Origin: an uncultured Anaeromyxobacter sp.
GTDB taxonomy: Bacteria > Myxococcota > Myxococcia > Myxococcales > Anaeromyxobacteraceae
DNA length: 64,000 nucleotides
Assembly: GCA_903855945.1 (NCBI GenBank)
Contig: CAIOAK010000015.1
Span: 1-64,000, forward strand
Direction: 5' to 3'
Made by a program: the position numbers and the translations under genes. Of this stretch, positions 1-64,000 are shown piece by piece. The notes under the pieces were generated by a model. It was not told the origin of the DNA, ran no database searches, and saw only the letters and a list, made by a program, of their open reading frames with translations. Each line of letters begins with the position of its first letter. The stretch's first letter is position 1.

Positions 1-1
1 C

Positions 2-973
2 ACCGCCTCCCGCGATTTCCTCGCCCTCCTCAAGAAGGCCAAGGCTGGCCAGTCTCACGTCCAGCCCAACGCCACCGACGAGCAGGTGCTCACCGCCGCG
101 CTCCACCTCCTCATCGCCCAGCAGGAGAAGCGAAAGGCCAGCGTCCCCGCCAAGGTGAAGCGCGCCGTGATGGCCCGCGACGAGGCCCGCTGCCAGTGGC
201 CCACCCACGACGGCTCCATCTGCGGCGCCACGGTCAAGCTGGAGGTGGACCACATCACGCCGCGCGGCCGGGGCGGCCCCTCCACGGTCGCCAACTGCAG
301 GATCCTCTGCAAACCCCACAATCTGGAAGCTGCGCGGAACACCTACGGCGACGAACTGATGGACCGGTACGCGGGGAATCCGATCGTCCGCGAGACTTGC
401 GCAGCCTACGGCATCGTCGGCGCTGGGGGCGTCCCCGCCGGCCCTTCCGGCAGGGGGGACGGAATAGAATGCCGTCCCATGTATCCCCTCCTCCACCGCC
501 CGGCGCCCGTCCGAGGCTCCGCCGCCGTCCTGCTGGCCTTCGCACTCGCCGGCCGCCGGTCGAGCCCTGCCACGAAGAACGAGTACACCCAGGTGGTGGA
601 GGGGGTTGCGGCGAACGTCTCCTGGTTCAGCTGGGGGACGCCTTCCGGAACCGGCACCACCCCGGTGGCCGACTTCGCCGCCCCACGCGAGCGTCTACGT
701 GCAGGGCGCGCCGAGGGCCGTGCTCCAGGGGGGACACCCGTCGCCGCAGGCGAACGGCGTGTTCTTCTTCTGCAAGAGCTACTTCGCCTGCGCGAACACG
801 TGGCTCGGGCACGCGGGGCGCGGCGCCGTGCGGTGGGACCTGACGTCCGCTCCGAACCCCACGACGGAGGCGTGTGTCTGGAGCTGGGACTCGAGCACCC
901 GCACGTCCGCGTGCCAGTCGACCTGCACGCTGGCGGAGTGTCCGTTCAGCCTGTCGCAGTAGGAGTCGGGTGA
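2..973 (+). CDS. HNH endonuclease C-terminal part (5' end outside window; frame runs on)
   Basis: The frame is already open at base 2, so the gene starts upstream. The visible N-terminal part is a helical, Lys/Glu-rich linker. It is followed by an HNH module at about 190-325: a CQWP...CG zinc-type pair, the VDH core histidine near 250, then a CxxHN ending. This matches the C-terminal nuclease domain of the large HNH families common in high-GC bacteria; the substrate is unknown. Homology ends near base 375, but the frame stays open to a TGA at 971-973 and fuses into a separate-looking secreted protein that begins at 479. The true 3' end is therefore uncertain, and a lost stop or a frameshift is likely. 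The HNH identification is firm; the end coordinate is not. Confidence 0.6.
   Translation, partial: TASRDFLALLKKAKAGQSHVQPNATDEQVLTAALHLLIAQQEKRKASVPAKVKRAVMARDEARCQWPTHDGSICGATVKLEVDHITPRGRGGPSTVANCRILCKPHNLEAARNTYGDELMDRYAGNPIVRETCAAYGIVGAGGVPAGPSGRGDGIECRPMYPLLHRPAPVRGSAAVLLAFALAGRRSSPATKNEYTQVVEGVAANVSWFSWGTPSGTGTTPVADFAAPRERLRAGRAEGRAPGGTPVAAGERRVLLLQELLRLREHVARARGARRRAVGPDVRSEPHDGGVCLELGLEHPHVRVPVDLHAGGVSVQPVAVGVG
479..962 (+). pseudogene. Cys-rich secreted protein, apparently frameshifted
   Basis: An ATG at 479 opens a short protein with a hydrophobic stretch (AAVLLAFALAG) that looks like an export signal. Codon use is good in this frame until about 680. From 684 the good codon use and sensible protein continue in the next frame (HASVYVQGAP... 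to the TAG at 960-962), giving a C-terminus with seven cysteines (CKSYFAC, ACVW, CQSTC, AEC). The switch lies in the CCCC run at 681-684; removing one C joins the two halves. Either a real inactivating frameshift or an assembly error would explain it. The mature part would suit an extracytoplasmic disulfide-bonded protein. I do not recognise the family. Confidence 0.5.
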
Positions 974-1354
974 ATGGGCAAACCCAGGAAACCACCCCCC
1001 GCACCGCCTTCGACCCCGCTTCACAGCCCGTTCGCCGGGCTGGCCGGGAAGCTCGGCGACCTGCCGCCGGGTCCGGCTCCGGACGCTGCTGCCGAGGCCC
1101 CGTTGCCCCCGGCGGGGCCCGCCCGCGCCGTGGTCCGGATGGAACGGGCCGGCCGGGGCGGACGGACGGTGACGGTGGTGGAGAAGCTCTCGCTCGCGCC
1201 GGCGGAGCTCGCGACCTGGTGCGCGGAACTGAAGTCCGCGCTGGGCTGCGGGGGAGCGGTGGAGGGGAATTCGCTGGTGGTGCAGGGCGACGTCCGCGAC
1301 CGGGTGGCCGCCTGGCTCGTGAAGCGGGGCGTGCGGAAGGTGACGAGGGGGTAG
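974..1354 (+). CDS. SUI1/eIF1-family translation factor (YciH-like)
   Basis: This 126-residue protein has a Pro-rich N-terminus of about 50 residues and then a SUI1 fold. It shows the family pattern: a TVTVVEKLSL strand, a helix (ELATWCAELKSALG), the GCGG turn, and the LVVQGDVRDRVAAWLVKRGV ending. Bacterial YciH-type proteins resemble eukaryotic eIF1 and are thought to influence initiation fidelity; the role here is inferred from the family. The ATG at 974 directly abuts the TGA at 971-973, with an AGGAG at 962-966, so translation may be coupled to the frame upstream. Confidence 0.85.
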   Translation: MGKPRKPPPAPPSTPLHSPFAGLAGKLGDLPPGPAPDAAAEAPLPPAGPARAVVRMERAGRGGRTVTVVEKLSLAPAELATWCAELKSALGCGGAVEGNSLVVQGDVRDRVAAWLVKRGVRKVTRG

Positions 1355-1374
1355 GGGCCGGGCCGGCGCGCGCG

Positions 1375-1581
1375 CTACATCAACCCCATGCCCGCCGCGG
1401 CCACGAGCCACAGCGGCCCACCCACGAGCAGCACGAGCACCCACAGAAGGCCGTACACCCGCCGGCGCCCGCGCGGCGTCGCCTGCCGGCCGGCCAGCGC
1501 GAAGAAGGTCGCGGCGACGATCCCGACGGCGAGGAACCCGGAGAGGAGAAGCAGCAGCCTCGGTTCGAGGAGCCCGCTCAC
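1375..1581 (-). CDS. Small two-helix membrane protein, unknown function
   Basis: This 68-residue protein has two hydrophobic segments (LLLLLSGFLAVGIVAATFFAL and a second around VYGLLWVLVLLVGGPLWLVAA) separated by a basic loop containing RGRRR. It is probably an inner-membrane hairpin with the loop in the cytoplasm. The GTG start overlaps the frr stop by four bases (GTGA), so it is the last gene of the pcnB-pyrH-frr transcript. No family was recognised. Confidence 0.65.
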   Translation of the reverse strand: MSGLLEPRLLLLLSGFLAVGIVAATFFALAGRQATPRGRRRVYGLLWVLVLLVGGPLWLVAAAGMGLM

Positions 1582-2141
1582 ACCTGCATCACTTCCTTCT
1601 CCTTCGCGGCCACCACCTCGTCGATCTTCTTCACGCCGTCGTCGGTGGCCTTCTGCACCTTCTCCATCGCCTTCTTGGCCTCGTCCTGGGAGACGTCCCC
1701 GTCGGTCTCGGCCACCTCGAGGAGCTCCTTGGCGTCGCGCCGCTCGTTGCGGATGGCCACCTTGAACTCCTCCCCCTTGTGCTTCACCTGCTTCACGATC
1801 TCCCGGCGTCGCTCCTCGGTGAGCGGCGGGATGGGGATGCGGACGATGTCCTTGTCGGACTGGGGATTCAATCCCAGGTTGGCGTCGCGGATGGCCTTCT
1901 CGATGAGCGGGATGAGGTTCTTCTCCCAGGGCTTCACCGTGATGAGCCGCGCGTCGGCCACCGCCAGCGTGCCCACCTGGTGGAGCGGGGTCATCTGCCC
2001 GTAGTAGTCCACGCGGACGGCGTCCAGCACGTGCAGGTTGGCGCGCCCCGTCCGGATGGCCGTCAGATCTCCCCGGAACGAGTCGAGGGTCCTGGCGATG
2101 CGATCGGCGAGGTCCTTCAGGATGTCGTCTGCGACGCCCAT
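1578..2141 (-). CDS. frr: Ribosome recycling factor
   Basis: The 187-residue product has the usual RRF length. It releases post-termination ribosomes together with EF-G. Diagnostic segments are all present: the N-terminal helix with TGRANLHVLDAVRVDYYG, the hinge region PLHQVGTLAVADAR, and the domain II/III pattern IPIPPLTEERRREIVKQVK. A clear GGAGGG sits just upstream of the ATG at 2141. It follows pyrH by 28 bases, preserving the common pyrH-frr pair. The usual upstream partners rpsB-tsf lie about 6 kb away in the opposite orientation. Confidence 0.97.
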   Translation of the reverse strand: MGVADDILKDLADRIARTLDSFRGDLTAIRTGRANLHVLDAVRVDYYGQMTPLHQVGTLAVADARLITVKPWEKNLIPLIEKAIRDANLGLNPQSDKDIVRIPIPPLTEERRREIVKQVKHKGEEFKVAIRNERRDAKELLEVAETDGDVSQDEAKKAMEKVQKATDDGVKKIDEVVAAKEKEVMQV

Positions 2142-2169
2142 GTTCCCTCCGGAGCGGATCGGCGCGGCG

Positions 2170-2934
2170 CTAGGCCGAGCGCGTCGTGACCTTCCCCACG
2201 ATGGTCCCGATGTCCTCCCCGAGCACCGCGCGGCGGATGTTGCCGCGCTCGTTCAGGTCGAACACCACGATGGGCAGGTCGTTGTCCATGCAGAGGCTGA
2301 TGGCGGTGGAGTCCATCACCTTGAGATTCTTCTTCAGCACGTCGAGGTAGGAGAGCTGCCGGAACTTCACGGCCGCGGGATTCTTCTTCGGGTCGTCGTT
2401 GTAGACGCCGTCCACCTTGGTGGCCTTGAGCAGCACGTCGGCGTGGATCTCCATGGCCCGGAGGCTGGCCGCCGTGTCGGTGGTGAAGTAGGGGTTGCCC
2501 GTTCCGGCCGCGAAGATCACCACCCGCCCCTTCTCGAGGTGCCGCATGGCGCGCCGGCGGATGTAGGGCTCGGCGATCTGGTGCATCTCGATGGCCGATT
2601 GCACGCGGGTCTGGACGCCCAGCTTCTCGAAGGCGTCCTGGAGCGCCATGGCGTTGATCACCGTGGCGAGCATGCCCATGTAGTCGGCGCTGGAGCGGTC
2701 CATCCCCTCGGTGGCGCCGGAGACCCCGCGGAAGATGTTCCCGCCGCCGATGGTGAGCGCCACCTGGATGCCCAGGTCGACGGCTTCCTTCACGTCCTGT
2801 GCGATGGCGATGAGGGTCTTCGGCGAGATGCCGTACTTCCCGTCGCCCATCAGGGCCTCGCCGGACAGCTTGATGAGGACGCGCCGGTACCGGGCCTTCT
2901 GCTTGTCGCTGCCGCTCTGGCTCGAGGTCTTCAT
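2170..2934 (-). CDS. pyrH: UMP kinase
   Basis: This 254-residue amino-acid-kinase-fold enzyme phosphorylates UMP to UDP. It shows [15 protein letters not shown] at the N-terminus, GGGNIFRG for phosphate binding, and [11 protein letters not shown] near the C-terminus. I chose the ATG at 2934 because GGAG lies just upstream and the product then has the normal length; an in-frame ATG at 2958 would add eight residues. The frame stays open far upstream inside pcnB, but that part has no homology. It lies in an operon between pcnB and frr. Confidence 0.95.
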
Positions 2935-2980
2935 GGGGCTCCGCGTGGGCTCGCGCATTGTACTCGAAATGGGTCCAGGC

Positions 2981-4774
2981 TCACGGGGCACCGGACGGAC
3001 CGGGTGCGGCGCCGGTGGGTGCTCCGGCCTGCGCTCCTCCGGCTCCGCGACCCCGGCGGCGGCGGCGACGCCCACCGCGGCGACGGCGGGCGGCCTGCCC
3101 GTCCTCGCCGGGTTCGTCCCCGCCCGCAGCGACTCCGGCCGAAGCGGGGGGAGCGACCTCTCCTTCGGCCTCCGCGAGGAGGGAGGGCTCGACCTCCTCG
3201 CCACCCTCCCCGTCCGCGCGCCCCTCGTCAACCCAGCGGGCCAGCGCGTCGGCCCCCTGGCCGGTGGCCTTCACTGTGAGGCGAAGCAGCGCCAGCGCGT
3301 CCTGGAAGTAGGCCTGCCCGGCGAGCCCTCCCCGGCGGCGCCGCCGCGGCGGTCCCTGGAAGAGCCGTTGCGCCTGCATCGCCATGCGGGCTCGCTCGGC
3401 GATGCGGCGCGGCAGCCGGGCGGTCTGGACGAGCTCGGCGAGCAGCTGGCCGCTCGCACCCTCGCCGCCCGGACCGGCCTGCAGGTGGACGAGGAGCGCC
3501 GCGAGCAGCACCGCCTCGGAGATCTCCTCCCCGTCCTTCACGAGCGCGTCGAGCGCCGCGAGGTGGGTGTGGAAGCGAGCCCTCGCCTCCGGCCCTCCGG
3601 CGTCGAGGGCCCGGGAGAGGGACGGCAGCGTGACCGGGAGCAAACCGGCGGTCCGCAACAGCTCGAAGGCCCGGTTCGACCCGGTGCAGCGCAGGATCTT
3701 GAAGGTCTCCTCCAGCACGCGCGGAGGCGCACAGCGGGCCAGCTCCCCGGCGTGGCGGCGCATGGCCTCGAAGACCTCCGGCTCGATGGTGAAACCGAGC
3801 CGGGCGGCGAACCGCACCGCGCGGAGCGCCCGCACCGGGTCCTCCCGCATGCGGATCTCCGGGTCGCCGATGGTGGAGATGCGGTGCGCCTCCAGGTCGG
3901 CGCGCCCCCCCACGTAGTCGATCACCTCGCCGAGGAACGGATCGTAGAAGAGCCCGTTCACGGTGAAGTCGCGGCGGCGCGCGTCCTCCTCGGCGGTGCC
4001 GAAGACGTTGTCGCGGGTGATGAGCAGGTCGGCGTCGGACGGGACGTCGTCCGCCACGTCCACCGGGTTCTGCCGGAAGGTGGCCACCTCGATGATCTTC
4101 CCGTCTCGGAAGAAGACGTGGGCGAGCCGGAATCGGCGGCCGATGAGGCGGCAGTTGCGGAAGATGGCCCGCACCTCGCCGGGGTGGGCATCGGTGGCGA
4201 GGTCGAAGTCCTTCGGCGTCCGGCCGAGCAGCGCGTCGCGAACGCAGCCGCCCACGAAGTAGGCCTTGTGCCCCACCGAGCGCAGCCGGGCGATGACCCG
4301 AACGGCGTCGCGGTCGAGCCGGTCGAGCGGGATCTCCGGCTCCCGGTCGGGGTTGGGCATCTCCGGATCGAGGGCGAGACCGGGGGGGCGCGGGTAGCGC
4401 CGCTCCTCCTCGTGCCGGTCGCGGTCCCGGGGGCGCCGCTCCCGGCGACCCTTGGCCGGCTCACGCCCCTGGGCTGGCGGGCGCGCGGCGCGCGGTTCCC
4501 GCGGAGCGGGTGCCTCGCGCGTCACGGGGATCTCGCGGTGGACCGGGATCTCGCGGGTGGCCGGGATCTCCCGGATGGCTCCGGGTCCGGGTGCGGCGGC
4601 GGCCTCGCGCGGCTCGGCGGGCGCCCCTGCGCGTCCTCGCCCCCTGCGGCGGCGCCGGCGGCGTCCGGGCGCACGCGGACCGGCGGCGCCCTCGGGGCTC
4701 GCCTCGCCTCGGCTCTGAACTGTGTGGGGGTCCTGCGACTGCGACTGGGGGTCTCGGTTCTCGTTCTCTTCCAT
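2981..4774 (-). CDS. pcnB: Poly(A) polymerase I (class II CCA-adding-like nucleotidyltransferase)
   Basis: This 597-residue protein has a nucleotidyltransferase core starting near residue 150. The signature FVGGCVRD (173-180) is followed by the [10 protein letters not shown] metal-binding aspartates (188-196), [10 protein letters not shown], and the [14 protein letters not shown] neck motif. PcnB adds poly(A) to RNA 3' ends and promotes decay. Two things are odd. About 150 residues precede the core, containing an Arg run and a repeated REIP(V/A) peptide. The C-terminal tail is acidic and then extremely Arg-rich. Both tails look disordered and suited to binding RNA. It probably heads the pcnB-pyrH-frr operon from the promoter at 4871-4899. 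No Shine-Dalgarno is obvious at the ATG. Confidence 0.9.
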
Positions 4775-4870
4775 GCGCTGGCCGGAGTCGGGGGGCGCCT
4801 CGCCCGGGGCTCATCCGCCGGGCCCGCGAGACGCACCTTCGCCGTCGGGCATTCCTTCCTTTGTGGGGAC

Positions 4871-4899
4871 TACTTATGCCTGGATACGCTCGGAGTCAA
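4871..4899 (-). promoter_or_regulatory. Sigma70-type promoter for pcnB-pyrH-frr
   Basis: On the minus strand TTGACT (4899-4894) is followed, after exactly 17 bases, by TAAGTA (4876-4871). The -35 box overlaps the rnhB stop codon. The predicted start lies near 4864, giving a leader of about 90 bases before pcnB. This is one of the best promoter matches in the window. Confidence 0.6.
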
Positions 4900-5723
4900 C
4901 ATTCGCCGAACATCTCCACCTGCACGGCGTCCAGACCGAGCACCTCCCGGACGGGTCCGAAGGAGCGCCGGTGGACGGGGGTGGCGCCCCTTTCCCGGAG
5001 CGCCGCGAGATGCTCGGGGGTGGGATAGCCCTTGTGCTTCGCGAGGCCATATCCGGGGTGCTCCTCGTCGAGGCGGACCATGAGCGCGTCGCGCGTGGTC
5101 TTCGCGAGGATGCTCGCCGCGGCGATGGTGAGCGAGAGCGCGTCGCCGTGGACGATGCCGTCCTGCGGGATGTCCAGGTCGCGGATGCGGCGCGCGTCGA
5201 TGAGGAGGTGCTCCGGGCGCGGGTCGAGCCCCAGCACCGCGCGGCGGAGCGACAGGATCCCGGCCCAGTAGACGTTGAGCCGGTCGATCTCGCCCACCTC
5301 GGCCCGCCCCACCGCCCAGGCCACCGCGTTCCGCTTGATGTCCTCGGCGAGCCGCTCCCGCTCCGCCGCGTCGAGCTTCTTCGAGTCGTCGACCCCGCGG
5401 GGCCGGTAGTCTCGGGGGAGGATGCAGGCAGCCGCCACCACCGGCCCGGCGAGCGGCGCCATCCCCGCCTCGTCCACGCCGGCGACGAGGGTGACGCCCC
5501 GCCCCCAGAGCCGGTTCTCGTACCGGAGCAGGTTCCGGAGCCTCTGCCCCTCCACGCGGTTCACCCGCCGGCGGCGGCGGATGGCGGCGAGCACGGCGCC
5601 GGCACCGGCTCGGCCGTCCCGCTCGAGCGCCGCCTCGAGACCGGCCGGCACGGGGCGCCCGGCCTCGACGTAACGAGCCCGGAGCTCGGACAGGGGCAGC
5701 CGGGCGAGCTCGTCGGGGCGCAT
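4896..5723 (-). CDS. rnhB: Ribonuclease HII, N-terminally extended
   Basis: The 275-residue enzyme should cleave RNA in RNA-DNA hybrids and at single ribonucleotides. The catalytic domain begins near residue 79. The acidic residues are D84 and E85 (GVDEAG), a later Asp in LLIDARRI, and the Asp in [11 protein letters not shown]. The family's GRG motif after DE-x is replaced by G87-M88-A89; in the family that motif contacts the RNA-DNA junction, so substrate preference may differ. An N-terminal helical extension of about 75 residues resembles that of Bacillus-type RNase HII. It lies downstream of mutM with a 33-base gap. Confidence 0.92.
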
Positions 5724-5756
5724 GGGGCGGATGGTATCCGACGAGGGAGCGCGCCG

Positions 5757-6590
5757 TCACGCCTGGCAGCGGGGGCAGAAGAAGGTGGACCGCTGCGCCT
5801 GGACGATGCGCCGGATCGGCTCCCGGCGGCAGCGCGGGCAGCGCTCCCCGTCGCGGGCGTAGACCCGGAACGGATTCTCGGCCCCCGGCTCCTCCACGTA
5901 GGCGATCTCCGGCCCGTCCTGCGACTCGATGCCGCGCCGCAGCGACGCCGCGATGGCCCGCGCGAGCGTCCGGAACTGGGCGTCGGACAGCGAGCGGCCG
6001 ATGCACCGGGGGTCGATGCGGGCCGCGAAGAGCGATTCGCTCGCGTGGATGTTCCCCACCCCGGCGAGGATCGCCTGGTCGAGCAGCGCCACCTTCACCG
6101 GGCGGCGCGTGGCGCGCAGCCCCTCGGCCAGCCGGGCGGGGTCGATCCCGTCGTGGACCGGGTCGGGGCCGAGCGCGGCCACCTCGGGGAGCGCCGCGAA
6201 GTCGGCGGCCGGAACGAGGCGCTGGCGGCCGAAGAGGCGCGGGTCGAGGTAGAGCAGCGCGTGGCCGTCGTCGAGTTCGAGCCGGACGCGGGCGTGGCCG
6301 GGCTCCTCGTCGGCCCACGCCCGGAGCACCCATTTCCCGGTCATCCCGAGGTGGGACCAGAGCCCGATCGGTCGCCGGCGCCGATCGGCGAGGGTGACGA
6401 GGAGGTGCTTGCCGCGCCGGTCCACCCGGAGGAGGCGCGCGCCGGAGAGCGCCCGGGCGAAGGCGACGCGCGAACCGGGGCGGAAGATACGGGCCGCGCG
6501 CGGGTCGGTGGTCACCCGCTCGATCCGCCGCCCCTCCGCCCAGCGGCGCAGGTGGCGAGCCGCGATCTCCACCTCGGGCAGCTCCGGCAC
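5757..6590 (-). CDS. mutM: Formamidopyrimidine-DNA glycosylase
   Basis: This 277-residue bifunctional glycosylase/AP-lyase removes 8-oxoguanine and formamidopyrimidines. The N-terminal PELPEV (catalytic Pro2 and Glu3) is intact, as are Lys61 in RRGKHLLV, the H2TH region, and a C-terminal zinc finger of two CPRC knuckles ending in CPRCQA. A GTG start at 6590 lies three bases after the rsmB stop, with an AAGGG ahead of it. It is probably co-transcribed with bcp, rsmB and rnhB. Confidence 0.95.
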   Translation of the reverse strand: MPELPEVEIAARHLRRWAEGRRIERVTTDPRAARIFRPGSRVAFARALSGARLLRVDRRGKHLLVTLADRRRRPIGLWSHLGMTGKWVLRAWADEEPGHARVRLELDDGHALLYLDPRLFGRQRLVPAADFAALPEVAALGPDPVHDGIDPARLAEGLRATRRPVKVALLDQAILAGVGNIHASESLFAARIDPRCIGRSLSDAQFRTLARAIAASLRRGIESQDGPEIAYVEEPGAENPFRVYARDGERCPRCRREPIRRIVQAQRSTFFCPRCQA

Positions 6591-6593
6591 CGC

Positions 6594-7895
6594 TCAGCCC
6601 TTCCGGCGCTCGAAGGCGGCGACGAAGAAGCCGTCGGTTCCGTGCCGATGGGGCCAGAGCCGGAGCTCGTGCCCGGCGGCGCCCGCCTGCGCGGCCAGCG
6701 CCGCGCCGAGCGTCCGCTCGAGCGGCAGCGGCGAGAATCCGGGCAGCTCGGCCGCGGTGCGCGCCACCTCCTCGTCCTCGGAGCGGGACACCGAGCAGGT
6801 GGCGTACAGCAGCCGCCCGCCCGGTTTCACTAACAGTGAAAAACGCGCCAGGAGCTCCCGCTGCTTGGCCGCGAAGCGCTCCGGGTCGGCCGGACCGAGC
6901 CGCCAGCGCGCGTCGGGCTTGCGGCGCAGCGTTCCCAGGCCGCTGCAGGGGGCGTCGACGAGGACCACGTCGGCCTTCCCCGCCTCGTCCTGGAGCACCG
7001 CGTCCCCCTCCGGCCCCTCGGGAATGGGACGGACGCGCAGGTTGTCCACGCCGGCGCGGCGGGCCCGGCGGCGCGCCTCCGCGAGCCGCTCGCCGTCCAC
7101 GTCGAGGGCCACGAGCACGCCCTTGTTCCGCATCTCCGCGGCGAGCGCCAGGCTCTTGCCGCCCGCGCCGGCGCAGGCGTCCACCACCCGCATCCCCGGG
7201 CGCGCTCCGCTGGCGAGCGCGATGAGCTGGCTCCCCTCGTCCTGCACCTCGAAGAGGCCGTCCTTGAATGCATCGAGGCCGAAGGCGTTGGCGTGTCCGT
7301 CGAGGACGAGCCCCCAGGGGGAGAGGCGCGTGGGAGTGGACTCCACCCCCTCCTCGAAGAGGCGCCGTGCGAGGTCGTCGCGGGTGGTCTTGAGCAGGTT
7401 GGCCCGGACCGTGAGCGGGGCGCGGAGGTTCACCGCGGCGGAGAACGCGCGGGCCTCGTCGATCCCCATCTCGGCCACCAGCCGCTCGGCCAGCCACGCG
7501 GGGAGCGACCCCTCCACCCCGAGCCGCTTCACCGGGTCGGAGATGGCCTGGATGCGCGCCTCGGCACCTGCGAGGGGGGAGAGCAGTCCGCGGTCGAGTC
7601 CCAGCCGACGCTCGGCCTGGGCGGACGGGAGTGGGCCCGAGACGGCCAGGAAGGCCCCGTAGAGCTCCGCGATGCCCGGCCGGCGCCCGAGCATCCACTC
7701 GAGCCGCCCCTGCGAGCGCAGGACGCCGTAGACCCCCTCGGCTGCGGCGCGCCGCTCGGAGGAGTAGAGCCGCTTCTGGCGGCGCAGGACCACCTCCAGC
7801 GCACGGTCGGCGAGCCAGCCCTGCTCGCGCACCAGCCCGAGCACCTCGAGCACGGCGGCATCGATCAGGTCGGCCCGGACCGGCCGGTGTGCCAG
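6594..7895 (-). CDS. rsmB: 16S rRNA m5C967 methyltransferase (RsmB/NOL1 family)
   Basis: An N-terminal NusB-like helical domain precedes a SAM methyltransferase. DACAGAGGKSLALA is the SAM loop. DAPCSGLGTLRRKPD carries one catalytic Cys and LLYATCSVSRSEDEE the second. The start is a problem. The NusB-like helix begins upstream of the first GTG (7853), yet the only start-like codon between there and the bcp stop is CTG at 7895, which I used. It sits just after the bcp stop codon. A copy of the window's recurring palindrome lies inside the gene at 6825-6841 and is read with the rare codons TCA and TTA. Confidence 0.88.
   Translation of the reverse strand: MAHRPVRADLIDAAVLEVLGLVREQGWLADRALEVVLRRQKRLYSSERRAAAEGVYGVLRSQGRLEWMLGRRPGIAELYGAFLAVSGPLPSAQAERRLGLDRGLLSPLAGAEARIQAISDPVKRLGVEGSLPAWLAERLVAEMGIDEARAFSAAVNLRAPLTVRANLLKTTRDDLARRLFEEGVESTPTRLSPWGLVLDGHANAFGLDAFKDGLFEVQDEGSQLIALASGARPGMRVVDACAGAGGKSLALAAEMRNKGVLVALDVDGERLAEARRRARRAGVDNLRVRPIPEGPEGDAVLQDEAGKADVVLVDAPCSGLGTLRRKPDARWRLGPADPERFAAKQRELLARFSLLVKPGGRLLYATCSVSRSEDEEVARTAAELPGFSPLPLERTLGAALAAQAGAAGHELRLWPHRHGTDGFFVAAFERRKG
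6825..6841. repeat. Recurring 17-bp palindrome, copy 1 (perfect arms)
   Basis: TTTCACT-aac-AGTGAAA, the best copy of the dispersed element: both 7-base arms are perfect inverted repeats. It lies in the methyltransferase domain of rsmB and is read on the minus strand as TTT TCA CTG TTA GTG AAA, a cluster of A/T-ending codons unlike the surrounding gene. Confidence 0.75.
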
Positions 7896-7903
7896 CGCGC
7901 GGG

Positions 7904-8359
7904 CTACAGGGCCTCCAGGACCGAGGCGACGTGGCCGTCCACCTTCACCTTCGAGAAGAGCTGCTCGACCTTGCCGTCGGGCGACACGATCACCGTGGTC
8001 CGGATGGTCCCCTCGACCATCTTCCCGTACATGTTCTTCGTGCCCCACGCTCCCCACCCTTTCTGGACCGCCAGATCGGCGTCGGAGAGGAGCGGGAAGG
8101 GAAGCTGGTACTTCTCCTGGAACTTCTTCTGGGAGGCCGGCGTGTCCTTCGAGATCCCGAGGACCACCGCCTTCTTCTTCCGGAAGGCCGCCACCTCGTC
8201 GCGGAAGTCGCAGGCCTCGCGGGTGCAGCCGGAGGTCATCGCCTTGGGATAGAAGAAGACGATCACCCGTTTCCCCTTGAAATCCGAAAGCTTCACCTTG
8301 TTTCCGTCCTGGTCGAGCAGCGTGAAGTCCGGGGCCTTCTTTCCGATCTCGAGCGCCAT
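7904..8359 (-). CDS. bcp: Thioredoxin-dependent peroxiredoxin (Bcp/PrxQ)
   Basis: This 151-residue PrxQ-type peroxidase reduces hydroperoxides. The peroxidatic Cys45 and resolving Cys50 lie in [11 protein letters not shown], the spacing typical of atypical 2-Cys PrxQ. The N-terminus ([21 protein letters not shown]) and the WGTKNMYGK segment are characteristic. A strong GGGAGGAG precedes the ATG at 8359. It is first in a minus-strand run bcp-rsmB-mutM-rnhB. Confidence 0.95.
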
Positions 8360-8442
8360 GGCTCCTCCCGGGGGTGGAGATACTCCCCTCGGCCTCCTCC
8401 CGCAACGCCCCGGTTCGGGATTCCCCATGCGTTTCCGGGCTG

Positions 8443-8470
8443 TTGCGGTGTACGCCGCGCCGTGTTAGTA
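8443..8470 (+). promoter_or_regulatory. Possible rpsB-tsf promoter
   Basis: TTGCGG (8443-8448) and TTAGTA (8465-8470) are 16 bases apart in the 224-base divergent region between bcp and rpsB. This would leave a leader of about 105 bases before rpsB, long enough for the S2-mediated feedback known for rpsB in other bacteria. I saw no clear leader structure. Confidence 0.35.
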
Positions 8471-8583
8471 CCACCTCCGTCGTAAATTCACACACCTCCC
8501 GGACGGCTTCCCCGGTCGCGCGATCCTGCGCGAATGGAAGGCGTCAACGAATCGGAGAGGTGGAGGACAAACCGGAGAAACCC

Positions 8584-9588
8584 ATGGAAACGCAGGTTCC
8601 GCAGGACCCGTCCGCCGAGGCTTCGGCCCCGGTCGCACCCCCCGCCGCACCCCCCGCCGACACGATGGCCGTGGCGCTCCAGTCGAGCGGCTCCGCCATC
8701 ACGATGAAGCAGCTCCTCGAGGCGGGCGTCCACTTCGGGCACCAGACCAAGCGCTGGAACCCGAAGATGAAGCCGTACATCTTCGGCGCCCGCAACGGCA
8801 TCTACATCATCGACCTGCAGAAGACGGTCGGGCTCGCCCGCGCCGCCTTCCGCTTCGTCAACGACGTGGTGGCCAAGGGCGGCACCGTGCTCTTCGTGGG
8901 CACGAAGAAGCAGGCCCAGGACGCGATCCGCGAGGAGGCCAGCCGCTCGGGCATGTTCTACGTGACCAACCGCTGGCTGGGCGGCACCCTCACCAACTTC
9001 AAGACCGTGAAGACCGGCATCGACCGGCTGAAGACCGTCGAGAAGATGAAGGCCGACGGAACCTACGAGCGCCTTCCCAAGAAGGAGGTCGCATCGCTGG
9101 AGCGCGAGCGCGAGAAGCTGGAGAAGAACCTGGGCGGCATCAAGGACCTCTCCCGGCTCCCGGCGGCCCTCTTCGTCATCGACACGAAGAAGGAGTACAT
9201 CGCCATCCACGAGGCGAACCGGCTCGGCATCCCGGTCGTCGCGGTGGTAGACACGAACTGCGACCCCGAGGGCATCGACTTCACCATCCCGGGCAACGAC
9301 GACGCCATCCGCTCCATCCGGCTCTTCACCTCCAAGGTGGCCGAGGCCTGCATCGAGGGCAAGGCACGCTACGGGGCCTGGGTCGCCGAGCACGGCGGCC
9401 GCGACGAGGTCGCCGAGCAGGACGCCCGTGACGCCGCCAGCGAGCGCGGCGACAAGCGCGACCGGCGCGGCCCCCGCCGTGAGCGGCGCACCCCCCGCGA
9501 GGACCGCGGCGCGGCCAGCGCGCACGTCGAGGTGCTGCGCAAGGGCGAGGTGGTCGTTCCTCCCGCCGACGAGCCGGCTGCCAGCTAG
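8584..9588 (+). CDS. rpsB: 30S ribosomal protein S2
   Basis: The 334-residue product is long for S2. The core starts at [24 protein letters not shown] and includes [28 protein letters not shown] and [20 protein letters not shown]. About 40 Ala/Pro-rich residues precede it and about 65 charged residues (Arg/Asp/Glu-rich) follow. The ATG at 8584 has a GGAG upstream; an internal ATG at 8665 would remove most of the N-terminal extension. It is followed by tsf after 33 bases. Confidence 0.95.
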
Positions 9589-9621
9589 GCGGCGGTCCGC
9601 ACCCGAAAGAGAGGAAGAAAC

Positions 9622-10278
9622 GTGGCAGAGATCACTGCAAGCGCCGTGAAGGACCTCCGGGAGAAGACCGGAGCCGGGATGATGGATTGCAAGAGGGCCC
9701 TCACCGAGACCGGGGGCGACTTCGCGAAGGCCGAGGAGTTCCTCCGCAAGAAGGGGCTCGCCTCCGCCGCCAAGAAGGCCGGCCGCATCGCCTCCGAGGG
9801 GGCCGTCGGCAGCTACGTCCACATGGGCGGCAAGATCGGCGTCCTCGTGGAGGTGAACTGCGAGACCGACTTCGCGGCCCGCAACGAGGCCTTCCAGGCG
9901 CTCGTGAAGGACGTGGCCATGCACGTGGCCGCCGCGGCTCCGCAGTACGTGCGGCGCGAGGAGGTTCCGGCCGACATCGTCGCCCACGAGCTCGAGATCG
10001 CGAAGGCCCAGATGCGGGAGCAGAAGAAGCCCGAGGCCATGATCGAGAAGATCGCGCAGGGCAAGGTGGACAAGTTCTTCAAGGAGGTCTGCCTCCTCGA
10101 GCAGCCCTTCGTGAAGGACGACAAGAAGAGCGTGCAGGAGATGATCAACGACCAGGTCGCCAAGATCGGCGAGAACATCCAGGTCCGCCGCTTCGCCCGC
10201 TTCGTCCTGGGCGAGGGGCTCGAGAAGAAGGTGGAGAACTACGCGGAAGAGGTCGCCAAGGCCGCCGGCCTGAAGTAG
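9622..10278 (+). CDS. tsf: Elongation factor Ts
   Basis: This 218-residue factor recycles EF-Tu by nucleotide exchange. The N-terminal UBA-like module (VKDLREKTGAGMMDCKRAL) and the core motif VEVNCETDFAARNEAF are present. It has a GTG start, with an AGAGAGGAAG sequence upstream. It is the second gene of rpsB-tsf and ends before two hairpins. Confidence 0.96.
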   Translation: MAEITASAVKDLREKTGAGMMDCKRALTETGGDFAKAEEFLRKKGLASAAKKAGRIASEGAVGSYVHMGGKIGVLVEVNCETDFAARNEAFQALVKDVAMHVAAAAPQYVRREEVPADIVAHELEIAKAQMREQKKPEAMIEKIAQGKVDKFFKEVCLLEQPFVKDDKKSVQEMINDQVAKIGENIQVRRFARFVLGEGLEKKVENYAEEVAKAAGLK

Positions 10279-10307
10279 TCGTCCCCTTCCAGGACCCCGG
10301 ATCACCG

Positions 10308-10337
10308 AGGCCCCGGCCGCGCGAGCGACCGGGGCCT
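10308..10337 (+). terminator. Hairpin after tsf
   Basis: A 9-bp perfect stem, AGGCCCCGG paired with CCGGGGCCT, encloses a 12-base loop 30 bases after the tsf stop. Only a short T-rich stretch (TCTCGT) follows, so it is a weak or Rho-assisted terminator. Confidence 0.6.
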
Positions 10338-10349
10338 TCTCGTAGAGAA

Positions 10350-10379
10350 GAGCCGGCTCCCGCGGACGGGAACCGGCTC
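10350..10379. terminator. Hairpin between convergent tsf and lipoprotein gene
   Basis: GAGCCGG...CCCG pairs with CGGG...CCGGCTC, a nearly perfect 13-bp stem with one mismatch and a four-base loop. It lies between two convergent transcription units and probably serves the minus-strand lipoprotein gene ending at 10407, or both. Confidence 0.5.
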
Positions 10380-10406
10380 GATACAGCCTGACGATCTCGG
10401 ACGGGC

Positions 10407-11549
10407 TTACGGGGTGACGGTGATCTTCACCGTCGTCGATACGCAAGCGTCGAAGGTATCGAAATCGGAGTAGTTGCAGGCACTGACCGTGTACGTCTTC
10501 TGCGCCGCAGCCAGGGTGGGCGTCCCGCTGATGGTCCCGGTGCTGGTGCTGAACTTGAGCCCGGTGTTCAGGGTCAGGTTGTCGGTGGCCGAGGCCGGGG
10601 AGATCGAGAACGCCACGATCTGGCCGCCCGTGGTCGTGGCCGTGTTGCTGGTGATCGCGGTCCCCACCTTGTAGGTGGGGGTCGGGGCAGAGTAGGTCAC
10701 GCTGAGCGGAGGATCCGCCAGGTCGTTCCCGGTGACCACCTGCACGTCGATGTCCAGGGAGTTGCCCTGCTGATCGGTCACGGTGCCGAACACGCGATAC
10801 GTGGCGTTGTTGTCGAGGGTCGCGAAGTCACCCGGGGGGGTGACCGTGAGGCTGGCGCCCCAGTACGACGTGTCGGAGTTCGGGATGTAGCAGACCGCGT
10901 AATCGCCCGTGACCTCGGAGCCGTTCTTCTGGACCCGAAGCGTGGTCGGGGTCTTGGCATAGGCGCAGGTGAGCGGATCGGGCTGGATGCTGGCCGGGTT
11001 CATCGTCTTGTTGAAGAGGATGCGGATCTGGCCGTAGGTCATCCAGTCGCCCTGCCAGTCGAGGTAATTGGGCGGCACCTTGCTCTGGAGCAGTCCGGCG
11101 CCGAGCCTCCAGGCCTTGGCGCTCGCGGGCATCAGGTTGGAGTAGGTGACCACCCTCGTCCCACCGGGGATCGGGGCCTCGTAGTTGCCGGCCATGTTGC
11201 CCGTGTAGAGCGGGGCATATGCTGCTCCCACGCGCGGCGGATAGCAGTTCACCGGGCAGACGGTGGGGATGCCGTACGCCGCGTTGCCCGGGTTGCAGAG
11301 ACCGGGGAAGGCCACGTCGGCCCAGGTCTTCGCAACCTGCTCGTACGGCGCGATGCAGCCGTACGAGTCGGGCGGCGCCATGCCGGTGTAGTTCCAGGTG
11401 TTGTAGCTCGTGTCGACCATCATCACGCCGATGATGTTCGGCGCGCTGGTGTCGGCGGCGATGTACGGGTCACATCCGATGGAGGACAGGGTTGCCATTG
11501 CGGCGACCATCAGCCCGACGCCTCCAAGGGTCCGAGTGCGAATGCTCAT
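10407..11549 (-). CDS. Lipoprotein with C-terminal putative Ig (He_PIG-like) domain
   Basis: This 380-residue exported protein has a lipoprotein signal: a basic start, a hydrophobic stretch, then LSSIGC with the lipidated Cys26. A Cys-rich middle (about 65-105) with Tyr/Pro is followed by an Ig-like region with an SGTP turn typical of the putative-Ig family (about 300-375). AAGGAGA precedes the ATG. It follows the TonB-dependent receptor after 33 bases, so it is probably a surface or periplasmic lipoprotein partner of that receptor. Its ligand is unknown. Confidence 0.75.
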   Translation of the reverse strand: MSIRTRTLGGVGLMVAAMATLSSIGCDPYIAADTSAPNIIGVMMVDTSYNTWNYTGMAPPDSYGCIAPYEQVAKTWADVAFPGLCNPGNAAYGIPTVCPVNCYPPRVGAAYAPLYTGNMAGNYEAPIPGGTRVVTYSNLMPASAKAWRLGAGLLQSKVPPNYLDWQGDWMTYGQIRILFNKTMNPASIQPDPLTCAYAKTPTTLRVQKNGSEVTGDYAVCYIPNSDTSYWGASLTVTPPGDFATLDNNATYRVFGTVTDQQGNSLDIDVQVVTGNDLADPPLSVTYSAPTPTYKVGTAITSNTATTTGGQIVAFSISPASATDNLTLNTGLKFSTSTGTISGTPTLAAAQKTYTVSACNYSDFDTFDACVSTTVKITVTP

Positions 11550-11582
11550 TGGGGTCTCCTTGTCTTTCTCGGGGTCGCCCGA

Positions 11583-14500
11583 TTAGAAGCTGAGCTGCAC
11601 GCCGAACCGAGCGGAGATCGGCGACTGATATGCCGAGAGTCCGGTGTTCGCCGCGGGGCGCCCGAAGTTGAGGTTCTGGGTGAGACGCTGGTCGGTGGTG
11701 GACCGGGCGTACGGAAGGTCGGGGCAGGCCTGGTTGAGCGCCGAGAGCGGGTCCTTGTTGGTGGCCGAGGTCTTGTTCCCGCACTGGGCGTTCTGCATCG
11801 GAGTCGCGTAGTCGAACGTGTAGTTCATGTCGACCCACTGGACGGCCTGGGCGTTGATGACGTTGAAGATGTCCAGGCTGAACTGGAGGGTGTACGGACC
11901 GGAGATGGCCCACATCACCTTGGCGCCGACGTCGATCTGCCAGGACCAGTCGAGGTTGCCGACCACGCCGCGGGGGAGGAGGTACGACTCCCCGGAGCCG
12001 TAGATGGGGTGGGCCGCCACGGCGCTCACCGGGATGCCCGAGTAGATCTGCACGTTCCCGCTGGGGACCAGCGTGACGTCGGGCGAGAGGGTGGCGTTGT
12101 AGGAACCAGCCAGCTTGATCTGGTTCGTCTTGTTGCCGTTCAGCGGGCCGTTCTTGTTGCCGAGCAGCGACACGAGGTCGTACTCGGACGTGATGTTCGG
12201 GTCGAGCTGGCCGTTCTCACCGCGGAAGAGGCCGGGGTAGTTGCCGCGCAAGGACGACCAGGTGTAGCTCGCCTGGGCCAGCCACTTCTTGGAGAACAGC
12301 TTGTTCACCGTGAAGCTGAAGGCGTCGTAGGAACGGGTCGGGGCCGGCCAGTTCACCGTGTAGATGTTGCTGGTGGTCTGGGAGAGGCCAGCGGCGTTGT
12401 TCGGGTTGAAGGTGATGCCGGCGTACGGGCCCGAGGTGGGGGTCCAGGAGGCCGAGACGGTGGGGTTGGCGATGTAGTAGTTGTTGCCGTCGTCCGAGGA
12501 CATGTCCTCGATGATCCGGCCCATGCGGCGACCGAGGTAGTCGACGCCGAGGGTCAGGTCCTGCAGGATCTCGTACTGGACCCCGCCGCCGAACTGCTGC
12601 GTGTAGGCGCCCTGCAGGTCGGGGGAGAGCGGCGAGTAGTAGGTGCTCGTCATGTTGAAGCCCGTGCCGCCCAGGGTGACGGTGTTGGGGCCGGGGCCCT
12701 GGCCGGCCGCGAGGCCGTAGACGTTGGAGCAGGACGACATCGGATCCCAACCCGGGTTCACCTTCGGGTCGTGGTTCGCGCAGGTCTGGCCGTACTGGTA
12801 GTAGCCGCGGATCTGCTGCTCGGCACCGAACGCGCGGAGCGCCATGTCGAGCGGGATGGCCTCGTAGTACATGCCCCAGTTCGCCGAGATCTTGCCGCGG
12901 CCGGTACCGGTGAAGTCCCAGATGGCCTGGACGCGGGGCGCCCACTCGTTGGTGATGTTGAGCACCGGCGAGGTCACGTCAACCGTCTGCCAGGTGGGCG
13001 ACTGCATCTTCTGGGTGTCGAGCCGGACGCCGAAGTTCAGCGTGAGGACGTTGGCGATGGTCCAGCTGTCCTGCAGGTAGTAGCCGTTGGACCAGGTGTT
13101 GGTGGTGGCGGACGAGACGCCGGGGTTGGTCGGGTCCTTCAGACCGGGGTTGATGCAGTTGCCGTTGGCGTCCACCGAGGCGCACCAGTTCGACCACTTG
13201 CCGGCCGAGAGGAGCCCCTTCGGGTCCGGCGCGCCGTAGGCGCGGTAGATCTGGACCGAGTTCGCGTTCACGTTCGTGGAGTTCGCATTGTAAGTGGTGG
13301 CGCCGATGACGCGCAGGTAGGCGCCGCCGGAGTAGTACCGGTCGTTCGCGTAGTTGGCGTAGTCGATCTGCACGCCGCCCTTGAGCTGGTGCTGGCCGGC
13401 GAGCTCGAAGAGGCCGGTCAGCGAGGCGTTGCCCGCGTAGCGGTTGTTGGTGGGCGTGTCGTAGTAGCCGATGCCGCCGGTCTTGTAGTTCTGGACGACG
13501 CAGCCACCGGTGACCGGGCAGTTCAGGTCCACGAAGTTGGAGAGGTTCTGCGTGCTCCGCCAGATGATGGCCGGGGTCTGGAGGCTGTTCAACCCCATGA
13601 AGCCGGAGTTGCTGTAGCTGGCGTTGCTGTTGTACCAGCCGCCCGACACGTTGAGGAGCAGGTGCTTGTCGATGAACTTGCCGGTGTAGTTCAGGGTGGC
13701 GTTGGTGGTGTTCGAGGCCAGGTTCTGGGTCTCGGCGCTCGAGTTGCCGTTCGCGCCGAAGAAGCCGAAGCTGGTGGTCGGCTGGGTATTGAACGAGGCG
13801 AAGACGTTGTGGTTCTCGTTCACGAGCCAGGTCAGCTTGGCGATGGCGAAGTAGCGGTTGTAGCCGCTGCTGGCGTCGGAGTCGGTGCCCGCGATGGGGT
13901 CCATCACGTACTGGTTGTACGGATCGACCTTCCACCCCGCGCTGCAGCCCGAGGTGCCGGGGGTGCAGGGCATGCGGGACTGGTAGTACTTGGTGTAGGA
14001 GCTGTAGCCCATCTGGGGAGCGAAGCCCGCGTAGAACCAGAGCTTGTCCTTGATGATGGGGCCGCCGAGCTCGAAGCCGAAGTCGGCCGAGTAGCTGCCG
14101 TTGTACGGGCGGCTCTGCAGGGCGACGGCCTGGCCGTTCGACCAGGTGGCCGGGGTGGCCGGCGAGAAGAGGCCGGGGGTCAGGTTGCCCCAGATCGAGC
14201 CGTGGAACTCGTTGCCGCCCGACTTGGTGACGGTGTTGATGATACCGGCCGAGGAGTAGCCGTACTCGGGCATGAACGAGCCGACCTTGATGTCGAGCTG
14301 GTCGACGAAGTTCGTCAATAGGTTGGTGCCCAGGGTGCCGTAGCTGGGGTCGGACACGCGCAGGCCGTCGATGATGTAGTTGTTCTCGGGCGAGGAGGCG
14401 CCGGCGAAGGAGACGCCGTAGTTGTCGCGCGTGGCCGTGGGGGCGATGGTCGCGACCTGCTCGAACGTGCGGGTGGTCGGCACGTTGGCGAGGAACTCCT

Positions 14501-14930
14501 TCGACACGATGGTGCCGGCCTCGGCCGAACCGACGTTCACCGCCGGTGCCGTGCCGGTCTTCACCACCTGCTCCTCCATCTGCACGGCCTCGGGGACCAT
14601 GGCGATGTTGACACGCAGGGTGAAGTCCACGCGGAGGTTCAGCTCGCCGCGCTCGGCGGGCTTGTAGCTCTGGAGCTGCGCGACCACCTTGTAGATGCCG
14701 GGGGGCAGCGAGGTGAGGGTGTAGCTACCCCTGCCGTCCGTGACGGCGGTCTGCTCGCCGGGAAGGCTCTTCGAGGTGGCGATGATGAGCGCGCCGGCGA
14801 CGGGCTTGCCCGTGGCGGCGTCGTTCACGACTCCGACGATGGTGCCGGTCATCTGTGCGGCGGCGTTCCCTGCGAACAGCAGCATCGCGACGGGCGCCAC
14901 CCACAGGAGGCGGTGCAACTTCTTCCTCAT
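11583..14930 (-). CDS. Oar-like TonB-dependent outer-membrane receptor
   Basis: This 1115-residue protein has a signal peptide ending in AAAQ, then a carboxypeptidase-regulatory-like beta domain (GTIVGVVNDAATGKPVAGALI, residues about 28-110). A plug domain follows (ENNYIIDGLRVSDP, GIINTVTKSGGNEFHGS). The rest is an Asn/Tyr/Thr-rich beta barrel ending in the outer-membrane sorting pattern FGVQLSF. This layout matches Oar-type receptors of myxobacteria, which import or export large ligands using TonB energy. Divergent tonB-exbB-exbD-exbD next door is the likely energy source. GGGAGGAA precedes the ATG. Confidence 0.88.
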   Translation of the reverse strand: MRKKLHRLLWVAPVAMLLFAGNAAAQMTGTIVGVVNDAATGKPVAGALIIATSKSLPGEQTAVTDGRGSYTLTSLPPGIYKVVAQLQSYKPAERGELNLRVDFTLRVNIAMVPEAVQMEEQVVKTGTAPAVNVGSAEAGTIVSKEFLANVPTTRTFEQVATIAPTATRDNYGVSFAGASSPENNYIIDGLRVSDPSYGTLGTNLLTNFVDQLDIKVGSFMPEYGYSSAGIINTVTKSGGNEFHGSIWGNLTPGLFSPATPATWSNGQAVALQSRPYNGSYSADFGFELGGPIIKDKLWFYAGFAPQMGYSSYTKYYQSRMPCTPGTSGCSAGWKVDPYNQYVMDPIAGTDSDASSGYNRYFAIAKLTWLVNENHNVFASFNTQPTTSFGFFGANGNSSAETQNLASNTTNATLNYTGKFIDKHLLLNVSGGWYNSNASYSNSGFMGLNSLQTPAIIWRSTQNLSNFVDLNCPVTGGCVVQNYKTGGIGYYDTPTNNRYAGNASLTGLFELAGQHQLKGGVQIDYANYANDRYYSGGAYLRVIGATTYNANSTNVNANSVQIYRAYGAPDPKGLLSAGKWSNWCASVDANGNCINPGLKDPTNPGVSSATTNTWSNGYYLQDSWTIANVLTLNFGVRLDTQKMQSPTWQTVDVTSPVLNITNEWAPRVQAIWDFTGTGRGKISANWGMYYEAIPLDMALRAFGAEQQIRGYYQYGQTCANHDPKVNPGWDPMSSCSNVYGLAAGQGPGPNTVTLGGTGFNMTSTYYSPLSPDLQGAYTQQFGGGVQYEILQDLTLGVDYLGRRMGRIIEDMSSDDGNNYYIANPTVSASWTPTSGPYAGITFNPNNAAGLSQTTSNIYTVNWPAPTRSYDAFSFTVNKLFSKKWLAQASYTWSSLRGNYPGLFRGENGQLDPNITSEYDLVSLLGNKNGPLNGNKTNQIKLAGSYNATLSPDVTLVPSGNVQIYSGIPVSAVAAHPIYGSGESYLLPRGVVGNLDWSWQIDVGAKVMWAISGPYTLQFSLDIFNVINAQAVQWVDMNYTFDYATPMQNAQCGNKTSATNKDPLSALNQACPDLPYARSTTDQRLTQNLNFGRPAANTGLSAYQSPISARFGVQLSF

Positions 14931-15372
14931 GACTTCCTCCCAGGAGAGATGCGAGAAGCTGAAGCCAGACGGTGTTTACGACTCGGAAAAATCTTGAGGC
15001 CGCCCTGAAACTGTCCCGCAACCTTTGTGGCGGGATGGCCGAAGTGTGGGTTTCTTTCGCACCGTCGTTTGGGAATGTCAACGATGTTCCACGTGTTCCC
15101 GCACTTCGGGTGGCGCCGCCCCGCGACCGTTCTGGTTCACGGATGGTCCCGAAGCACGTGAGGGCGCCCCTTCCGCGCTTCGACGCTCTGCGGCATATCG
15201 GCGGTCCCTTTTTCGCGCCTCGCCTCGGCGGGGCGAGGAAGAAAACCACTGATTACCGATGCATCGGGCCAGGGATTCATGACGGTTGACAAGAGTCCTG
15301 TGGCCCAGTAGAAGGCGCCCGCGGTCCGCCTTCCTTTTCCGGGCTGATTTTCACGTCAAACGAGGCCCCGGC
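14931..15372. other. 442-base divergent intergenic region, receptor/tonB
   Basis: This is the longest gene-free stretch in the window and is noticeably less GC-rich than the coding DNA. It holds the receptor Shine-Dalgarno at its left edge and a small inverted repeat, TCCCGC/GCGGGA (15014-15035). A 7-bp hairpin, CCTCGCC/GGCGAGG (15218-15238), is flanked by a T-run and an A-rich run. The tonB promoter is at 15286-15314. I saw no convincing promoter for the receptor. Shared regulation of the two divergent units here is plausible but not shown. Confidence 0.6.
15286..15314 (+). promoter_or_regulatory. Promoter for tonB-exbB-exbD-exbD
   Basis: A perfect TTGACA (15286-15291) is followed by a 17-base spacer and TAGAAG (15309-15314). 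The predicted start is about 50 bases ahead of the tonB GTG. Confidence 0.6.
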
Positions 15373-16101
15373 GTGTTCGACGAAGTCACCAAGACAGAGG
15401 GCGGCAAGCGCGTCGCCCGGCGCAGCGCTTTCCTGGCCGGCTCCACCGTCGCCCAGATCCTGTTGGTCGCCTTCCTGGTCGTCATGGGGGAGCGGATCCG
15501 CGCCGCCGTGAAGTCGGACCCGGTGGTGGACGTGAAGTTCGTCCGCGCCGCGCCTCCGAAGCCGCCGCCTCCCCCCCCGCCCGCGGCCCGGAAGAAGCCG
15601 CCGACGGACCGGCCCAAGGTGGAGGTGAAGCAGATGCCGCCCACGGCCATGATCCAGCCGAAGACGGTGGAGGACCAGATCAAGCCTCCCGATCCGAACG
15701 AACCGGAGGACGACTACGGCGACGGCTCCGACGACGGGGTCGAGGGTGGCGTGGTCGGCGGGGTGGTCGGCGGCCAGGTCTCGAAGGGCGGCGGTTACGA
15801 GGACGCCCCCCAGTACATGGGCGCCGGCTTCAAGGCCCCCAAGATGGCCGACAAGGACTGCTTCCGGGAGAACTTCCGCATCCCTCCGGCCCTCTCCGGC
15901 TTCGTGACGTCCGTCACCGTGAAGTTCGCCGTCTATCCCAACGGAGCGGTGGGCGCCTTCTCGGTGATGGGCCAGGTGCCCGACGCCCGCATCTCCGACG
16001 CCATCCGAAACGCGCTCTCCAACTGCCAGTGGATCCCCGGCGCCGACGCGCAGGGCAAGCCCACCCCCATCTACGTGATCATGCCGGTCCGCCTGCAGTA
16101 G
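15373..16101 (+). CDS. tonB: TonB-family energy transducer
   Basis: A 242-residue protein: an N-terminal cytoplasmic stub, a single membrane helix (about 18-37, AGSTVAQILLVAFLVVMG), a Pro-rich linker with a run of prolines and Lys/Pro pairs, a Gly/Asp-rich spacer, and a C-terminal TonB fold (about 165-242). TonB spans the periplasm and transfers proton-motive force to outer-membrane receptors. I chose the GTG at 15373 because it has an upstream CGAGG and begins just ahead of the helix; an ATG-like extension from 15286 would overlap the promoter. Two cysteines bracket the C-terminal domain. First gene of a four-gene operon. Confidence 0.88.
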   Translation: MFDEVTKTEGGKRVARRSAFLAGSTVAQILLVAFLVVMGERIRAAVKSDPVVDVKFVRAAPPKPPPPPPPAARKKPPTDRPKVEVKQMPPTAMIQPKTVEDQIKPPDPNEPEDDYGDGSDDGVEGGVVGGVVGGQVSKGGGYEDAPQYMGAGFKAPKMADKDCFRENFRIPPALSGFVTSVTVKFAVYPNGAVGAFSVMGQVPDARISDAIRNALSNCQWIPGADAQGKPTPIYVIMPVRLQ

Positions 16102-16140
16102 GGCGCCGACGCTTCCGCCACACCCGAGGAGAACAGCCCG

Positions 16141-16896
16141 ATGTCCCTTCCCGTGATCGACGTCGTCAACCAGATGGTGCTCGCCGCCGAGCCCGTGATG
16201 TCCTTCGACCTCCTGAACATGTGGCGGAGCATGGGGCCGTTCGCGAAGTTCATCGCGATCGTGCTCGCCATCATGAGCGTGTGGTCGCTGGCCGTGGCGG
16301 TGGAGCGCATCGTCACCTACAACCGCTCCGTCACCTCCTCTCGCAAGTTCGCGGCCGAGCTCGCCACGCTGCTCCCGGCCGGCAAGTTCCAGGAGGCCGT
16401 CGATCTGGCCCACTCGAAGGAGTACCTGAAGGGCTACCTGCCCAGGGTGCTCGGGCTGGCCCTCGAGGAGTACCGGCAGGGGCTCGAGTCGCTCAAGAAC
16501 CAGGGCGGCGAGAGGGAGATCGGCTCCTTCGACATCGTGGCCGCGGTGAACCGCGCCATCGACCGCAGCACGCTGCGCACCATCACCGACATGCGCCGCG
16601 GCCTCGGCTCGCTCGCCACCATCGGCTCCACCGCCCCGTTCGTGGGGCTGCTCGGCACCGTGGCCGGCATCATCACCGCCTTCCAGGCCATGGCGGCCAC
16701 CGGCTCGGGCGGCCTCGGCTCGGTCTCGGCCGGCATCTCCGAGGCGCTCGTGACCACCGCCTTCGGCCTGCTGGTGGCCATCCCGGCGGTCATGTTCTTC
16801 AACTACTTCACCAACCGGGTGGAGGAGATCCAGGTGGACGTGAACGACTCCACCACCGAGCTGGTGGACTTCTTCATCAAGGAAGGGCGCAAGTAG
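16141..16896 (+). CDS. exbB: ExbB/TolQ/MotA-family proton channel subunit
   Basis: This 251-residue inner-membrane protein has three hydrophobic helices: FIAIVLAIMSVWSLAVAVE, then TIGSTAPFVGLLGTVAGIITAF with the conserved Pro/Gly pattern, and ALVTTAFGLLVAIPAVMFFNYF. The cytoplasmic loop between the first and second helices is large, as in ExbB. GAGGAG precedes the ATG. Together with ExbD it forms the proton-driven stator that energises TonB. Confidence 0.92.
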   Translation: MSLPVIDVVNQMVLAAEPVMSFDLLNMWRSMGPFAKFIAIVLAIMSVWSLAVAVERIVTYNRSVTSSRKFAAELATLLPAGKFQEAVDLAHSKEYLKGYLPRVLGLALEEYRQGLESLKNQGGEREIGSFDIVAAVNRAIDRSTLRTITDMRRGLGSLATIGSTAPFVGLLGTVAGIITAFQAMAATGSGGLGSVSAGISEALVTTAFGLLVAIPAVMFFNYFTNRVEEIQVDVNDSTTELVDFFIKEGRK

Positions 16897-16935
16897 TCTC
16901 GGCGCCCTCCATCCGGCCATCAGGGGAACCCCGCC

Positions 16936-17373
16936 ATGTCGATGAACATCGGCAGCAAGGGCGTCAAGAGCGACATCAACGTCACGCCGCTCGTCGACGT
17001 GGTGCTGGTGCTGCTCATCATCTTCATGGTGATCACGCCCATGCTCCAGCGCGGCAAGGCGGTGACGCTGCCCGACGCCAAGCTGGTGAGCGAGCTGAAG
17101 AGCGGCGGTGACCCGATCATCCTCTCGGTGACGCGTGACGGGAAGACGTACATCGAGAAGGAAGAGGTCAAGAAGGAGCAGCTCGCCGCCGGGCTGGAGG
17201 CCGCCATGGCCAAGTTCCCCGGCGCGCCCATCATGTTCAAGGGCGACCGCGACGCCGACTACCGGGTGATCCGCGAGGCCATCCTCGAGGTGACGAAGAC
17301 CCGGGTGATGGGCGTGTCGCTCGCCGCCAGCCAGCTCAAGGACGAAGCCGACGTGAAGAAGGGGGCGAAGTAG
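16936..17373 (+). CDS. exbD: ExbD/TolR-family stator subunit 1
   Basis: This 145-residue protein has a short cytoplasmic start and one membrane helix with the essential Asp (INVTPLVDVVLVLLIIFMV). A periplasmic domain follows, carrying the FKGDRDADYRVI pattern of ExbD. It lies 39 bases after exbB. The C-terminal tail is Lys/Asp-rich. It is followed almost immediately by a second exbD. Confidence 0.93.
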   Translation: MSMNIGSKGVKSDINVTPLVDVVLVLLIIFMVITPMLQRGKAVTLPDAKLVSELKSGGDPIILSVTRDGKTYIEKEEVKKEQLAAGLEAAMAKFPGAPIMFKGDRDADYRVIREAILEVTKTRVMGVSLAASQLKDEADVKKGAK

Positions 17374-17375
17374 CC

Positions 17376-17831
17376 ATGTCGATGGCGCTGGGGTCGAAGA
17401 CCCCGATGACCGACATCAACGTCACGCCGCTCATCGACGTGGTGCTGGTGATGCTCATCATCTTCATGGTGCTCACCCCGCTGGCCGAGAAGCAGATGTA
17501 CATGCGCGTGCCGGAGTTCGAGCCGCCCAACACCCAGATCGTCCCGCCGGACTCCACCCCGCCCGACCAGATCGTCCTCACCGCGCTGAAGAACAACCGC
17601 GTGCTCCTCAACAAGGCGGAGATGACCGTCGAGGATGCGATGGCGAAGCTGAAGCCGGTCTACGAGGGGCACCTCTCCAAGGTGCTCTTCTTCAACGCCC
17701 AGGACGGCACGCGGTACGAGTTCGCCGTGAAGGTGCTCGACGAGGCCCACAAGGCCGGCGTGAACACCATCGGCATGATGACCGACCCGCCGATGATCGC
17801 GGACGGCGACGCGCCCCCCGCGCCGCAGTAG
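17376..17831 (+). CDS. exbD: ExbD/TolR-family stator subunit 2
   Basis: This 151-residue paralogue starts two bases after the preceding exbD. The helix INVTPLIDVVLVMLIIFMV keeps the proton-carrying Asp. The periplasmic part differs from the first copy (EPPNTQIVPPDSTPPDQ linker; LFFNAQDGTRYEFAVKVLDEAH). Two unlike ExbDs in one TonB operon suggest a hetero-dimeric plug in the ExbB ring, as proposed for several myxobacterial TolQR-like motors; that is inference. Confidence 0.93.
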   Translation: MSMALGSKTPMTDINVTPLIDVVLVMLIIFMVLTPLAEKQMYMRVPEFEPPNTQIVPPDSTPPDQIVLTALKNNRVLLNKAEMTVEDAMAKLKPVYEGHLSKVLFFNAQDGTRYEFAVKVLDEAHKAGVNTIGMMTDPPMIADGDAPPAPQ

Positions 17832-17838
17832 GGCGACG

Positions 17839-18774
17839 TCAATCCACCAGCGAGGCGAGCGCGCGCGCGAGTTCGGGCGGCAGCGGACTCTCGACCTCGG
17901 CGCGCCCCCCCTCCGGGCGATCGAAGCCCAGCTTCCATGCGTGGAGGAAGTGGCGCGGGAGCCCCGGGAGCGCCGCCGCCGGTCCCCCGTAGTCCAGGTC
18001 CCCCGCCACCGGGTGGCCGAGGAAGGCCATGTGCGCCCGGATCTGGTGCATGACGCCGGTGGGGATGCGGACCTCGAGCAGCGTGTGGCGAGGGAAAGCG
18101 CGCGCCACCTCCCAGCGGGTCTCGGCGGGCCGGGGCGCGCTGGCGCGGGCCGGAAGACGGTCGCCGCCGCGGTCGTCCGGCACCGGAACCGAGCGCCCTC
18201 CCCGCTGGGCGAGCGGGACGGAGCAGACGCCGCCGGAGGAGACCTTGCCCTGCACGAGCGCCAGGTAGACCTTCTCCACCGTCCGCCGGGCGAACTGGCC
18301 CCGGAGGTGCTCCCAGGCCTCCCGGTCGTGGGCGAAGAGGACGCACCCGCTCGTGTCGGTGTCGAGCCGGTGGACCGCGCCTCCCTCGCGCGGGTCGGGG
18401 GAGGCGGCCGCGCACCCGGGGTACTCGGCGGCGACGGCGTTCGCCAGCGTGCCCCGCTCCGCCTCGCGGAGCGGATGCGTGGCCATGCCGGCCGGCTTGT
18501 CGGCCACGATCCAGCGCGGCGACCCGGCGAGCACCCGCAGGGGGTCCCCCGCGTCCGGCACCGGGGCCCCGGCCGGCTCCTCCACCGTGAGGACCACCTC
18601 CAGGCCGGGATGCGCGGGATCGCTGGCGCGCACGCGGCGCCCGGCCACGCGGACGTTCCCCAGCTGGAAGGCCCGCTTCACCGCGGCCCGTCCGAGCCCC
18701 AGGGCGTCGGCGACGGCCCGGTCCAGCCTGCCGGATGCCCCCTCGGGGAGGCGTACCTCGCGTCGCGTAGCCAG
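17839..18774 (-). CDS. RluA-family pseudouridine synthase with S4 domain
   Basis: The enzyme has an N-terminal S4 RNA-binding module (GRLDRAVADALGLGRAAVK then GNVRVAGRRV) and a catalytic core with HRLDTDTSG (catalytic Asp), VEKVYLALVQG and GVMHQIRAHMAFLGHP. The usual Arg-Thr-His of the RTHQIR motif is V-M-H here. The S4 domain starts upstream of the first GTG (18681). The only start-like codon after the pfk TAG is CTG at 18774, in frame with that TAG and six bases downstream of it, so I used CTG; stop readthrough from pfk is a formal alternative. The target, rRNA or tRNA, cannot be told. Confidence 0.82.
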   Translation of the reverse strand: MATRREVRLPEGASGRLDRAVADALGLGRAAVKRAFQLGNVRVAGRRVRASDPAHPGLEVVLTVEEPAGAPVPDAGDPLRVLAGSPRWIVADKPAGMATHPLREAERGTLANAVAAEYPGCAAASPDPREGGAVHRLDTDTSGCVLFAHDREAWEHLRGQFARRTVEKVYLALVQGKVSSGGVCSVPLAQRGGRSVPVPDDRGGDRLPARASAPRPAETRWEVARAFPRHTLLEVRIPTGVMHQIRAHMAFLGHPVAGDLDYGGPAAALPGLPRHFLHAWKLGFDRPEGGRAEVESPLPPELARALASLVD

Positions 18775-18777
18775 GGG

Positions 18778-19803
18778 CTATCCGAAGAAGACCGAGGCGA
18801 TCTCGAAGAGCGCCGGGTCGATGAGGTGGAGCGACTTCGTCGCTTCGGCGAGCGGGACCGCCACCACGTCGTCGCCGTGCAGGGCCGCCATGAGCCCGAA
18901 TCGCCCCTCCTTCACGAGATCGGCGGCGAAGACCCCGTAGCGCGTGGCCAGGACCCGGTCGCGCGCCGTCGGGGAGCCGCCGCGCTGGATGTGGCCGAGC
19001 ACGGTGACGCGGGCCTCGAACCCGGTCTCCCGCTCGATCTCCTTGGCCAGGTAGGCGCCGATCCCGCCGAGCCGGACGTGGCCGAACTCGTCCAGCACGT
19101 CGGACACGGTGGCCTCCTTGCTCCGCTCCATCTTGGCCCCCTCGGCCACCACCACGATGGAGAAGTGGCGCCCCCGCTTCTGCCGGGCGCGGATGTGCCG
19201 GACCACCTCCTGCAGATCGATGGGGCGCTCGGGCACCAGGATCACGTCGGCCCCCCCGGCGATGCCGGAGTGGAGGGCGATGTGGCCGGCGTGGCGCCCC
19301 ATCACCTCGCAGACGATGACGCGGCTGTGGGCCTCGGCCGTCGAGTGGAGCCGGTCGATGGCCTCGGTGGCGATGGTGACGGCGGTGTCGAATCCGAAGG
19401 TGTAGTCGGTGCCGGAGAGGTCGTTGTCGATGGTCTTCGGGACGCCGACGATCTTCATGCCGAGCCCGTGGAACTTCGAGGCCACGCCCAGGGTGTCCTC
19501 GCCGCCGATGGCCACGACCGCCCCGATGTGGTGGCGCTGCAGCGCCTCCATGACGATCTGGGGGCCGTCGGGGCGCTTGAAGGGATTGGTGCGGGAGGTG
19601 CCGAGGATGGTGCCGCCGAGCTGGAGGATCCCGGAGGTGTTCTGGCGGGTGACCCGGAAGTGGTCGTCCTCGAGCAGCCCCTTCCACCCGTCCCGGACGC
19701 CCGTGAACTCGAAACCGTGCTGCTCGCCACGGCGGACCACGGCCCGGATCACGGCGTTCAGTCCGGGGCAATCTCCTCCCCCGGTGAGGATGGCGACCTT
19801 CAC
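18778..19803 (-). CDS. pfp: 6-phosphofructokinase, PPi-dependent by signature
   Basis: This 341-residue enzyme phosphorylates fructose 6-phosphate. The N-terminus shows GGGDCPGLNAVIR and the substrate loop shows GFDTAVTIATEAIDRL. At the phosphoryl-donor site, GGEDT places Asp103 where ATP enzymes have Gly, and PKTIDND places Lys123 where ATP enzymes have Gly. Asp plus Lys is the established pyrophosphate-dependent pattern. The GTG start at 19803 gives MKVAILTGGG. It is followed by a pseudouridine synthase. Confidence 0.9.
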   Translation of the reverse strand: MKVAILTGGGDCPGLNAVIRAVVRRGEQHGFEFTGVRDGWKGLLEDDHFRVTRQNTSGILQLGGTILGTSRTNPFKRPDGPQIVMEALQRHHIGAVVAIGGEDTLGVASKFHGLGMKIVGVPKTIDNDLSGTDYTFGFDTAVTIATEAIDRLHSTAEAHSRVIVCEVMGRHAGHIALHSGIAGGADVILVPERPIDLQEVVRHIRARQKRGRHFSIVVVAEGAKMERSKEATVSDVLDEFGHVRLGGIGAYLAKEIERETGFEARVTVLGHIQRGGSPTARDRVLATRYGVFAADLVKEGRFGLMAALHGDDVVAVPLAEATKSLHLIDPALFEIASVFFG

Positions 19804-19835
19804 GTGGACGACCTCCGTTCGATGAGTCCCCTGCC

Positions 19836-20450
19836 TTACCGTTTGCGGGCGCGCCGGGCAAGCACCCGCGCCCGTTCCGGGGTCCGCATGCGCACCAGAC
19901 CGGGGAAGAGCTGCCGCTCCGTGTAGGTGCGGCGCCCCCCGTACTCCCCCAGCCGGTAGAAGCCGGCCGGCCCCTCCAGCCACATCCGGGCGGTGACGAT
20001 TCCACTATGAGTGAATGGGGCGAGGAGCTCGGGCGGGGCCTCGGCGACGTAGCGGTCCCGCAGCGCGCGGATGGTCCGCTCGTAGCGGGCCCGGGGCAGC
20101 CGGCTGTGCACCCGCCCCCGGTGCAGCGTGCCGTCGAAGCGCTCGCTGGCGTGCCAGAGCTCGTGCAGGATCGTGGTGATCCGCTGCTCCGCCGTGGAGG
20201 CGCGGAACCAGAGGGGGCGCAGGGTGATGACGTAGAGGATCTTCCGGCCGTGGATGCGGAGCAGCGGCTTGCGACGCCCGCCCCGCCCGCCGCGGGCGCG
20301 GGTCTCCTCGAAGTGGGCCGGACGGATGGTGGCCCGGGAGGCCCGGCGCGCCTCGCCGGCCACCACCAGGATGCGCGACGGGCGGACGTGGGCCAGCTCC
20401 GGGAGCCTTGCGACCGCGTCGCGGATGAGCCGCTTCACGGCGAGTGTCAT
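19836..20450 (-). CDS. SprT-like / phage-metallopeptidase-type zincin
   Basis: A 204-residue protein with a zinc-protease motif HELWH (96-100) preceded by the strand ILYVITLRPLWFRAS. The layout suits the SprT-like or putative phage metallopeptidase families. The C-terminal third is Arg-rich, ending RARVLARRARKR, suggesting a nucleic-acid-associated cytoplasmic protein. No signal peptide. The ATG at 20450 lacks a clear Shine-Dalgarno; a GTG at 20468 is an alternative. Palindrome copy 2 lies inside. Substrate unknown. Confidence 0.7.
   Translation of the reverse strand: MTLAVKRLIRDAVARLPELAHVRPSRILVVAGEARRASRATIRPAHFEETRARGGRGGRRKPLLRIHGRKILYVITLRPLWFRASTAEQRITTILHELWHASERFDGTLHRGRVHSRLPRARYERTIRALRDRYVAEAPPELLAPFTHSGIVTARMWLEGPAGFYRLGEYGGRRTYTERQLFPGLVRMRTPERARVLARRARKR
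20000..20016. repeat. Recurring 17-bp palindrome, copy 2
   Basis: TTCCACT-atg-AGTGAAT lies in the SprT-like gene. The inner arms (CACT/AGTG) are perfect and the 3-base spacer is kept. Read on the minus strand it uses the codons ACT and AGT, which are unusual in this gene. Confidence 0.65.
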
Positions 20451-20511
20451 GTTGGGCCGGTGGGGCACGAGGACATCGATATCTCCCCGGGGGCCCCGCG
20501 ACAAGGGTAGG

Positions 20512-20829
20512 ATGCCCGGCCACATGCTCCCCTTCGCCCTCGGCGTCCTCTTCGCGGTACCGGTGACCCTGGGTATCGTGGCCCTGCGCTCCTGGCGGCT
20601 CCGGAACGCCCAGGATTCCGCGCTGGCGGAGCAGGTCCAGGGCATGGCGTCGCGGATCGAGGTGGTGGAGGCCGAGTCCACCCGCACCTCGGTGCGGATG
20701 GACGTGGCCGAGACCGTCCTCCTCGAGAAGGGCGTCGCCGACGAGGAGGACCTCGAGGAGGCGCGGCGCTACTTCGAGGCCAACACCGCCGCCCGGTACG
20801 ACCGGCAGCGGGACGGCAGCCTGCACTGA
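20512..20829 (+). CDS. Small membrane-anchored coiled-coil protein
   Basis: The 105-residue product has an N-terminal membrane helix (LPFALGVLFAVPVTLGIVAL), a basic stop-transfer (RSWRLRN), then a charged helical region likely to form a coiled coil (AEQVQGMASRIEVVEAEST...). The C-terminus is hydrophilic. It is probably an inner-membrane protein with a cytoplasmic helix; no family recognised. The stop is directly adjacent to that of the convergent yhbY gene. Confidence 0.6.
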   Translation: MPGHMLPFALGVLFAVPVTLGIVALRSWRLRNAQDSALAEQVQGMASRIEVVEAESTRTSVRMDVAETVLLEKGVADEEDLEEARRYFEANTAARYDRQRDGSLH

Positions 20830-21228
20830 CTACCGGCGCGACGGCCGGGGCTGAGGCCTGGGCCTCGGCTTGGGCCTCGCTCCGGTCGGCGGGGCGGCGG
20901 GGAGCGGCTCGAACCGCGGCTTCTTCGGGTGGCGACGGTAGAGGAGCAGGGTCCGCCCCAGGATCTGGGCGAGCTGGGCCCCCTCCGCGCCGGCCGCGAC
21001 GGCCTCCGCGGTCCCGAAGCGGTCCTCGGGCGACTCGGTCCCGATCTTCACCTTCACGAGCTCGTGATCGAGGAGCGCCCGGTCGAGCTGGCGGAGCACC
21101 GCCTCGGTGACCCCGTCCTTGCCCACCTGGACCACCGGGTCGAGGTGGTGCCCTGCGGCGCGGAGCTGGCGGCGCAGCGGCGAGGACGGCATGAGGGATC
21201 GCTTGCGGGGATTGGTCGGCGTGGGCAC
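20830..21228 (-). CDS. yhbY: CRS1/YhbY RNA-binding protein
   Basis: This protein of about 132 residues carries one CRM domain: LRRQLRAAGHHLDPVVQVGKDG, VTEAVLRQLDRALLDHELVKVKI, and the ending LAQILGRTLLLYRRHP. YhbY binds pre-50S particles in other bacteria. The C-terminal tail is a Pro/Arg/Lys-rich repeat of about 30 residues. I chose the GTG at 21228 for its GAGGTG five bases upstream; a GTG at 21234 overlapping the previous stop is possible. Third gene of the mutase operon. Confidence 0.88.
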   Translation of the reverse strand: MPTPTNPRKRSLMPSSPLRRQLRAAGHHLDPVVQVGKDGVTEAVLRQLDRALLDHELVKVKIGTESPEDRFGTAEAVAAGAEGAQLAQILGRTLLLYRRHPKKPRFEPLPAAPPTGARPKPRPRPQPRPSRR

Positions 21229-21230
21229 TT

Positions 21231-22733
21231 TCACCTCTTCAGGAACCGGAGCTCTCGCTCCAGCTCGGCGTCGTTCACCTGTTCGAGACCGCGTTTCCAG
21301 GCCCGCTCGGCGGCGGGGACATCTCCGGTGACCTTGGCCATGCGGCCGAGGAAGAGCCAGGCCGGAACACACTTGGGGCTCTTCTGCAGGGCGGCCTCGA
21401 TCGCCTTCTCCGAGGTCGTCCGCTGTGTCCGGCGCTGCGGCTCGGGCGCCACCAGGAACTCGAGCCAGGCCTTCCAGGCATGGTACTCCGGCTCGTCGGC
21501 GTAGAGGGCGATGGCCTCGTTCACGCGGGCGAGCGCGTCGGCGTAGGCGCGGCCGGCGGCCAGCGGCGCCACCTTCTCGAAGGCCTGCTCCGCCTGGTAG
21601 ATGCGGCCGATGTCCACCTGGGCGGAGCCGCCGGACCTCAGCTCCGCGAGGTAGGCACTCCTCCCCTCGTCCGTCTCCAGCGCCGCCCAGGCCGCCGCGA
21701 CCCGGGCGAAGATCTCGGCGCGCAGGGCGCGCGCCTCCTCGGGCTCACCCTCCTTCGCGGCATCGGGGTGGTAGGTCCGGGCCAGCGCGAAGAAGGCCGC
21801 CTTGAGCCGCGAGGTCTCCGCATCCCGTGGCACGCCCAGCACCTCGAAGTGGTCGGCGTCCCGGAGCCGCTTCGCGGTGGCCTGGAGGGGCTCGAGCTGG
21901 GGCGGCGGCGCGGCCGGGGCGGGGGCGGGGGGCGGCCCCTTGGCCTTGGCCGGTGCGGGCCGGGGGGGTGGCGCGGCGGGCGGCGGAGGGGGCGCCACCA
22001 GCCGGGGCGCGCCGAAGGTGGCGAGCTCGGTCTCGGCGAGCAGGAGGACCGCCCGCCGGATGACGTCGGCCTCCGCAGGGTGCAGGGCGCACAGCTCGTC
22101 GGCGCTCCGCACGCCATCGACGCGGGAGACCGCGCGCGCCTCCTGCGGGTTCAGCATGAGGTCGGCGACGTCCACCCGCCCGCCGGACCGGACGATGGAG
22201 AGGGCGCCCCTCACGCCGAGTCGCTCCCGGACCCGCGTGGGGTCGATGCGCCGCGCGGCGTCCACGAGGATCCCCCATCGGCTCCCGAGCGGGAACCCGA
22301 GGGCGGGGGGAGCGATCCCCGGCTCCCACCTCCAGGCGCCGTCCTCGCAGGCGAGCGCCCGGTAGGCCAGTGCTGCGCCGTGCTCCTTCAGATCGGGGAA
22401 GCGGGCGGCCGGGTCGAGCAGATGGAGCTCCACGAGCGCCGAGAGCACGTCCCCCCCGAGCCCCTGCGCGATCTGCCGGGCGTCGGCGGCGGCCTCGGCG
22501 GTGAGCAGGCCGCGCTGGACCAGGAACGTGGCCAGGTCGTCCTCCTGCCGGCTCCCGGCCGCGTGCTCGACCACCCCTCGACGGTAGGTGAGCGCCCAGT
22601 TGCCCTCCTCCGACGCGAGGACGAGCCGGCCGGAGGCCTGGGTGGCGGCGGCCAGGTAGGCGAGGTGGACGGGTCCGTGCGTCCGGAGATCGCCCTCGGA
22701 CGGGATCCCGGCCGCGAAGGCCGAGGCGGGCAC
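21231..22733 (-). CDS. DUF4388-like plus J-domain protein with TPR-like C-terminus
   Basis: A 500-residue cytoplasmic protein. The N-terminal half resembles the DUF4388/PATAN-type domains abundant in myxobacteria (LRTHGPVHLAYLAAA..., then LTAEAAADARQIA). A Pro/Ala-rich linker follows. A J domain then appears (DHFEVLGVPRDAETSRLKAAFFALARTYHPDAA trimmed: the key residues are the HPD tripeptide), and the C-terminal 150 residues look like TPR helices. J domains recruit Hsp70; this one may link signalling to chaperone or motor assembly, which is inference. The GTG start overlaps the mutase stop (TAGTG). Confidence 0.7.
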   Translation of the reverse strand: MPASAFAAGIPSEGDLRTHGPVHLAYLAAATQASGRLVLASEEGNWALTYRRGVVEHAAGSRQEDDLATFLVQRGLLTAEAAADARQIAQGLGGDVLSALVELHLLDPAARFPDLKEHGAALAYRALACEDGAWRWEPGIAPPALGFPLGSRWGILVDAARRIDPTRVRERLGVRGALSIVRSGGRVDVADLMLNPQEARAVSRVDGVRSADELCALHPAEADVIRRAVLLLAETELATFGAPRLVAPPPPPAAPPPRPAPAKAKGPPPAPAPAAPPPQLEPLQATAKRLRDADHFEVLGVPRDAETSRLKAAFFALARTYHPDAAKEGEPEEARALRAEIFARVAAAWAALETDEGRSAYLAELRSGGSAQVDIGRIYQAEQAFEKVAPLAAGRAYADALARVNEAIALYADEPEYHAWKAWLEFLVAPEPQRRTQRTTSEKAIEAALQKSPKCVPAWLFLGRMAKVTGDVPAAERAWKRGLEQVNDAELERELRFLKR

Positions 22734-24484
22734 TACACCACCACCGTCTCCCGGTACTCTCCGAAGACGTCCCGCATCGCGTCGGAGATCTCCCCGAGCG
22801 TGGCGTGCGCCTTCACGGCGGCGAGGATGAGGGGCATGAGGTTCTCGGTTCCCTTCGCCCCCTCGCGCACGGCGTCGATCGCCTGCTTCGCGGCCAGGTC
22901 GCTCCGGGCGGCGCGGAACGCCTTCAGGCGCGCCACCTGCGCCGCCTCGAGCGCCGGGTCGACCCGCATGACGGTCACGGGCGGCTCGACGGTCTTGTAG
23001 GCGTTGACGCCCACCACCACCTGCTCCTTCTCCTCCACGGAGCGCTGCCAGGCGTAGGCGGCGTCCTGGATCTCGCGCTGGACGAAGCCCTTGTCGATGG
23101 CCTCCACCATGCCGCCCATGCCGTCGATCTTCTCGATGTACTCGATGGCCTTGCCCTCGATCTCGTCGGTCATCGCCTCGATGGCCCAGGAGCCGCCGAG
23201 CGGATCGACGACGTCGGCCACGCCCGACTCGTTGGCGATGATCTGCTGCGTGCGCAGCGCGAGCAGCGCCGACGTCTCGGTGGGGAGCCCGAGCGCCTCG
23301 TCGCGCGAGTTGGTGTGGAGCGACTGGGTGCCGCCCAGCACCGCGGAGAGCGCCTGCAGGGTCACGCGCACCACGTTGTTCTCGGGCTGCTGCGCGGTGA
23401 GCATGGAGCCGGCCGTCTGGGTGTGGAAGCGGAGCATCCAGGAGCGGGGGTCCTTGGCCTTGAACCGCTCCTTCATGATGCGGGCCCAGAGCCTCCGGGC
23501 GGCGCGGAACTTCGCCACCTCCTCCAGCACGTTGTTGTGCGCGTTGAAGAAGAAGGAGAGGCGCCCCGCGAACTCGTCCACGTCGAGCCCGGCCCGCTTG
23601 GCCGCCTCCACGTAGCTGATGCCGTCGGCCAGCGTGAAGGCCACCTCCTGCACCGCGGTCGAGCCGGCCTCGCGGATGTGGTAGCCGGAGATGGAGATGG
23701 GATTCCACTTCGGCATCACCTTGGCGGTGTAGGCGAAGATGTCGGTGATGACGCGGATCGAGGGGCGCGGAGGGTAGACGTAGGTCCCGCGCGCCGCGTA
23801 CTCCTTCAGGATGTCGTTCTGGATGGTGCCCTGCAGCTCGCCCGGCGCCACGCCCTGCTTCTCCGCCACCGCCTGGTAGAGGGCCAGCAGGATGGAGGCC
23901 GTCGAGTTGATGGTCATCGACGTGGAGACCTTCCCGAGCGGGATCTGGTCGAACAGCGTGGACACGTCGTCGATCGAGTCGATGGCCACGCCCACCTTGC
24001 CCACCTCGCCGCGGGCGCGGGGGTGGTCCGAGTCGCGGCCCATCTGCGTGGGCAGGTCGAAGGCCACCGAGAGGCCGGTCTGGCCCGACTGGAGGAGGTA
24101 GCGGTAGCGCTTGTTCGACTCCTCGGCGGTTCCGAATCCGGCGTACTGGCGCATCGTCCAGAACCGGCCGCGGTACATGGTGGGCTGCACGCCGCGGGTG
24201 AAGGGATAGTCACCCGGGAGCCCGAGGCGCCCCTCGAGACCGGGGGCGATGTCGGGGGCGCCGTAGACCGGCTGGAGGGTCCCGTTGCTCGTGGTGCGGA
24301 AGGCCTTCTTCCGCTCGGGCGATCGCGCCACCGCCTTCGCGTAGGGGCCGGCCTTCCAGGCGGCGACCGGATTCACCTTCCGTGCGGGTCGAGGAGCCGG
24401 GGCCTTGGCGGCCCGCGGGGCCGGCTTCCTCGCCTTCGCCTTCGCCTTCGCCTTCTTCTTCGCCACGGGCTTCTTGGTTGCCAT
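22733..24484 (-). CDS. Methylmalonyl-CoA mutase large subunit (no B12 domain)
   Basis: This 583-residue catalytic subunit interconverts methylmalonyl-CoA and succinyl-CoA. The TIM-barrel region matches well ([55 protein letters not shown]). The Tyr in TMY and the Arg in PPRPSIRV are the residues that favour methylmalonyl-CoA over isobutyryl-CoA. There is no cobalamin-binding domain, so a separate small subunit is expected elsewhere. A Lys/Ala/Pro tail of about 36 residues precedes the enzyme. AAGGAGAGG lies ahead of the ATG. A carboxyltransferase gene is 3.5 kb away. Confidence 0.92.
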
Positions 24485-24559
24485 CGCGTGCCTCTCCTTC
24501 GCGGCCGAACGGGCCGACCGCGATGTCATCCGGGATCTTCGTGCGGGATGGAACCGGCG

Positions 24560-24588
24560 AGAATACCGGGCGGGTCGGGTCCGGTCCA
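24560..24588 (-). promoter_or_regulatory. Possible promoter for the mutase operon
   Basis: On the minus strand TGGACC (24588-24583) and TATTCT (24565-24560) are separated by 17 bases in the 174-base divergent region between the mutase and serA. The predicted start lies about 70 bases upstream of the mutase ATG. Match quality is moderate. Confidence 0.4.
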
Positions 24589-24658
24589 CGAACAAGCGCT
24601 CGACGCCGCGCGTCATCCCACCCTTCCCCGCCACCCGCCGCCGTGCTACCGGAACGTC

Positions 24659-25858
24659 ATGCGCATCCTCGTCGCCGACGCGTTCCCGAAGGAGCGGATG
24701 GACGATTTCCGGGCCCTGGGGCTCGACGTGGACCACCAGCCGTCGGTCCCGGTGGCCGACCTGCCCGCCGCCGCCCGGGAGGCCCGCATCCTGGTGGTCC
24801 GCAGCAAGAAGGTGACCGCCGAGGTCTTCGCCGGGGCGCCGGCGCTGTCGCTCGTGGTCCGGGCCGGCGCGGGGGTCAACACCATCGACGTCGGGGCCGC
24901 CTCGCGGCGCGGCGTCTACGTGGCCAACTGCCCCGGCCAGAACTCGATCGCGGTGGCCGAACTCGCCATCGGGCTGCTCGTGGCGCTCGACCGGCGCATC
25001 CCCGACAACGTGGCGCTGCTCCGGGCCGGGAAGTGGGACAAGAAGGGCTTCTCCGAGGCCGACGGGATCTTCGGCCGCACGATGGGTGTGGCCGGCACGG
25101 GCTCGATCGGGCGCGAGGTGATCCGCCGGGCCCGGGCGATGGGGATGCCGGTGGTGGCCTGGTCCCGGTCGCTCGACGAGAAGGGGGCGAAGGAGCTCGG
25201 GGTGGAGCGGGCCCCCGACCTGGAAGCGCTGGCGCGCCGCTCCGACGTGCTCTCGGTTCACCTGGCGCTGGCCAAGGAGACCCGGGGAGCCATCTCGCGG
25301 GCGGTGCTCGAGGCGCTCCGGCCCGGGGCCATCTTCCTCAACACGGCGCGGGCCGAGGTGGTGGACCAGGAGGCGCTGCTCGAGCTGGCGCGCGCCGGCC
25401 GCATCCGGGTGGGCACCGACGTGTTCGCCGGCGAGCCGGAGAAGGGTCAGGCCGATTTCGCGAGCGAGCTGGCGAAGCTCCCCAACGTGTACGGCACCCA
25501 CCACATCGGCGCCTCCACGGCGCAGGCCCAGGACGCCATCGCCCGCGAGACGGTGCGGATCGTCGAGTCGTTCCTGCGCACCGGCCGCGTGCCGAACTGC
25601 GTGAACGTGGCGCGCCGGACCCCCGCGCGCTCCCGGCTGGTGGTGCGCCACTTCGACAAGGTGGGCGTGCTCGCCAACGTCCTCGGGCTCATCCGCGAGG
25701 CGGGCATCAACGTGGAGGAGGTGCAGAACACGGTCTTCGAGGAGGCCCAGGCTGCCTCCTGCGCCATCGACCTCGACGACGCCCCGCCCGCGGAGCTCCT
25801 GGAACGGATCCGGGCCCGGAAGGACGAGGTGCTGTTCGTGGACCGGGTCGATCTCTGA
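24659..25858 (+). CDS. serA: D-3-phosphoglycerate dehydrogenase with ACT domain
   Basis: The 399-residue enzyme makes phosphohydroxypyruvate for serine synthesis. The NAD site is GTGSIGREV. The catalytic Arg is in NTARAEVVD, the Glu in VFAGEPE, and the His in THHIGAS. The C-terminal 75 residues form an ACT domain ([26 protein letters not shown]), which usually senses serine. The ATG at 24659 has no strong Shine-Dalgarno. It is divergent from the mutase operon and convergent with the thioesterase. Confidence 0.9.
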
Positions 25859-25873
25859 TGGCGCCTGGACGGT

Positions 25874-26656
25874 TCACATCGGCGCGACGAAGAGGGTGTG
25901 AAGGCTCCCACCCACGGTCCCACCCGCGTCGAAGAGGCGCGTGCGCACCATCCCCACGCCGTCCGGCTCGACCGTCGTCACCGCCGCCATACCCACCCAC
26001 TCGCCCTCCGGCTCCCGCTGCACGACCACGTTCAGGTCCACCGGGACGAAGGTGTACTTCCCCAGCGGGAGCTCCCAGCTCACGCCGTTGGCCGAGTCGA
26101 CCATGGTCACGAGTCGCGTCAGTCCGGAGAGTGGCTCGCCGGCCACGAGCGGGATGCGGCAGCGGGTCCAGACGGTGGCCGGACCCGGCTGGCCGAAGTG
26201 ACCCTCCGTGAAACGCCACTCCAGCGCCTCCCCGTACGGGAAGGGGGGAAGCCCCGGGAAGAAGGCCTGGGGCTGCGGGGGTGGGAGCGGCGGGGCCGGC
26301 TCGCGGATGCCGGCCGCGGGGCTCCTCCCCGGCTCGGCGAGGATCTGCCAGGCCGCCGCGCGCAACGCCTCGCGCCCACCCACCTCGGCACGGGCCGAGA
26401 GCAGCTGGACGCGCCGCCCGGGGCGCTCCACGGCCGCGGTGAGGCGCATCTCGCCCACCTCCACCGGACCGAGGATCTCCACCGACAACCGCGCGATGCG
26501 CGCCCCGGGGCGCGGCGCCAGCCGCTCGAGCACGTGCGCGAGCAGCGCGGACGGCGGTCCGGCGTGCTGCAGCCGGGGGGACCAGGGCCCCACCGTGGCG
26601 CGGGTGGCGCGGAATCTCCCGTCGCCCAGCGGTTCGTAGAAGGCGGTGTCGGTCAT
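25874..26656 (-). CDS. Acyl-CoA thioesterase-like (TesB/double hot-dog) protein
   Basis: This 260-residue protein looks like a double hot-dog thioesterase: N-terminal YEPLGDGRFRATRATVGPWSPRLQHAGPP trimmed to its key HAGPPSAL element, RLSVEILGPVEVG, and a second repeat ending in TRLFDAGGTVGGSLHTLFV. Such enzymes hydrolyse acyl-CoAs; the chain-length range cannot be read. The ATG overlaps the upstream gene's stop (ATGA). Last gene of the carboxyltransferase operon. Confidence 0.72.
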   Translation of the reverse strand: MTDTAFYEPLGDGRFRATRATVGPWSPRLQHAGPPSALLAHVLERLAPRPGARIARLSVEILGPVEVGEMRLTAAVERPGRRVQLLSARAEVGGREALRAAAWQILAEPGRSPAAGIREPAPPLPPPQPQAFFPGLPPFPYGEALEWRFTEGHFGQPGPATVWTRCRIPLVAGEPLSGLTRLVTMVDSANGVSWELPLGKYTFVPVDLNVVVQREPEGEWVGMAAVTTVEPDGVGMVRTRLFDAGGTVGGSLHTLFVAPM

Positions 26657-27927
26657 GGTGCCACCTCGGCCAGGATCCGTTGCAGCCCGTGCTTCGGGAG
26701 CCGGACGAACCCCGACCAGGCCGCGCCGGCCAGGGTGCCGTCCTCCATCCAGTCGGAGAACCACTGCCAGGCGGCGGACGGATCGCGCTGCACCACCCCC
26801 GCGCCGCTCTCCCGCACCCAGCGCCGGTTGTACCGCTCGTGCACGCCGACGGGCGGCGCGAAGACGAGCGGCAGCCCCAGCGCCGCGTAGAACGAGAGCT
26901 CGGAGGGCTTGGTCCACAAGGCGTCGGTCCGGGCCAGCGCCTCGTCGAAGCGATCGAAGTAGTCGTCGAGGGAGTCGGCGCGCAGGAGCTCGAGCCCCTG
27001 CCCGAGCGCGCCCTCCAGGCCGGCATCGCGGATCGACTCGCGGAAGCGGGCCTCCACCTGGGGGCGGACGCCGGCCACGAGCACGAGCCGCAGCTTCCCC
27101 TCCTCGATGGCCCGTCGCATCCCGGGGAGGAAGGCGGCGGCCATGGCCGCCTGCGCGCCGGCGCCGCCCACCGCGAAGGTGAGCGTGGGCGCCCGCCCCT
27201 CCTCCTCCGCGGGCAGCGGGCCGAGGAAGGAGGCCAGCTCCTCCCGGTGGTCCCGGCGGAAGGTGCCGAGGGGATCGAGCCGCACCAGGCGCGCCGCCAG
27301 GTTGCGGCGGAGGAACGGCAGTTCCGCCCCGCCCACGAGCTCGTGGGGCAGCGGAAATCCGGTGAAGGTGATCCGGTTCTCCGGCACGCCGTAGCTCCGC
27401 AGGCGGCGTCCGGCGCGCGGGCTCGGGACCAGGTAGCGGATCCCGGTGCGGGCCGCCTCCCGCGGAGCCCACACCCGGTTTATATCACTGTCAGTGATGA
27501 TGCACCAGACGTTCCCGAGCCCGGCCGCGTCGGCCGCGATGGCCGGCGAGTAGAAGGTGGCCACGAGCGGCTCCCCGGTCTCCCGCATGCGCGCCACGAG
27601 CCCCCGCCCCAGCCCCCGGCGGACGAGCCGCTCCAGCGCGGAGACGCCCTGCGTGGAGGCGGAGAGGTCGCGGTGGGGGTGCAGGTGGGGGATGTCGGTG
27701 GCCGCGTCGAGCACCCAGCGGAAGGGCCTCCCCAGCACCGGGATCTGCGAGGCCCGGCTCGTCCACTCGTAGGCGCCGCGGACCCGGTCCCAGACCTTCC
27801 GCTCGTCGGGGTCGGCGGTGGGCGCGCGATCGGCCAGGGTGACGGCGACTCCCAGCGCGCGCGCGACCGGACGGGCCGCCCGCAGGTGGCCGTAGCCCAT
27901 GTCCACCGCTGCCACGATGGGCTTCAT
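26653..27927 (-). CDS. GT-B-fold glycosyltransferase-like protein (GT28/MGDG-synthase-like)
   Basis: A 424-residue cytoplasmic protein whose N-terminus (VAAVDMGYGHLRAARPVARAL) has the Gly-His-Arg loop seen at the start of MurG and MGDG-synthase-type enzymes. Further on, an acceptor/donor-like region (PLVFAPPVGVHERYNRRWV) could form the donor site. No membrane segment. The family call is tentative: a general GT-B protein of unknown sugar or lipid substrate. It is flanked by a carboxyltransferase and a thioesterase, hinting at a lipid-related role. Palindrome copy 3 lies inside and is read with ATA and AGT codons. Confidence 0.5.
   Translation of the reverse strand: MKPIVAAVDMGYGHLRAARPVARALGVAVTLADRAPTADPDERKVWDRVRGAYEWTSRASQIPVLGRPFRWVLDAATDIPHLHPHRDLSASTQGVSALERLVRRGLGRGLVARMRETGEPLVATFYSPAIAADAAGLGNVWCIITDSDINRVWAPREAARTGIRYLVPSPRAGRRLRSYGVPENRITFTGFPLPHELVGGAELPFLRRNLAARLVRLDPLGTFRRDHREELASFLGPLPAEEEGRAPTLTFAVGGAGAQAAMAAAFLPGMRRAIEEGKLRLVLVAGVRPQVEARFRESIRDAGLEGALGQGLELLRADSLDDYFDRFDEALARTDALWTKPSELSFYAALGLPLVFAPPVGVHERYNRRWVRESGAGVVQRDPSAAWQWFSDWMEDGTLAGAAWSGFVRLPKHGLQRILAEVAP
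27483..27499. repeat. Recurring 17-bp palindrome, copy 3
   Basis: TATCACT-gtc-AGTGATG lies inside the GT-B-like gene. On the minus strand it reads ATC ACT GAC AGT GAT ATA, including ATA, one of the rarest codons here. A short A/T-rich patch extends left to 27479. Confidence 0.7.
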
Positions 27928-27939
27928 GGCGACCTGCCG

Positions 27940-29502
27940 CTAGAGCGGCATGTTTCCGTGGCGCCGGGGCGGGGTCTCCCGCCGTTTCGTGCGCAGCATC
28001 TCGAGCGCGCGGATCACCCGCGGACGGGTCTCCTCGGGCTTCAGGACCTCGTCCACGTAGCCCAGCTCGGCCGCACGGTAGGGATTGGCGAAGCGCTCCC
28101 GGTACTCGGCGGTGAGGCGGGCCCGTTCGGCGTCCGGGTCGGCGGACGAGGAGATCTCCTTCCGGTAGATCACGTTCACGGCCCCCTCCGGGCTGGTGAC
28201 GGCGATCTCGGCGGTGGGCCAGGCCAGGTTCACGTCGGCCCGCAGGTGCTTCGACGCCATCACGTCGTAGGACACTCCCCAGGCCCGCCGGGTGATGATG
28301 GTCACCTTGGGGACGGTGGCCTCGGCGTAGGCGTAGAGGAGCTTGGCGCCGTGCCGGATGAGCCCCCCCCACTCCTGGGCGGCGCCGGGCAGGAACCCGG
28401 GCACGTCCACGAAGGTGACGACGGGGATGGAGAAGGCGTCGCAGAAGCGGACGAAGCGGGCCGCCTTCACCGAGGCGTCGGAGTCGAGCATCCCCGCCAG
28501 CACGGCCGGCTGGTTCGCCACCACCCCCACCGAGCGCCCGGCCATGCGCGCAAAGCCGCAGACCACGTTCTCCGCGAAGTGGCGGGAGACCTCGAGGAGG
28601 TGCCGATCGTCCACCACCGCCCGGATCACCTCCCGGATGTCGTAGGGGCGGTTGGGGTTCTCGGGGACGACGGTGCGGAGCGCGGCGTCCTGCCGGCCGA
28701 CGTCGTCGGTGCAGGGCAGCGACGGCGGCGCGTCGGCCGAGTGGAGCGGGAGGAAGGAGAGCAGCTCCCGGACGGCCCGGAGCGTGGCCGCCTCGGTGTC
28801 GAGGGCGAAGTGCGCCACGCCGGAGCGGGTGGCGTGGGCGCGCGCCCCGCCGAGCTCCTCCTTGGTGACCACCTCCTGGGTCACGGCCCGGACCACCTCG
28901 GGACCGTTCAGGAACATCGAGGAGAGCCCCTTCACCATGAAGACGAAGTCGGTGATGGCCGGGCCGTAGACGGCGCCGCCGGCGCAGGGTCCGAGGATGA
29001 CCGAGATCTGCGGCACCACGCCCGAGGCGAGCGTGTTGCGCAGGAAGATGTCGGCGTATCCGGCGAGGGCCTCGACCCCCTCCTGCACCCGGGCGCCTCC
29101 GGAGTCGTGGAGCCCCACCACCGGGCATCCCACCTGGAGCGCGAGGTCCATCACCTTGCAGATCTTCTCGGCGTAGGCCCGGGAGACCGAGCCGCCGAAG
29201 ACGGTGAAATCCTGGGCGAAGAGGAAGACCTGGCGCCCCTCGACGAGGCCGTGGCCGGTGACCACGCCGTCGCCGGGGATCTTCTCCTGCTCCATCCCGA
29301 AGTCGGCGCTCCGGTGGGTCTTGAACCGATCGACCTCCACGAAGGAGCCCGGGTCGAGGAAGAGATCGATGCGCTCCCGCGCGGTGAGCTTGCCCGCCTC
29401 GTGCTGGCGAGCGACGCGCACCTCGCCGCCGCCGCGCTCGGCCGCGTCGTTCATCGCATCGAGCCGCGCACGGCGGGGATCGGGGTCTACGGGCTTCGAC
29501 AT
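27940..29502 (-). CDS. pccB: Acyl-CoA carboxylase carboxyltransferase (propionyl-CoA carboxylase beta type)
   Basis: The 520-residue protein has the N- and C-crotonase halves of biotin-dependent carboxyltransferases (GLHDSGGARVQEGVEALAGY, GPCAGGAVYGPAITDF, and the ending HGNMPL). With a biotinylated partner it should carboxylate propionyl-CoA to methylmalonyl-CoA, feeding the mutase at 22733-24484. The Asp of SYDVM matches the propionyl-selecting Asp. The adjacent oxyanion-hole segment, normally GGA, is G-V-S here (WGVSYDVM), which is unusual. First gene of an operon with the GT-B-like and thioesterase genes. Confidence 0.88.
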   Translation of the reverse strand: MSKPVDPDPRRARLDAMNDAAERGGGEVRVARQHEAGKLTARERIDLFLDPGSFVEVDRFKTHRSADFGMEQEKIPGDGVVTGHGLVEGRQVFLFAQDFTVFGGSVSRAYAEKICKVMDLALQVGCPVVGLHDSGGARVQEGVEALAGYADIFLRNTLASGVVPQISVILGPCAGGAVYGPAITDFVFMVKGLSSMFLNGPEVVRAVTQEVVTKEELGGARAHATRSGVAHFALDTEAATLRAVRELLSFLPLHSADAPPSLPCTDDVGRQDAALRTVVPENPNRPYDIREVIRAVVDDRHLLEVSRHFAENVVCGFARMAGRSVGVVANQPAVLAGMLDSDASVKAARFVRFCDAFSIPVVTFVDVPGFLPGAAQEWGGLIRHGAKLLYAYAEATVPKVTIITRRAWGVSYDVMASKHLRADVNLAWPTAEIAVTSPEGAVNVIYRKEISSSADPDAERARLTAEYRERFANPYRAAELGYVDEVLKPEETRPRVIRALEMLRTKRRETPPRRHGNMPL

Positions 29503-29547
29503 GGGGAACCGAGGATAGCGAGGCCGGGGCCGGAGCGCGAGCCCTCG

Positions 29548-30186
29548 TCACCCCTCCCGCCGGCGGCGGGAGGCCGGAACCACCCAGGTGCCCGCCCCCA
29601 GGTCGTGCGCTCCTCGTCCACCCTGGGTGAACATGGCCAGGACGAGGCCGGCTCCGATCGGCGCGGCGGCGAGGAGTCCCAGCCCCGAACGTGCGGCCGC
29701 CGGGCCCGGTGACGGGCGCAGCCCGTCGGGTCCCACCACGCGCAACCCGGCCAGGGCCAGTCCGGGCGTGGCGCCCGCCAGCGCGACCCCGAGCCACTGG
29801 TAGGAGAAGGCGACCAGCGCGACGAGCAGGAGGACCGGCAGGGCGACGTCCCGCATCCCCTCGAGGGCGCCGGGCGAGAGGAGCGAGCCGAAGACCGGGA
29901 AGAGCATCGCCGAGAGCAGGCCGGCGAGGAGCGCCCCGTCGATCACCCAGGAGAGCGCCCGGCGCCACCGCGGCGCGGCGGTGCGGGACAGGGGCGACGG
30001 CTCCGGCTGCCGGTCCACGCCCCCGGTCTCGCGCACCACCGAGCGCCGGTCCAGGGAGAGCGGGCGTTCCACCAGCCCGGCGCCCACCTCGGCGATGGAG
30101 AGGGGCGCGCCGCACCCGGAGCACCGGATGTCCGCCTCTCCGTTGTCACGCTCGCAGCGGGGGCAACGCACGGCCGGGAGGATCAC
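29548..30186 (-). CDS. RDD-family membrane protein with zinc-ribbon N-terminus
   Basis: This 212-residue protein starts with a zinc ribbon (CPRC ... CSGCG) and continues with an RDD-type membrane domain: a helix beginning WRRALSWVIDGALLAGLL (Asp in place of the family's RD pair), a second helix around LPVLLLVALVAFSYQWL, TPGLALAGLRVV, and a last helix before GRGAHDLGAGT. The role is unknown. GTG start. Confidence 0.75.
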   Translation of the reverse strand: MILPAVRCPRCERDNGEADIRCSGCGAPLSIAEVGAGLVERPLSLDRRSVVRETGGVDRQPEPSPLSRTAAPRWRRALSWVIDGALLAGLLSAMLFPVFGSLLSPGALEGMRDVALPVLLLVALVAFSYQWLGVALAGATPGLALAGLRVVGPDGLRPSPGPAAARSGLGLLAAAPIGAGLVLAMFTQGGRGAHDLGAGTWVVPASRRRREG

Positions 30187-30229
30187 CGCTGCGCCCGGGC
30201 GGGGTCAAGCACCCGGGTGCGGGGCCAGG

Positions 30230-30946
30230 TCAGGCCAGGTCGCCGGCCAGGAACTGCAGGAGGGCTGCGGCGGTCACGGCCGCGGTCTCGGCCCGGAGCA
30301 CACGCGGACCGAGCGACGCGAGCGCGCACCCGGCCGAGAGGCAGGCATCCACCTCCCGGTCGGTGAGCCCTCCCTCCGGTCCCACCACGGCCAGGTACCC
30401 GGGCGCGGCGGGAGAGACGACGCTGGCGATCGGGGCGCCGGCGCCGGCGTGGAAGACGAGGCGGACGAAGCCGGGCGGTGCCGTCAGCGCAGCCGCCAGG
30501 GTCCCGGGTACCGCCACCTCCGGGACGTCGGACCGGCCGCACTGCCGGGCCGCCTCGGCGGCGATCCGCTCCCACCTCCTGGCCCGCTCCGACGCCCGGT
30601 CGGGCTCGAGCCGGACGACCGACCGCTCGCCCTGCCAGGGAACGATCCGGGAGAGGCCGAGCTCCGTCCCCTTCTGGACGATCCAGTCCCCCTTCTCGCC
30701 CCGTGCGAGCGCGAAGGCGAGCCAGACGGTGGCTCCGGGGAGCGGGGCGGGGCGGCGCTCGCCGAGCCGGAGCGTCTCCCCGTCGAAGGTGGCGTCCCAT
30801 GCGCTCCCGGCTCCGTCGAACACCTCCACCGGCGCGCCGGGCGCGAGCCGGAGCACGCCCGCGAGGTAGTGGAGCGACGGCGCATCGGGGCGCGCCACCG
30901 CGCCCTCGATCCGTTCGGGAGGCACGTGGAGACGCCTGCGGGTCAC
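30230..30946 (-). CDS. rsmE: 16S rRNA m3U1498 methyltransferase
   Basis: A 238-residue SPOUT methyltransferase with an N-terminal PUA-like part (RRRLHVPPERIEG, HYLAGVLRLAPGAPVEVFDG) and a knotted C-terminal SAM site (VVGPEGGLTDREVD, LGPRVLRAETAAVTAAALLQ). It methylates U1498 of 16S rRNA. The GTG start overlaps the prmA stop by four bases (GTGA), so the two are coupled. Confidence 0.94.
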   Translation of the reverse strand: MTRRRLHVPPERIEGAVARPDAPSLHYLAGVLRLAPGAPVEVFDGAGSAWDATFDGETLRLGERRPAPLPGATVWLAFALARGEKGDWIVQKGTELGLSRIVPWQGERSVVRLEPDRASERARRWERIAAEAARQCGRSDVPEVAVPGTLAAALTAPPGFVRLVFHAGAGAPIASVVSPAAPGYLAVVGPEGGLTDREVDACLSAGCALASLGPRVLRAETAAVTAAALLQFLAGDLA

Positions 30947-31803
30947 GGCGCTCCCGCCCGTTCGAAGCGGAGCAGCGACCACTCGCCGCTCCGTGCGCCG
31001 GGCAGCGCCGAGAGCCCCTGGGCCCGGAAGGCGAGGGCGACCTCCTCCTCCTGGGGAACGAGGACACCCGCCAGCACCACCTCGCCGCCGGGCGCCGCGC
31101 GCCGCGCCAGGTCGGGCGCCAGCTCCACGAGCACGTTGGCGAGGATGTTGGCGACCACGAGGTCGAACGTCCCCGGGATGGCCGAGGGCGGTCTGCCGGT
31201 GAGCTCGAGCGACACCCCGTTCCGCGCCGCGTTCTCGGCCGCCACCGCCACGGCCACCGGGTCGTTGTCGTTCGCGGCCACCCGCGCCGCCCCCAGCTTG
31301 CGCGCCGCGATGGCGAGGAGCCCCGAGCCGGTCCCCACGTCGAGCACCGTCGCCCGGGGTCGGCGGGCCAGGAAGGCATCGACGGCGGCGAGGCAGAGGG
31401 CGGTCGTGGGGTGGGTGCCGGTGCCGAAGGCCATGCCCGGGTCGAGCACGACCTCCACCGAGCCCGGTGGCGGCTCCGCGTCCACCCAGGATGGCCGGAG
31501 GAAGACCCGTCCGACGGAGATCGGGCCGAGCCCCTTCTTCCACTCCTCCCCCCAGTCGCGGTCGGGGATCTCCGCCAGTTCCGCCCCCGCCCCGAGCGCG
31601 CCCGCGGCCTCCTGCGCCGCACCGGCGTCGGCGAAGAAGCCGATGAGGAGCACGCGACCCGCCCCAGGCTGCCGCTCGCCCGGCATGGGTGCGAGACCGG
31701 CCTCCCGCTCCTCCACGCCGGAGGCGCCTCGCTCGAACAGGAGGGCGGTGGCCTCGTCGGCCTCGTCGGCGGGGAACTCGGCGGTGACGGACCAGGTGGC
31801 CAT
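30943..31803 (-). CDS. prmA: Ribosomal protein L11 methyltransferase
   Basis: This 286-residue enzyme trimethylates L11. An N-terminal recognition domain (WSVTAEFPADEADEATALLFERGA trimmed; key EADEAT) is followed by the catalytic domain with PGMAFGTGTHPTT, LDVGTGSGLLAIAARKLGA, and the NPPY-like ANILANVL. I took the ATG at 31803 (MATWSV); an ATG at 31821 adds six residues. Divergent from hemW. Confidence 0.93.
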   Translation of the reverse strand: MATWSVTAEFPADEADEATALLFERGASGVEEREAGLAPMPGERQPGAGRVLLIGFFADAGAAQEAAGALGAGAELAEIPDRDWGEEWKKGLGPISVGRVFLRPSWVDAEPPPGSVEVVLDPGMAFGTGTHPTTALCLAAVDAFLARRPRATVLDVGTGSGLLAIAARKLGAARVAANDNDPVAVAVAAENAARNGVSLELTGRPPSAIPGTFDLVVANILANVLVELAPDLARRAAPGGEVVLAGVLVPQEEEVALAFRAQGLSALPGARSGEWSLLRFERAGAP

Positions 31804-31834
31804 CGATCCGGAACCTAGCATAGCATCCGCGCCG

Positions 31835-32986
31835 GTGCCCCCCCGTCCGTTCGGCCTCTACGTTCACTTTCCGTGGTGCAGCTTCCGCTGCCCCTACTGC
31901 GACTTCGCCGTCACCACCTCCCGTCCCATGCCGGGCGAGCGGTACGCCGACGCGGTGATCGCGGAGATCCGGCTCCGCGCGCACGCCTTCCGCGGACGGA
32001 CCTGCGCCACGCTCTTCCTGGGCGGCGGCACGCCGTCGCTCTGGGAGCCGGCGGCCATCGCCCGGGTGGTGGAGGAGGCCCGCGCGCTCGGGCTGCCGGG
32101 GGGCGCCGAGGTCACGCTGGAGGCCAACCCGGAATCGTGCGACGCGGATCGAGCCCGGGCCTGGAGGGACGCGGGCGTGAACCGGGTCTCCATCGGGGTG
32201 CAGTCCTTCGACGGGGCGGTGCTCCGGAAGCTGGGCCGGCGCCACGGGCCGGGCGACGCGGAGCGGGCCGTCCGGGAGGTCGCCTCGGTCGTGGGCAACG
32301 TCTCGGTGGATCTCATGTACGGCGGCCGCCGCTCCTCGGTGGAGACGGCGCGCGCCGACGCGGAGCGGCTGGTTTCACTGCCAGTGACACACGTGTCCTC
32401 CTACGCCCTGACCCTCGACGCGGAGGTGCTGGCGGAGGAGGTCCCCTTCGCGCGGCTGGCCCGGTCCGGGAAGCTCGCCTTCCCGGGGGACGACGAGGTG
32501 GTGTCCCAGGGGCGGGCCATCGCCGCGGTGCTGGAAGGGGCGGGGCTCCGTCGTTACGAGATCTCCAACTTCGCGCGGCCCGGCCTGGAGTCCCGGCACA
32601 ACCTCCTCTACTGGAGATCGGACGACTACCTGGGCGCCGGCGCCGGCGCGGTGGGGTGCGTCCGCACGGAGGAGGGCGGGGGCCGCTGGACGAACCACCG
32701 CTCGGTCGGGCCGTGGCTCGCGGCGCTCGACGCGGGCGAGCTCCCCACCGCCTCGGAGGAGCGGCTCGGCCCCTCCGAGCTCGCGAACGAGCGGATCATG
32801 CTCTCGCTCCGGACCGCCGAGGGGCTCGACGTCGCCTGGCTCGGGCCGGACCGGCATGGCGAGGTGGCGGCGCTCGTCCGCGCGGGGCTCGGGGAGATCC
32901 GGGCCGGCCGCCTCCGGCTCACGCTGGAGGGGATGGACCTCCACAGCGCGGTGGCCGAGCGGCTCTTCGGCAGCGGCGGCGGTTGA
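31835..32986 (+). CDS. hemW: HemW-type radical SAM protein
   Basis: A 383-residue radical SAM protein with C15-x3-C19-x2-C22 (CSFRCPYC) in the LYVHFPWC context, then TLFLGGGTPSLW, EANPES, NRVSIGVQSFD and YEISNFARPG. HemW acts as a heme chaperone; older annotations call it oxygen-independent coproporphyrinogen oxidase. HemW has the CxxxCxxC motif without the extra HemN Cys, as here. GTG start; no signal peptide. Palindrome copy 4 lies inside. Confidence 0.9.
   Translation: MPPRPFGLYVHFPWCSFRCPYCDFAVTTSRPMPGERYADAVIAEIRLRAHAFRGRTCATLFLGGGTPSLWEPAAIARVVEEARALGLPGGAEVTLEANPESCDADRARAWRDAGVNRVSIGVQSFDGAVLRKLGRRHGPGDAERAVREVASVVGNVSVDLMYGGRRSSVETARADAERLVSLPVTHVSSYALTLDAEVLAEEVPFARLARSGKLAFPGDDEVVSQGRAIAAVLEGAGLRRYEISNFARPGLESRHNLLYWRSDDYLGAGAGAVGCVRTEEGGGRWTNHRSVGPWLAALDAGELPTASEERLGPSELANERIMLSLRTAEGLDVAWLGPDRHGEVAALVRAGLGEIRAGRLRLTLEGMDLHSAVAERLFGSGGG
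32373..32389. repeat. Recurring 17-bp palindrome, copy 4
   Basis: TTTCACT-gcc-AGTGACA lies in hemW. Read on the plus strand it gives GTT TCA CTG CCA GTG ACA, again A/T-ending codons in an otherwise G/C-ending gene. Confidence 0.7.
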
Positions 32987-32987
32987 G

Positions 32988-35900
32988 CTACTCCGCGGCG
33001 CCCACGTCGATGGGCAATGCCTGCGCCTCGTCCACCGCCCCCGCGAAGCGGGCGAAGCCGGGGTAGTCGCCCGGCTGGACCCGCGTGCGGAACAGCTCGA
33101 GCCGGTCCTGCCGGACGAGCCGTCCCCCCTCGAGCCGCTCGGTGCGCGCGTAGCTCCCCTGGGGAGCCGACAGCGCGACCGGTTCGCCCGGCCTCGGCGC
33201 CGCTCCAGGCGGCGGCGTGATCTCGATGCGGAGCGACGACCGGTCGCCGATCCCGACGAGGAGCGGGGACTCCCGGGTCGCGAGCGGCGCGTACCGGGCG
33301 CCCAGCCGGGCCGGGTACGGGACGTCGTCGATGACGAGCCGCCCTCCCGACGGACGGGCCAGGCCCGAGACCCGCGCCCGGTAGCGGATGACGAGCGGCG
33401 TGCCCACCTGCCGCTCCCCCTCGAAGCGGACCTCCTGGAGCTGCAGGGAGTGGAAGCTCCGGGAGAGCGCCTGCTCCATGGCACGGCGACGGCTCGTGTC
33501 GTCCACCGGCTCGAGGGCCGCCTTGGCGCCGGCCCCCTCGAAGCCCCGGTAGGTCTCGACCCCCTCGATGACCGCGTCTCCCGACGGGTCCACCTGGATG
33601 CGCAGGAGGACGTCGCTCCCCTCGGAGACCGGGAGGGCGGGCGTGCGCTCCCGGCGCAGCGACTCGCCCGGGCGCGGCAGGACGAGCACCTCGGCGTCGC
33701 GGGCGCCGGGCGGGAGTGCGCCGAAGGGAGCCCAGCGCGTGGACGGGTCGATCCAGTGGACCTTCCCGTCCAGCTCGGCCCGCACCACGGGCACCGAGTA
33801 GAGGTCGAGCCGCGGGAAGAGCCAGGGCTGCGGGTCCACGTAGAACGGACGGACGAGGGCCACGCGCGCCGGGATGCCGAGGGCGTCGAGGAGGGCCACG
33901 AGCAGCAGCAGCCGGCTGCCGCGACCGCGCGAGAGCACGTGGCTGGCCTGGTCGGTGAGCGGCCCGGTCCCGTCCACCCGCTCCATCACCGCCTGGTGGG
34001 CCGCGCGCAGGAGATCCTCCCCGGCGCGCGGCGGGGCGCCGGGCGGGTACCGGATCGAGCGGGCCAGCGCCGCGATCTCCCGCCCCGGACGTACACGGTC
34101 AGTGAATGCATCGGCGGCGGCGAGCGCCAGCCCGTCGATGCCCTCCCCCGACCCGGCCATGACCATGGGCACGTACTCGGAGATCCCGGGCGCGCCAGGC
34201 TCCGGCACCATCGCCTTCGCCTGCCTCGCCTCGGCGCGCATCACCTCGCGCGCGCCCTCCCGCCGCACCTCGGGCGGCGCCATCCTCCGGACGTCGAGCG
34301 TGAGCCGCCCCACCGGGGCCGCCACCGCATAGGTGGACAGGAAGAAGGGGAGGTCCTCGCCGCGGAAGAAGAAGGGATCGGAGATCCACCCGGGCGACGC
34401 CGGCTGGCGGGTCGAGTGGGAGCGAAGCCACTCCAGCTCCAGGTAGTCGCCCGGCTCGAGCCCGGCCGCCGAGATGCTCCGCTTGTCGCCCCCGTGGACC
34501 TCCGGCTCGAGGATCCGCCCGTCCCTCTTCCGGGTCTCCAGGCGGAGGAGGGTGGCGCCGGGGGGAAGCTCCACCTCACCCCACTTCTCGACCCCGCGCG
34601 CGTCGTGGACGTGGATGATCTGGTGGGTCCGCTCGACGGTGGTCCCGTCGGGCCAGGCCTCCACCGAGGCACCGTCGAGGACGAGCGAGGCCGCCGTCGT
34701 GACCGGGACCCTGGCCTCCTCGTAGGCGCGGATGACGTCCGACCCGTCGAGCGCCAGGTCGCCGAGCACCTCCCGCCCCTCCTCGAGCGCGAGCGCGCGC
34801 CGGAGCACGAGGTCGGCCCCGTCGAGGGTGAGGGCTCGCTCCCGCGCAGCGCGGGCGTCGGGGCCCCGGCCGCCGAGCTCCTGGAGCTCGCCCAGGCGAC
34901 GCTGGATCTGGCCGTCCACGGGCCAGAGCCGGGACAGGTCGGCGAGCTCGGCGGCCGCGGCATCGGTCCGGCCCTGGGCCACGAGCACCCGGGCGAGCGC
35001 CAGCCGCGCGTCGATCCGCGCCGGGGAGGCCCGGGCGACCGTGGTCCACGCAGCCGCGGCGCCGGCCAGGTCGCCCCGGATACGCCGGTGCTCGGCGACC
35101 CGCTCGAAGCCGCCCGGGCAACGGGCGAGCATCCGCACGGCTTCGTCTTCCAGCGCGATGGCGTCGCGCCGGACGGCCATCTCCGCCAGCGTGGCGGCGG
35201 CGGCGCAGTTGCCGGCCTCGGAGGCCCCGCGCACCAGGGCCTCGGCCGCCTCCGGATGGCTCCGCTCGACGAGCAGGCGGGCCCGGGCGAGGCGGGCCCG
35301 GGGGCGTGCGGCCACCTTCTCCGGAAGCTCCGCGAGCCGCTTCTCGGCGTCGTCGAGCCGCCCGCCGGCCATGGCCAGCTCGGCGAGGACGAGGCGCACG
35401 GCCGAGTCGCCCGGATCGAGGCGGGACGCCTCCTGCCACTCGGCCTCGGCCCGGGCGCGCGCGATCCGCTCCGCGAGCGTGGGATCGCCGGAGAGTGCGT
35501 CCCCGCGGGTGGACCGGACCGGTGCCGCGGCCGGCGCGAGACCCGTCGCCTCGTCCAGCAGGGAGAGGGAGGCCTGCCGGTCGTTCTCGAGGCGGTCGCG
35601 CGCCGCCACGAGCCGCGACAGGACCGGACCCGCCTCCGGCTCGAGCGCGTCGGCGAGCTCCCGCGCACCCAGGACCGGCCCGGGGAGCGGGGCGGGTTGC
35701 GCGGCCGGACCGGGGCTCGCGGCCGGGCGCCAGGCGGCGTCGGAGGGAGCGGCGTCCTCCCGGGCGAGCGCCAGCGCCAGGTTGGCCCGTCCGGCGCCGC
35801 GGGTGAGCTTCACGAGGACGCGGTGGGTGCCGGGGGCGAGATCGACCGGCACCACCTGCACGGCCGACGGCCACCCGGCCCAGGCCCGTCGCTCGGCCAC

Positions 35901-36650
35901 CGGCCGGCCGTCCACGAGGACGCGGGCGGAGGCGGTGCTTCCCACGGCGAGGAGGTAGCGACCTCCGCGCGAGAGCTCGGCGTCGGCGGCCACGTACCAG
36001 ACGTCGCCGGGGACCGACTCGCCGTCGAGCGAGATGGCACCGTCGGGCGCCGGCAGCACACGGGCCCTCGCCGGCGGCCATTCCCCCTGCTCCGGTGGGA
36101 AGGGGCGCTCCATGTCGAGGGCGTGGAAGGCGCCGAACGGGCCGGCGAGCGACCAGCCGTCGGCGACGCCGTTCTCCCGGCGGATGCGCTCCGACTCCCG
36201 CAGGTCCCCCCGGAGCTCGGCGATGGCGGCGCGCACCACCCTCGCCCGGTAGGCGCTCATCCCGGTGAGCCTCCCCGCGCCGAGCACGCCGGCGAGTGTG
36301 GCGTCCACGCGCTCCGCGATGGGGGGCATCCCGAGCGACAGCTCTCCGAGGCGGCGCAGCGCCACGAGCGAGAGCGGGTGGCGTGGGGCGGCCGCGACGA
36401 CGGCGAGCAGGGCGGACGCCTCCCCCTCGTCGTCGAGCGCGCGCTCCGCCAGCATGGCCTCTCCGAAGAGCGGCCAGGGGTCGGCTGGATTCCGCGCGGC
36501 GTCGGTGCGGAAGCGGGCTGCGGCCGCCACGGGGTCCCCCTTCTCGAGCCAGGCCTCGAATCCGGAGGGGGCGGCGGAAGCGGCGCGCGACGGGAGCGCG
36601 AGGGCCAGCGCGGCGAGGATCACCGGGAACGAGCGGAGGGCGCGGGTCAC
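32988..36650 (-). CDS. Large exported TPR/DUF3857/transglutaminase-fold protein, catalytic residues lost
   Basis: A 1220-residue exported protein (signal peptide to about residue 27). An N-terminal helical-repeat part contains a PA14-like strand set (ARVLVDGRPVAERRAW), then TPR-like repeats to about 640, a DUF3857 domain (about 650-830), and a transglutaminase-like core (about 860-1000). In the core the catalytic Cys is absent: GRGSRLLLLVALLDALGIP stands where the neighbour has GDCKDKASLMHALL. The His is also lost (DLYSVPVVRAE), while the Asp survives (VHWIDPSTR). So it is probably a pseudoenzyme. Its GTG start overlaps the stop of the active-looking paralogue by four bases. Palindrome copy 5 lies inside. 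Confidence 0.82.
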   Translation of the reverse strand: MTRALRSFPVILAALALALPSRAASAAPSGFEAWLEKGDPVAAAARFRTDAARNPADPWPLFGEAMLAERALDDEGEASALLAVVAAAPRHPLSLVALRRLGELSLGMPPIAERVDATLAGVLGAGRLTGMSAYRARVVRAAIAELRGDLRESERIRRENGVADGWSLAGPFGAFHALDMERPFPPEQGEWPPARARVLPAPDGAISLDGESVPGDVWYVAADAELSRGGRYLLAVGSTASARVLVDGRPVAERRAWAGWPSAVQVVPVDLAPGTHRVLVKLTRGAGRANLALALAREDAAPSDAAWRPAASPGPAAQPAPLPGPVLGARELADALEPEAGPVLSRLVAARDRLENDRQASLSLLDEATGLAPAAAPVRSTRGDALSGDPTLAERIARARAEAEWQEASRLDPGDSAVRLVLAELAMAGGRLDDAEKRLAELPEKVAARPRARLARARLLVERSHPEAAEALVRGASEAGNCAAAATLAEMAVRRDAIALEDEAVRMLARCPGGFERVAEHRRIRGDLAGAAAAWTTVARASPARIDARLALARVLVAQGRTDAAAAELADLSRLWPVDGQIQRRLGELQELGGRGPDARAARERALTLDGADLVLRRALALEEGREVLGDLALDGSDVIRAYEEARVPVTTAASLVLDGASVEAWPDGTTVERTHQIIHVHDARGVEKWGEVELPPGATLLRLETRKRDGRILEPEVHGGDKRSISAAGLEPGDYLELEWLRSHSTRQPASPGWISDPFFFRGEDLPFFLSTYAVAAPVGRLTLDVRRMAPPEVRREGAREVMRAEARQAKAMVPEPGAPGISEYVPMVMAGSGEGIDGLALAAADAFTDRVRPGREIAALARSIRYPPGAPPRAGEDLLRAAHQAVMERVDGTGPLTDQASHVLSRGRGSRLLLLVALLDALGIPARVALVRPFYVDPQPWLFPRLDLYSVPVVRAELDGKVHWIDPSTRWAPFGALPPGARDAEVLVLPRPGESLRRERTPALPVSEGSDVLLRIQVDPSGDAVIEGVETYRGFEGAGAKAALEPVDDTSRRRAMEQALSRSFHSLQLQEVRFEGERQVGTPLVIRYRARVSGLARPSGGRLVIDDVPYPARLGARYAPLATRESPLLVGIGDRSSLRIEITPPPGAAPRPGEPVALSAPQGSYARTERLEGGRLVRQDRLELFRTRVQPGDYPGFARFAGAVDEAQALPIDVGAAE
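34091..34107. repeat. Recurring 17-bp palindrome, copy 5 (one degenerate arm)
   Basis: GTACACG-gtc-AGTGAAT in the first transglutaminase-fold gene. The right arm is near-consensus, the left keeps only CAC. On the minus strand it reads TTC ACT GAC CGT GTA, with unusual ACT, CGT and GTA codons. It lies only 1.7 kb from copy 4. Confidence 0.45.
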
Positions 36651-39600
36651 GGCGTCCTCCCCTCGACCCGCACGAGGTGCACGCTCCGGAGCAAGGCCCG
36701 GTCGAGCCCCGCCAGGAAGTCGCGGAAGGCCGGATAGTCGGCGGCGGCGATGCGCCGGGTGGTCACGCGCAGGACCCCGGCGGCGCGGAGCTTCCCTCCC
36801 TCCATCTGGAGGGAGACGGACCAGTCACCGAAGGGACCCTCGCGCCGCTCGGGCGAAGGCAGCCCCGCCGGAACCATCCCGGCCGGCAACTCCCAGACGA
36901 AGGTGAAGCGCTGCTCGAAGGGGCTCGTGAGCACGAGATCGTAGCGGCGCTCGGCCAGGGCGGCGAAGCCCTCCATCCAGTTCTGTCCCTGGCCGAACGG
37001 GGCAAGCGCCAGGCCACCGCTCTCCGGACGGGCCACGCGGGGCGCCGACGCCCGGAAGGAGAGGGTCACGTCCTGCTCGATGCGGGAGAGGTCACCCGTC
37101 TCGACCGATTCCACCTTGAGTCCGGGCAGCGTCCGGGCGAATCCCCGCTCGAGCGCGGCGCGTCGGCCGCTCTCCGTACCGTAGGCCCGGCGGAACTCGG
37201 GCGCCTGCACACCGGACACGGACAGGGTCCCCGTCGCGCTGGCCGAACCGTCGGCGGAGAGGACGCCCCGGACCTCGGTCACGACCCGGTCGTCGCCCGC
37301 CACGGCCTCGGGGAGGAGGCCGAAGGTGGGCGGCCCGCCCGGATTCACCACGAGCACGGTTGCACCGCGGTCCTCGCTGGGCAGCTCCCGCGACCCGGAG
37401 CCGGTGGCGGTCCCGTCGAGCCAGAGGTCGAACTCGGGCACGTACAGGATGGCGTGGTTGAAGACGGCAAGCGACGCCGGGGCCGGCGGGAGGGCCCCGA
37501 GCCGGCGCATGCGGAGCAGCACGAGGCGCGAGTCGATTCCGGCCGCCTCGAGGAGCGCGTGCATCAGGCTCGCCTTGTCCTTGCAGTCCCCGAACCGGCG
37601 CAGCAGCACCTGCTCCACGTTGTAGGGCTTGTAGCCGTGGATGCCGAACTCGAGCCCCACGTAGCGGGTTCCGGTCACCACGTCGTCGTAGACCGCCTTC
37701 ACGATCTCGCGGCGGAGTGCCTTCTCGTCGAGGGAGGCGTTCTCGGGCCGGGCCCGCACGGCCGCCACGATCCGGGCCGACTCGGCGCGCACCCCCGGCC
37801 CGGGACGGATCTGCTCCCGCACGAGCCCCTCGTAGAAGCGGGCCACCTCGTCCCAGGACGCGTAGGTGGAGACGTGGACGGAGGCCGACGACTCGGCCTG
37901 GCCGGGCATCCCCGGCTCCGGCAGGATCCGGGGGAGGTCGGTCGCGGTCCAGCGGTACTCGCGGACGCCGCCGGGGAGGTCGCGCTCCTGGCGGGTGACC
38001 CCGGACAGGGCCGGGTCGCTCGAGTGGATCGGGCGCGACGCGGGCGCGAGGAGCACGTAGTCCATCCGCTCCTTCCGGGCCGTCTCGCTGAAGGGGACCA
38101 CCTCGCCGAAGTAGTCGGAGAGCAGGTTCTCGGAGGCCACGTCGTCCACCCGCCAGGCCAGCTCCAGGACGTCGCCGGGGGCGAGCGCCGGGACCACCAC
38201 CTGCCGCACGCGGGTGTCGTAGTAGAGCCGGTACCAGGGCTCGCTCGTGCTGCGATCCGCCTCCTGGTGGGTCTCCACCACCGACCCGTCCGGCTTCCAG
38301 ACCCGGGCCCGCTCCACGCGGATGTCCTGCCGGCCCGGGACGTAGGCGATCGGGTGCGCGCGGAGCGACTCGGTTCCACGCGGAGTGTAGGCCCGGGCCA
38401 CGACCTGGTACCAGGTGGAGGAGAGGCCGGAGGGGTGGACCTTCGTCACCTTGGTCTCCGACAGGATCGCCGCGTCCTCCTGGTCGCGGCGCGGCGGCGG
38501 GGTCCGGGCGATGGCGGCGGCGTCCACCCGGTAGGGAGCCTCGTACCGTTCCCGTGACGGCTCGAGCTGGCGGATCAGGTCCTTCAGCTGGGTGCTCTGC
38601 GGCTTGCGGTCGAGCGCAACTTGAAGGGCGGCGAGCGCCTCCCCCTGTCGCCCGTCCCGGAGCAGCTGCCGGCCGCGCCGCTCGTGCACCTCGGGCTCGT
38701 CCGGGGAGAGCCGGGCGGCGGCGAGGTAGTCGGCCTCGGCCATCTCGGACCGGCCGTTGGCGGCGAGGAGGTCGGCCCGGCGCAGCCGCAGGAACGGATC
38801 GCCGGGGCTCGCCCGCACCGCCTCGCCGAGCACGGCGAGTGCCTCGTCGAGGTCGCCGCGGCGCACGAGCAGCGAGACGAGCGCGGAGCGGGCCGGCGCG
38901 TCGTCGTGCCGGAGCGCGAGGAGCCGCCGGTACCCCTCGAGCGCCGCGTCCACCCGGTCGAGCTGTCGGTTCACCCGGGCGGCCAGCTCCACGGCGCCCG
39001 GCTGGTCCGGGAAATCGCGGAGCAGGGCGAGCAGGTCCACCTGGGCGCGGGAGGGATACCCGACCTGGTCCCAGGCCTGCGCCAGCCCCGCACGCGGGGG
39101 GGCCCAGCCCGGCCAGTCGGCGGCGAGCGGCTGGAGCTTCCGCACCGCCTCGTGCGGCCGCCCACGCCGGATCTCCTCCTCCGCGAGCGCGAGCCGGGCG
39201 AAGGGGTTTCCGGGCTCGGCGCGCAGGGCCGCCTCCAGCCTGTCGCGGCGCCGGTTGGAATCCTGGTCCTCGAGCCGCGCGGCGAGCAGCTGGGCGCGGG
39301 CGTCGCCCGGGAGCAGGTCGGCGGCCCGCCTCGCCTCGCGCGCGGCGGCGTGCTCGGAGAGGTCCTCCGGCAACTTCTCGCCCATCGCCACGGCGAGGTC
39401 CACGCGGGCCCTTCCCTCGGCGGCCCCCTTCGCCCCCTTCGCCCCCTTCGCCCCCTTCGCCCGCTCCGCCCGGCCTGCCAGAACCGACACGAGCGAGGGA
39501 ACGGGGACCGGCCGCGGCGCGGGGCCGGTGGCGAGCGGTGGGAGCGGCGGCATCTTCGCCGGGATGACCGCGAGGGGATCGCCGGAGGGGTCGGTGAGCC

Positions 39601-40375
39601 GGACAGCGACGGCCATCTCACCCTGGTCCTGCGCCAGCTTCACGAGGATGCGGTTCGGCCCCTTCCGCAGCGTGACCTCGACCGCGGCCTGGTCGAGCCG
39701 GGCCGGGTGGTACGTGGGGGACTCCAGCACCTTCGACCCGTTGACCCAGATACGGAAGGCGCCGCTCGCACCGATCCAGAGACGGGCTCTCCGTTCCCGG
39801 TCCAGCACGGGCACCGCCAGCGCGTAGACCACCGCCTCGTGCGCGGGCCGGATGGTGGTTCCGATGGTGACGACGCCGCTCCAGTCGAGCTCGGGGGGGA
39901 GCGAGCGCCATCCCACCTCCCGGACCTTGCCCGGGTAGCGGGCATCGAGGTCGAGCCGCTCCTCGGGAGGGTAGACCTTCTCGAATCCGGCGCGCCCCTC
40001 GTTGTCGAAGGGGCCCACGATCCACCATCCGTGCAGGAAGCCGAGCCGGCTCACCTCGGCCGCGGCCTGCTCGTCCTTCCCGAGCGCGCGCTCCACGCCC
40101 GAGAGGTGCCACCGGGCGAGCGAGCGGACCTCCGGGTGGGCCTTCGGGTCGTCGGCGACGGTGCGGTAGGCGGCGGCGACGGGGCGCAGGTCGACGACGG
40201 CGGGCTCGAGCTCGTGGAGGCGCACGAGCGGCGCGATCGCGGCCGGGTCGGCATGGAGCCGGCGCAACTCGGAGAGGCAGCGCTCCACCTCGGCGAGCGA
40301 CGGATCGCCCCTGGCCGTGCCGGCGGAGGGCGGCGCGGCGGCGAGCACCGCGAGCGAGAGGAGGAGGGCCTGCAT
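36647..40375 (-). CDS. Large exported TPR/DUF3857/transglutaminase protein, catalytic triad present
   Basis: A 1242-residue exported protein with a signal peptide (ALLLSLAVLAAAPPSAG). Residues about 200-250 form a PA14-like beta part (IWVNGSKVLE...RILVKLAQ). TPR-like repeats follow to about 640, then DUF3857 (about 650-830) and a transglutaminase core (about 890-1010). The core has Cys in RRFGDCKDKAS, His in VFNHAILY and Asp in LWLDGTA, a complete triad. Such proteins are usually periplasmic and may cleave or cross-link peptides; the substrate is unknown. Four KGA repeats lie near residue 310. First gene of a two-gene operon; GTG at 40381 is an alternative start. Confidence 0.82.
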   Translation of the reverse strand: MQALLLSLAVLAAAPPSAGTARGDPSLAEVERCLSELRRLHADPAAIAPLVRLHELEPAVVDLRPVAAAYRTVADDPKAHPEVRSLARWHLSGVERALGKDEQAAAEVSRLGFLHGWWIVGPFDNEGRAGFEKVYPPEERLDLDARYPGKVREVGWRSLPPELDWSGVVTIGTTIRPAHEAVVYALAVPVLDRERRARLWIGASGAFRIWVNGSKVLESPTYHPARLDQAAVEVTLRKGPNRILVKLAQDQGEMAVAVRLTDPSGDPLAVIPAKMPPLPPLATGPAPRPVPVPSLVSVLAGRAERAKGAKGAKGAKGAAEGRARVDLAVAMGEKLPEDLSEHAAAREARRAADLLPGDARAQLLAARLEDQDSNRRRDRLEAALRAEPGNPFARLALAEEEIRRGRPHEAVRKLQPLAADWPGWAPPRAGLAQAWDQVGYPSRAQVDLLALLRDFPDQPGAVELAARVNRQLDRVDAALEGYRRLLALRHDDAPARSALVSLLVRRGDLDEALAVLGEAVRASPGDPFLRLRRADLLAANGRSEMAEADYLAAARLSPDEPEVHERRGRQLLRDGRQGEALAALQVALDRKPQSTQLKDLIRQLEPSRERYEAPYRVDAAAIARTPPPRRDQEDAAILSETKVTKVHPSGLSSTWYQVVARAYTPRGTESLRAHPIAYVPGRQDIRVERARVWKPDGSVVETHQEADRSTSEPWYRLYYDTRVRQVVVPALAPGDVLELAWRVDDVASENLLSDYFGEVVPFSETARKERMDYVLLAPASRPIHSSDPALSGVTRQERDLPGGVREYRWTATDLPRILPEPGMPGQAESSASVHVSTYASWDEVARFYEGLVREQIRPGPGVRAESARIVAAVRARPENASLDEKALRREIVKAVYDDVVTGTRYVGLEFGIHGYKPYNVEQVLLRRFGDCKDKASLMHALLEAAGIDSRLVLLRMRRLGALPPAPASLAVFNHAILYVPEFDLWLDGTATGSGSRELPSEDRGATVLVVNPGGPPTFGLLPEAVAGDDRVVTEVRGVLSADGSASATGTLSVSGVQAPEFRRAYGTESGRRAALERGFARTLPGLKVESVETGDLSRIEQDVTLSFRASAPRVARPESGGLALAPFGQGQNWMEGFAALAERRYDLVLTSPFEQRFTFVWELPAGMVPAGLPSPERREGPFGDWSVSLQMEGGKLRAAGVLRVTTRRIAAADYPAFRDFLAGLDRALLRSVHLVRVEGRTP
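39423..39458. repeat. Four perfect 9-bp tandem repeats
   Basis: GCCCCCTTC is repeated four times without mismatch inside the second transglutaminase gene, encoding a Lys-Gly-Ala run on the minus strand. Unit length is a multiple of three, so slippage would change the linker length without a frameshift. Confidence 0.85.
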
Positions 40376-40416
40376 CGGCACGCGGGGAGTCTACCCCCGG
40401 AACGACCGTGGCGGCT

Positions 40417-41043
40417 TCATTCGGCGCGGGACAGGGCGGCCACGACGACGCGCCTCGCCCCGGCGTCCCGGAGCGCGCGGGTGGCGGCCTCGACGGTGGC
40501 TCCGGTGGTGACCACGTCGTCGACGAGGCAGATGTCGCGGCCGGCCACGGCGCGCGACGCGGCGAAGGCCCCGGCCACGTTCCGGGCCCGCGCCGCCCGG
40601 TCGCGACCCACCTGCGGCGGCGTCTCCCGCACGCGCCGGAGCGCCCCTCGCAGCAGGGGTTGGCGCGAGGCCCGTGCGACCGCCACCGCGAGGAGCATGG
40701 CCTGGTCGTAGGTGCGCTCGATGCGGCGACGACGACCGAGCGGGACCCAGACCACCGCCATGCCCTCCGGGACCGCGACGCGCCCGGCCATCCATCGCCC
40801 CAGGGGGCCGGCCACCTCGGCCCGTCCCCCGTACTTGAGGGCGTGGACGGCGTCGGCGATCGGCCCGCCGAAGAGGGACGCGGCCCCTACGCCGTCTCCC
40901 AGGTCGGGCGCGGGCTCGATGGCACCGTCGCAGGTGGAGCAGAAGGGGGAGGCGCGCGCCGGGGCCTCTCCGCACGCCGCGCACCGCGGGGGGAAGACGA
41001 GGTCGAGCAGGGCCTCGCCGATCTCCGAGAGCGCCCCCCTCAT
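40417..41043 (-). CDS. comF: ComF-family phosphoribosyltransferase-like protein
   Basis: A 208-residue cytoplasmic protein with an N-terminal zinc motif (CAAC ... CSTC) and a PRTase domain ending with the PRPP-binding loop ICLVDDVVTTGAT. ComF proteins support DNA uptake in competent bacteria and occur widely in others. The ATG lies two bases after the gpmI stop, so the two are coupled. Confidence 0.88.
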   Translation of the reverse strand: MRGALSEIGEALLDLVFPPRCAACGEAPARASPFCSTCDGAIEPAPDLGDGVGAASLFGGPIADAVHALKYGGRAEVAGPLGRWMAGRVAVPEGMAVVWVPLGRRRRIERTYDQAMLLAVAVARASRQPLLRGALRRVRETPPQVGRDRAARARNVAGAFAASRAVAGRDICLVDDVVTTGATVEAATRALRDAGARRVVVAALSRAE

Positions 41044-41045
41044 CT

Positions 41046-42596
41046 TCAGCGAACCAGCAGCCCGAGCCCCTTCATCTCCCGGGGCTGGGCGATCCCGAGC
41101 ACCTGGAGCGCGGTGGGGGCCACGTCGGCCAGGACGCCGTCCTGGCGGAGCTTCGCCCCGCGGAAGTCGGGGTCGGCGAGGATGAAGGGGACCGGTCCGA
41201 GCGTGTGGGCGGTGTGGGGCTCTCCCGTCAGCGGATCGACCATCATCTCGGCGTTGCCGTGGTCGGCCGTGATCATCATGGCCATCCCGGCCTCGCGGGC
41301 CGCCGCCCAGAGCCGCCCGATGCACTCGTCCACCACCTTCACCGCCGCCACGGCGGCCGAGAGGATGCCGGTGTGCCCGACCATGTCGGCGTTGGCGAAG
41401 TTCACCAGGATGAAGCCGTAGCGGCGCGAGCGGACGGCCTCCACCACCTTCTCGGTGACCTCCCGCGCGCTCATCTCCGGCTTCTCGTCGTAGGTCTTCA
41501 CGTCGCGGGGGCTCGGCACGAGGACGCGGTCCTCGCCGGGGAAGACCGTCTCCCGCCCGCCGTTGAAGAAGAAGGTGACGTGGGCGTACTTCTCGGTCTC
41601 GGCGCAGCGGAGCTGCTTCAGGCCGGCGCGGGAGACCATCTCGGGGAAGATCTCGTCGGGCTGGTCGGGGCCGAAGGCCACCGGCAGGCCGAAGGTCTCG
41701 TCGTACTGGGCCATGCAGGCGAAGGCCGACAGGCGCGGCCGGGCCGAGGCGTCGAAGTCCTTGAAGTCGGGCTGGGTGAAGGCGCGGGTGATCTCGCGGG
41801 CCCGGTCGGCGCGGAAGTTGAAGAAGACGAGCGCGTCGCCGTCCCGGATGCGGGCCACCGGCTCCCCTCCCCCGTTCACCACCACGGTGGGCATCACGAA
41901 CTCGTCGGTCTCGCCGCGGGCGTAGGCCTGCTCCACCGCGTTCACGCCGGAGGTGGCTTTCACTCCTAGTGAACTAACCATGGCGTCGAAGGCGGCCTGG
42001 ACCCGGTCCCAGCGCTTGTCGCGATCCATGGCCCAGAAGCGCCCCATCACCGTGGCCACCTTCCCGTAGCCCTTCTCCTTCATGCGGTTCTCGAGCGACT
42101 GGACGTAGCCGAGCCCGCTCTTCGGCGGGGTGTCGCGCCCGTCGAGGAAGGCGTGGACGTAGGCCTTCGCCACCCCCTCGCGCCGGGCCAGCTCGAGGAG
42201 CGCGTGCAGGTGCTCCTCCTGGCTGTGGACGCCGCCGTCGGAGCAGAGCCCCATGAAGTGGACCGCGCCTCCGGCGGCCTTGGCCTTGCGCACCGTCTCG
42301 AGGAGCGCCGGGATCTGGAAGAAGGACCCGTCCTCGATGGAGCGGTTGATGCGGACCAGGTCCTGGTAGACGATGCGCCCCGCCCCGAGGTTGGTGTGCC
42401 CAACCTCCGAGTTGCCCATCTGCCCCTCGGGAAGTCCGACGGCGAGACCGGAGGTCCGCAGCGCGGTCGACGGGTACTCCTTCACCAGCGCGTCCATGTT
42501 GGGCGTTCCGGCGATGGCGATGGCATTGTTCTCGCGCTCGACGCGGATGCCCCAGCCGTCGAGGACGACGAGGAGAACGGGCTTCACCTTGGGCAC
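41046..42596 (-). CDS. gpmI: Phosphoglycerate mutase, 2,3-bisphosphoglycerate-independent
   Basis: This 516-residue metalloenzyme interconverts 3- and 2-phosphoglycerate. VLDGWG supplies a metal Asp. The phosphoserine site is Ser63 in MGNSEVGH. Further metal ligands lie in HLHALLELA..., DGRDTPPKS, NFANADMVGHTG and TADHGNAE. Length is typical. The GTG at 42596 has a CGAGG upstream. Palindrome copy 6 lies inside, read as AGT TCA CTA GGA GTG AAA, a striking run of scarce codons. Confidence 0.96.
   Translation of the reverse strand: MPKVKPVLLVVLDGWGIRVERENNAIAIAGTPNMDALVKEYPSTALRTSGLAVGLPEGQMGNSEVGHTNLGAGRIVYQDLVRINRSIEDGSFFQIPALLETVRKAKAAGGAVHFMGLCSDGGVHSQEEHLHALLELARREGVAKAYVHAFLDGRDTPPKSGLGYVQSLENRMKEKGYGKVATVMGRFWAMDRDKRWDRVQAAFDAMVSSLGVKATSGVNAVEQAYARGETDEFVMPTVVVNGGGEPVARIRDGDALVFFNFRADRAREITRAFTQPDFKDFDASARPRLSAFACMAQYDETFGLPVAFGPDQPDEIFPEMVSRAGLKQLRCAETEKYAHVTFFFNGGRETVFPGEDRVLVPSPRDVKTYDEKPEMSAREVTEKVVEAVRSRRYGFILVNFANADMVGHTGILSAAVAAVKVVDECIGRLWAAAREAGMAMMITADHGNAEMMVDPLTGEPHTAHTLGPVPFILADPDFRGAKLRQDGVLADVAPTALQVLGIAQPREMKGLGLLVR
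41958..41974. repeat. Recurring 17-bp palindrome, copy 6
   Basis: TTTCACT-cct-AGTGAAC lies in gpmI. Arms match at six of seven positions. The minus-strand reading is GTT AGT TCA CTA GGA GTG AAA, seven codons in a row of which nearly all are A- or T-ending. Confidence 0.75.
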
Positions 42597-42726
42597 TTGA
42601 ACCTCGCTCGGCGCGCAGCGCGCGCCCGGGATGGATGGGAAAGCCTAGGCGACGCCCCGCCGGTTCTCAAGGAATCCCGGAGGACCTTGCCAGATCCGGG
42701 CCAGCCGGGGCAGCGGGTTCCACCGT

Positions 42727-43188
42727 TCACTTGTGGTAGGGCTCGCCGCGGAGGATCGTGAAGGCCCGGTAGAGCTGCTCGACGAGGACGAGCCGCGCGA
42801 GCCGGTGGGCCAGGGTGAGCCGGGAGAGGGTGAGGGTCTCGTCGGCGCGGGCCCGGATCGCCTCTCCGTGGCCGTCGGATCCGCCGATGACCAGCGTGAC
42901 GTCCTTCGCCCCCTCGAGCCAGGCGGTCACGCGCCGGGCGAAGGCGATGCTGTCGTGCTCCCGGCCCCGCTCGTCGAGGAGCACCACCCGCTCGCCGTCC
43001 CCGATCCGCTCGAGGAGCGACGTCCCCTCCTCGTCCCGGGCACGCGGGGTCCCGGCTGCGCGGCGGGCCTCGGGAACCTCCTCCACGGAGAACTTCACGT
43101 ATCGGCCGAGCCGCTTCGCGTACTCCTCCACCGCCGGCGCGTAGAGCCCGGATCGGTCGCGACCCACCGAGAGGAGCCGGAGCTTCAC
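42727..43188 (-). CDS. rlmH: 23S rRNA pseudouridine-1915 N3-methyltransferase
   Basis: A 153-residue SPOUT enzyme acting on assembled ribosomes. The N-terminus [13 protein letters not shown], the SAM loop [10 protein letters not shown], and the tail [28 protein letters not shown] (its last residues YHK are the conserved end) identify it. GTG start without a clear Shine-Dalgarno. It is divergent from mgsA and lies 130 bases upstream of gpmI. Confidence 0.95.
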
Positions 43189-43257
43189 GGCGCGAGTGTA
43201 CCGCGCCGTCACCGAATGGCCATGCGCCGGCTCTCGATCCGGGACATGATCTCTCCC

Positions 43258-43728
43258 ATGATCGCGACTCCGAAGACGGCGGCTCCCTCCATGAAGGTCC
43301 GCAAGCGCGTGGCGCTCGTGGCCCACGACAACAAGAAGGAGGACCTGCTCGACTGGGCCCGGTTCAACCAGGGCACCCTCTCCCGCCACGAGCTCTTCGG
43401 CACCGGCACCACCGGGAAGCTCATCCACGAACGGCTCGGCCTCGACGTCCAGCGGCTGCTCTCCGGCCCGCTCGGCGGGGACCAGCAACTCGGCGCGCTC
43501 ATCGCCGAGGGGAAGCTCGACGTCCTCATCTTCTTCTGGGATCCGCTCGAGCCGCAGCCCCACGACACCGACGTGAAGGCGCTGCTCCGGATCGCCGTGC
43601 TCTACAACGTCCCCACCGCGTGCAACCGCGCCACCGCCGACTTCATCGTCTCGTCCCACCTCATGGCCGAGACCTACGGCGGCCCGCTCGTCCCCGGTCC
43701 GAAGCCCCCGGCCGCACCGGAGGGGTGA
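43258..43728 (+). CDS. mgsA: Methylglyoxal synthase
   Basis: This enzyme of about 156 residues converts dihydroxyacetone phosphate to methylglyoxal, a phosphate-starvation bypass of lower glycolysis. [29 protein letters not shown] with the catalytic Asp, [19 protein letters not shown] and CNRATADFI are diagnostic. Several in-frame ATGs exist (43216, 43222, 43246, 43258, 43291); 43258 gives the usual length. Confidence 0.94.
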
Positions 43729-43734
43729 GAGCGC

Positions 43735-44496
43735 CTGGACCTCTCCCTTCCCACGCTCGCGCTGCTCGTCGTGGCCTCGTTCGTGGCCGGGACGGTGGAC
43801 GCCATCGCCGGCGGGGGCGGCCTCCTCACGCTGCCGGCGCTGCTCGCCGCCGGGCTCCCGCCCGGGCTGGCGCTCGGCACGAACAAGGGGCAGAGCGTCT
43901 TCGGATCCGGCGCGGCCCTGCTCCGCTTCGCCCGGGCCGGACTCGTGGACGGGCGGGTGGCCCGGGTCACCTTCCCCGCGGGGCTCCTCGGGTCGCTGGC
44001 CGGGGCGGCGCTCGTGCTCCTCGTGCCCCCCACGGCGCTCCGCCCCATCGTCCTCGGCCTGCTCGTCGTCGTGGCGGTGGTCCTGGCCGTCCGTCCCGCC
44101 GCCCCCCCCGCGCCCCGGCCCGGCGTGCACCGGTCTCTCGCCGTGGCGGCCGCCATCGCGGGTGTCGTGGGGGCCTACGACGGCTTCTTCGGCCCCGGCA
44201 CCGGCACGTTCCTCATCTTCGGCTTCGTGATCTTCTTCGGGGCGGGGATGCGGGAGGCCTCGGCCGACGCCAAGGTGGTGAACTTCGCCTCCAACCTGGC
44301 GGCGGTGGTCCTCTTCGCCTCCCGCGGGATGGTGGCCTGGAGCGTGGCGCTCCCCATGGCGGCGGGGCAGTTCGCGGGGGGGCTCGCCGGCGCCCACCTC
44401 GCCGTGCGCAACGGGGACCGGCTGGTGCGCTGGGTGGTCGTGGGGGTCGTGATGGTACTGGTCGTGAAGCTGGGCGTGGACCTCGCCCGGAGCTAG
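43735..44496 (+). CDS. TauE/SafE (TSUP)-family membrane permease
   Basis: The family exports or imports sulfonates, sulfite or similar anions. About eight hydrophobic helices are visible, with AGTVDAIAGGGGLLTLPALLAAGL at the first repeat and YDGFFGPGTGTFLIFGF at the second. The first helix starts at LSLPTLALLVVASF, upstream of the first GTG (43771), which would cut that helix in half. The only start-like codon after the mgsA stop is CTG at 43735. I used that CTG. Confidence 0.82.
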   Translation: MDLSLPTLALLVVASFVAGTVDAIAGGGGLLTLPALLAAGLPPGLALGTNKGQSVFGSGAALLRFARAGLVDGRVARVTFPAGLLGSLAGAALVLLVPPTALRPIVLGLLVVVAVVLAVRPAAPPAPRPGVHRSLAVAAAIAGVVGAYDGFFGPGTGTFLIFGFVIFFGAGMREASADAKVVNFASNLAAVVLFASRGMVAWSVALPMAAGQFAGGLAGAHLAVRNGDRLVRWVVVGVVMVLVVKLGVDLARS

Positions 44497-44505
44497 GATC
44501 GGGGG

Positions 44506-44865
44506 ATGTCCCCGACCCACGCCCATCCCGAGCCGAAGGACCTGCTCGTGCGCGCCGACCGCGCCACCGCGCAGGAGGAGTCGTTCCGCCATCCGCTCAA
44601 CCCGTCCTCCGAGGTCCGCGGGACGACGCTCTCCCGCCTCACCGGGCTCGAGCGCTGCGGCGTGAACGTCCTCCGCGTCCCGCCGGGGAAGGAGTCGTTC
44701 GTCCACCACGTCCACCTCGTGGACGAGGAGTGGATGTACGTGATCTCGGGCGCGGGGGAGCTGCGCATCGGGGAGGAGCGCTTCGAGGTCGGGCCGGGCG
44801 ACTTCGCCGGCGAGGAGGCGAAGGTCTACCCGATCGACGCGGGGAAGGACCTGTTCGGGGGGTGA
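44506..44865 (+). CDS. Cupin protein, apparently missing its second motif
   Basis: A 119-residue cupin. The first motif is present: PPGKESFVHHVHLVDEEWMYVISG (its ligands H-x-H and E), followed by GELRIGEERFEVGPGDF. Family relatives as I recall them continue with GFP...AHHL, which carries the last metal His, and about 50 further residues before an ending like VYPLxxG. Here GDFAG runs straight into EEAKVYPIDAG, as if an in-frame piece were deleted. Metal binding is therefore doubtful. A TAGGAT lies six bases before the ATG. Confidence 0.6.
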   Translation: MSPTHAHPEPKDLLVRADRATAQEESFRHPLNPSSEVRGTTLSRLTGLERCGVNVLRVPPGKESFVHHVHLVDEEWMYVISGAGELRIGEERFEVGPGDFAGEEAKVYPIDAGKDLFGG

Positions 44866-44915
44866 GGCGGGCGAGCGGGTGGACGCCGTGGGGCTCTCCG
44901 GCATAGGACCCCTCC

Positions 44916-45698
44916 ATGCTCCTCGTCGCGCCGCTCCTGCTCCTCGCCCTCGCCACCCCTCCGACCGACACCCTCTCCGCTCCGGCATCCCCCTCCGGGC
45001 CGACCCGGCTCGACCCGGTCGCCCAGCTGGTGGGCGCGCTGGCCCGGCTGCCGGCGACCCACCCGGTGCGGGCCCGGGTGGATCACCGGGTATCGTTCAC
45101 TCAGGGTGAAGATGACCCGCCGCCGGCCGGGACGGTCACGGCGACCGCCTGGGGCGGGCCGGAGGGCATCCGGATCGGGTGGAGCCCGGCGGTCCTCTCC
45201 CGGGCCGAGACCGAGGAGCGGGCCCGCCTCGCCGACCCGGAGGCACGGACCCCCACCCGCGACGCCATCGGCGACCTGCGCACGCTGGCGATGGCCCGCG
45301 CGCTCGACGCCGTGCCGGAGCTGCTCCGCGACCTCGCGGATGCGAAGCTCCTCGAGGACCGGATGGAGCCCCTCGACGGCGTGCCCCTGCGGATGCTCCG
45401 CTTCCAGGTCACGCCGGTGGTGGCGGCCCGCGACCGGAAGTACGTGAAGGACATCGAGGCGACGGCCCGCATCTGGCTCGGGCCGGACGGCGTTCCGGTG
45501 GCCGAGGAGCGGCGCGTCCTCCTGAAGGGGCGCATCTTCCTCATCATCACCTTCGAGATCGAGCAGAAGGATCTCTTCCGCTTCGGGCGGAACGGTGACC
45601 GGCTGCTGGTGCTGCGCCAGGAGAGCGAGTCCCGGTCGGAGGGGGCGAGCGAGCGGCGGGATCGCCACGCGCTCACCACCCTGACGCTGCTGGAGTGA
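44916..45698 (+). CDS. Exported protein of unknown function
   Basis: A 260-residue protein with a signal peptide (LLVAPLLLLALATPPTD). The rest is a mixed, charged, beta-containing region (VDHRVSFTQ, GIRIGWSPAV, IEATARIWLGPDGVPVAEER) that loosely recalls LolA/LppX-like lipid-binding folds; this is only impression. A TGGACG/TAGGAC pair 18 bases apart ends six bases before the ATG. It is adjacent tail-to-tail to the SIMPL gene. Palindrome copy 7 lies inside. Confidence 0.6.
   Translation: MLLVAPLLLLALATPPTDTLSAPASPSGPTRLDPVAQLVGALARLPATHPVRARVDHRVSFTQGEDDPPPAGTVTATAWGGPEGIRIGWSPAVLSRAETEERARLADPEARTPTRDAIGDLRTLAMARALDAVPELLRDLADAKLLEDRMEPLDGVPLRMLRFQVTPVVAARDRKYVKDIEATARIWLGPDGVPVAEERRVLLKGRIFLIITFEIEQKDLFRFGRNGDRLLVLRQESESRSEGASERRDRHALTTLTLLE
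45095..45111. repeat. Recurring 17-bp palindrome, copy 7
   Basis: GTTCACT-cag-GGTGAAG lies in the unknown exported protein gene and reads TTC ACT CAG GGT GAA GAT on the plus strand, with T-ending ACT, GGT and GAT codons. Inner arms are CACT/GGTG. Confidence 0.6.
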
Positions 45699-46448
45699 CT
45701 ACTTCACCCCGAAGATCACCTCGACGCGGGCGCCGAACTCGAGCTCCCCCTCGGCCACCGGTGCGGACATCCCGTCGGACGAGGCCGCCTTGGCCATCAT
45801 CATCATCCGGGGGCGGGGCGCGACCCCCTCCTCGCTCACCGACACGAAGTCGCCGAGCTCCACCTTCGCGGCGATGGCGATGGCCCTCGCCTTCGACAGC
45901 GCCTCCTCGTAGGCCTTCGCGAGCGCCTCGAGCTGCTGCGGACGCGGGTCGAGCCGCTCCATCCGGAGCGAGTTGAGCTGGTTCGATCCCGCCGCCGTGA
46001 CGGCGTCGAGGATCTTCCCGAGCTTCCCGAGCTCCCGCACCCGCACGTCGGCCGCGGTGAAGACCCGGTAGCCGGCGATGGGCTGCTGCTTGCCGTCCTT
46101 CCAGGGGCGGTCGATGGTGACGTCGTAGCGGGTGGTCTGGACGTCCTTGGGCGGGACGCCGGCGGCGGCCACGGCGTCGAGGACCGCCTTCATCTTCGCG
46201 CTCGCCTCCGCGCTGGCGGCCGCCACGCTCTTCGCGGTGGCCTCGACACCCACGGTGAAGGTGGCCGAGTCGGGTGCGACCGCCACCTTCCCCGCACCGG
46301 AGACGGCGATGGTGCGGGGCGGCCGGTGGGGCATCGCCGGCGCCCCGGGCGGAACCGGGGCCCGGAGCGACGCGTCCTGCGCGTGCGCCCCCGCCGGCAG
46401 CGAGGCCAGGACGGCGGCAGCCAGGACGGCGAGCGGGCGCGCCGTCAC
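45699..46448 (-). CDS. SIMPL-domain exported protein
   Basis: A 249-residue exported protein with a signal peptide (AVLAAAVLASLPAGAHA). The SIMPL/DUF541 domain starts at TIAVSGAGKVAVAPDSATFTVG trimmed to its typical GKVAVAPD, with a YRVFTAADVRV strand and LNSLRMERLD. The end is EFGARVEVIFGVK. SIMPL proteins are periplasmic with roles in stress and envelope defence; function here is unknown. The GTG lies two bases after the nifJ stop, so it is probably co-transcribed with PFOR. Confidence 0.82.
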   Translation of the reverse strand: MTARPLAVLAAAVLASLPAGAHAQDASLRAPVPPGAPAMPHRPPRTIAVSGAGKVAVAPDSATFTVGVEATAKSVAAASAEASAKMKAVLDAVAAAGVPPKDVQTTRYDVTIDRPWKDGKQQPIAGYRVFTAADVRVRELGKLGKILDAVTAAGSNQLNSLRMERLDPRPQQLEALAKAYEEALSKARAIAIAAKVELGDFVSVSEEGVAPRPRMMMMAKAASSDGMSAPVAEGELEFGARVEVIFGVK

Positions 46449-46450
46449 GG

Positions 46451-49400
46451 TCAGGCCTTCGCCTTGGGCTGGGTGGCCCCCGGGGCCGGGCCGCCCGGCA
46501 CCAGGTTCACCGGGTTCATGGCCCGGGCCAGCTGCTCGTAGAGGGCGTACTTCTCGCTGGCGAGCCGCTGCGCCTGCTCCACCAGCTTCTTGTAGTTGTC
46601 CGGGTCGAGCTGCTCGACCATGCGGAAGCGGGTCTCCTTGGCCATGAAGTCGGCCAGCGAGATCTTGGGGACGCCGCTGTCGAGCTTGAGGGGGCTCTCG
46701 CCCAGGGCCGCCTTCCGCGGGTCGTAGCGGAAGATGGGCCAGTAGCCGGAGTTCACCGCCATCTCCTGGTGCTCCATCGAGTCGGCCATGTCGTAGCCGT
46801 GGGCGATGCAGTGGCTGTAGGCCACGATGACCGAGGTGCCGGGGAAGCTGTCGGCCTCCTTCATCGCGTTCACGCTCTGCACGTCCTTGGCCGCCATGGC
46901 CACGCGGGCCACGTAGGCGTGGCCGTAGGTCATGGCCAGCATGGCGAGATCCTTCTTCTGGACCGTCTTGCCGCCCATGGCGAACTTGGCCGCGGCGCCC
47001 ATGGGGGTGGCCTTGGAGGCCTGGCCGCCGGTGTTGGAGTAGACCTCGGTGTCGAGCACCAGGATGTTCACGTCCCGGCCCATGGCGATGACGTGGTCGA
47101 GGCCGCCGTAGCCGATGTCGTAGGCCCAGCCGTCGCCGCCGACGATCCAGATGCTCTTCTTCACGAGGTAGTCGGAGATCTGCTCGAGCTGGCGCGCCGA
47201 GGGCCGGTCGACGCCGGCCAGTTTGGAGCGGAGCACGTTGACCCGGCCGCGCTGCGCCTGGATGCCCACCTCGGTGGACATGTCGGCCTCGAGAAGCTCC
47301 CTCACCAGGTCGCCGCCGACGCGGCCCGTGACGTCGTGGAGCAGGTGGCGCGACTGCTCGGTGAGCTTGTCCACCGCCAGCCGGATGCCGAGGCCGAACT
47401 CGGCGTTGTCCTCGAAGAGCGAGTTGGCCCAGGCCGGCCCGCGACCCGCGTCGTTCTTGCAGTACGGGGTGGTGGGCAGGTTGGCGCCGTAGATGGAGCT
47501 GCACCCGGTGGCGTTGGCGATGATGGCCCGGTCGCCGTAGAGCTGGGTGAGCAGCTTGATGTACGGGGTCTCGCCGCAGCCGGCGCAGGCGCCGGAGTAC
47601 TCGAAGAGCGGCTCCAGGAACTGGGTGCCCTTCACGTCGAGCTTGATCTTGGTGCGGTCCGCTTCGGGCAGCGCCAGGAAGAACTCGTAGTTCCGCTTCT
47701 CCGGCTCACGCAGCGGCGCCATGGGGGCCATGTTGATGGCCTTGTGCCCCTTCTGCGTCTTCGACTCGGCCGGGCAGAACTCCACGCAGACGCGGCAGCC
47801 GGTGCAGTCCTCCGGCGCCACCTGGATGGTGTACTTGGACCCCTTCACTTCGGCCGACTTGAAGTCCATGGCCTTGAAGGTGGAGGGCGCGCCCTGGAGG
47901 TCCTCGGCCGGGAAGAACTTGGCGCGGATGGCGGCGTGCGGGCAGATGAGCGCACACTTGTTGCACTGGATGCAGAGCGCCTGATCCCACACCGGGATCT
48001 CGAGGGCGATGGCCCGCTTCTCCCACTGGGTGGTGCCGAGCGGCCAGGTCCCATCGACCGGGAAGGCCGAGACCGGGAGCAGGTCGCCCTTGCCCGCCAT
48101 CATGATGGCGGTGACCTTCTTCACGAAGTCGGGCGCGTGGTCGCTGACGAGCGGCGGCCGCGGCTGACCGGTGACCGTCTTGCCCGCGAGGCTCACCTCG
48201 TAGAGGTGATGGAGCGTGGCGTCCACGGCCTCGAAGTTCTTCTTCACCACCTCGGCGCCCTTGCGGCCGTAGGTCTTCTCGATGGCCTTCTTGATGAGCT
48301 CGATGGCGCGCTCGCGCGGGAGCACGCCGGAGATGGCGAAGAAGCAGGTCTGCATGATGGTGTTGATGCGGCCGCCCATGCCGGTGTCCCGGGCGACCTT
48401 CACCGCGTCGATCACGAAGAAGCGCAGCTTCTTGTTCAGGACCTCCGCCTGCGCCTCGGCGGGCATCTGGGCCCAGACGTCCTCGGCGCCGAACGGGGTG
48501 TTGAGGAGGAAGACGGCGCCCGGCGCGGCGGCGTCGAGCATCTCGTACTTCTCGAGGAAGCCGAACTGGTGGCAGGCCACGAAGTTCGCGCTGGTCACGA
48601 GGTACGAGCTGCGGATCTGCTCGGGGCCGAAGCGCAGGTGGGAGACGGTGACGCTGCCCGACTTCTTCGAGTCGTAGACGAAGTAGCCCTGGGCGAAGTT
48701 GGGCGTGTCCTCGCCGATGATCTTGATGGAGTTCTTGTTCGCGCCCACGGTCCCGTCGGCGCCGAGGCCCCAGAAGTGGCAGCGGACCACATCCTTGCCC
48801 TCGGTCAGGTAGGTCGGGTCGTAGGGGAGCGACAGGTGGGTGACGTCGTCGTTGATGCCGATGGTGAAGTGACGCTTGGGGCGGGCGTGGGTGAGCTCGT
48901 CGTAGACGGCCTTCACCATCGCCGGGGTGAACTCCTTGGAGGAGAGGCCGTAGCGGCCGCCGATCACGGTGATCTCGTGGTGGAAGCGGTCGATGTGGGC
49001 CTGCTGCGCCTCGCGGAGCGCGGTGACGACGTCCTGGTAGAGCGGCTCGCCCAGGCTGCCCGGCTCCTTGGTACGGTCGAGCACGGCGATGGAGGTGGTG
49101 GCGCGGGGGAGCGCCGCCATGAACTGCCCCAGGGAGAAGGGGCGGTAGAGCCGCACCTTCACGAGCCCCACCTTCTCGCCGCGGGCGACGAGGTCGAGCA
49201 CCGTCTCGTGCGCCACCTCGGCGCCCGATCCCATCATCACGACGACCCGATCGGCCTCGGGGTGCCCGACGTAGTCGAAGAGGTGGTACTGGCGCCCCGC
49301 CACCTTGGCGAAGTCGTCCATGGAGGCCTGCACGAGGTCCGGGGTGTCGGTGTAGAAGCCGTTGCAGGCCTCGCGGGCCTGGAAGAAGGCGTCGGGATTC

Positions 49401-50074
49401 TGGGCCGTCCCGCGCACCACCGGGGCGTCGGGGTTGAGCGCCCGGCCGCGGCAGGCCGCCACCAGGTCGTCCGTGATCATCCGGCGCAGGTCGTCGTCGT
49501 CGAGCAGCTCGATCTTGGCCACCTCGTGCGAGGTGCGGAAGCCGTCGAAGAAATGGACGAAGGGGACGCGGCTCTTCAGCGTGGCCCGCTGGGAGATGAG
49601 CGCGAAGTCGTGGGCCTCCTGCACCGAGTTGGAGGCGAGGAGCCCGAAGCCGGTCTGGCGCACCGCCATCACGTCGGAGTGGTCCCCGAAGATGGAGAGC
49701 GCGTGGGTGGCCAGGGCGCGCGCCGACACGTGCATGACGAACGGCGTCAGCTCGCCGGCGATCTTGTACATGTTCGGGATCATGAGCAGCAGCCCCTGCG
49801 ACGCCGTGAAGGTCGTCGTGAGCGCGCCGCCCTGGAGGGCTCCGTGGACCGCGCCGGCGGCCCCGCCCTCGGACTGCATCTCCACCACCGTGGGGACGAG
49901 CCCCCAGATGTTCTTCTTCCCGAACGCGGACCACTCGTCGGCCCACTCGCCCATGTTGGAGGACGGGGTGATCGGGTAGATGGCGATGACCTCGTTCGTG
50001 CGGTGGGCGACCGAGGCGACCGCCTCGTTGCCGTCCATCGTCACCATCTTCCGCTGCTTCTGCTCCTTGGACAT
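46451..50074 (-). CDS. nifJ: Pyruvate:ferredoxin (flavodoxin) oxidoreductase
   Basis: A 1207-residue single-chain PFOR that converts pyruvate and CoA to acetyl-CoA and reduced ferredoxin. The order is: domain I (YPITPSSNMGEWAD), domain II, the CoA domain, a two-cluster ferredoxin domain (CIQCNKCALICP and CTGCRVCVEFCP, about residues 690-760), the third-cluster CAGCGETPY with CSS, and a TPP site (GGDGWAYDIGYGGLDHV). Length is normal. It points to anaerobic or low-oxygen carbon metabolism. A strong GGAGGAAG precedes the ATG. Confidence 0.96.
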   Translation of the reverse strand: MSKEQKQRKMVTMDGNEAVASVAHRTNEVIAIYPITPSSNMGEWADEWSAFGKKNIWGLVPTVVEMQSEGGAAGAVHGALQGGALTTTFTASQGLLLMIPNMYKIAGELTPFVMHVSARALATHALSIFGDHSDVMAVRQTGFGLLASNSVQEAHDFALISQRATLKSRVPFVHFFDGFRTSHEVAKIELLDDDDLRRMITDDLVAACRGRALNPDAPVVRGTAQNPDAFFQAREACNGFYTDTPDLVQASMDDFAKVAGRQYHLFDYVGHPEADRVVVMMGSGAEVAHETVLDLVARGEKVGLVKVRLYRPFSLGQFMAALPRATTSIAVLDRTKEPGSLGEPLYQDVVTALREAQQAHIDRFHHEITVIGGRYGLSSKEFTPAMVKAVYDELTHARPKRHFTIGINDDVTHLSLPYDPTYLTEGKDVVRCHFWGLGADGTVGANKNSIKIIGEDTPNFAQGYFVYDSKKSGSVTVSHLRFGPEQIRSSYLVTSANFVACHQFGFLEKYEMLDAAAPGAVFLLNTPFGAEDVWAQMPAEAQAEVLNKKLRFFVIDAVKVARDTGMGGRINTIMQTCFFAISGVLPRERAIELIKKAIEKTYGRKGAEVVKKNFEAVDATLHHLYEVSLAGKTVTGQPRPPLVSDHAPDFVKKVTAIMMAGKGDLLPVSAFPVDGTWPLGTTQWEKRAIALEIPVWDQALCIQCNKCALICPHAAIRAKFFPAEDLQGAPSTFKAMDFKSAEVKGSKYTIQVAPEDCTGCRVCVEFCPAESKTQKGHKAINMAPMAPLREPEKRNYEFFLALPEADRTKIKLDVKGTQFLEPLFEYSGACAGCGETPYIKLLTQLYGDRAIIANATGCSSIYGANLPTTPYCKNDAGRGPAWANSLFEDNAEFGLGIRLAVDKLTEQSRHLLHDVTGRVGGDLVRELLEADMSTEVGIQAQRGRVNVLRSKLAGVDRPSARQLEQISDYLVKKSIWIVGGDGWAYDIGYGGLDHVIAMGRDVNILVLDTEVYSNTGGQASKATPMGAAAKFAMGGKTVQKKDLAMLAMTYGHAYVARVAMAAKDVQSVNAMKEADSFPGTSVIVAYSHCIAHGYDMADSMEHQEMAVNSGYWPIFRYDPRKAALGESPLKLDSGVPKISLADFMAKETRFRMVEQLDPDNYKKLVEQAQRLASEKYALYEQLARAMNPVNLVPGGPAPGATQPKAKA

Positions 50075-50121
50075 GCTTCCTCCGGCGTTCGGACCGCCCG
50101 TGGTTGTTTTGCGAGTGGGGC

Positions 50122-50127
50122 ATTCTA
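50122..50127 (-). promoter_or_regulatory. Possible -10 element for nifJ
   Basis: TAGAAT on the minus strand sits in the divergent nifJ/ZIP region, flanked by GGGG and CCCC. No good -35 box lies 17 bases upstream, so activation or a weak promoter is possible. The expected leader would be about 40 bases. Confidence 0.3.
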
Positions 50128-50193
50128 CCCCGCTCCGGATTCGTTGGGTCCGGTTCCGAACGTGGTGTGGTCAGGATGCCCGGAGAAACTTCG

Positions 50194-50207
50194 TTGACCG
50201 GGGTCAA
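50194..50207. promoter_or_regulatory. Perfect inverted repeat TTGACC-gg-GGTCAA
   Basis: Two perfect 6-base arms separated by two bases lie 42 bases before the ZIP-like gene start and about 120 bases before nifJ. The size and place suit a dimeric repressor operator for one or both divergent genes. No regulator gene is adjacent. Confidence 0.45.
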
Positions 50208-50248
50208 GGGCGGGAGGGGGCCCGAGGCGCATATCCTGGTGGATTCAC

Positions 50249-50962
50249 ATGAACCGCTCCCAGCTCCTGCTCATGGCCGTCCCGGCGCTCGTCGCGCTGG
50301 CGGGCGGCTTCCTCGCCAAGGTCTGGCACCCGAGCCGGCGGGCCCGCAGCCACATCCAGCACTTCGCGGCGGGGGTCATGCTCGCCGCGCTCGCGGTGGA
50401 GCTCCTGCCGGACATCGAGCGGGAGCACGCCTCCCGCTGGGTGCTGCTCCTCTCCTTCTCGGCCGGCGCCCTCCTCATGTTCGGCCTGAAGCTGCTGACG
50501 GAGCGGCTCGAGCACCGGACGGGGGACGGCGCGTCCAGCGAGGGTGCCGAGGGGCTGCTCGTCGCCACCTTCATCGACGTGGCCGTGGACGGGGTGATCA
50601 TCGGAGCCGGCTTCGCGGCAGGCGGCGAGACCGGGGCCATCCTCGCCATCGGCCTCTCGGTGGAACTCCTGTTCCTCGGCCTCTCCCTCACCACCGACCG
50701 GCCCGGGGGCTGGCGCATCGTGGCCCTGTCGGGAGCGCTGGGGGCGACCGTGTTCCTCTGCGCGCTGGCCGGGAACTGGGCGCTCGCGGGCGCGAATCAC
50801 CACGTGATGGCCGGGGTGCTCTCCGCCTCCGTGGCGGCGCTCCTCTACCTCGTCACCGAGGAGCTTCTCGTGGAGGCGCACCGGGAGCCCGAGACGCCGG
50901 TGGCGACGCTCGTGCTCTTCGCGGGATTCCTGGCCTTCTGGGCGGTGCGGCTCTGGGGGTGA
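50249..50962 (+). CDS. ZIP-family-like membrane protein with altered metal site
   Basis: A 237-residue protein with about seven hydrophobic helices. The segment HFAAGVMLAALAVELLPDIE matches a ZIP helix, but the helices that carry the classical HN-x-PEG and H-x3-E metal sites read FIDVAVDGVIIGAGF and LSVELLFLGLSL, so His ligands are replaced by Asp and only one Glu remains. Transport of a divalent metal is likely but the ion may differ. A possible operator lies upstream. GGTGG precedes the ATG. Confidence 0.75.
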   Translation: MNRSQLLLMAVPALVALAGGFLAKVWHPSRRARSHIQHFAAGVMLAALAVELLPDIEREHASRWVLLLSFSAGALLMFGLKLLTERLEHRTGDGASSEGAEGLLVATFIDVAVDGVIIGAGFAAGGETGAILAIGLSVELLFLGLSLTTDRPGGWRIVALSGALGATVFLCALAGNWALAGANHHVMAGVLSASVAALLYLVTEELLVEAHREPETPVATLVLFAGFLAFWAVRLWG

Positions 50963-50971
50963 GCGCCCCGG

Positions 50972-51667
50972 CTACCCGACCGGGATGCGCGGCGCGTCGG
51001 CCCAGAGCCCCTCGAGGTCGTAGAAGCCCCGCGACTCGGGCGACATCACGTGGACCACCACGTCGCCGAAGTCGAGCAGCACCCAGCCGCCGCCGCTGCG
51101 CCCCTCGGCGCCGAGCCGCTGGGCGCCCATGTCGGTGAGCCGGGCGTCCACGTAATCGGCCACGGCCGCGGCCTGCCGATCGCTGTCGGCGGAGAGCAGC
51201 ACGAAGTAGTCGGCGACTCCGGAGATGCCGCGAACGTCGAGGACGATCGGCGACTCGGCCTTCTTCTCGGCGCCGGCCGCCACCGCGGCGAGCGCGCGGA
51301 GCTGCCCCTCGTCCGGCGGCATCGGGGCGACGACGACGGCGGTGGAGACCGGCGCGGCGGGAGCGGGGCGGGGGGTGACCTTCTTCCCGGTCCGCAGCGC
51401 GGCCCGCTTCAGGCCGGGGCGCTCCTCGCGGACGGGGCGCTCGGTGCGAACCGGAGCCGCGCCCTTGCGTCCCTGGGCCGGACGGGGCGCCTTGCCGACG
51501 AAGAAGCGCTTGGTGGGCGCCTTCTTCCTGGACGCGGGCTTCCCCTTCGGCGCTCCGCGCGCCGCCGGGCCCTTTCGCGCCGTCGGACGCTTCCCCTTCG
51601 CCGCGCCCCGGGCCGGGCCCTTCGACTTCGACTTCGCTCCCTTGCCGGACTTCGTCGCCTTCGCCAT
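50972..51667 (-). CDS. rsfS: Ribosomal silencing factor with basic N-terminal tail
   Basis: The C-terminal 110 residues are RsfS: LRALAAVAAGAEKKAESPIVLDVRG trimmed to its key IVLDVRGISGVADYFVLLSA, then GWVLLDFGDVVVHVMSPESRGFYDLEGLW. RsfS binds L14 and blocks subunit joining under stress. The N-terminal 115 residues are Lys/Ala/Pro/Arg-rich, histone-tail-like, and are not part of the family. AGGAGG precedes the ATG. First protein after proA in a proB-proA-rsfS run. Confidence 0.92.
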   Translation of the reverse strand: MAKATKSGKGAKSKSKGPARGAAKGKRPTARKGPAARGAPKGKPASRKKAPTKRFFVGKAPRPAQGRKGAAPVRTERPVREERPGLKRAALRTGKKVTPRPAPAAPVSTAVVVAPMPPDEGQLRALAAVAAGAEKKAESPIVLDVRGISGVADYFVLLSADSDRQAAAVADYVDARLTDMGAQRLGAEGRSGGGWVLLDFGDVVVHVMSPESRGFYDLEGLWADAPRIPVG

Positions 51668-51681
51668 GCGTACGTTTCCTC

Positions 51682-52965
51682 CTAGGACCTGACGTGACCG
51701 CGTCCCTCGACCACGAACTTCTGCGTGGTGAGTTCCTCCAGCCCCATGGGGCCGAACGCGTGCAGCTTGGTGGTGCTGATGCCGATCTCTGCGCCGAGCC
51801 CCAGCTCGCCGCCGTCGTTGAAACGTGTGGATGCATTCACCATCACCGCGCTCGCCTCCACCTCCCGCTCGAAGCGGGACGCGGCGGCCGGGTCCTCCGT
51901 GACGATGGCCTCGGTGTGGAGCGAGCCGTAGCGGGCGATGTGGGCGAGCGCGCCGTCGAGGTCGGGCACGACCCGCACCGCGAGGATCTTGTCGAGGAAC
52001 TCCTTGCCGAAGTCGGCCTCGGACGCGGGCACGCAGGGCACGCCGGCGCGGGAGAGGACGGCGAACGACGCGGGATCGCAGCGCAGCTCGACGCCCCGCT
52101 CGGCGAGCGCCCGCCCCACCGGCGGGAGCAGCCGGTCGGCCGCGGCCCGGTGCACGATCAGGCACTCGGTGGCGTTGCAGACGCCGGGGCGCTGCACCTT
52201 CCCGTTCACGGCCAGGGCCACGGCATCCTTCTCGCCCGCCGAGGCGTCGAGGAAGAGGTGGCAGACCCCCTGGTAGTGCTTCACGACCGGGACCCGGGAG
52301 CGCTCCACCACCGCCCGGATGAGCCCGGTGCCGCCGCGGGGGATGGCCAGGTCGATGAGGTCGTCGAGCTGCAGGAGCTCGAAGGTGGCCTCCCGGTCGC
52401 GCACCGGCACCACCTGGACGGAGGCGGCCGGGAGCCCTGCCGCGGCCAGCCCGTCGGACAGGGCCTCGCCGAGCGCCAGCGAGGAGGCCAGCGCGTCGGA
52501 GCCGGGCCGGAGGATGCAGGCGTTGCCGCTTTTCACGCAGAGTGCAGCAGCCTCGGCGGTGACGTCGGGGCGCGCCTCGTAGACCATGAGCACCACCCCG
52601 AGCGGGATGCGCACCTTGCGGACGAGGAGGCCGTTGGGTCGGTTCCAGCGCGCCGTCACCCGCCCCACCGGGTCGGGCAGCGCGGCCACCTCCCGGAGGG
52701 CGGCGGCGATGGCGCTGAGCCGCTGCCGGTCGAGCCTCAGCCGGTCGAGGAAGGCCTCGTTCTGGCCGGCGGCCCGGGCGGCCTCGATGTCGGCCCGGTT
52801 GGCCGCGAGGATGGCCGACTCCCGGGCCAGCACCGCGTCGGCGGCGGCGCGGAGCGCCAGGTTCTTCGCCTCGGTGCCGGCGTGGGACAGCTCCCGGGCG
52901 GCGGCGCGGGCGGCGGTGGCGAGCGAGCGCATGCGCGTGGCGAGGCCGTTGCCGGCCGCGCTCAT
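51682..52965 (-). CDS. proA: Gamma-glutamyl phosphate reductase
   Basis: This 427-residue enzyme makes glutamate semialdehyde in proline synthesis. Visible are [28 protein letters not shown] (key EARPDVT), the catalytic Cys in [15 protein letters not shown], and [22 protein letters not shown]. The ATG at 52965 overlaps the proB stop (ATGA). Palindrome copy 8 lies in the segment encoding ALCVKSG. Confidence 0.96.
52531..52547. repeat. Recurring 17-bp palindrome, copy 8 (degenerate)
   Basis: TTTCACG-cag-AGTGCAG lies in proA. The left arm matches six of seven consensus positions, the right arm five. Minus-strand reading GCA CTC TGC GTG AAA. Confidence 0.45.
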
Positions 52966-54110
52966 CGCGCCGCCCCCCTGCCCGGGTCCGTGAGGACCAT
53001 GTCGTTCCGGTGGATCACCTCGTCCAGGTACTTATAGCCCAGCACCCGCTCGATCTCGCTCGACTTCAGGCCGGCGATGCGGCGGACCTCGTCGGCCCCA
53101 TACCCCGCCAGGCCGCGGGCGAAGGGGGGCTCCCCCTCCACCGCGATGTCGACCGGATCGCCCACGCCGAAGGAGCCCTCGACCCCCAGGACACCGGAGG
53201 GAAGGAGGCTCTTCCCCTGCTCGGAGAGGGCCCGGCGAGCGCCGGCGTCCACCAGGACGGTCCCCTTGCCCCGTGCGGCGAGCGAGAGCCACTCCCTCCG
53301 GCCGGCCCTGCGCTCGGAACCGGGGAGGAACCAGGTCCCCACCTGCTCGCCGGCGAGCAGCGCGGCGAGCGCCCCGGCGCGACGGCCGGAGAGGAGCGCC
53401 GTTCCCACCCCCTGGACGGCGAGCCGCTTGGCCGCGGCCACCTTGGTGGCCATACCCCCCACGCTGTGCTCGCTGCCGGCCCCGCCGGCCATCCGCTCGA
53501 TCTCGCTCGTGACCCGGTGGATGTCGCCGACGAGGCGCGCGGCGGGGTGGCGGGGGTCCCGGTCGTAGAGCCCCTCGACGTCGGTGAGGAGCGCCACCAG
53601 GTCGGCCCCGATGCAGGTGGCCACGAGCGCCGCGAGGCTGTCGTTGTCGCCGACCTTGATCTCGTCGACGGCCACCGTGTCGTTCTCGTTCACGATCGGG
53701 ATGACCCCCCGGCCGAGCAGGTTCTCGAAGGTGTGGCGGGCGTTCAGGAAGCGCTTGCGGCTCGCCAGGTCGTCGGCGGTGAGCAGCAGCTGGGCCACGG
53801 TGCGGCCGCGGGCGCCGAGCGCGCGCCCCCACTCGGCCATGAGGTCGGGCTGGCCGACGGCGGCGGCGGCCTGCTTCGTGGCCATGTCCCAGCTCTTGCG
53901 GGGCGAGCGGACGAGGCCGAGCCGGTCGGCCCCGAGCGCGATGGCGCCGGAGGAGACGAGGACGACGCTGCGCGTTCCGGCCAGCTCGGCCAGCTCGGCC
54001 GCCAGCCGCTCGCAGTTCTTCCGGTCGAAGCGCCCTGCACCGTCGGTGAGGGTGCCGGTGCCGACCTTCACGACGAGGCGGCGCGTCTTTCCCAGGGCTC
54101 GGCGGGGCAC
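52962..54110 (-). CDS. proB: Glutamate 5-kinase with PUA domain
   Basis: This 382-residue kinase commits glutamate to proline synthesis. [50 protein letters not shown] (key NENDTV, GDND) and [14 protein letters not shown] are kinase motifs. The last 80 residues are a PUA domain ([16 protein letters not shown]...[15 protein letters not shown]). GTG start. Operon proB-proA-rsfS. Confidence 0.96.
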
Positions 54111-54184
54111 GGGGGCATTGTACAGCGACGCCCGTGAAACAGGCGGCGCAAGACTCGCGATCGCCCTATGCTCCCCCGCACTTC

Positions 54185-55921
54185 ATGGAAGAGGTCCACG
54201 GCAACACCCTCGGGCTCAAGCAGAGCCAGCTCCACGCGCTGCGCCGGACCTACCGTCGCCGCGTCGACGCCGGCCAGGTGATCTCCCCCGAGCTGGCGCG
54301 CCACCTCACCGAGGTCTCCCGCGAGACCAACCGGCAGGTGGGCGTGCTCCTCGACCGGAAGGGGGACGTCCACTCCGTCGTGGTGGGCGACGCCGGAAAG
54401 CTCACCCTCCCCGACGTCGGCCGCGCCCGCGCCGGCTCCCACCGGCTCCGCGGCCTGCGGCTCGTCCACACCCACCTGCGCGGCGAGCCGCTCACGCGCG
54501 ACGACCACACCGACCTGGCACTCCTCCGGCTCGACTCGGTGACGGCCCTCGAGGTCCGGGACGACGGCCTACCCGGCAAGGTGCACCTGGCCCACCTCCT
54601 CCCGGAGAACGCGCAGGGGGCCCTCTGGAAGGACGAGGTCGCCGCCTCGGTGCACGACCTCTCCTACGACTCGGTCGAGGGGCCGCTCGCGCTCGAGGAG
54701 GAGTTCGCCCGGGCCTCGGCGCTGCGCCGCACCGGCGGTCGGGAGCGGGCCATCCTGGTGGGCGTGGGCGGCAAGGGGAAGAGCCGCGCCGACGCCGACT
54801 CCTCGCTGGCCGAGCTCCGCGAGCTGGCCCGCACCGCGGGAGTCGAGGTCATCGACGCATCGGTGCAGATGCGGCGCGACCCCGATCCGCGCACCCTCAT
54901 CGGCCGGGGCAAGCTGGAGGACGTGCTGCTCCGCTCGATGCAGCTCATGGCCGACCTGCTCATCTTCGACGCCGACCTGTCGCCGTCGCAGGCCATCCAC
55001 ATCGCCGACGCCACCTCCCTCAAGATCCTCGACCGGACCCAGCTCATCCTCGACATCTTCGCGCAGCGGGCCCAGTCGGCCGACGGCAAGCTCCAGGTGG
55101 AGCTGGCCCAGCTCCAGTACCTCTACCCGCGCCTCGTCGGCCGGGACGACTCCCTCTCCCGACTCGCCGGCGGCATCGGCGGCCGGGGCCCGGGCGAGAC
55201 CAAGCTCGAGATCGATCGGCGGCGCGTCCGCGACCGGATCACCCAGCTGAAGCGGCGCACCGAGGCGCTCTCGGTGGACCGTCAGGTGCGCCGGAAGCGG
55301 CGCAACGCGCGCGGCCTCCCGGTCGTCTCCATCGTCGGCTACACGAACGCGGGCAAGTCCACCCTCCTCAATGCGCTCACCGAGTCGGAGGTCCTGGCCG
55401 AGAACAAGCTCTTCGCCACGCTCGACCCCACCAGCCGGCGGCTGCGCTTCCCGCGCGACCGCGAGGTGATCATCACCGACACCGTGGGCTTCATCCGCGA
55501 CCTCCCCGAGGATCTCGTGAACGCCTTCCGGGCCACGCTCGAGGAGCTCGACGATGCCGACCTGCTCCTCCACGTCGCCGACGCGGCCGACCCTTCGCTC
55601 GACGAGCACGTGGCGGCGGTGGAGAAGATCCTCTCCTCGCTCGGCCTCGCCGACACGCCGCGCCTCATCGTGCTGAACCAGGTCGACCGGCTGCCGCCCG
55701 GCGAGGGGCAGGCGATCGCCGCGGCGCGCGACGGCGTGGCCATCTCGGCCCTCACCCGGGCCGGTCTCCCCGAGCTGCTCCACCGCTGCGACCGGATCCT
55801 CTGGGGCGCGGGGCGCGTCCCCCTCTCCGACGTCACGCGCAGCGGCGAGGAGAGCCAGCCGGAGCCGCCCCGCATCCTCCCGTCGGCCCCCAGATTCGGG
55901 AAGGGGAGCGGGGGGAACTGA
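54185..55921 (+). CDS. hflX: GTPase HflX with N-terminal extension
   Basis: A 578-residue ribosome-rescue GTPase. About 190 residues (TLGLKQSQLHALRRTYRRRV...) precede the usual HflX start, an extension common in delta-type HflX. The HflX domain has DPRTLIGRGKLED and GGIGGRGPGETKLE. The G domain has the P-loop GYTNAGKSTLLN, switch II DTVGF, and NQVD. The ATG at 54185 lacks a Shine-Dalgarno; a GTG at 54134 would extend it by 17 residues. TATGCT at 54167-54172 may be a -10 box. Confidence 0.92.
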   Translation: MEEVHGNTLGLKQSQLHALRRTYRRRVDAGQVISPELARHLTEVSRETNRQVGVLLDRKGDVHSVVVGDAGKLTLPDVGRARAGSHRLRGLRLVHTHLRGEPLTRDDHTDLALLRLDSVTALEVRDDGLPGKVHLAHLLPENAQGALWKDEVAASVHDLSYDSVEGPLALEEEFARASALRRTGGRERAILVGVGGKGKSRADADSSLAELRELARTAGVEVIDASVQMRRDPDPRTLIGRGKLEDVLLRSMQLMADLLIFDADLSPSQAIHIADATSLKILDRTQLILDIFAQRAQSADGKLQVELAQLQYLYPRLVGRDDSLSRLAGGIGGRGPGETKLEIDRRRVRDRITQLKRRTEALSVDRQVRRKRRNARGLPVVSIVGYTNAGKSTLLNALTESEVLAENKLFATLDPTSRRLRFPRDREVIITDTVGFIRDLPEDLVNAFRATLEELDDADLLLHVADAADPSLDEHVAAVEKILSSLGLADTPRLIVLNQVDRLPPGEGQAIAAARDGVAISALTRAGLPELLHRCDRILWGAGRVPLSDVTRSGEESQPEPPRILPSAPRFGKGSGGN

Positions 55922-56910
55922 TGGCGCGCCGGTTCGTCCTCCTCGGGCTGCTCCTCGCCGCCTCCGCCTGCAGCAGGGGGGCACCGCCTGCCGAGGCCGT
56001 GCGCTCCGGCCCGCGCGCGCCGGCCCCCTTCGACTGGGACCGGCCGACCGCGGCGCTCGGCCTCGGCGCCGACGCCGTCGCCGCCGGGCTCGGCTCCTTC
56101 GCGTGGGAGGGCACCGCCGCCTGGTCGGCCGCCCGCGGAGACCGGAAGCTCGAGGTCTCCGAAAGACATGCCGTTCGCCAGCTGGCGAGCGGGACGTTCG
56201 CCGCCGAGGGCACCGTCGATCCCGGGCGCGGCCCGGGCTCGGAGAGCGGCAAGCGGGTCATCTGGGCAGGGGGGATGACCTACGCACGCTCCCTCTATCC
56301 CGCCTCGGGCGAGTGGCGGGAGCGTCCGGCCGACCACGGACGCGGCGCGCGCCGATTCCGCGACGAGAGCTTCCTCCTCGCCGGCGAGGTCGCTGCGCTG
56401 CTCGGCCCCGCGCTCGTCGCCTCCCCGGCCGGGACGACCACCGCCCTGGGACGTCCGGCCCGCCGCTTCTCCCTGTCCCTCGACCGCGGTCGCTTCGCGC
56501 CCGGGCCGAAGCGCCTCTCCTCCGAACCGGCTCCGGGCGGCCTCGACGCGCCCACCCGGACGCGCCTCGCGCTCCTCGACGGACGGGAGCCGATCGACGC
56601 CTCCGGCGAGATGCTCCTCGACTCCGCGACCGGGGCGCCGCTGTCGGTTCGCCTCTCCACCCTGCTCGGCGTGAAGGGGGACTCCGAGGCGCGGGTCCGC
56701 GTGGACGTCGATGGACACATCGTCTCCCTCGGGAGCGACGTGCCACCGGTGGAGCCGCCCCGGAACGCCTTGCCCGACGAGCGGAAGCCGCGTGGCGTCG
56801 CACGAGCCCTGGAGCAGGCGGGTTTTCGCAAGAAGAAGGGAGCGGAGGGGGCGGCGGTGCCCCAGGGGGCCGAGCCGGACGACGAGCCCACCGAGGCCGG
56901 CGACGACTGA
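55921..56910 (+). CDS. Lipoprotein of unknown function
   Basis: A 329-residue protein with a lipoprotein signal: MARRFVLLGLLLAASAC, so Cys17 is lipidated. The rest includes SFAWEGTAAWSAARGDRKLEVSE trimmed (key FAWEGTA) and a C-terminal VRVDVDGHIVSLGSDV region, then a charged, disordered end. The ATG overlaps the hflX stop (TGATG). No family recognised. Confidence 0.65.
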   Translation: MARRFVLLGLLLAASACSRGAPPAEAVRSGPRAPAPFDWDRPTAALGLGADAVAAGLGSFAWEGTAAWSAARGDRKLEVSERHAVRQLASGTFAAEGTVDPGRGPGSESGKRVIWAGGMTYARSLYPASGEWRERPADHGRGARRFRDESFLLAGEVAALLGPALVASPAGTTTALGRPARRFSLSLDRGRFAPGPKRLSSEPAPGGLDAPTRTRLALLDGREPIDASGEMLLDSATGAPLSVRLSTLLGVKGDSEARVRVDVDGHIVSLGSDVPPVEPPRNALPDERKPRGVARALEQAGFRKKKGAEGAAVPQGAEPDDEPTEAGDD

Positions 56911-56935
56911 CGGCGCCATCCCGGGCGCATGAAAA

Positions 56936-56964
56936 TTGGACAGCACCCGGGACGTGCCTAGGAT
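56936..56964 (+). promoter_or_regulatory. Promoter with start codon at the expected transcript start
   Basis: TTGGAC (56936-56941), a 17-base spacer, TAGGAT (56959-56964), then seven bases to the ATG at 56972. There is no Shine-Dalgarno, so the transcript is probably leaderless. Confidence 0.55.
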
Positions 56965-56971
56965 CGGGTCC

Positions 56972-57310
56972 ATGAAGAAGAAGATCGTCGGCACCACGGT
57001 CACCGAGGCCTCGGCCCAGGCCCTGCTCCGTCGCCAGGGCGGCAGGCAACTCGCGCCGGTCGAGGACCGGTTGATCCGGATGCGGCTCGGCGCCTCCCAG
57101 CCCCGCCAGGCCCGGATCGAGTGGATGGGCACCGACAGCGAGGAGCTCGCCATCGAGCTGCGCGCCATCGAGATCGAGACCTATCTCAAGCTGAAGGCCC
57201 ACCGGGCCCGCAACGCGGCCCGCGCGGCCGCTCCCGCCGTCGCATCCGCCGCGTCTCGCACCCGGGACAAGATCGTCCGGGCGCTGCGGCGGCGTGGCCC
57301 GAACCGCTAG
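56972..57310 (+). CDS. Small basic protein of unknown function
   Basis: A 112-residue, Arg/Lys-rich protein with no membrane segment (MKKKIVGTTVTEASAQALLRR start; ELAIELRAIEIETYLKLKAHR helix; RTDKIVRALRRRGPNR-like basic end). It looks like a small nucleic-acid-associated or regulatory protein; no family recognised. It has its own near-consensus promoter. Its stop overlaps the stop of the convergent gene in a shared CTAG. Confidence 0.6.
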   Translation: MKKKIVGTTVTEASAQALLRRQGGRQLAPVEDRLIRMRLGASQPRQARIEWMGTDSEELAIELRAIEIETYLKLKAHRARNAARAAAPAVASAASRTRDKIVRALRRRGPNR

Positions 57311-58674
57311 ATCCCCTCCAGGACCGACACCAGGGCCTCCGCCGCACCTGCGAGCGGGGGCCTTTCTTCCTGGGGTCCCGGGCTCCCCGCCGCGAGCCGC
57401 CCCGAGAGCGCCTCGCCGGTCCGGGGGTTCCTCCAGTAGTCCTCGTCGAAGCGCTCCCGGAGGTCGTGCCGGATCGCCGCAGCCCAGGCCGCGCCGGCGA
57501 GCGTGGCCCGCAGCTCCCCCGCGTCGTCGTCCCGGTGCGCCAGGCCGTCCGGCCAGGAGGCGAGCGTGGCCCGGGTGAGGGCCTCCCGGTGCGCCTCGTG
57601 CCAGGCGCGACCCCCGGTCCCCCGCTCCACCTCGGTGGCGACCCGAAATGCCGCCGCCCGCACCCGGAGCTGGAAGAGCAGCCGGAGCGCCAGCCGGCGC
57701 GCGACGTCGCGCGAGCCCTTGCGCTCCGCGCCGGCGGCGGCCGCGAGGAAGCGGGGCTCGAGGAGGAGTCCGACCCCGAGCGCGCCGACGGTGGCGGCGA
57801 GCGCCGGGTCACGGGTGGATGGGCGGCTCGCGCCCAGCACCGACGCGCGCCCGGCGGCGTCCATGAGGTCGATCCAGTCGGCCAGTCCTCCCTGCCGTCG
57901 GAAGGAGACCCTCCCCTCGAAGGGGTGGGCCCCCGGCCACTTCGCGGCGCGCGCGCCCCCGTCGAGCCGGACGCGCCGCACGTCGGCGCCCAGCCCGTCG
58001 AATCCGTCGAGCACCGCCCGGGAGAGCGGGGCAGAGCGGAAGAGCCCGTCGTGGTCCCGGAAGGCGAGCAGGTGGAGGAGCTCCGTCCGGTCGAGGTCGC
58101 CGCGGGGGTGGGGCTCGAGCCCGTCGCGCCGAGCGAACCAGCCGAGCAGGTCGGCGTAGGCCGCGTCGGAGGCGGCGAGGAGCCCGTCGGCCTGCACGAC
58201 CTCCTCCCAGGCGGGGGTGAGCCCGAGCGAGGAGCGTGCCGCGGCGCGGGCCTCGGCGGCAGCCTCGCGCGGGGCGGCGGAGGCATGTGCACCCTCGACG
58301 ACCGCTCGCCCGAGCATCCCACGACGCTCCCGATCCCGATCGTGGAGCAGGGCGAGCTCGGCCTCGGAGAGGGGGACCGGCCCGTCGGGACCGAGCCCGG
58401 TGGCCGAGGCATCGGCCGCGCGCCAGCGCTCCTCGCCCTCCGCAGAGGCCCGTTCGGCCGCGAGACCCGCCACCCGGTCGGAGAGGTCCCGCTCCCCTGC
58501 TTCCCGGAGCGCGCGGACCGTGTCCCGGTGTGCGGCGACGGGGTGGGTCTCGAAGATCGGGGCGAGGGAGGGCCGGGCGGCGAGCCCGGCGACGTGGCGG
58601 AAGCGCTCCTCGGCCAGGTCGCGCCGGAGCGCGTCCACCTCCGATCGGACCTCCTCGACCTCACCCGAGTCCAT
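57307..58674 (-). CDS. Large helical protein of unknown function
   Basis: A 455-residue, mostly alpha-helical, cytoplasmic protein: a charged coiled-coil start (VEEVRSEVDALRRDLAEERFR), Ala/Arg-rich helices, and a C-terminal segment HEAHREALTRATL...RERFDEDYWRNPRTGEAL. The end resembles that of helical gluzincin-like proteins in myxobacteria, but no HExxH motif is present. I could not name a family. I took the ATG at 58674; ATGs at 58683 and 58686 are alternatives. It is divergent from fmdB. Confidence 0.55.
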   Translation of the reverse strand: MDSGEVEEVRSEVDALRRDLAEERFRHVAGLAARPSLAPIFETHPVAAHRDTVRALREAGERDLSDRVAGLAAERASAEGEERWRAADASATGLGPDGPVPLSEAELALLHDRDRERRGMLGRAVVEGAHASAAPREAAAEARAAARSSLGLTPAWEEVVQADGLLAASDAAYADLLGWFARRDGLEPHPRGDLDRTELLHLLAFRDHDGLFRSAPLSRAVLDGFDGLGADVRRVRLDGGARAAKWPGAHPFEGRVSFRRQGGLADWIDLMDAAGRASVLGASRPSTRDPALAATVGALGVGLLLEPRFLAAAAGAERKGSRDVARRLALRLLFQLRVRAAAFRVATEVERGTGGRAWHEAHREALTRATLASWPDGLAHRDDDAGELRATLAGAAWAAAIRHDLRERFDEDYWRNPRTGEALSGRLAAGSPGPQEERPPLAGAAEALVSVLEGI

Positions 58675-58694
58675 GCCTCCCATCATACGGGCGC

Positions 58695-58722
58695 TTGACA
58701 GCATTTCCCGGGCGATTACGTT
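58695..58722 (+). promoter_or_regulatory. Promoter for fmdB, probably leaderless
   Basis: A perfect TTGACA (58695-58700), a 16-base spacer, TACGTT (58717-58722), then nine bases to the fmdB ATG at 58732 with no Shine-Dalgarno. The start codon would lie at or near the transcript start. Confidence 0.55.
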
Positions 58723-58731
58723 CCCGACGCC

Positions 58732-58956
58732 ATGCCGATCTACGAATACGACTGCCCGAAGTGCGGGCGCTTCGACACGCTCCAGCGGATGTCCGCACCC
58801 CCGCTGCGCCGCCACGAGGCCTGCGGGTCCCCGGTGAAGAAGGTGATGAGCGCCGGCTCGTTCGCGATGAAGGGCTCCCACAAGGCGGCGAAGGCCCCGT
58901 CCTGCAGCGCGCCCAGGGGCGCCGGCTGCGCGGGCTGCCCATCGGCCGAGGCGTAG
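58732..58956 (+). CDS. FmdB-family zinc-ribbon protein
   Basis: A 74-residue protein with the family start MPIYEYDCPKCGRFDTLQRM (its key knuckle is CPKC) and the KKVMSAGSFAMKGS segment. The second knuckle is imperfect (HEACGS), and more cysteines follow (CSAPRGAGCAGC). FmdB-like proteins are small zinc ribbons often called putative regulatory proteins; function unproven. It is followed after eight bases by a pseudouridine synthase. Confidence 0.82.
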   Translation: MPIYEYDCPKCGRFDTLQRMSAPPLRRHEACGSPVKKVMSAGSFAMKGSHKAAKAPSCSAPRGAGCAGCPSAEA

Positions 58957-58963
58957 ACCCGGG

Positions 58964-59872
58964 GTGAAGCGGCTCGCCCTCACCGCCGGCCCGGCCGACG
59001 AGGGCGAGCGGCTCGACCGCTTCATCGCCGCGCGCGGCGGGATCTCCCGCGGCGAGGCACGCCGGGTCCTCACGCGGGGCGGCGTCTTCCTGGACGGCAA
59101 GCGCTGCAAGGTCTCCGGGCGCATCGTCCGCCGCGGCAACCTCGTCACCGTGAACCTGGAGGAGGCCGGAAGGGGCGCCGACGCGCCGGGGCCCCTCGAA
59201 CGCTCCCGCCTCCTCTTCGCCGACGATCACCTGGTGGTGGTGGACAAGCCGGCCGGCATCCCGGCCCAGCCCACCCTCACCTCCGACCGGGGCCACCTCC
59301 CGGAGCTGGTCGCCGCCCTCGTCGGCGCACCGGTCCGGCTCGTCCACCGGCTCGACCGGGAGACCAGCGGAGTCACCGTGCTGGCGCGCACGGCCGAGGC
59401 GGAGCGGAGGCTCGCCGAGGCGTTCCGCACCGGGGGGCCGGAGAAGACCTACCTCGCCCTCTGCGCCCGGGCTCCCGAGCCGCCCGAGGGGCGGATCGAC
59501 GCACCGCTCGGCCGGGACCCGCTCCGCCCGGGGCGGCGGGCCGTCACCCCGGGGGGCGATCCGGCGGCCACCCGGTACCGGACGCTCGCCACGGGCCCGG
59601 GGGGCGCTGCGCTCGTGGAGGCCCGACCCGAGACCGGCCGAACCCACCAGATCCGGGTCCATCTGGCCGCCCTGGGCGCCCCCCTGCTCGGCGACGCCCG
59701 CTACGGCGGCCCGCGCATGGTGGGGGCGCTGCCCATACCGCGGGTGATGCTCCACGCGCTCCGGCTCGAGATCGACCATCCGGCCACGGGGGCGCGCACC
59801 TCCTTCGAGGCACCGATCCCTCCCGACCTCGCCGGGGTCCGGGATGCGCTCGTGGGGCCGCCGGTCCCCTGA
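58964..59872 (+). CDS. RluA-family pseudouridine synthase
   Basis: A 302-residue enzyme with an S4 domain (GERLDRFIAARGGISRGEARRVL trimmed; key ERLDRF), the catalytic HRLDRETSGVTVL, a KTYLALC segment and the GRTHQIRVHLAALGAPLLGD motif. It is the second RluA-type gene in the window; unlike the one at 17839-18774 it keeps the usual RTHQIR. GTG start. It shares the fmdB transcript. Confidence 0.92.
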   Translation: MKRLALTAGPADEGERLDRFIAARGGISRGEARRVLTRGGVFLDGKRCKVSGRIVRRGNLVTVNLEEAGRGADAPGPLERSRLLFADDHLVVVDKPAGIPAQPTLTSDRGHLPELVAALVGAPVRLVHRLDRETSGVTVLARTAEAERRLAEAFRTGGPEKTYLALCARAPEPPEGRIDAPLGRDPLRPGRRAVTPGGDPAATRYRTLATGPGGAALVEARPETGRTHQIRVHLAALGAPLLGDARYGGPRMVGALPIPRVMLHALRLEIDHPATGARTSFEAPIPPDLAGVRDALVGPPVP

Positions 59873-59944
59873 ACCGGAACCCGCTCCCGCGCCGCGCCTG
59901 CCGGGTGGAATCGAGCCCGGAAACGTGCTTTCTTCCCGCCCCGT

Positions 59945-59966
59945 GGAGCGGCCTCCCTGCCGCTCC
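59945..59966 (+). promoter_or_regulatory. Hairpin just before the OPT ribosome-binding site
   Basis: A perfect 7-bp stem (GGAGCGG/CCGCTCC) with an 8-base loop ends immediately before GGAGGGAG, upstream of the OPT gene. It could modulate access to the ribosome-binding site or be incidental. Confidence 0.35.
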
Positions 59967-59983
59967 GGAGGGAGTCCCAGGCC

Positions 59984-62041
59984 ATGAGCAACGACGGCAA
60001 CGGAGCCGCAGACTTCAAGCCCTACATCTCCGCCGAGCAGAACGTCCCCGAGTTCACGGTGAAGGCGGTGGTGGCCGGCGCGCTCTTCGGGATCCTCTTC
60101 GGCGCGTCCACGGTCTACCTGGCGCTCAAGGCCGGCCTCACGGTGTCGGCCTCGATCCCCATCGCCGTCATCGCCATCTCGCTGGGGCGCAAGCTCCTCA
60201 AGACCTCCATCCTGGAGAACAACATCATCCAGACGGCCGGGTCGGCGGGCGAGTCGATCGCCGCCGGAGTGGTCTTCACCCTGCCGGGATTCCTCTTCCT
60301 CTCCGCCGGGCCGGACGGCGTGTCGGTGGGCGCCGGCTACTTCAACTACGCCACGCTCTTCACCCTCTCCCTCGTGGGCGGGATCCTCGGCGTGCTCATG
60401 ATGATCCCGCTGCGCCGCTCCCTCATCGTGAAGGAGCACGGCGAGCTCCAGTACCCGGAGGGCGCGGCCTGCGCCTCGGTGCTCATCGCCGGCGAGAAGG
60501 GGGGCGACTTCGCGAAGACCGCCTTCCAGGGCGTGGGCATCGCCATGGCCTACGCCATCCTCCAGAAGGTCTTCCACGTCATCGCCGAGACCCCGGCCTG
60601 GGTGAGCGCCCGGACGAGCAAGTGGCTCCCCAACGCGACGGTGAACGGCGAGATCACCCCCGAGTACATGGGGGTGGGCTACATCATCGGCCCGAAGATC
60701 GCCGGCGTGCTGGTGGCGGGCGGCGTGCTCGCCTGGCTGGGGCTCATCCCGCTGCTCGGCTTCCTCGTGCCGGGCGACATGGTCTACGCGCAGCTGGTGA
60801 AGGTGGGGAACAACCCGGCCGGCTTCGGCTGGGATCCCGCCACCCACACCTTCGCCAACACCGCCAACGCCATCTACCGCGCCTACGTGCGCCAGATCGG
60901 GGCGGGCGCCGTGGCGGCCGGCGGGTTCATCACGCTCGTCAAGACGCTGCCCACCATCTACACGTCGCTGCGCGACTCGATCCGCTCCCTCTCCGACAAG
61001 ACCGCCGCCCACGAGACGAAGCGGACCGACCGGGACCTCTCCTTCGTCACGGTGATCGTGGGAAGCCTCGGCCTGGTGGTGGTGCTCGTCGCCCTGCCCT
61101 TCATCCCGGGCAGCACCATCCTGAACAAGGTCCTGGTGGCGCTGCTCGTCATCGTCTTCGGCTTCATCTTCGTCACCGTCTCCTCCCGCATCGTCGGCCT
61201 CATCGGCTCCTCGTCGAACCCCATCTCCGGCATGACCATCGCCACCCTCATGGCCACCGCCATGGTCTTCGTGGGGCTGGGCTGGACGGGGACCGCCTAC
61301 GAGCCGATGGCCCTCGTGGTGGGCGGCATGGTCTGCATCGCCGCGGCCAACGCCGGCGCCACCTCCCAGGATCTCAAGACCGGCTACCTCATCGGGGCCA
61401 CCCCGCGCGCGCAGCAGATCGCGCTCTTCGTCGGGGCCATCGCCTCGGCGGTGGTGATCGGACTCACGGTGAAGGTGCTCGACACCCCCAGCGCCGACCA
61501 GCTGGCCAAGGGGATCACCCACGCCATCGGCACCGAGAAGTTCCCGGCCCCGCAGGGCACCCTGATGGCCACCCTCATCAAGGGGCTCCTCTCGCTCAAC
61601 CTCGACTGGGTCTACGTGCTCGTGGGGGTCTTCTTCTCCATCACGATGGAGCTCTGCGGGGTGAAGGCCCTCTCCTTCGCGGTGGGGCTCTACCTGCCGC
61701 TCTCCACGACGCTGCCCATCTTCGCGGGCGGCGTGGTGAAGGGGCTCGCAGACGCCGCCACCCGCCGCAAGGGTGGCCAGGCCGAGGATTCCGAGCTCGG
61801 CGGCGGTTCCCTCATGGCCACCGGGCTCGTCGCCGGCGGTGCCCTCACCGGCGTGGTGGTGGCGCTCCTTCAGGTCAACGAGGGGGTGGAGCGCTTCCTC
61901 GCCACCCGGCTCGACCTGGAACCGGCCATCACCCGGGCCATCGGCCACGGGGGCTACACCCTCCTCGGCGTGGCCGCCTTCGCCGGACTCGGGATCCTGC
62001 TCTTCCGCACCGCCCTGAAACCCCAGGCGAAGGTGGACTGA
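59984..62041 (+). CDS. OPT-family oligopeptide transporter
   Basis: A 685-residue membrane protein with about 14-16 hydrophobic segments. The N-terminal EFTVKAVVAGALFGILFGAS and LKAGLTVSASIP match OPT proteins, as do NNIIQTAGSAGESIAAGVVF (key QTAGSAGES) and PLRRSLIVKE followed by LQYPEGAA. OPT carriers take up oligopeptides or metal chelates with protons. No neighbouring gene tells the substrate. A hairpin precedes the GGAGGGAG. Confidence 0.9.
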   Translation: MSNDGNGAADFKPYISAEQNVPEFTVKAVVAGALFGILFGASTVYLALKAGLTVSASIPIAVIAISLGRKLLKTSILENNIIQTAGSAGESIAAGVVFTLPGFLFLSAGPDGVSVGAGYFNYATLFTLSLVGGILGVLMMIPLRRSLIVKEHGELQYPEGAACASVLIAGEKGGDFAKTAFQGVGIAMAYAILQKVFHVIAETPAWVSARTSKWLPNATVNGEITPEYMGVGYIIGPKIAGVLVAGGVLAWLGLIPLLGFLVPGDMVYAQLVKVGNNPAGFGWDPATHTFANTANAIYRAYVRQIGAGAVAAGGFITLVKTLPTIYTSLRDSIRSLSDKTAAHETKRTDRDLSFVTVIVGSLGLVVVLVALPFIPGSTILNKVLVALLVIVFGFIFVTVSSRIVGLIGSSSNPISGMTIATLMATAMVFVGLGWTGTAYEPMALVVGGMVCIAAANAGATSQDLKTGYLIGATPRAQQIALFVGAIASAVVIGLTVKVLDTPSADQLAKGITHAIGTEKFPAPQGTLMATLIKGLLSLNLDWVYVLVGVFFSITMELCGVKALSFAVGLYLPLSTTLPIFAGGVVKGLADAATRRKGGQAEDSELGGGSLMATGLVAGGALTGVVVALLQVNEGVERFLATRLDLEPAITRAIGHGGYTLLGVAAFAGLGILLFRTALKPQAKVD

Positions 62042-62089
62042 CCCCCCGATCGGGATCCGTCGCACCGAAATTCCCGGCGCCTCCATCCG

Positions 62090-62117
62090 TTGCACCTTTC
62101 GATGGAAGCCGTACCAT
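62090..62117 (+). promoter_or_regulatory. Promoter for the Ser/Thr kinase gene
   Basis: TTGCAC (62090-62095), a 16-base spacer, TACCAT (62112-62117), then eight bases to an in-frame TTG at 62126. The first ATG is at 62189. If TTG is used the transcript is leaderless; otherwise the leader is about 65 bases. Confidence 0.5.
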
Positions 62118-62188
62118 CTGGGGGCTTGCCTCCCGCCGAACATCCGCCGGGTGGGGGTCCGCCGCCGACCCCACCACGTCCCAGCTCG

Positions 62189-64000
62189 ATGTCCGCCCTG
62201 CTCGAGGAGCTGGCGGAGGCGCCGGAGGTCCAGCCCGGAACCGGCATCGGCCCCGGAACGGTCCTGGGCGGGCGCTTCGAGGTCCTCCGCGAACTGGGGC
62301 GAGGCGGCTTCGGCCTGGTCTTCGAGGCCCGCGATCGGGAGCTGGGCAGGCTGGTGGCCGTGAAGGTGGTCCGGCCCCGGCGCGGGGCCGACCCGGGGAT
62401 GCTGCGGGCCGAGGCCGAGGCGGTGGCCGCGCTCCACCACCCCAACATCGTGACGGTCCACGACCTGGGAAGCGCCGGCGGGGAGGGCTGGCTCGTCCTC
62501 GAGCTGCTGCACGGCGAGACGCTGGAGGAGCGGCTGCGCCGCGGCCCGCTCCCCGGCGCGGAGGCCATCCGGGTGGCGGTCGAGGTCGCACGCGGTCTGG
62601 CCCACGCTCACCGTGCGGGCGTGCTCCACCGGGACTTGAAGCCCTCCAACGTCTTCCTCTGCGACGACGGGGCGGTGAAGATCCTCGACTTCGGGCTCTC
62701 CCGCGTCTTCGGCTCGGGCAGCGGTCCGGAGGGGGGGACGCCGGCCTACATGGCGCCGGAGCAGTGGCGCCGCGAGGAGGGGGACGAGCGGACCGACGTC
62801 TTCGCGCTGGGCGTCCTCGTCCACGAGATGCTCACCGGGCAGCGTCCGTTCGCCGTGGAGTCGGGGCGCAGCACGGCACTCGACGCCGCGCCGCCGCCCT
62901 CGATCCCGTCGGGAGCCGCGCCGCGCGCGGTGCGCACGCTCGTGCGCCGCTCGCTCTCGCGCGAGCCGGGCGATCGCCCCCGGGACGGGGCTGCGGTGCT
63001 GGAGGGGCTGCTCGCGGGGCGCTCGGCCGGCGACGCCGGGAGGCGAAGGCGCCGGATCGCCATCGGGGGCGGGCTGCTCGTGATCGCGGTCGTCGCGGCC
63101 GCCGCCGCCTGGCGCACCTTCCACGTCCCGGACCTGGCGCCGGGGCAGCGCATCCCGGTGGCGGTGGCCGACTTCCAGAACGGCACCTCCGACCCCGAGC
63201 TGAACGGGCTCTCCGAGATGCTCACCACCTCCCTCGAGCAATCGAAGCGGCTCACGGTGCTCACCCGCTCCCGGCTCGCCGACCTGATCCGCCAGACCGG
63301 GAAGGAGGTCCCGGAGCGCATCGACGAGTCGCTCGCCCGGGAGGTGGGGCGGCTGGCGGGCGTGAAGGCGCTGCTCCTCGCCACGGTGCACCGGTTCGAC
63401 GACCTCTACGCCATCGAGATGCGGGCGCTCGATCCGGCCCGGAACGAGTACCTCTTCACGCTGAAGGCCGAGGCCCGCGGCAAGGCGAGCATCCCGGGGA
63501 TGATCGACCGGCTCTCCGGCCAGACCCGGGAGCGTCTCCGCGAGCGCCCCGCCGACCTGCAGGGCGGGCGCGCCGTGGCCGACGTGACGACCGCCAGCCT
63601 GGCCGCCTACGAGCACTACTTCCGCGCCCGGCAGGCGATGGACGCCTGGCAGCCCGAGACGGCGAAGCAGGAGCTCGAGGCCGCGCTCCGGATCGATCCG
63701 CAGTTCGCGCTGGCCCACTACCAGCGGGCGGTCCTCGACGCCTGGACTCCGGTCTGGCTCAAGGCGAGCAACGCCGGCGACGAGACCAGCCTGCGGACGA
63801 TGCAGGAGCACCTCCTCACCGCGATGAAGTTCGCCGACAGGCTCCCCGAGAAGGAGCGGCTGGCGCTCCTCGGCTGGAAGGCCACCGTGGACAAGCGCCC
63901 GGCCGAGGAGTTGCGCCTCCGGGACCAGGCCGCCGAGGCCTACCCGCAGGACAAGGAGGCGGTCTTCTGGGCGGGCGACGTGCGCTTCCACCAGGGGGAC
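62189..64000 (+). CDS. Ser/Thr protein kinase with periplasmic TolB/FlgO-like and TPR parts (3' end outside window)
   Basis: At least 604 residues are visible. A PknB-type kinase domain (about 25-280) has the Gly loop LGRGGFG, Lys59 (VAVKVV), HRDLKPSN with catalytic Asp149, DFG (167-169) and APE. A membrane helix lies near 290-307. The outside part begins IPVAVADFQNGTSDPELNGLSEMLTTSL, a TolB/FlgO-like fold, and leads into TPR helices (LAAYEHYFRARQAMDAW...LEAALRIDPQFALAHY). It is a typical myxobacterial receptor-like kinase. I used the ATG; a TTG at 62126 would add 21 Pro-rich residues. Confidence 0.9.
   Translation, partial: MSALLEELAEAPEVQPGTGIGPGTVLGGRFEVLRELGRGGFGLVFEARDRELGRLVAVKVVRPRRGADPGMLRAEAEAVAALHHPNIVTVHDLGSAGGEGWLVLELLHGETLEERLRRGPLPGAEAIRVAVEVARGLAHAHRAGVLHRDLKPSNVFLCDDGAVKILDFGLSRVFGSGSGPEGGTPAYMAPEQWRREEGDERTDVFALGVLVHEMLTGQRPFAVESGRSTALDAAPPPSIPSGAAPRAVRTLVRRSLSREPGDRPRDGAAVLEGLLAGRSAGDAGRRRRRIAIGGGLLVIAVVAAAAAWRTFHVPDLAPGQRIPVAVADFQNGTSDPELNGLSEMLTTSLEQSKRLTVLTRSRLADLIRQTGKEVPERIDESLAREVGRLAGVKALLLATVHRFDDLYAIEMRALDPARNEYLFTLKAEARGKASIPGMIDRLSGQTRERLRERPADLQGGRAVADVTTASLAAYEHYFRARQAMDAWQPETAKQELEAALRIDPQFALAHYQRAVLDAWTPVWLKASNAGDETSLRTMQEHLLTAMKFADRLPEKERLALLGWKATVDKRPAEELRLRDQAAEAYPQDKEAVFWAGDVRFHQGD

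Follow-up and report, generated by a model that had tools for sequence, protein, structure and literature searches.

An intact and a nucleophile-less giant transglutaminase-like paralogue encoded in tandem in Anaeromyxobacter: candidate subunits of one envelope enzyme

Results

Two overlapping genes encode exported giant paralogues

The window analysed here, a stretch of 64,000 nucleotides from an uncultured Anaeromyxobacter sp., carries two genes on its minus strand that we call A and B (Table 1). An earlier note made from the letters alone had described them as overlapping genes for exported paralogues of more than 1200 residues. This description proved correct: the products are 1242 and 1220 aa long, the reading frames share a GTGA, and the proteins align over ∼1150 residues at 25% identity (BLASTP E 1e-18) with a common domain layout. 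The start of gene A is taken as the ATG at 40375, and a further GTG lies upstream at 40381. ComF (40417-41325) and GpmI (41046-42596) are the neighbours in the window. These genes and HemW are housekeeping genes and the neighbourhood differs between phyla, so that gene context gives no clue to function.

Table 1. Positions of the gene pair and its parts in the window
Feature	Position	Strand	Remarks
Gene A, exported 1242-aa protein: TPR, DUF3857, intact transglutaminase-like domain, DUF3858-like C-terminus	36647..40375	-	
A: N-terminal region with invariant WWIVGPFDNEG motif	39557..40042	-	no Pfam match
A: TPR array	38522..39364	-	Pfam
A: DUF3857 domain (PF12969)	37928..38431	-	94.4 bits, cut-off 24.6
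A: catalytic Cys931 codon, GDCKDK	37583..37585	-	invariant in A relatives
A: catalytic His974 codon, FNHAI	37454..37456	-	
A: catalytic Asp987 codon, WLDGT	37415..37417	-	
A: DUF3858-like C-terminal domain	36710..36955	-	17.7 bits, below cut-off 27; profile aligns with C-terminal part of 3KD4
GTGA overlap of 4 bases, A stop/B start	36647..36650	-	translational coupling signature
Gene B, exported 1220-aa pseudo-transglutaminase paralogue	32988..36650	-	start GTG at 36650
B: TPR array	34791..35453	-	Pfam
B: DUF3857-like domain	34212..34649	-	24.1 bits, just below cut-off 24.6
B: GRGSR replacing GDCKDK, no Cys	33912..33926	-	Gly and basic residue conserved among B homologues

Protein A belongs to the DUF3857 family (PF12969) by its Pfam gathering score and possesses a catalytically competent transglutaminase core, with a Transglut_core (PF01841) match of 30.8 bits against a cut-off of 23 and an invariant triad. 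The triad, Cys931-His974-Asp987, lies in the GDCKDK, FNHAI and WLDGT motifs, just where the earlier reading had put an intact Cys-His-Asp site. DUF3858 (PF12970) stayed below the Pfam cut-off in A (17.7 bits versus 27). Of the parts previously claimed, the TPR, DUF3857 and transglutaminase segments of A were recovered by Pfam, but the PA14-like assignment found no support, as neither protein has such a match at E<=1. The N-terminal region of A is instead a conserved stretch marked by the invariant WWIVGPFDNEG motif. Similarly, neither A nor B has a Pfam-level match to the BTLCP (LapG/HvyA) family. A short KGA repeat (AKGAKGAKGAKGAA) is present in A at 39419-39460 on the minus strand, between the N-terminal region and the TPRs.

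Gene B has lost the nucleophile and kept the scaffold

Pfam finds no transglutaminase domain in B, and the DUF3857 identity of its borderline match is also backed by profile and fold matches to PDB 3KD4. The equivalent sites in B read SRGRGSRLLLL, LYSVPVV and HWIDPS, so that Cys and His are gone and Asp is kept, as had been proposed. Among relatives the proposed pattern holds in full for Cys, which is absent from all B homologues, and the state of the other two positions is lineage-specific: His is mostly lost, being retained in some homologues, and Asp is kept in most. Loss of Cys is thus the constant feature. The former Cys position is occupied by R, E, Q, N or S, and by A, K, G or T in Planctomycetota. 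The Gly that follows it is invariant, a basic residue stands at +3 in 77 of the 78 Myxococcota proteins, and B as a family conserves GxGxR and usually the Asp. An alignment of B relatives revealed no conserved Cys anywhere in the domain.

AlphaFold models of both proteins, built on five-sequence alignments, also led to 3KD4 as the best match. For A (pLDDT 79.4) the match had E 9.5e-31 and TM 0.68/0.81; for the C-terminal half of B (mean pLDDT 71.5, with low confidence flanking the former catalytic helix) it had E 4.3e-23 and TM 0.53/0.58. The same structure was the only significant PDB hit of the A profile (25 relatives, E 7.6e-24) and of the B profile (29 relatives, E 1.1e-11). Profile and fold comparison alike show no correctly placed Cys in B, which was the structural check suggested for the dead-copy claim.

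3KD4 is BDI_1141 of Parabacteroides distasonis (DUF3857/DUF3858, PF12969, PF12970) and has the three-part scaffold of A and B. It lacks the N-terminal region and TPR array of ∼600 residues that both window proteins carry in addition. In the A profile alignment it reads GTPLEI against the GDCKDK of A. The only solved member of the family is therefore itself a dead copy, and its record bears the label 'putative protease'.

Comparison with L006, the closest relative, gave dN/dS values of 0.257 (A) and 0.252 (B); in the segment of B containing the former active site the value was 0.204. B is under purifying selection and is not decaying.

The pair is retained across Myxococcota

The A profile matched 162 of 195 Myxococcota genomes and the B profile 168 of 195; strong B-type matches alone account for ∼149 genomes, the weaker ones being cross-hits to A or very divergent B proteins. 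In families f1-f5, f10, f11 and f17, A lies directly upstream of B wherever the contig is long enough, and in f13, f14 and f25 the tandem is kept with a very divergent B. No A adjoins B in the Myxococcaceae-like families f6-f9. Nearly all Myxococcaceae-like genomes nevertheless have both genes, tens of kb apart (43 kb in G118, 114 kb in G060). In these families A has often remained next to ComF or GpmI, its neighbours in the window, and this was also noted at L136, L137 and L139, from which B has moved away; the ComF/GpmI surroundings of A are a housekeeping neighbourhood kept across the order. Both genes are absent together from three genomes that are 92-95% complete (G041, G047 and G110). 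Two apparent cases of a missing B (G037 and G044) were set aside, as in both the contig ends after the first part of B, and no high-quality genome of the order was found with A and without B.

A lipobox is present in 38 of 54 B proteins and 2 of 34 A proteins from Myxococcota. The B protein of the window has a plain signal peptide, and the lipoprotein anchor is likewise absent from the B proteins of Anaeromyxobacter genus-g1 and from most of those of Planctomycetota. Membrane anchoring as a general role for B was accordingly rejected, since it holds for most Myxococcota but fails in Planctomycetota.

Two further observations concern other transglutaminase-like genes. In a Polyangiaceae genome (L164, G195:C94) a single active relative has the reversed layout, with DUF3857-transglutaminase preceding the TPR array. 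The genome of the window itself carries two more genes with stronger transglutaminase cores ∼8 kb apart (L002 and L003, G000:C41:46156-54713).

One active and one dead copy recur in other phyla

Matches occurred in 96 of 199 Planctomycetota genomes, many as pairs ∼3.8 kb apart, and all 20 of the 20 fetched pairs consist of an intact A and a B lacking Cys. In four genomes (G342, G371, G258 and G327) one active and one dead giant occupy separate loci, and among the apparently unpaired genes a few shorter Planctomycetota types are active singletons. The six giant pairs from Acidobacteriota show the same A-intact/B-dead pattern. In the giants of Myxococcota and Planctomycetota, Cys-His-Asp is present in 63/63 A rows and Cys in 0/100 giant B rows, counted as distinct loci after removal of repeated reference rows and the L006/L046 duplicate, although such loci are not independent events. 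By set, the triad was found in 41/41 and 28/28 A rows, and the B rows devoid of Cys comprise 77 distinct ones and 23 more, plus the six Acidobacteriota giants. Tandem giant loci run A then B, and the genes overlap in 44 of 63 and lie within 30 nt in 53 of 63.

Short tandem copies of ∼650 residues are found in Bacteroidota and Acidobacteriota and were selected by adjacency of DUF3857 hits, regardless of active-site state. Exactly one copy has Cys-His-Asp/Glu in 38 of the 41 multi-copy loci of these phyla (the six giants included); three related loci have zero intact copies and none has two. Five Bacteroidota loci (L187, L195, L222, L223 and L224) are triplets of one active and two dead DUF3857 copies. 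At L207, L208 and L213 of Acidobacteriota, tandem DUF3857 pairs have no Cys in either copy and no active one at the locus; their sites read GVGRDK and, where readable, GDVKDK, and the second copy extends to ∼1020 aa.

The earlier note had asked whether the pair is conserved with the dead copy always dead, and this is so for the giants of Myxococcota, Planctomycetota and the six Acidobacteriota loci, where B never has the Cys. Relatives with two intact tandem copies, which would have spoken against it, were looked for and numbered 0/63 among giant tandem loci and 0/41 among multi-copy loci. The active-site pattern of A and B is beyond chance and recurs in every comparable locus examined.

Dead copies probably arose more than once

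In a tree of 49 rows comprising the Myxococcota, Planctomycetota and Acidobacteriota giants and the short types, giant A forms one clade (100/99) and giant B another (100/100), each spanning three phyla, so the pair is either ancient or has been transmitted as a unit. A single origin of all dead copies was rejected by the AU test (p-AU 1e-4), with the caveat of long branches. Rejection of a single dead clade implies at least three losses of Cys, which would fall in giant B, in the short type of Bacteroidota and Acidobacteriota and in a third Acidobacteriota type, an assignment calling for caution given the long branches. Throughout the three phyla of the giants, B has a long open frame in almost every genome.

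Discussion

The reading we favour, and consider probable, is that a single exported enzyme complex is built from both proteins, with A as its putative catalytic subunit and B as the non-catalytic one. The suggestion of an enzyme/pseudoenzyme pair acting as a unit gains backing from purifying selection on B, from co-retention of the genes after unlinking and from the repeated origin of dead partners. Such a complex would be periplasmic or located at the cell surface. A would be a Cys-His-Asp enzyme of the papain fold. Most likely it is an envelope peptidase or amidase that cleaves peptide or amide bonds in a substrate located there, with cross-linking as the alternative chemistry. B would be a dedicated pseudoenzyme, its translation coupled with that of A, that retains the DUF3857/transglutaminase/DUF3858 scaffold minus the nucleophile. 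The constant features of the pair are joint inheritance, an unvarying gene order, translational coupling and a nucleophile missing from an otherwise preserved scaffold. B most likely serves as an obligate subunit without catalysis of its own, and probably makes up half of the assembly that binds the substrate, or else positions or switches A. In most Myxococcota, where the lipobox is common in B and rare in A, B would also be the lipoprotein that tethers the pair to the membrane.

Several observations sit less easily with this reading. Active singletons (L163, L226 and L236-L238) from elsewhere in the superfamily indicate that the active fold is sometimes partner-free, L207, L208 and L213 have two dead copies with the active one absent from the locus, the anchor is missing from some groups of B proteins, and the model of B is only moderately confident (pLDDT 71.5).

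The nearest working precedent for A and B is offered by the M16B peptidases. In M16B heterodimers such as MPP alpha/beta, SPH2681/SPH2682 and TTHA1264/TTHA1265, one subunit is catalytic and both are needed (PMC12731061). As in A and B, the subunits are paralogues, the catalytic residues lie in one of them, and the genes are often neighbours (PMC12731061); A and B, too, are a paralogous pair with one dead member, conserved together. M16B enzymes differ in being zinc peptidases of an unrelated fold, and in that their complex is proven whereas that of A and B is predicted. Other periplasmic papain-fold enzymes with a Cys-His-Asp site and envelope targets are LapG and HvyA of the BTLCP family (PMC4241560), which are small (272 residues for HvyA), lack the TPR/DUF3857 layout, have no described dead paralogue and belong to another family. 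A dead transglutaminase domain with an envelope role is known from RloB, in which it is fused to seven TM helices and faces the periplasm, and whose operon also encodes an envelope protease (PMC12239564). Unlike B, RloB is membrane-embedded and has another domain layout as described, and its operon partner is a retropepsin rather than an active paralogue.

B could instead be a neofunctionalised stand-alone binder of peptide, peptidoglycan or polysaccharide that works in the same pathway as A and forms no complex with it. In polymorphic toxins, inactive transglutaminase domains have been proposed to act as peptide-binding anchors (PMC3482391). The TPR and N-terminal regions might recruit partners by themselves, and the genes are unlinked in Myxococcaceae and some Planctomycetota. 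Overlap in a fixed order in three phyla, joint presence or absence and repeated, independent pairing with an active paralogue nevertheless exceed what a shared pathway would need, and we regard this explanation as unlikely.

Dead paralogues frequently regulate active ones, and B might serve as an inhibitor or gatekeeper dedicated to A, keeping it switched off until some signal comes. Loss of RloB in Pseudomonas rescues defects of protease-less mutants (PMC12239564), which shows that envelope proteolysis can involve a dead transglutaminase. No sequence feature marks B as inhibitory, however, and the occasional loss of a lone inhibitor would be expected, yet the searches met no high-quality genome of the order that has A and lacks B; an inhibitor seems quite improbable.

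Catalysis by B through different residues is more doubtful still and in our view very improbable: active sites are known to have migrated in papain-like families (PMC10318531) and the conservation of GxGxR, usually with Asp, could be taken in its favour, but B has no conserved Cys, the residue at its former Cys site is variable (R, E, Q, N, S, A or K) and the His is mostly gone. Finally, the idea that B is a decaying duplicate devoid of function, to which its faster divergence between distant relatives (27% identity versus 31% for A) might be thought to point, is refuted by selection and conservation, namely a dN/dS of 0.252, on a par with that of A, and a long open frame nearly everywhere in three phyla.

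The earlier note knew of no described function for such pairs, and we likewise found none in the open-access literature, nor any description of active/dead DUF3857 pairing. DUF3857 turned up in one paper of that literature, as a neighbour annotation (beside lolA), no functional study was found, and nothing relevant turned up there on transglutaminases in Anaeromyxobacter or Myxococcus. A broader generalisation, to which we give about even chances, is that proteins of the DUF3857-transglutaminase type generally work as two-subunit enzymes of the envelope, composed of one active and at least one dead paralogue. Dead partners would then have originated three times or more, the arrangement would be in use in at least four phyla, and 3KD4 would be a dead subunit taken in error for a protease.

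The genes are widespread: most of the Myxococcota sampled have them, as do many members of the Planctomycetota, Acidobacteriota and Bacteroidota. An active copy with a dead twin provides a concrete and testable model, that of a heteromeric envelope enzyme. The pairing argues for co-expression in experiments and corrects how the family's single solved structure has been read. Inactivation that recurred independently next to active paralogues would furthermore be a strong natural test of why pseudoenzymes persist. The conservation of active and dead partners across phyla thus points to an unstudied family of enzymes that may work as two-part complexes.
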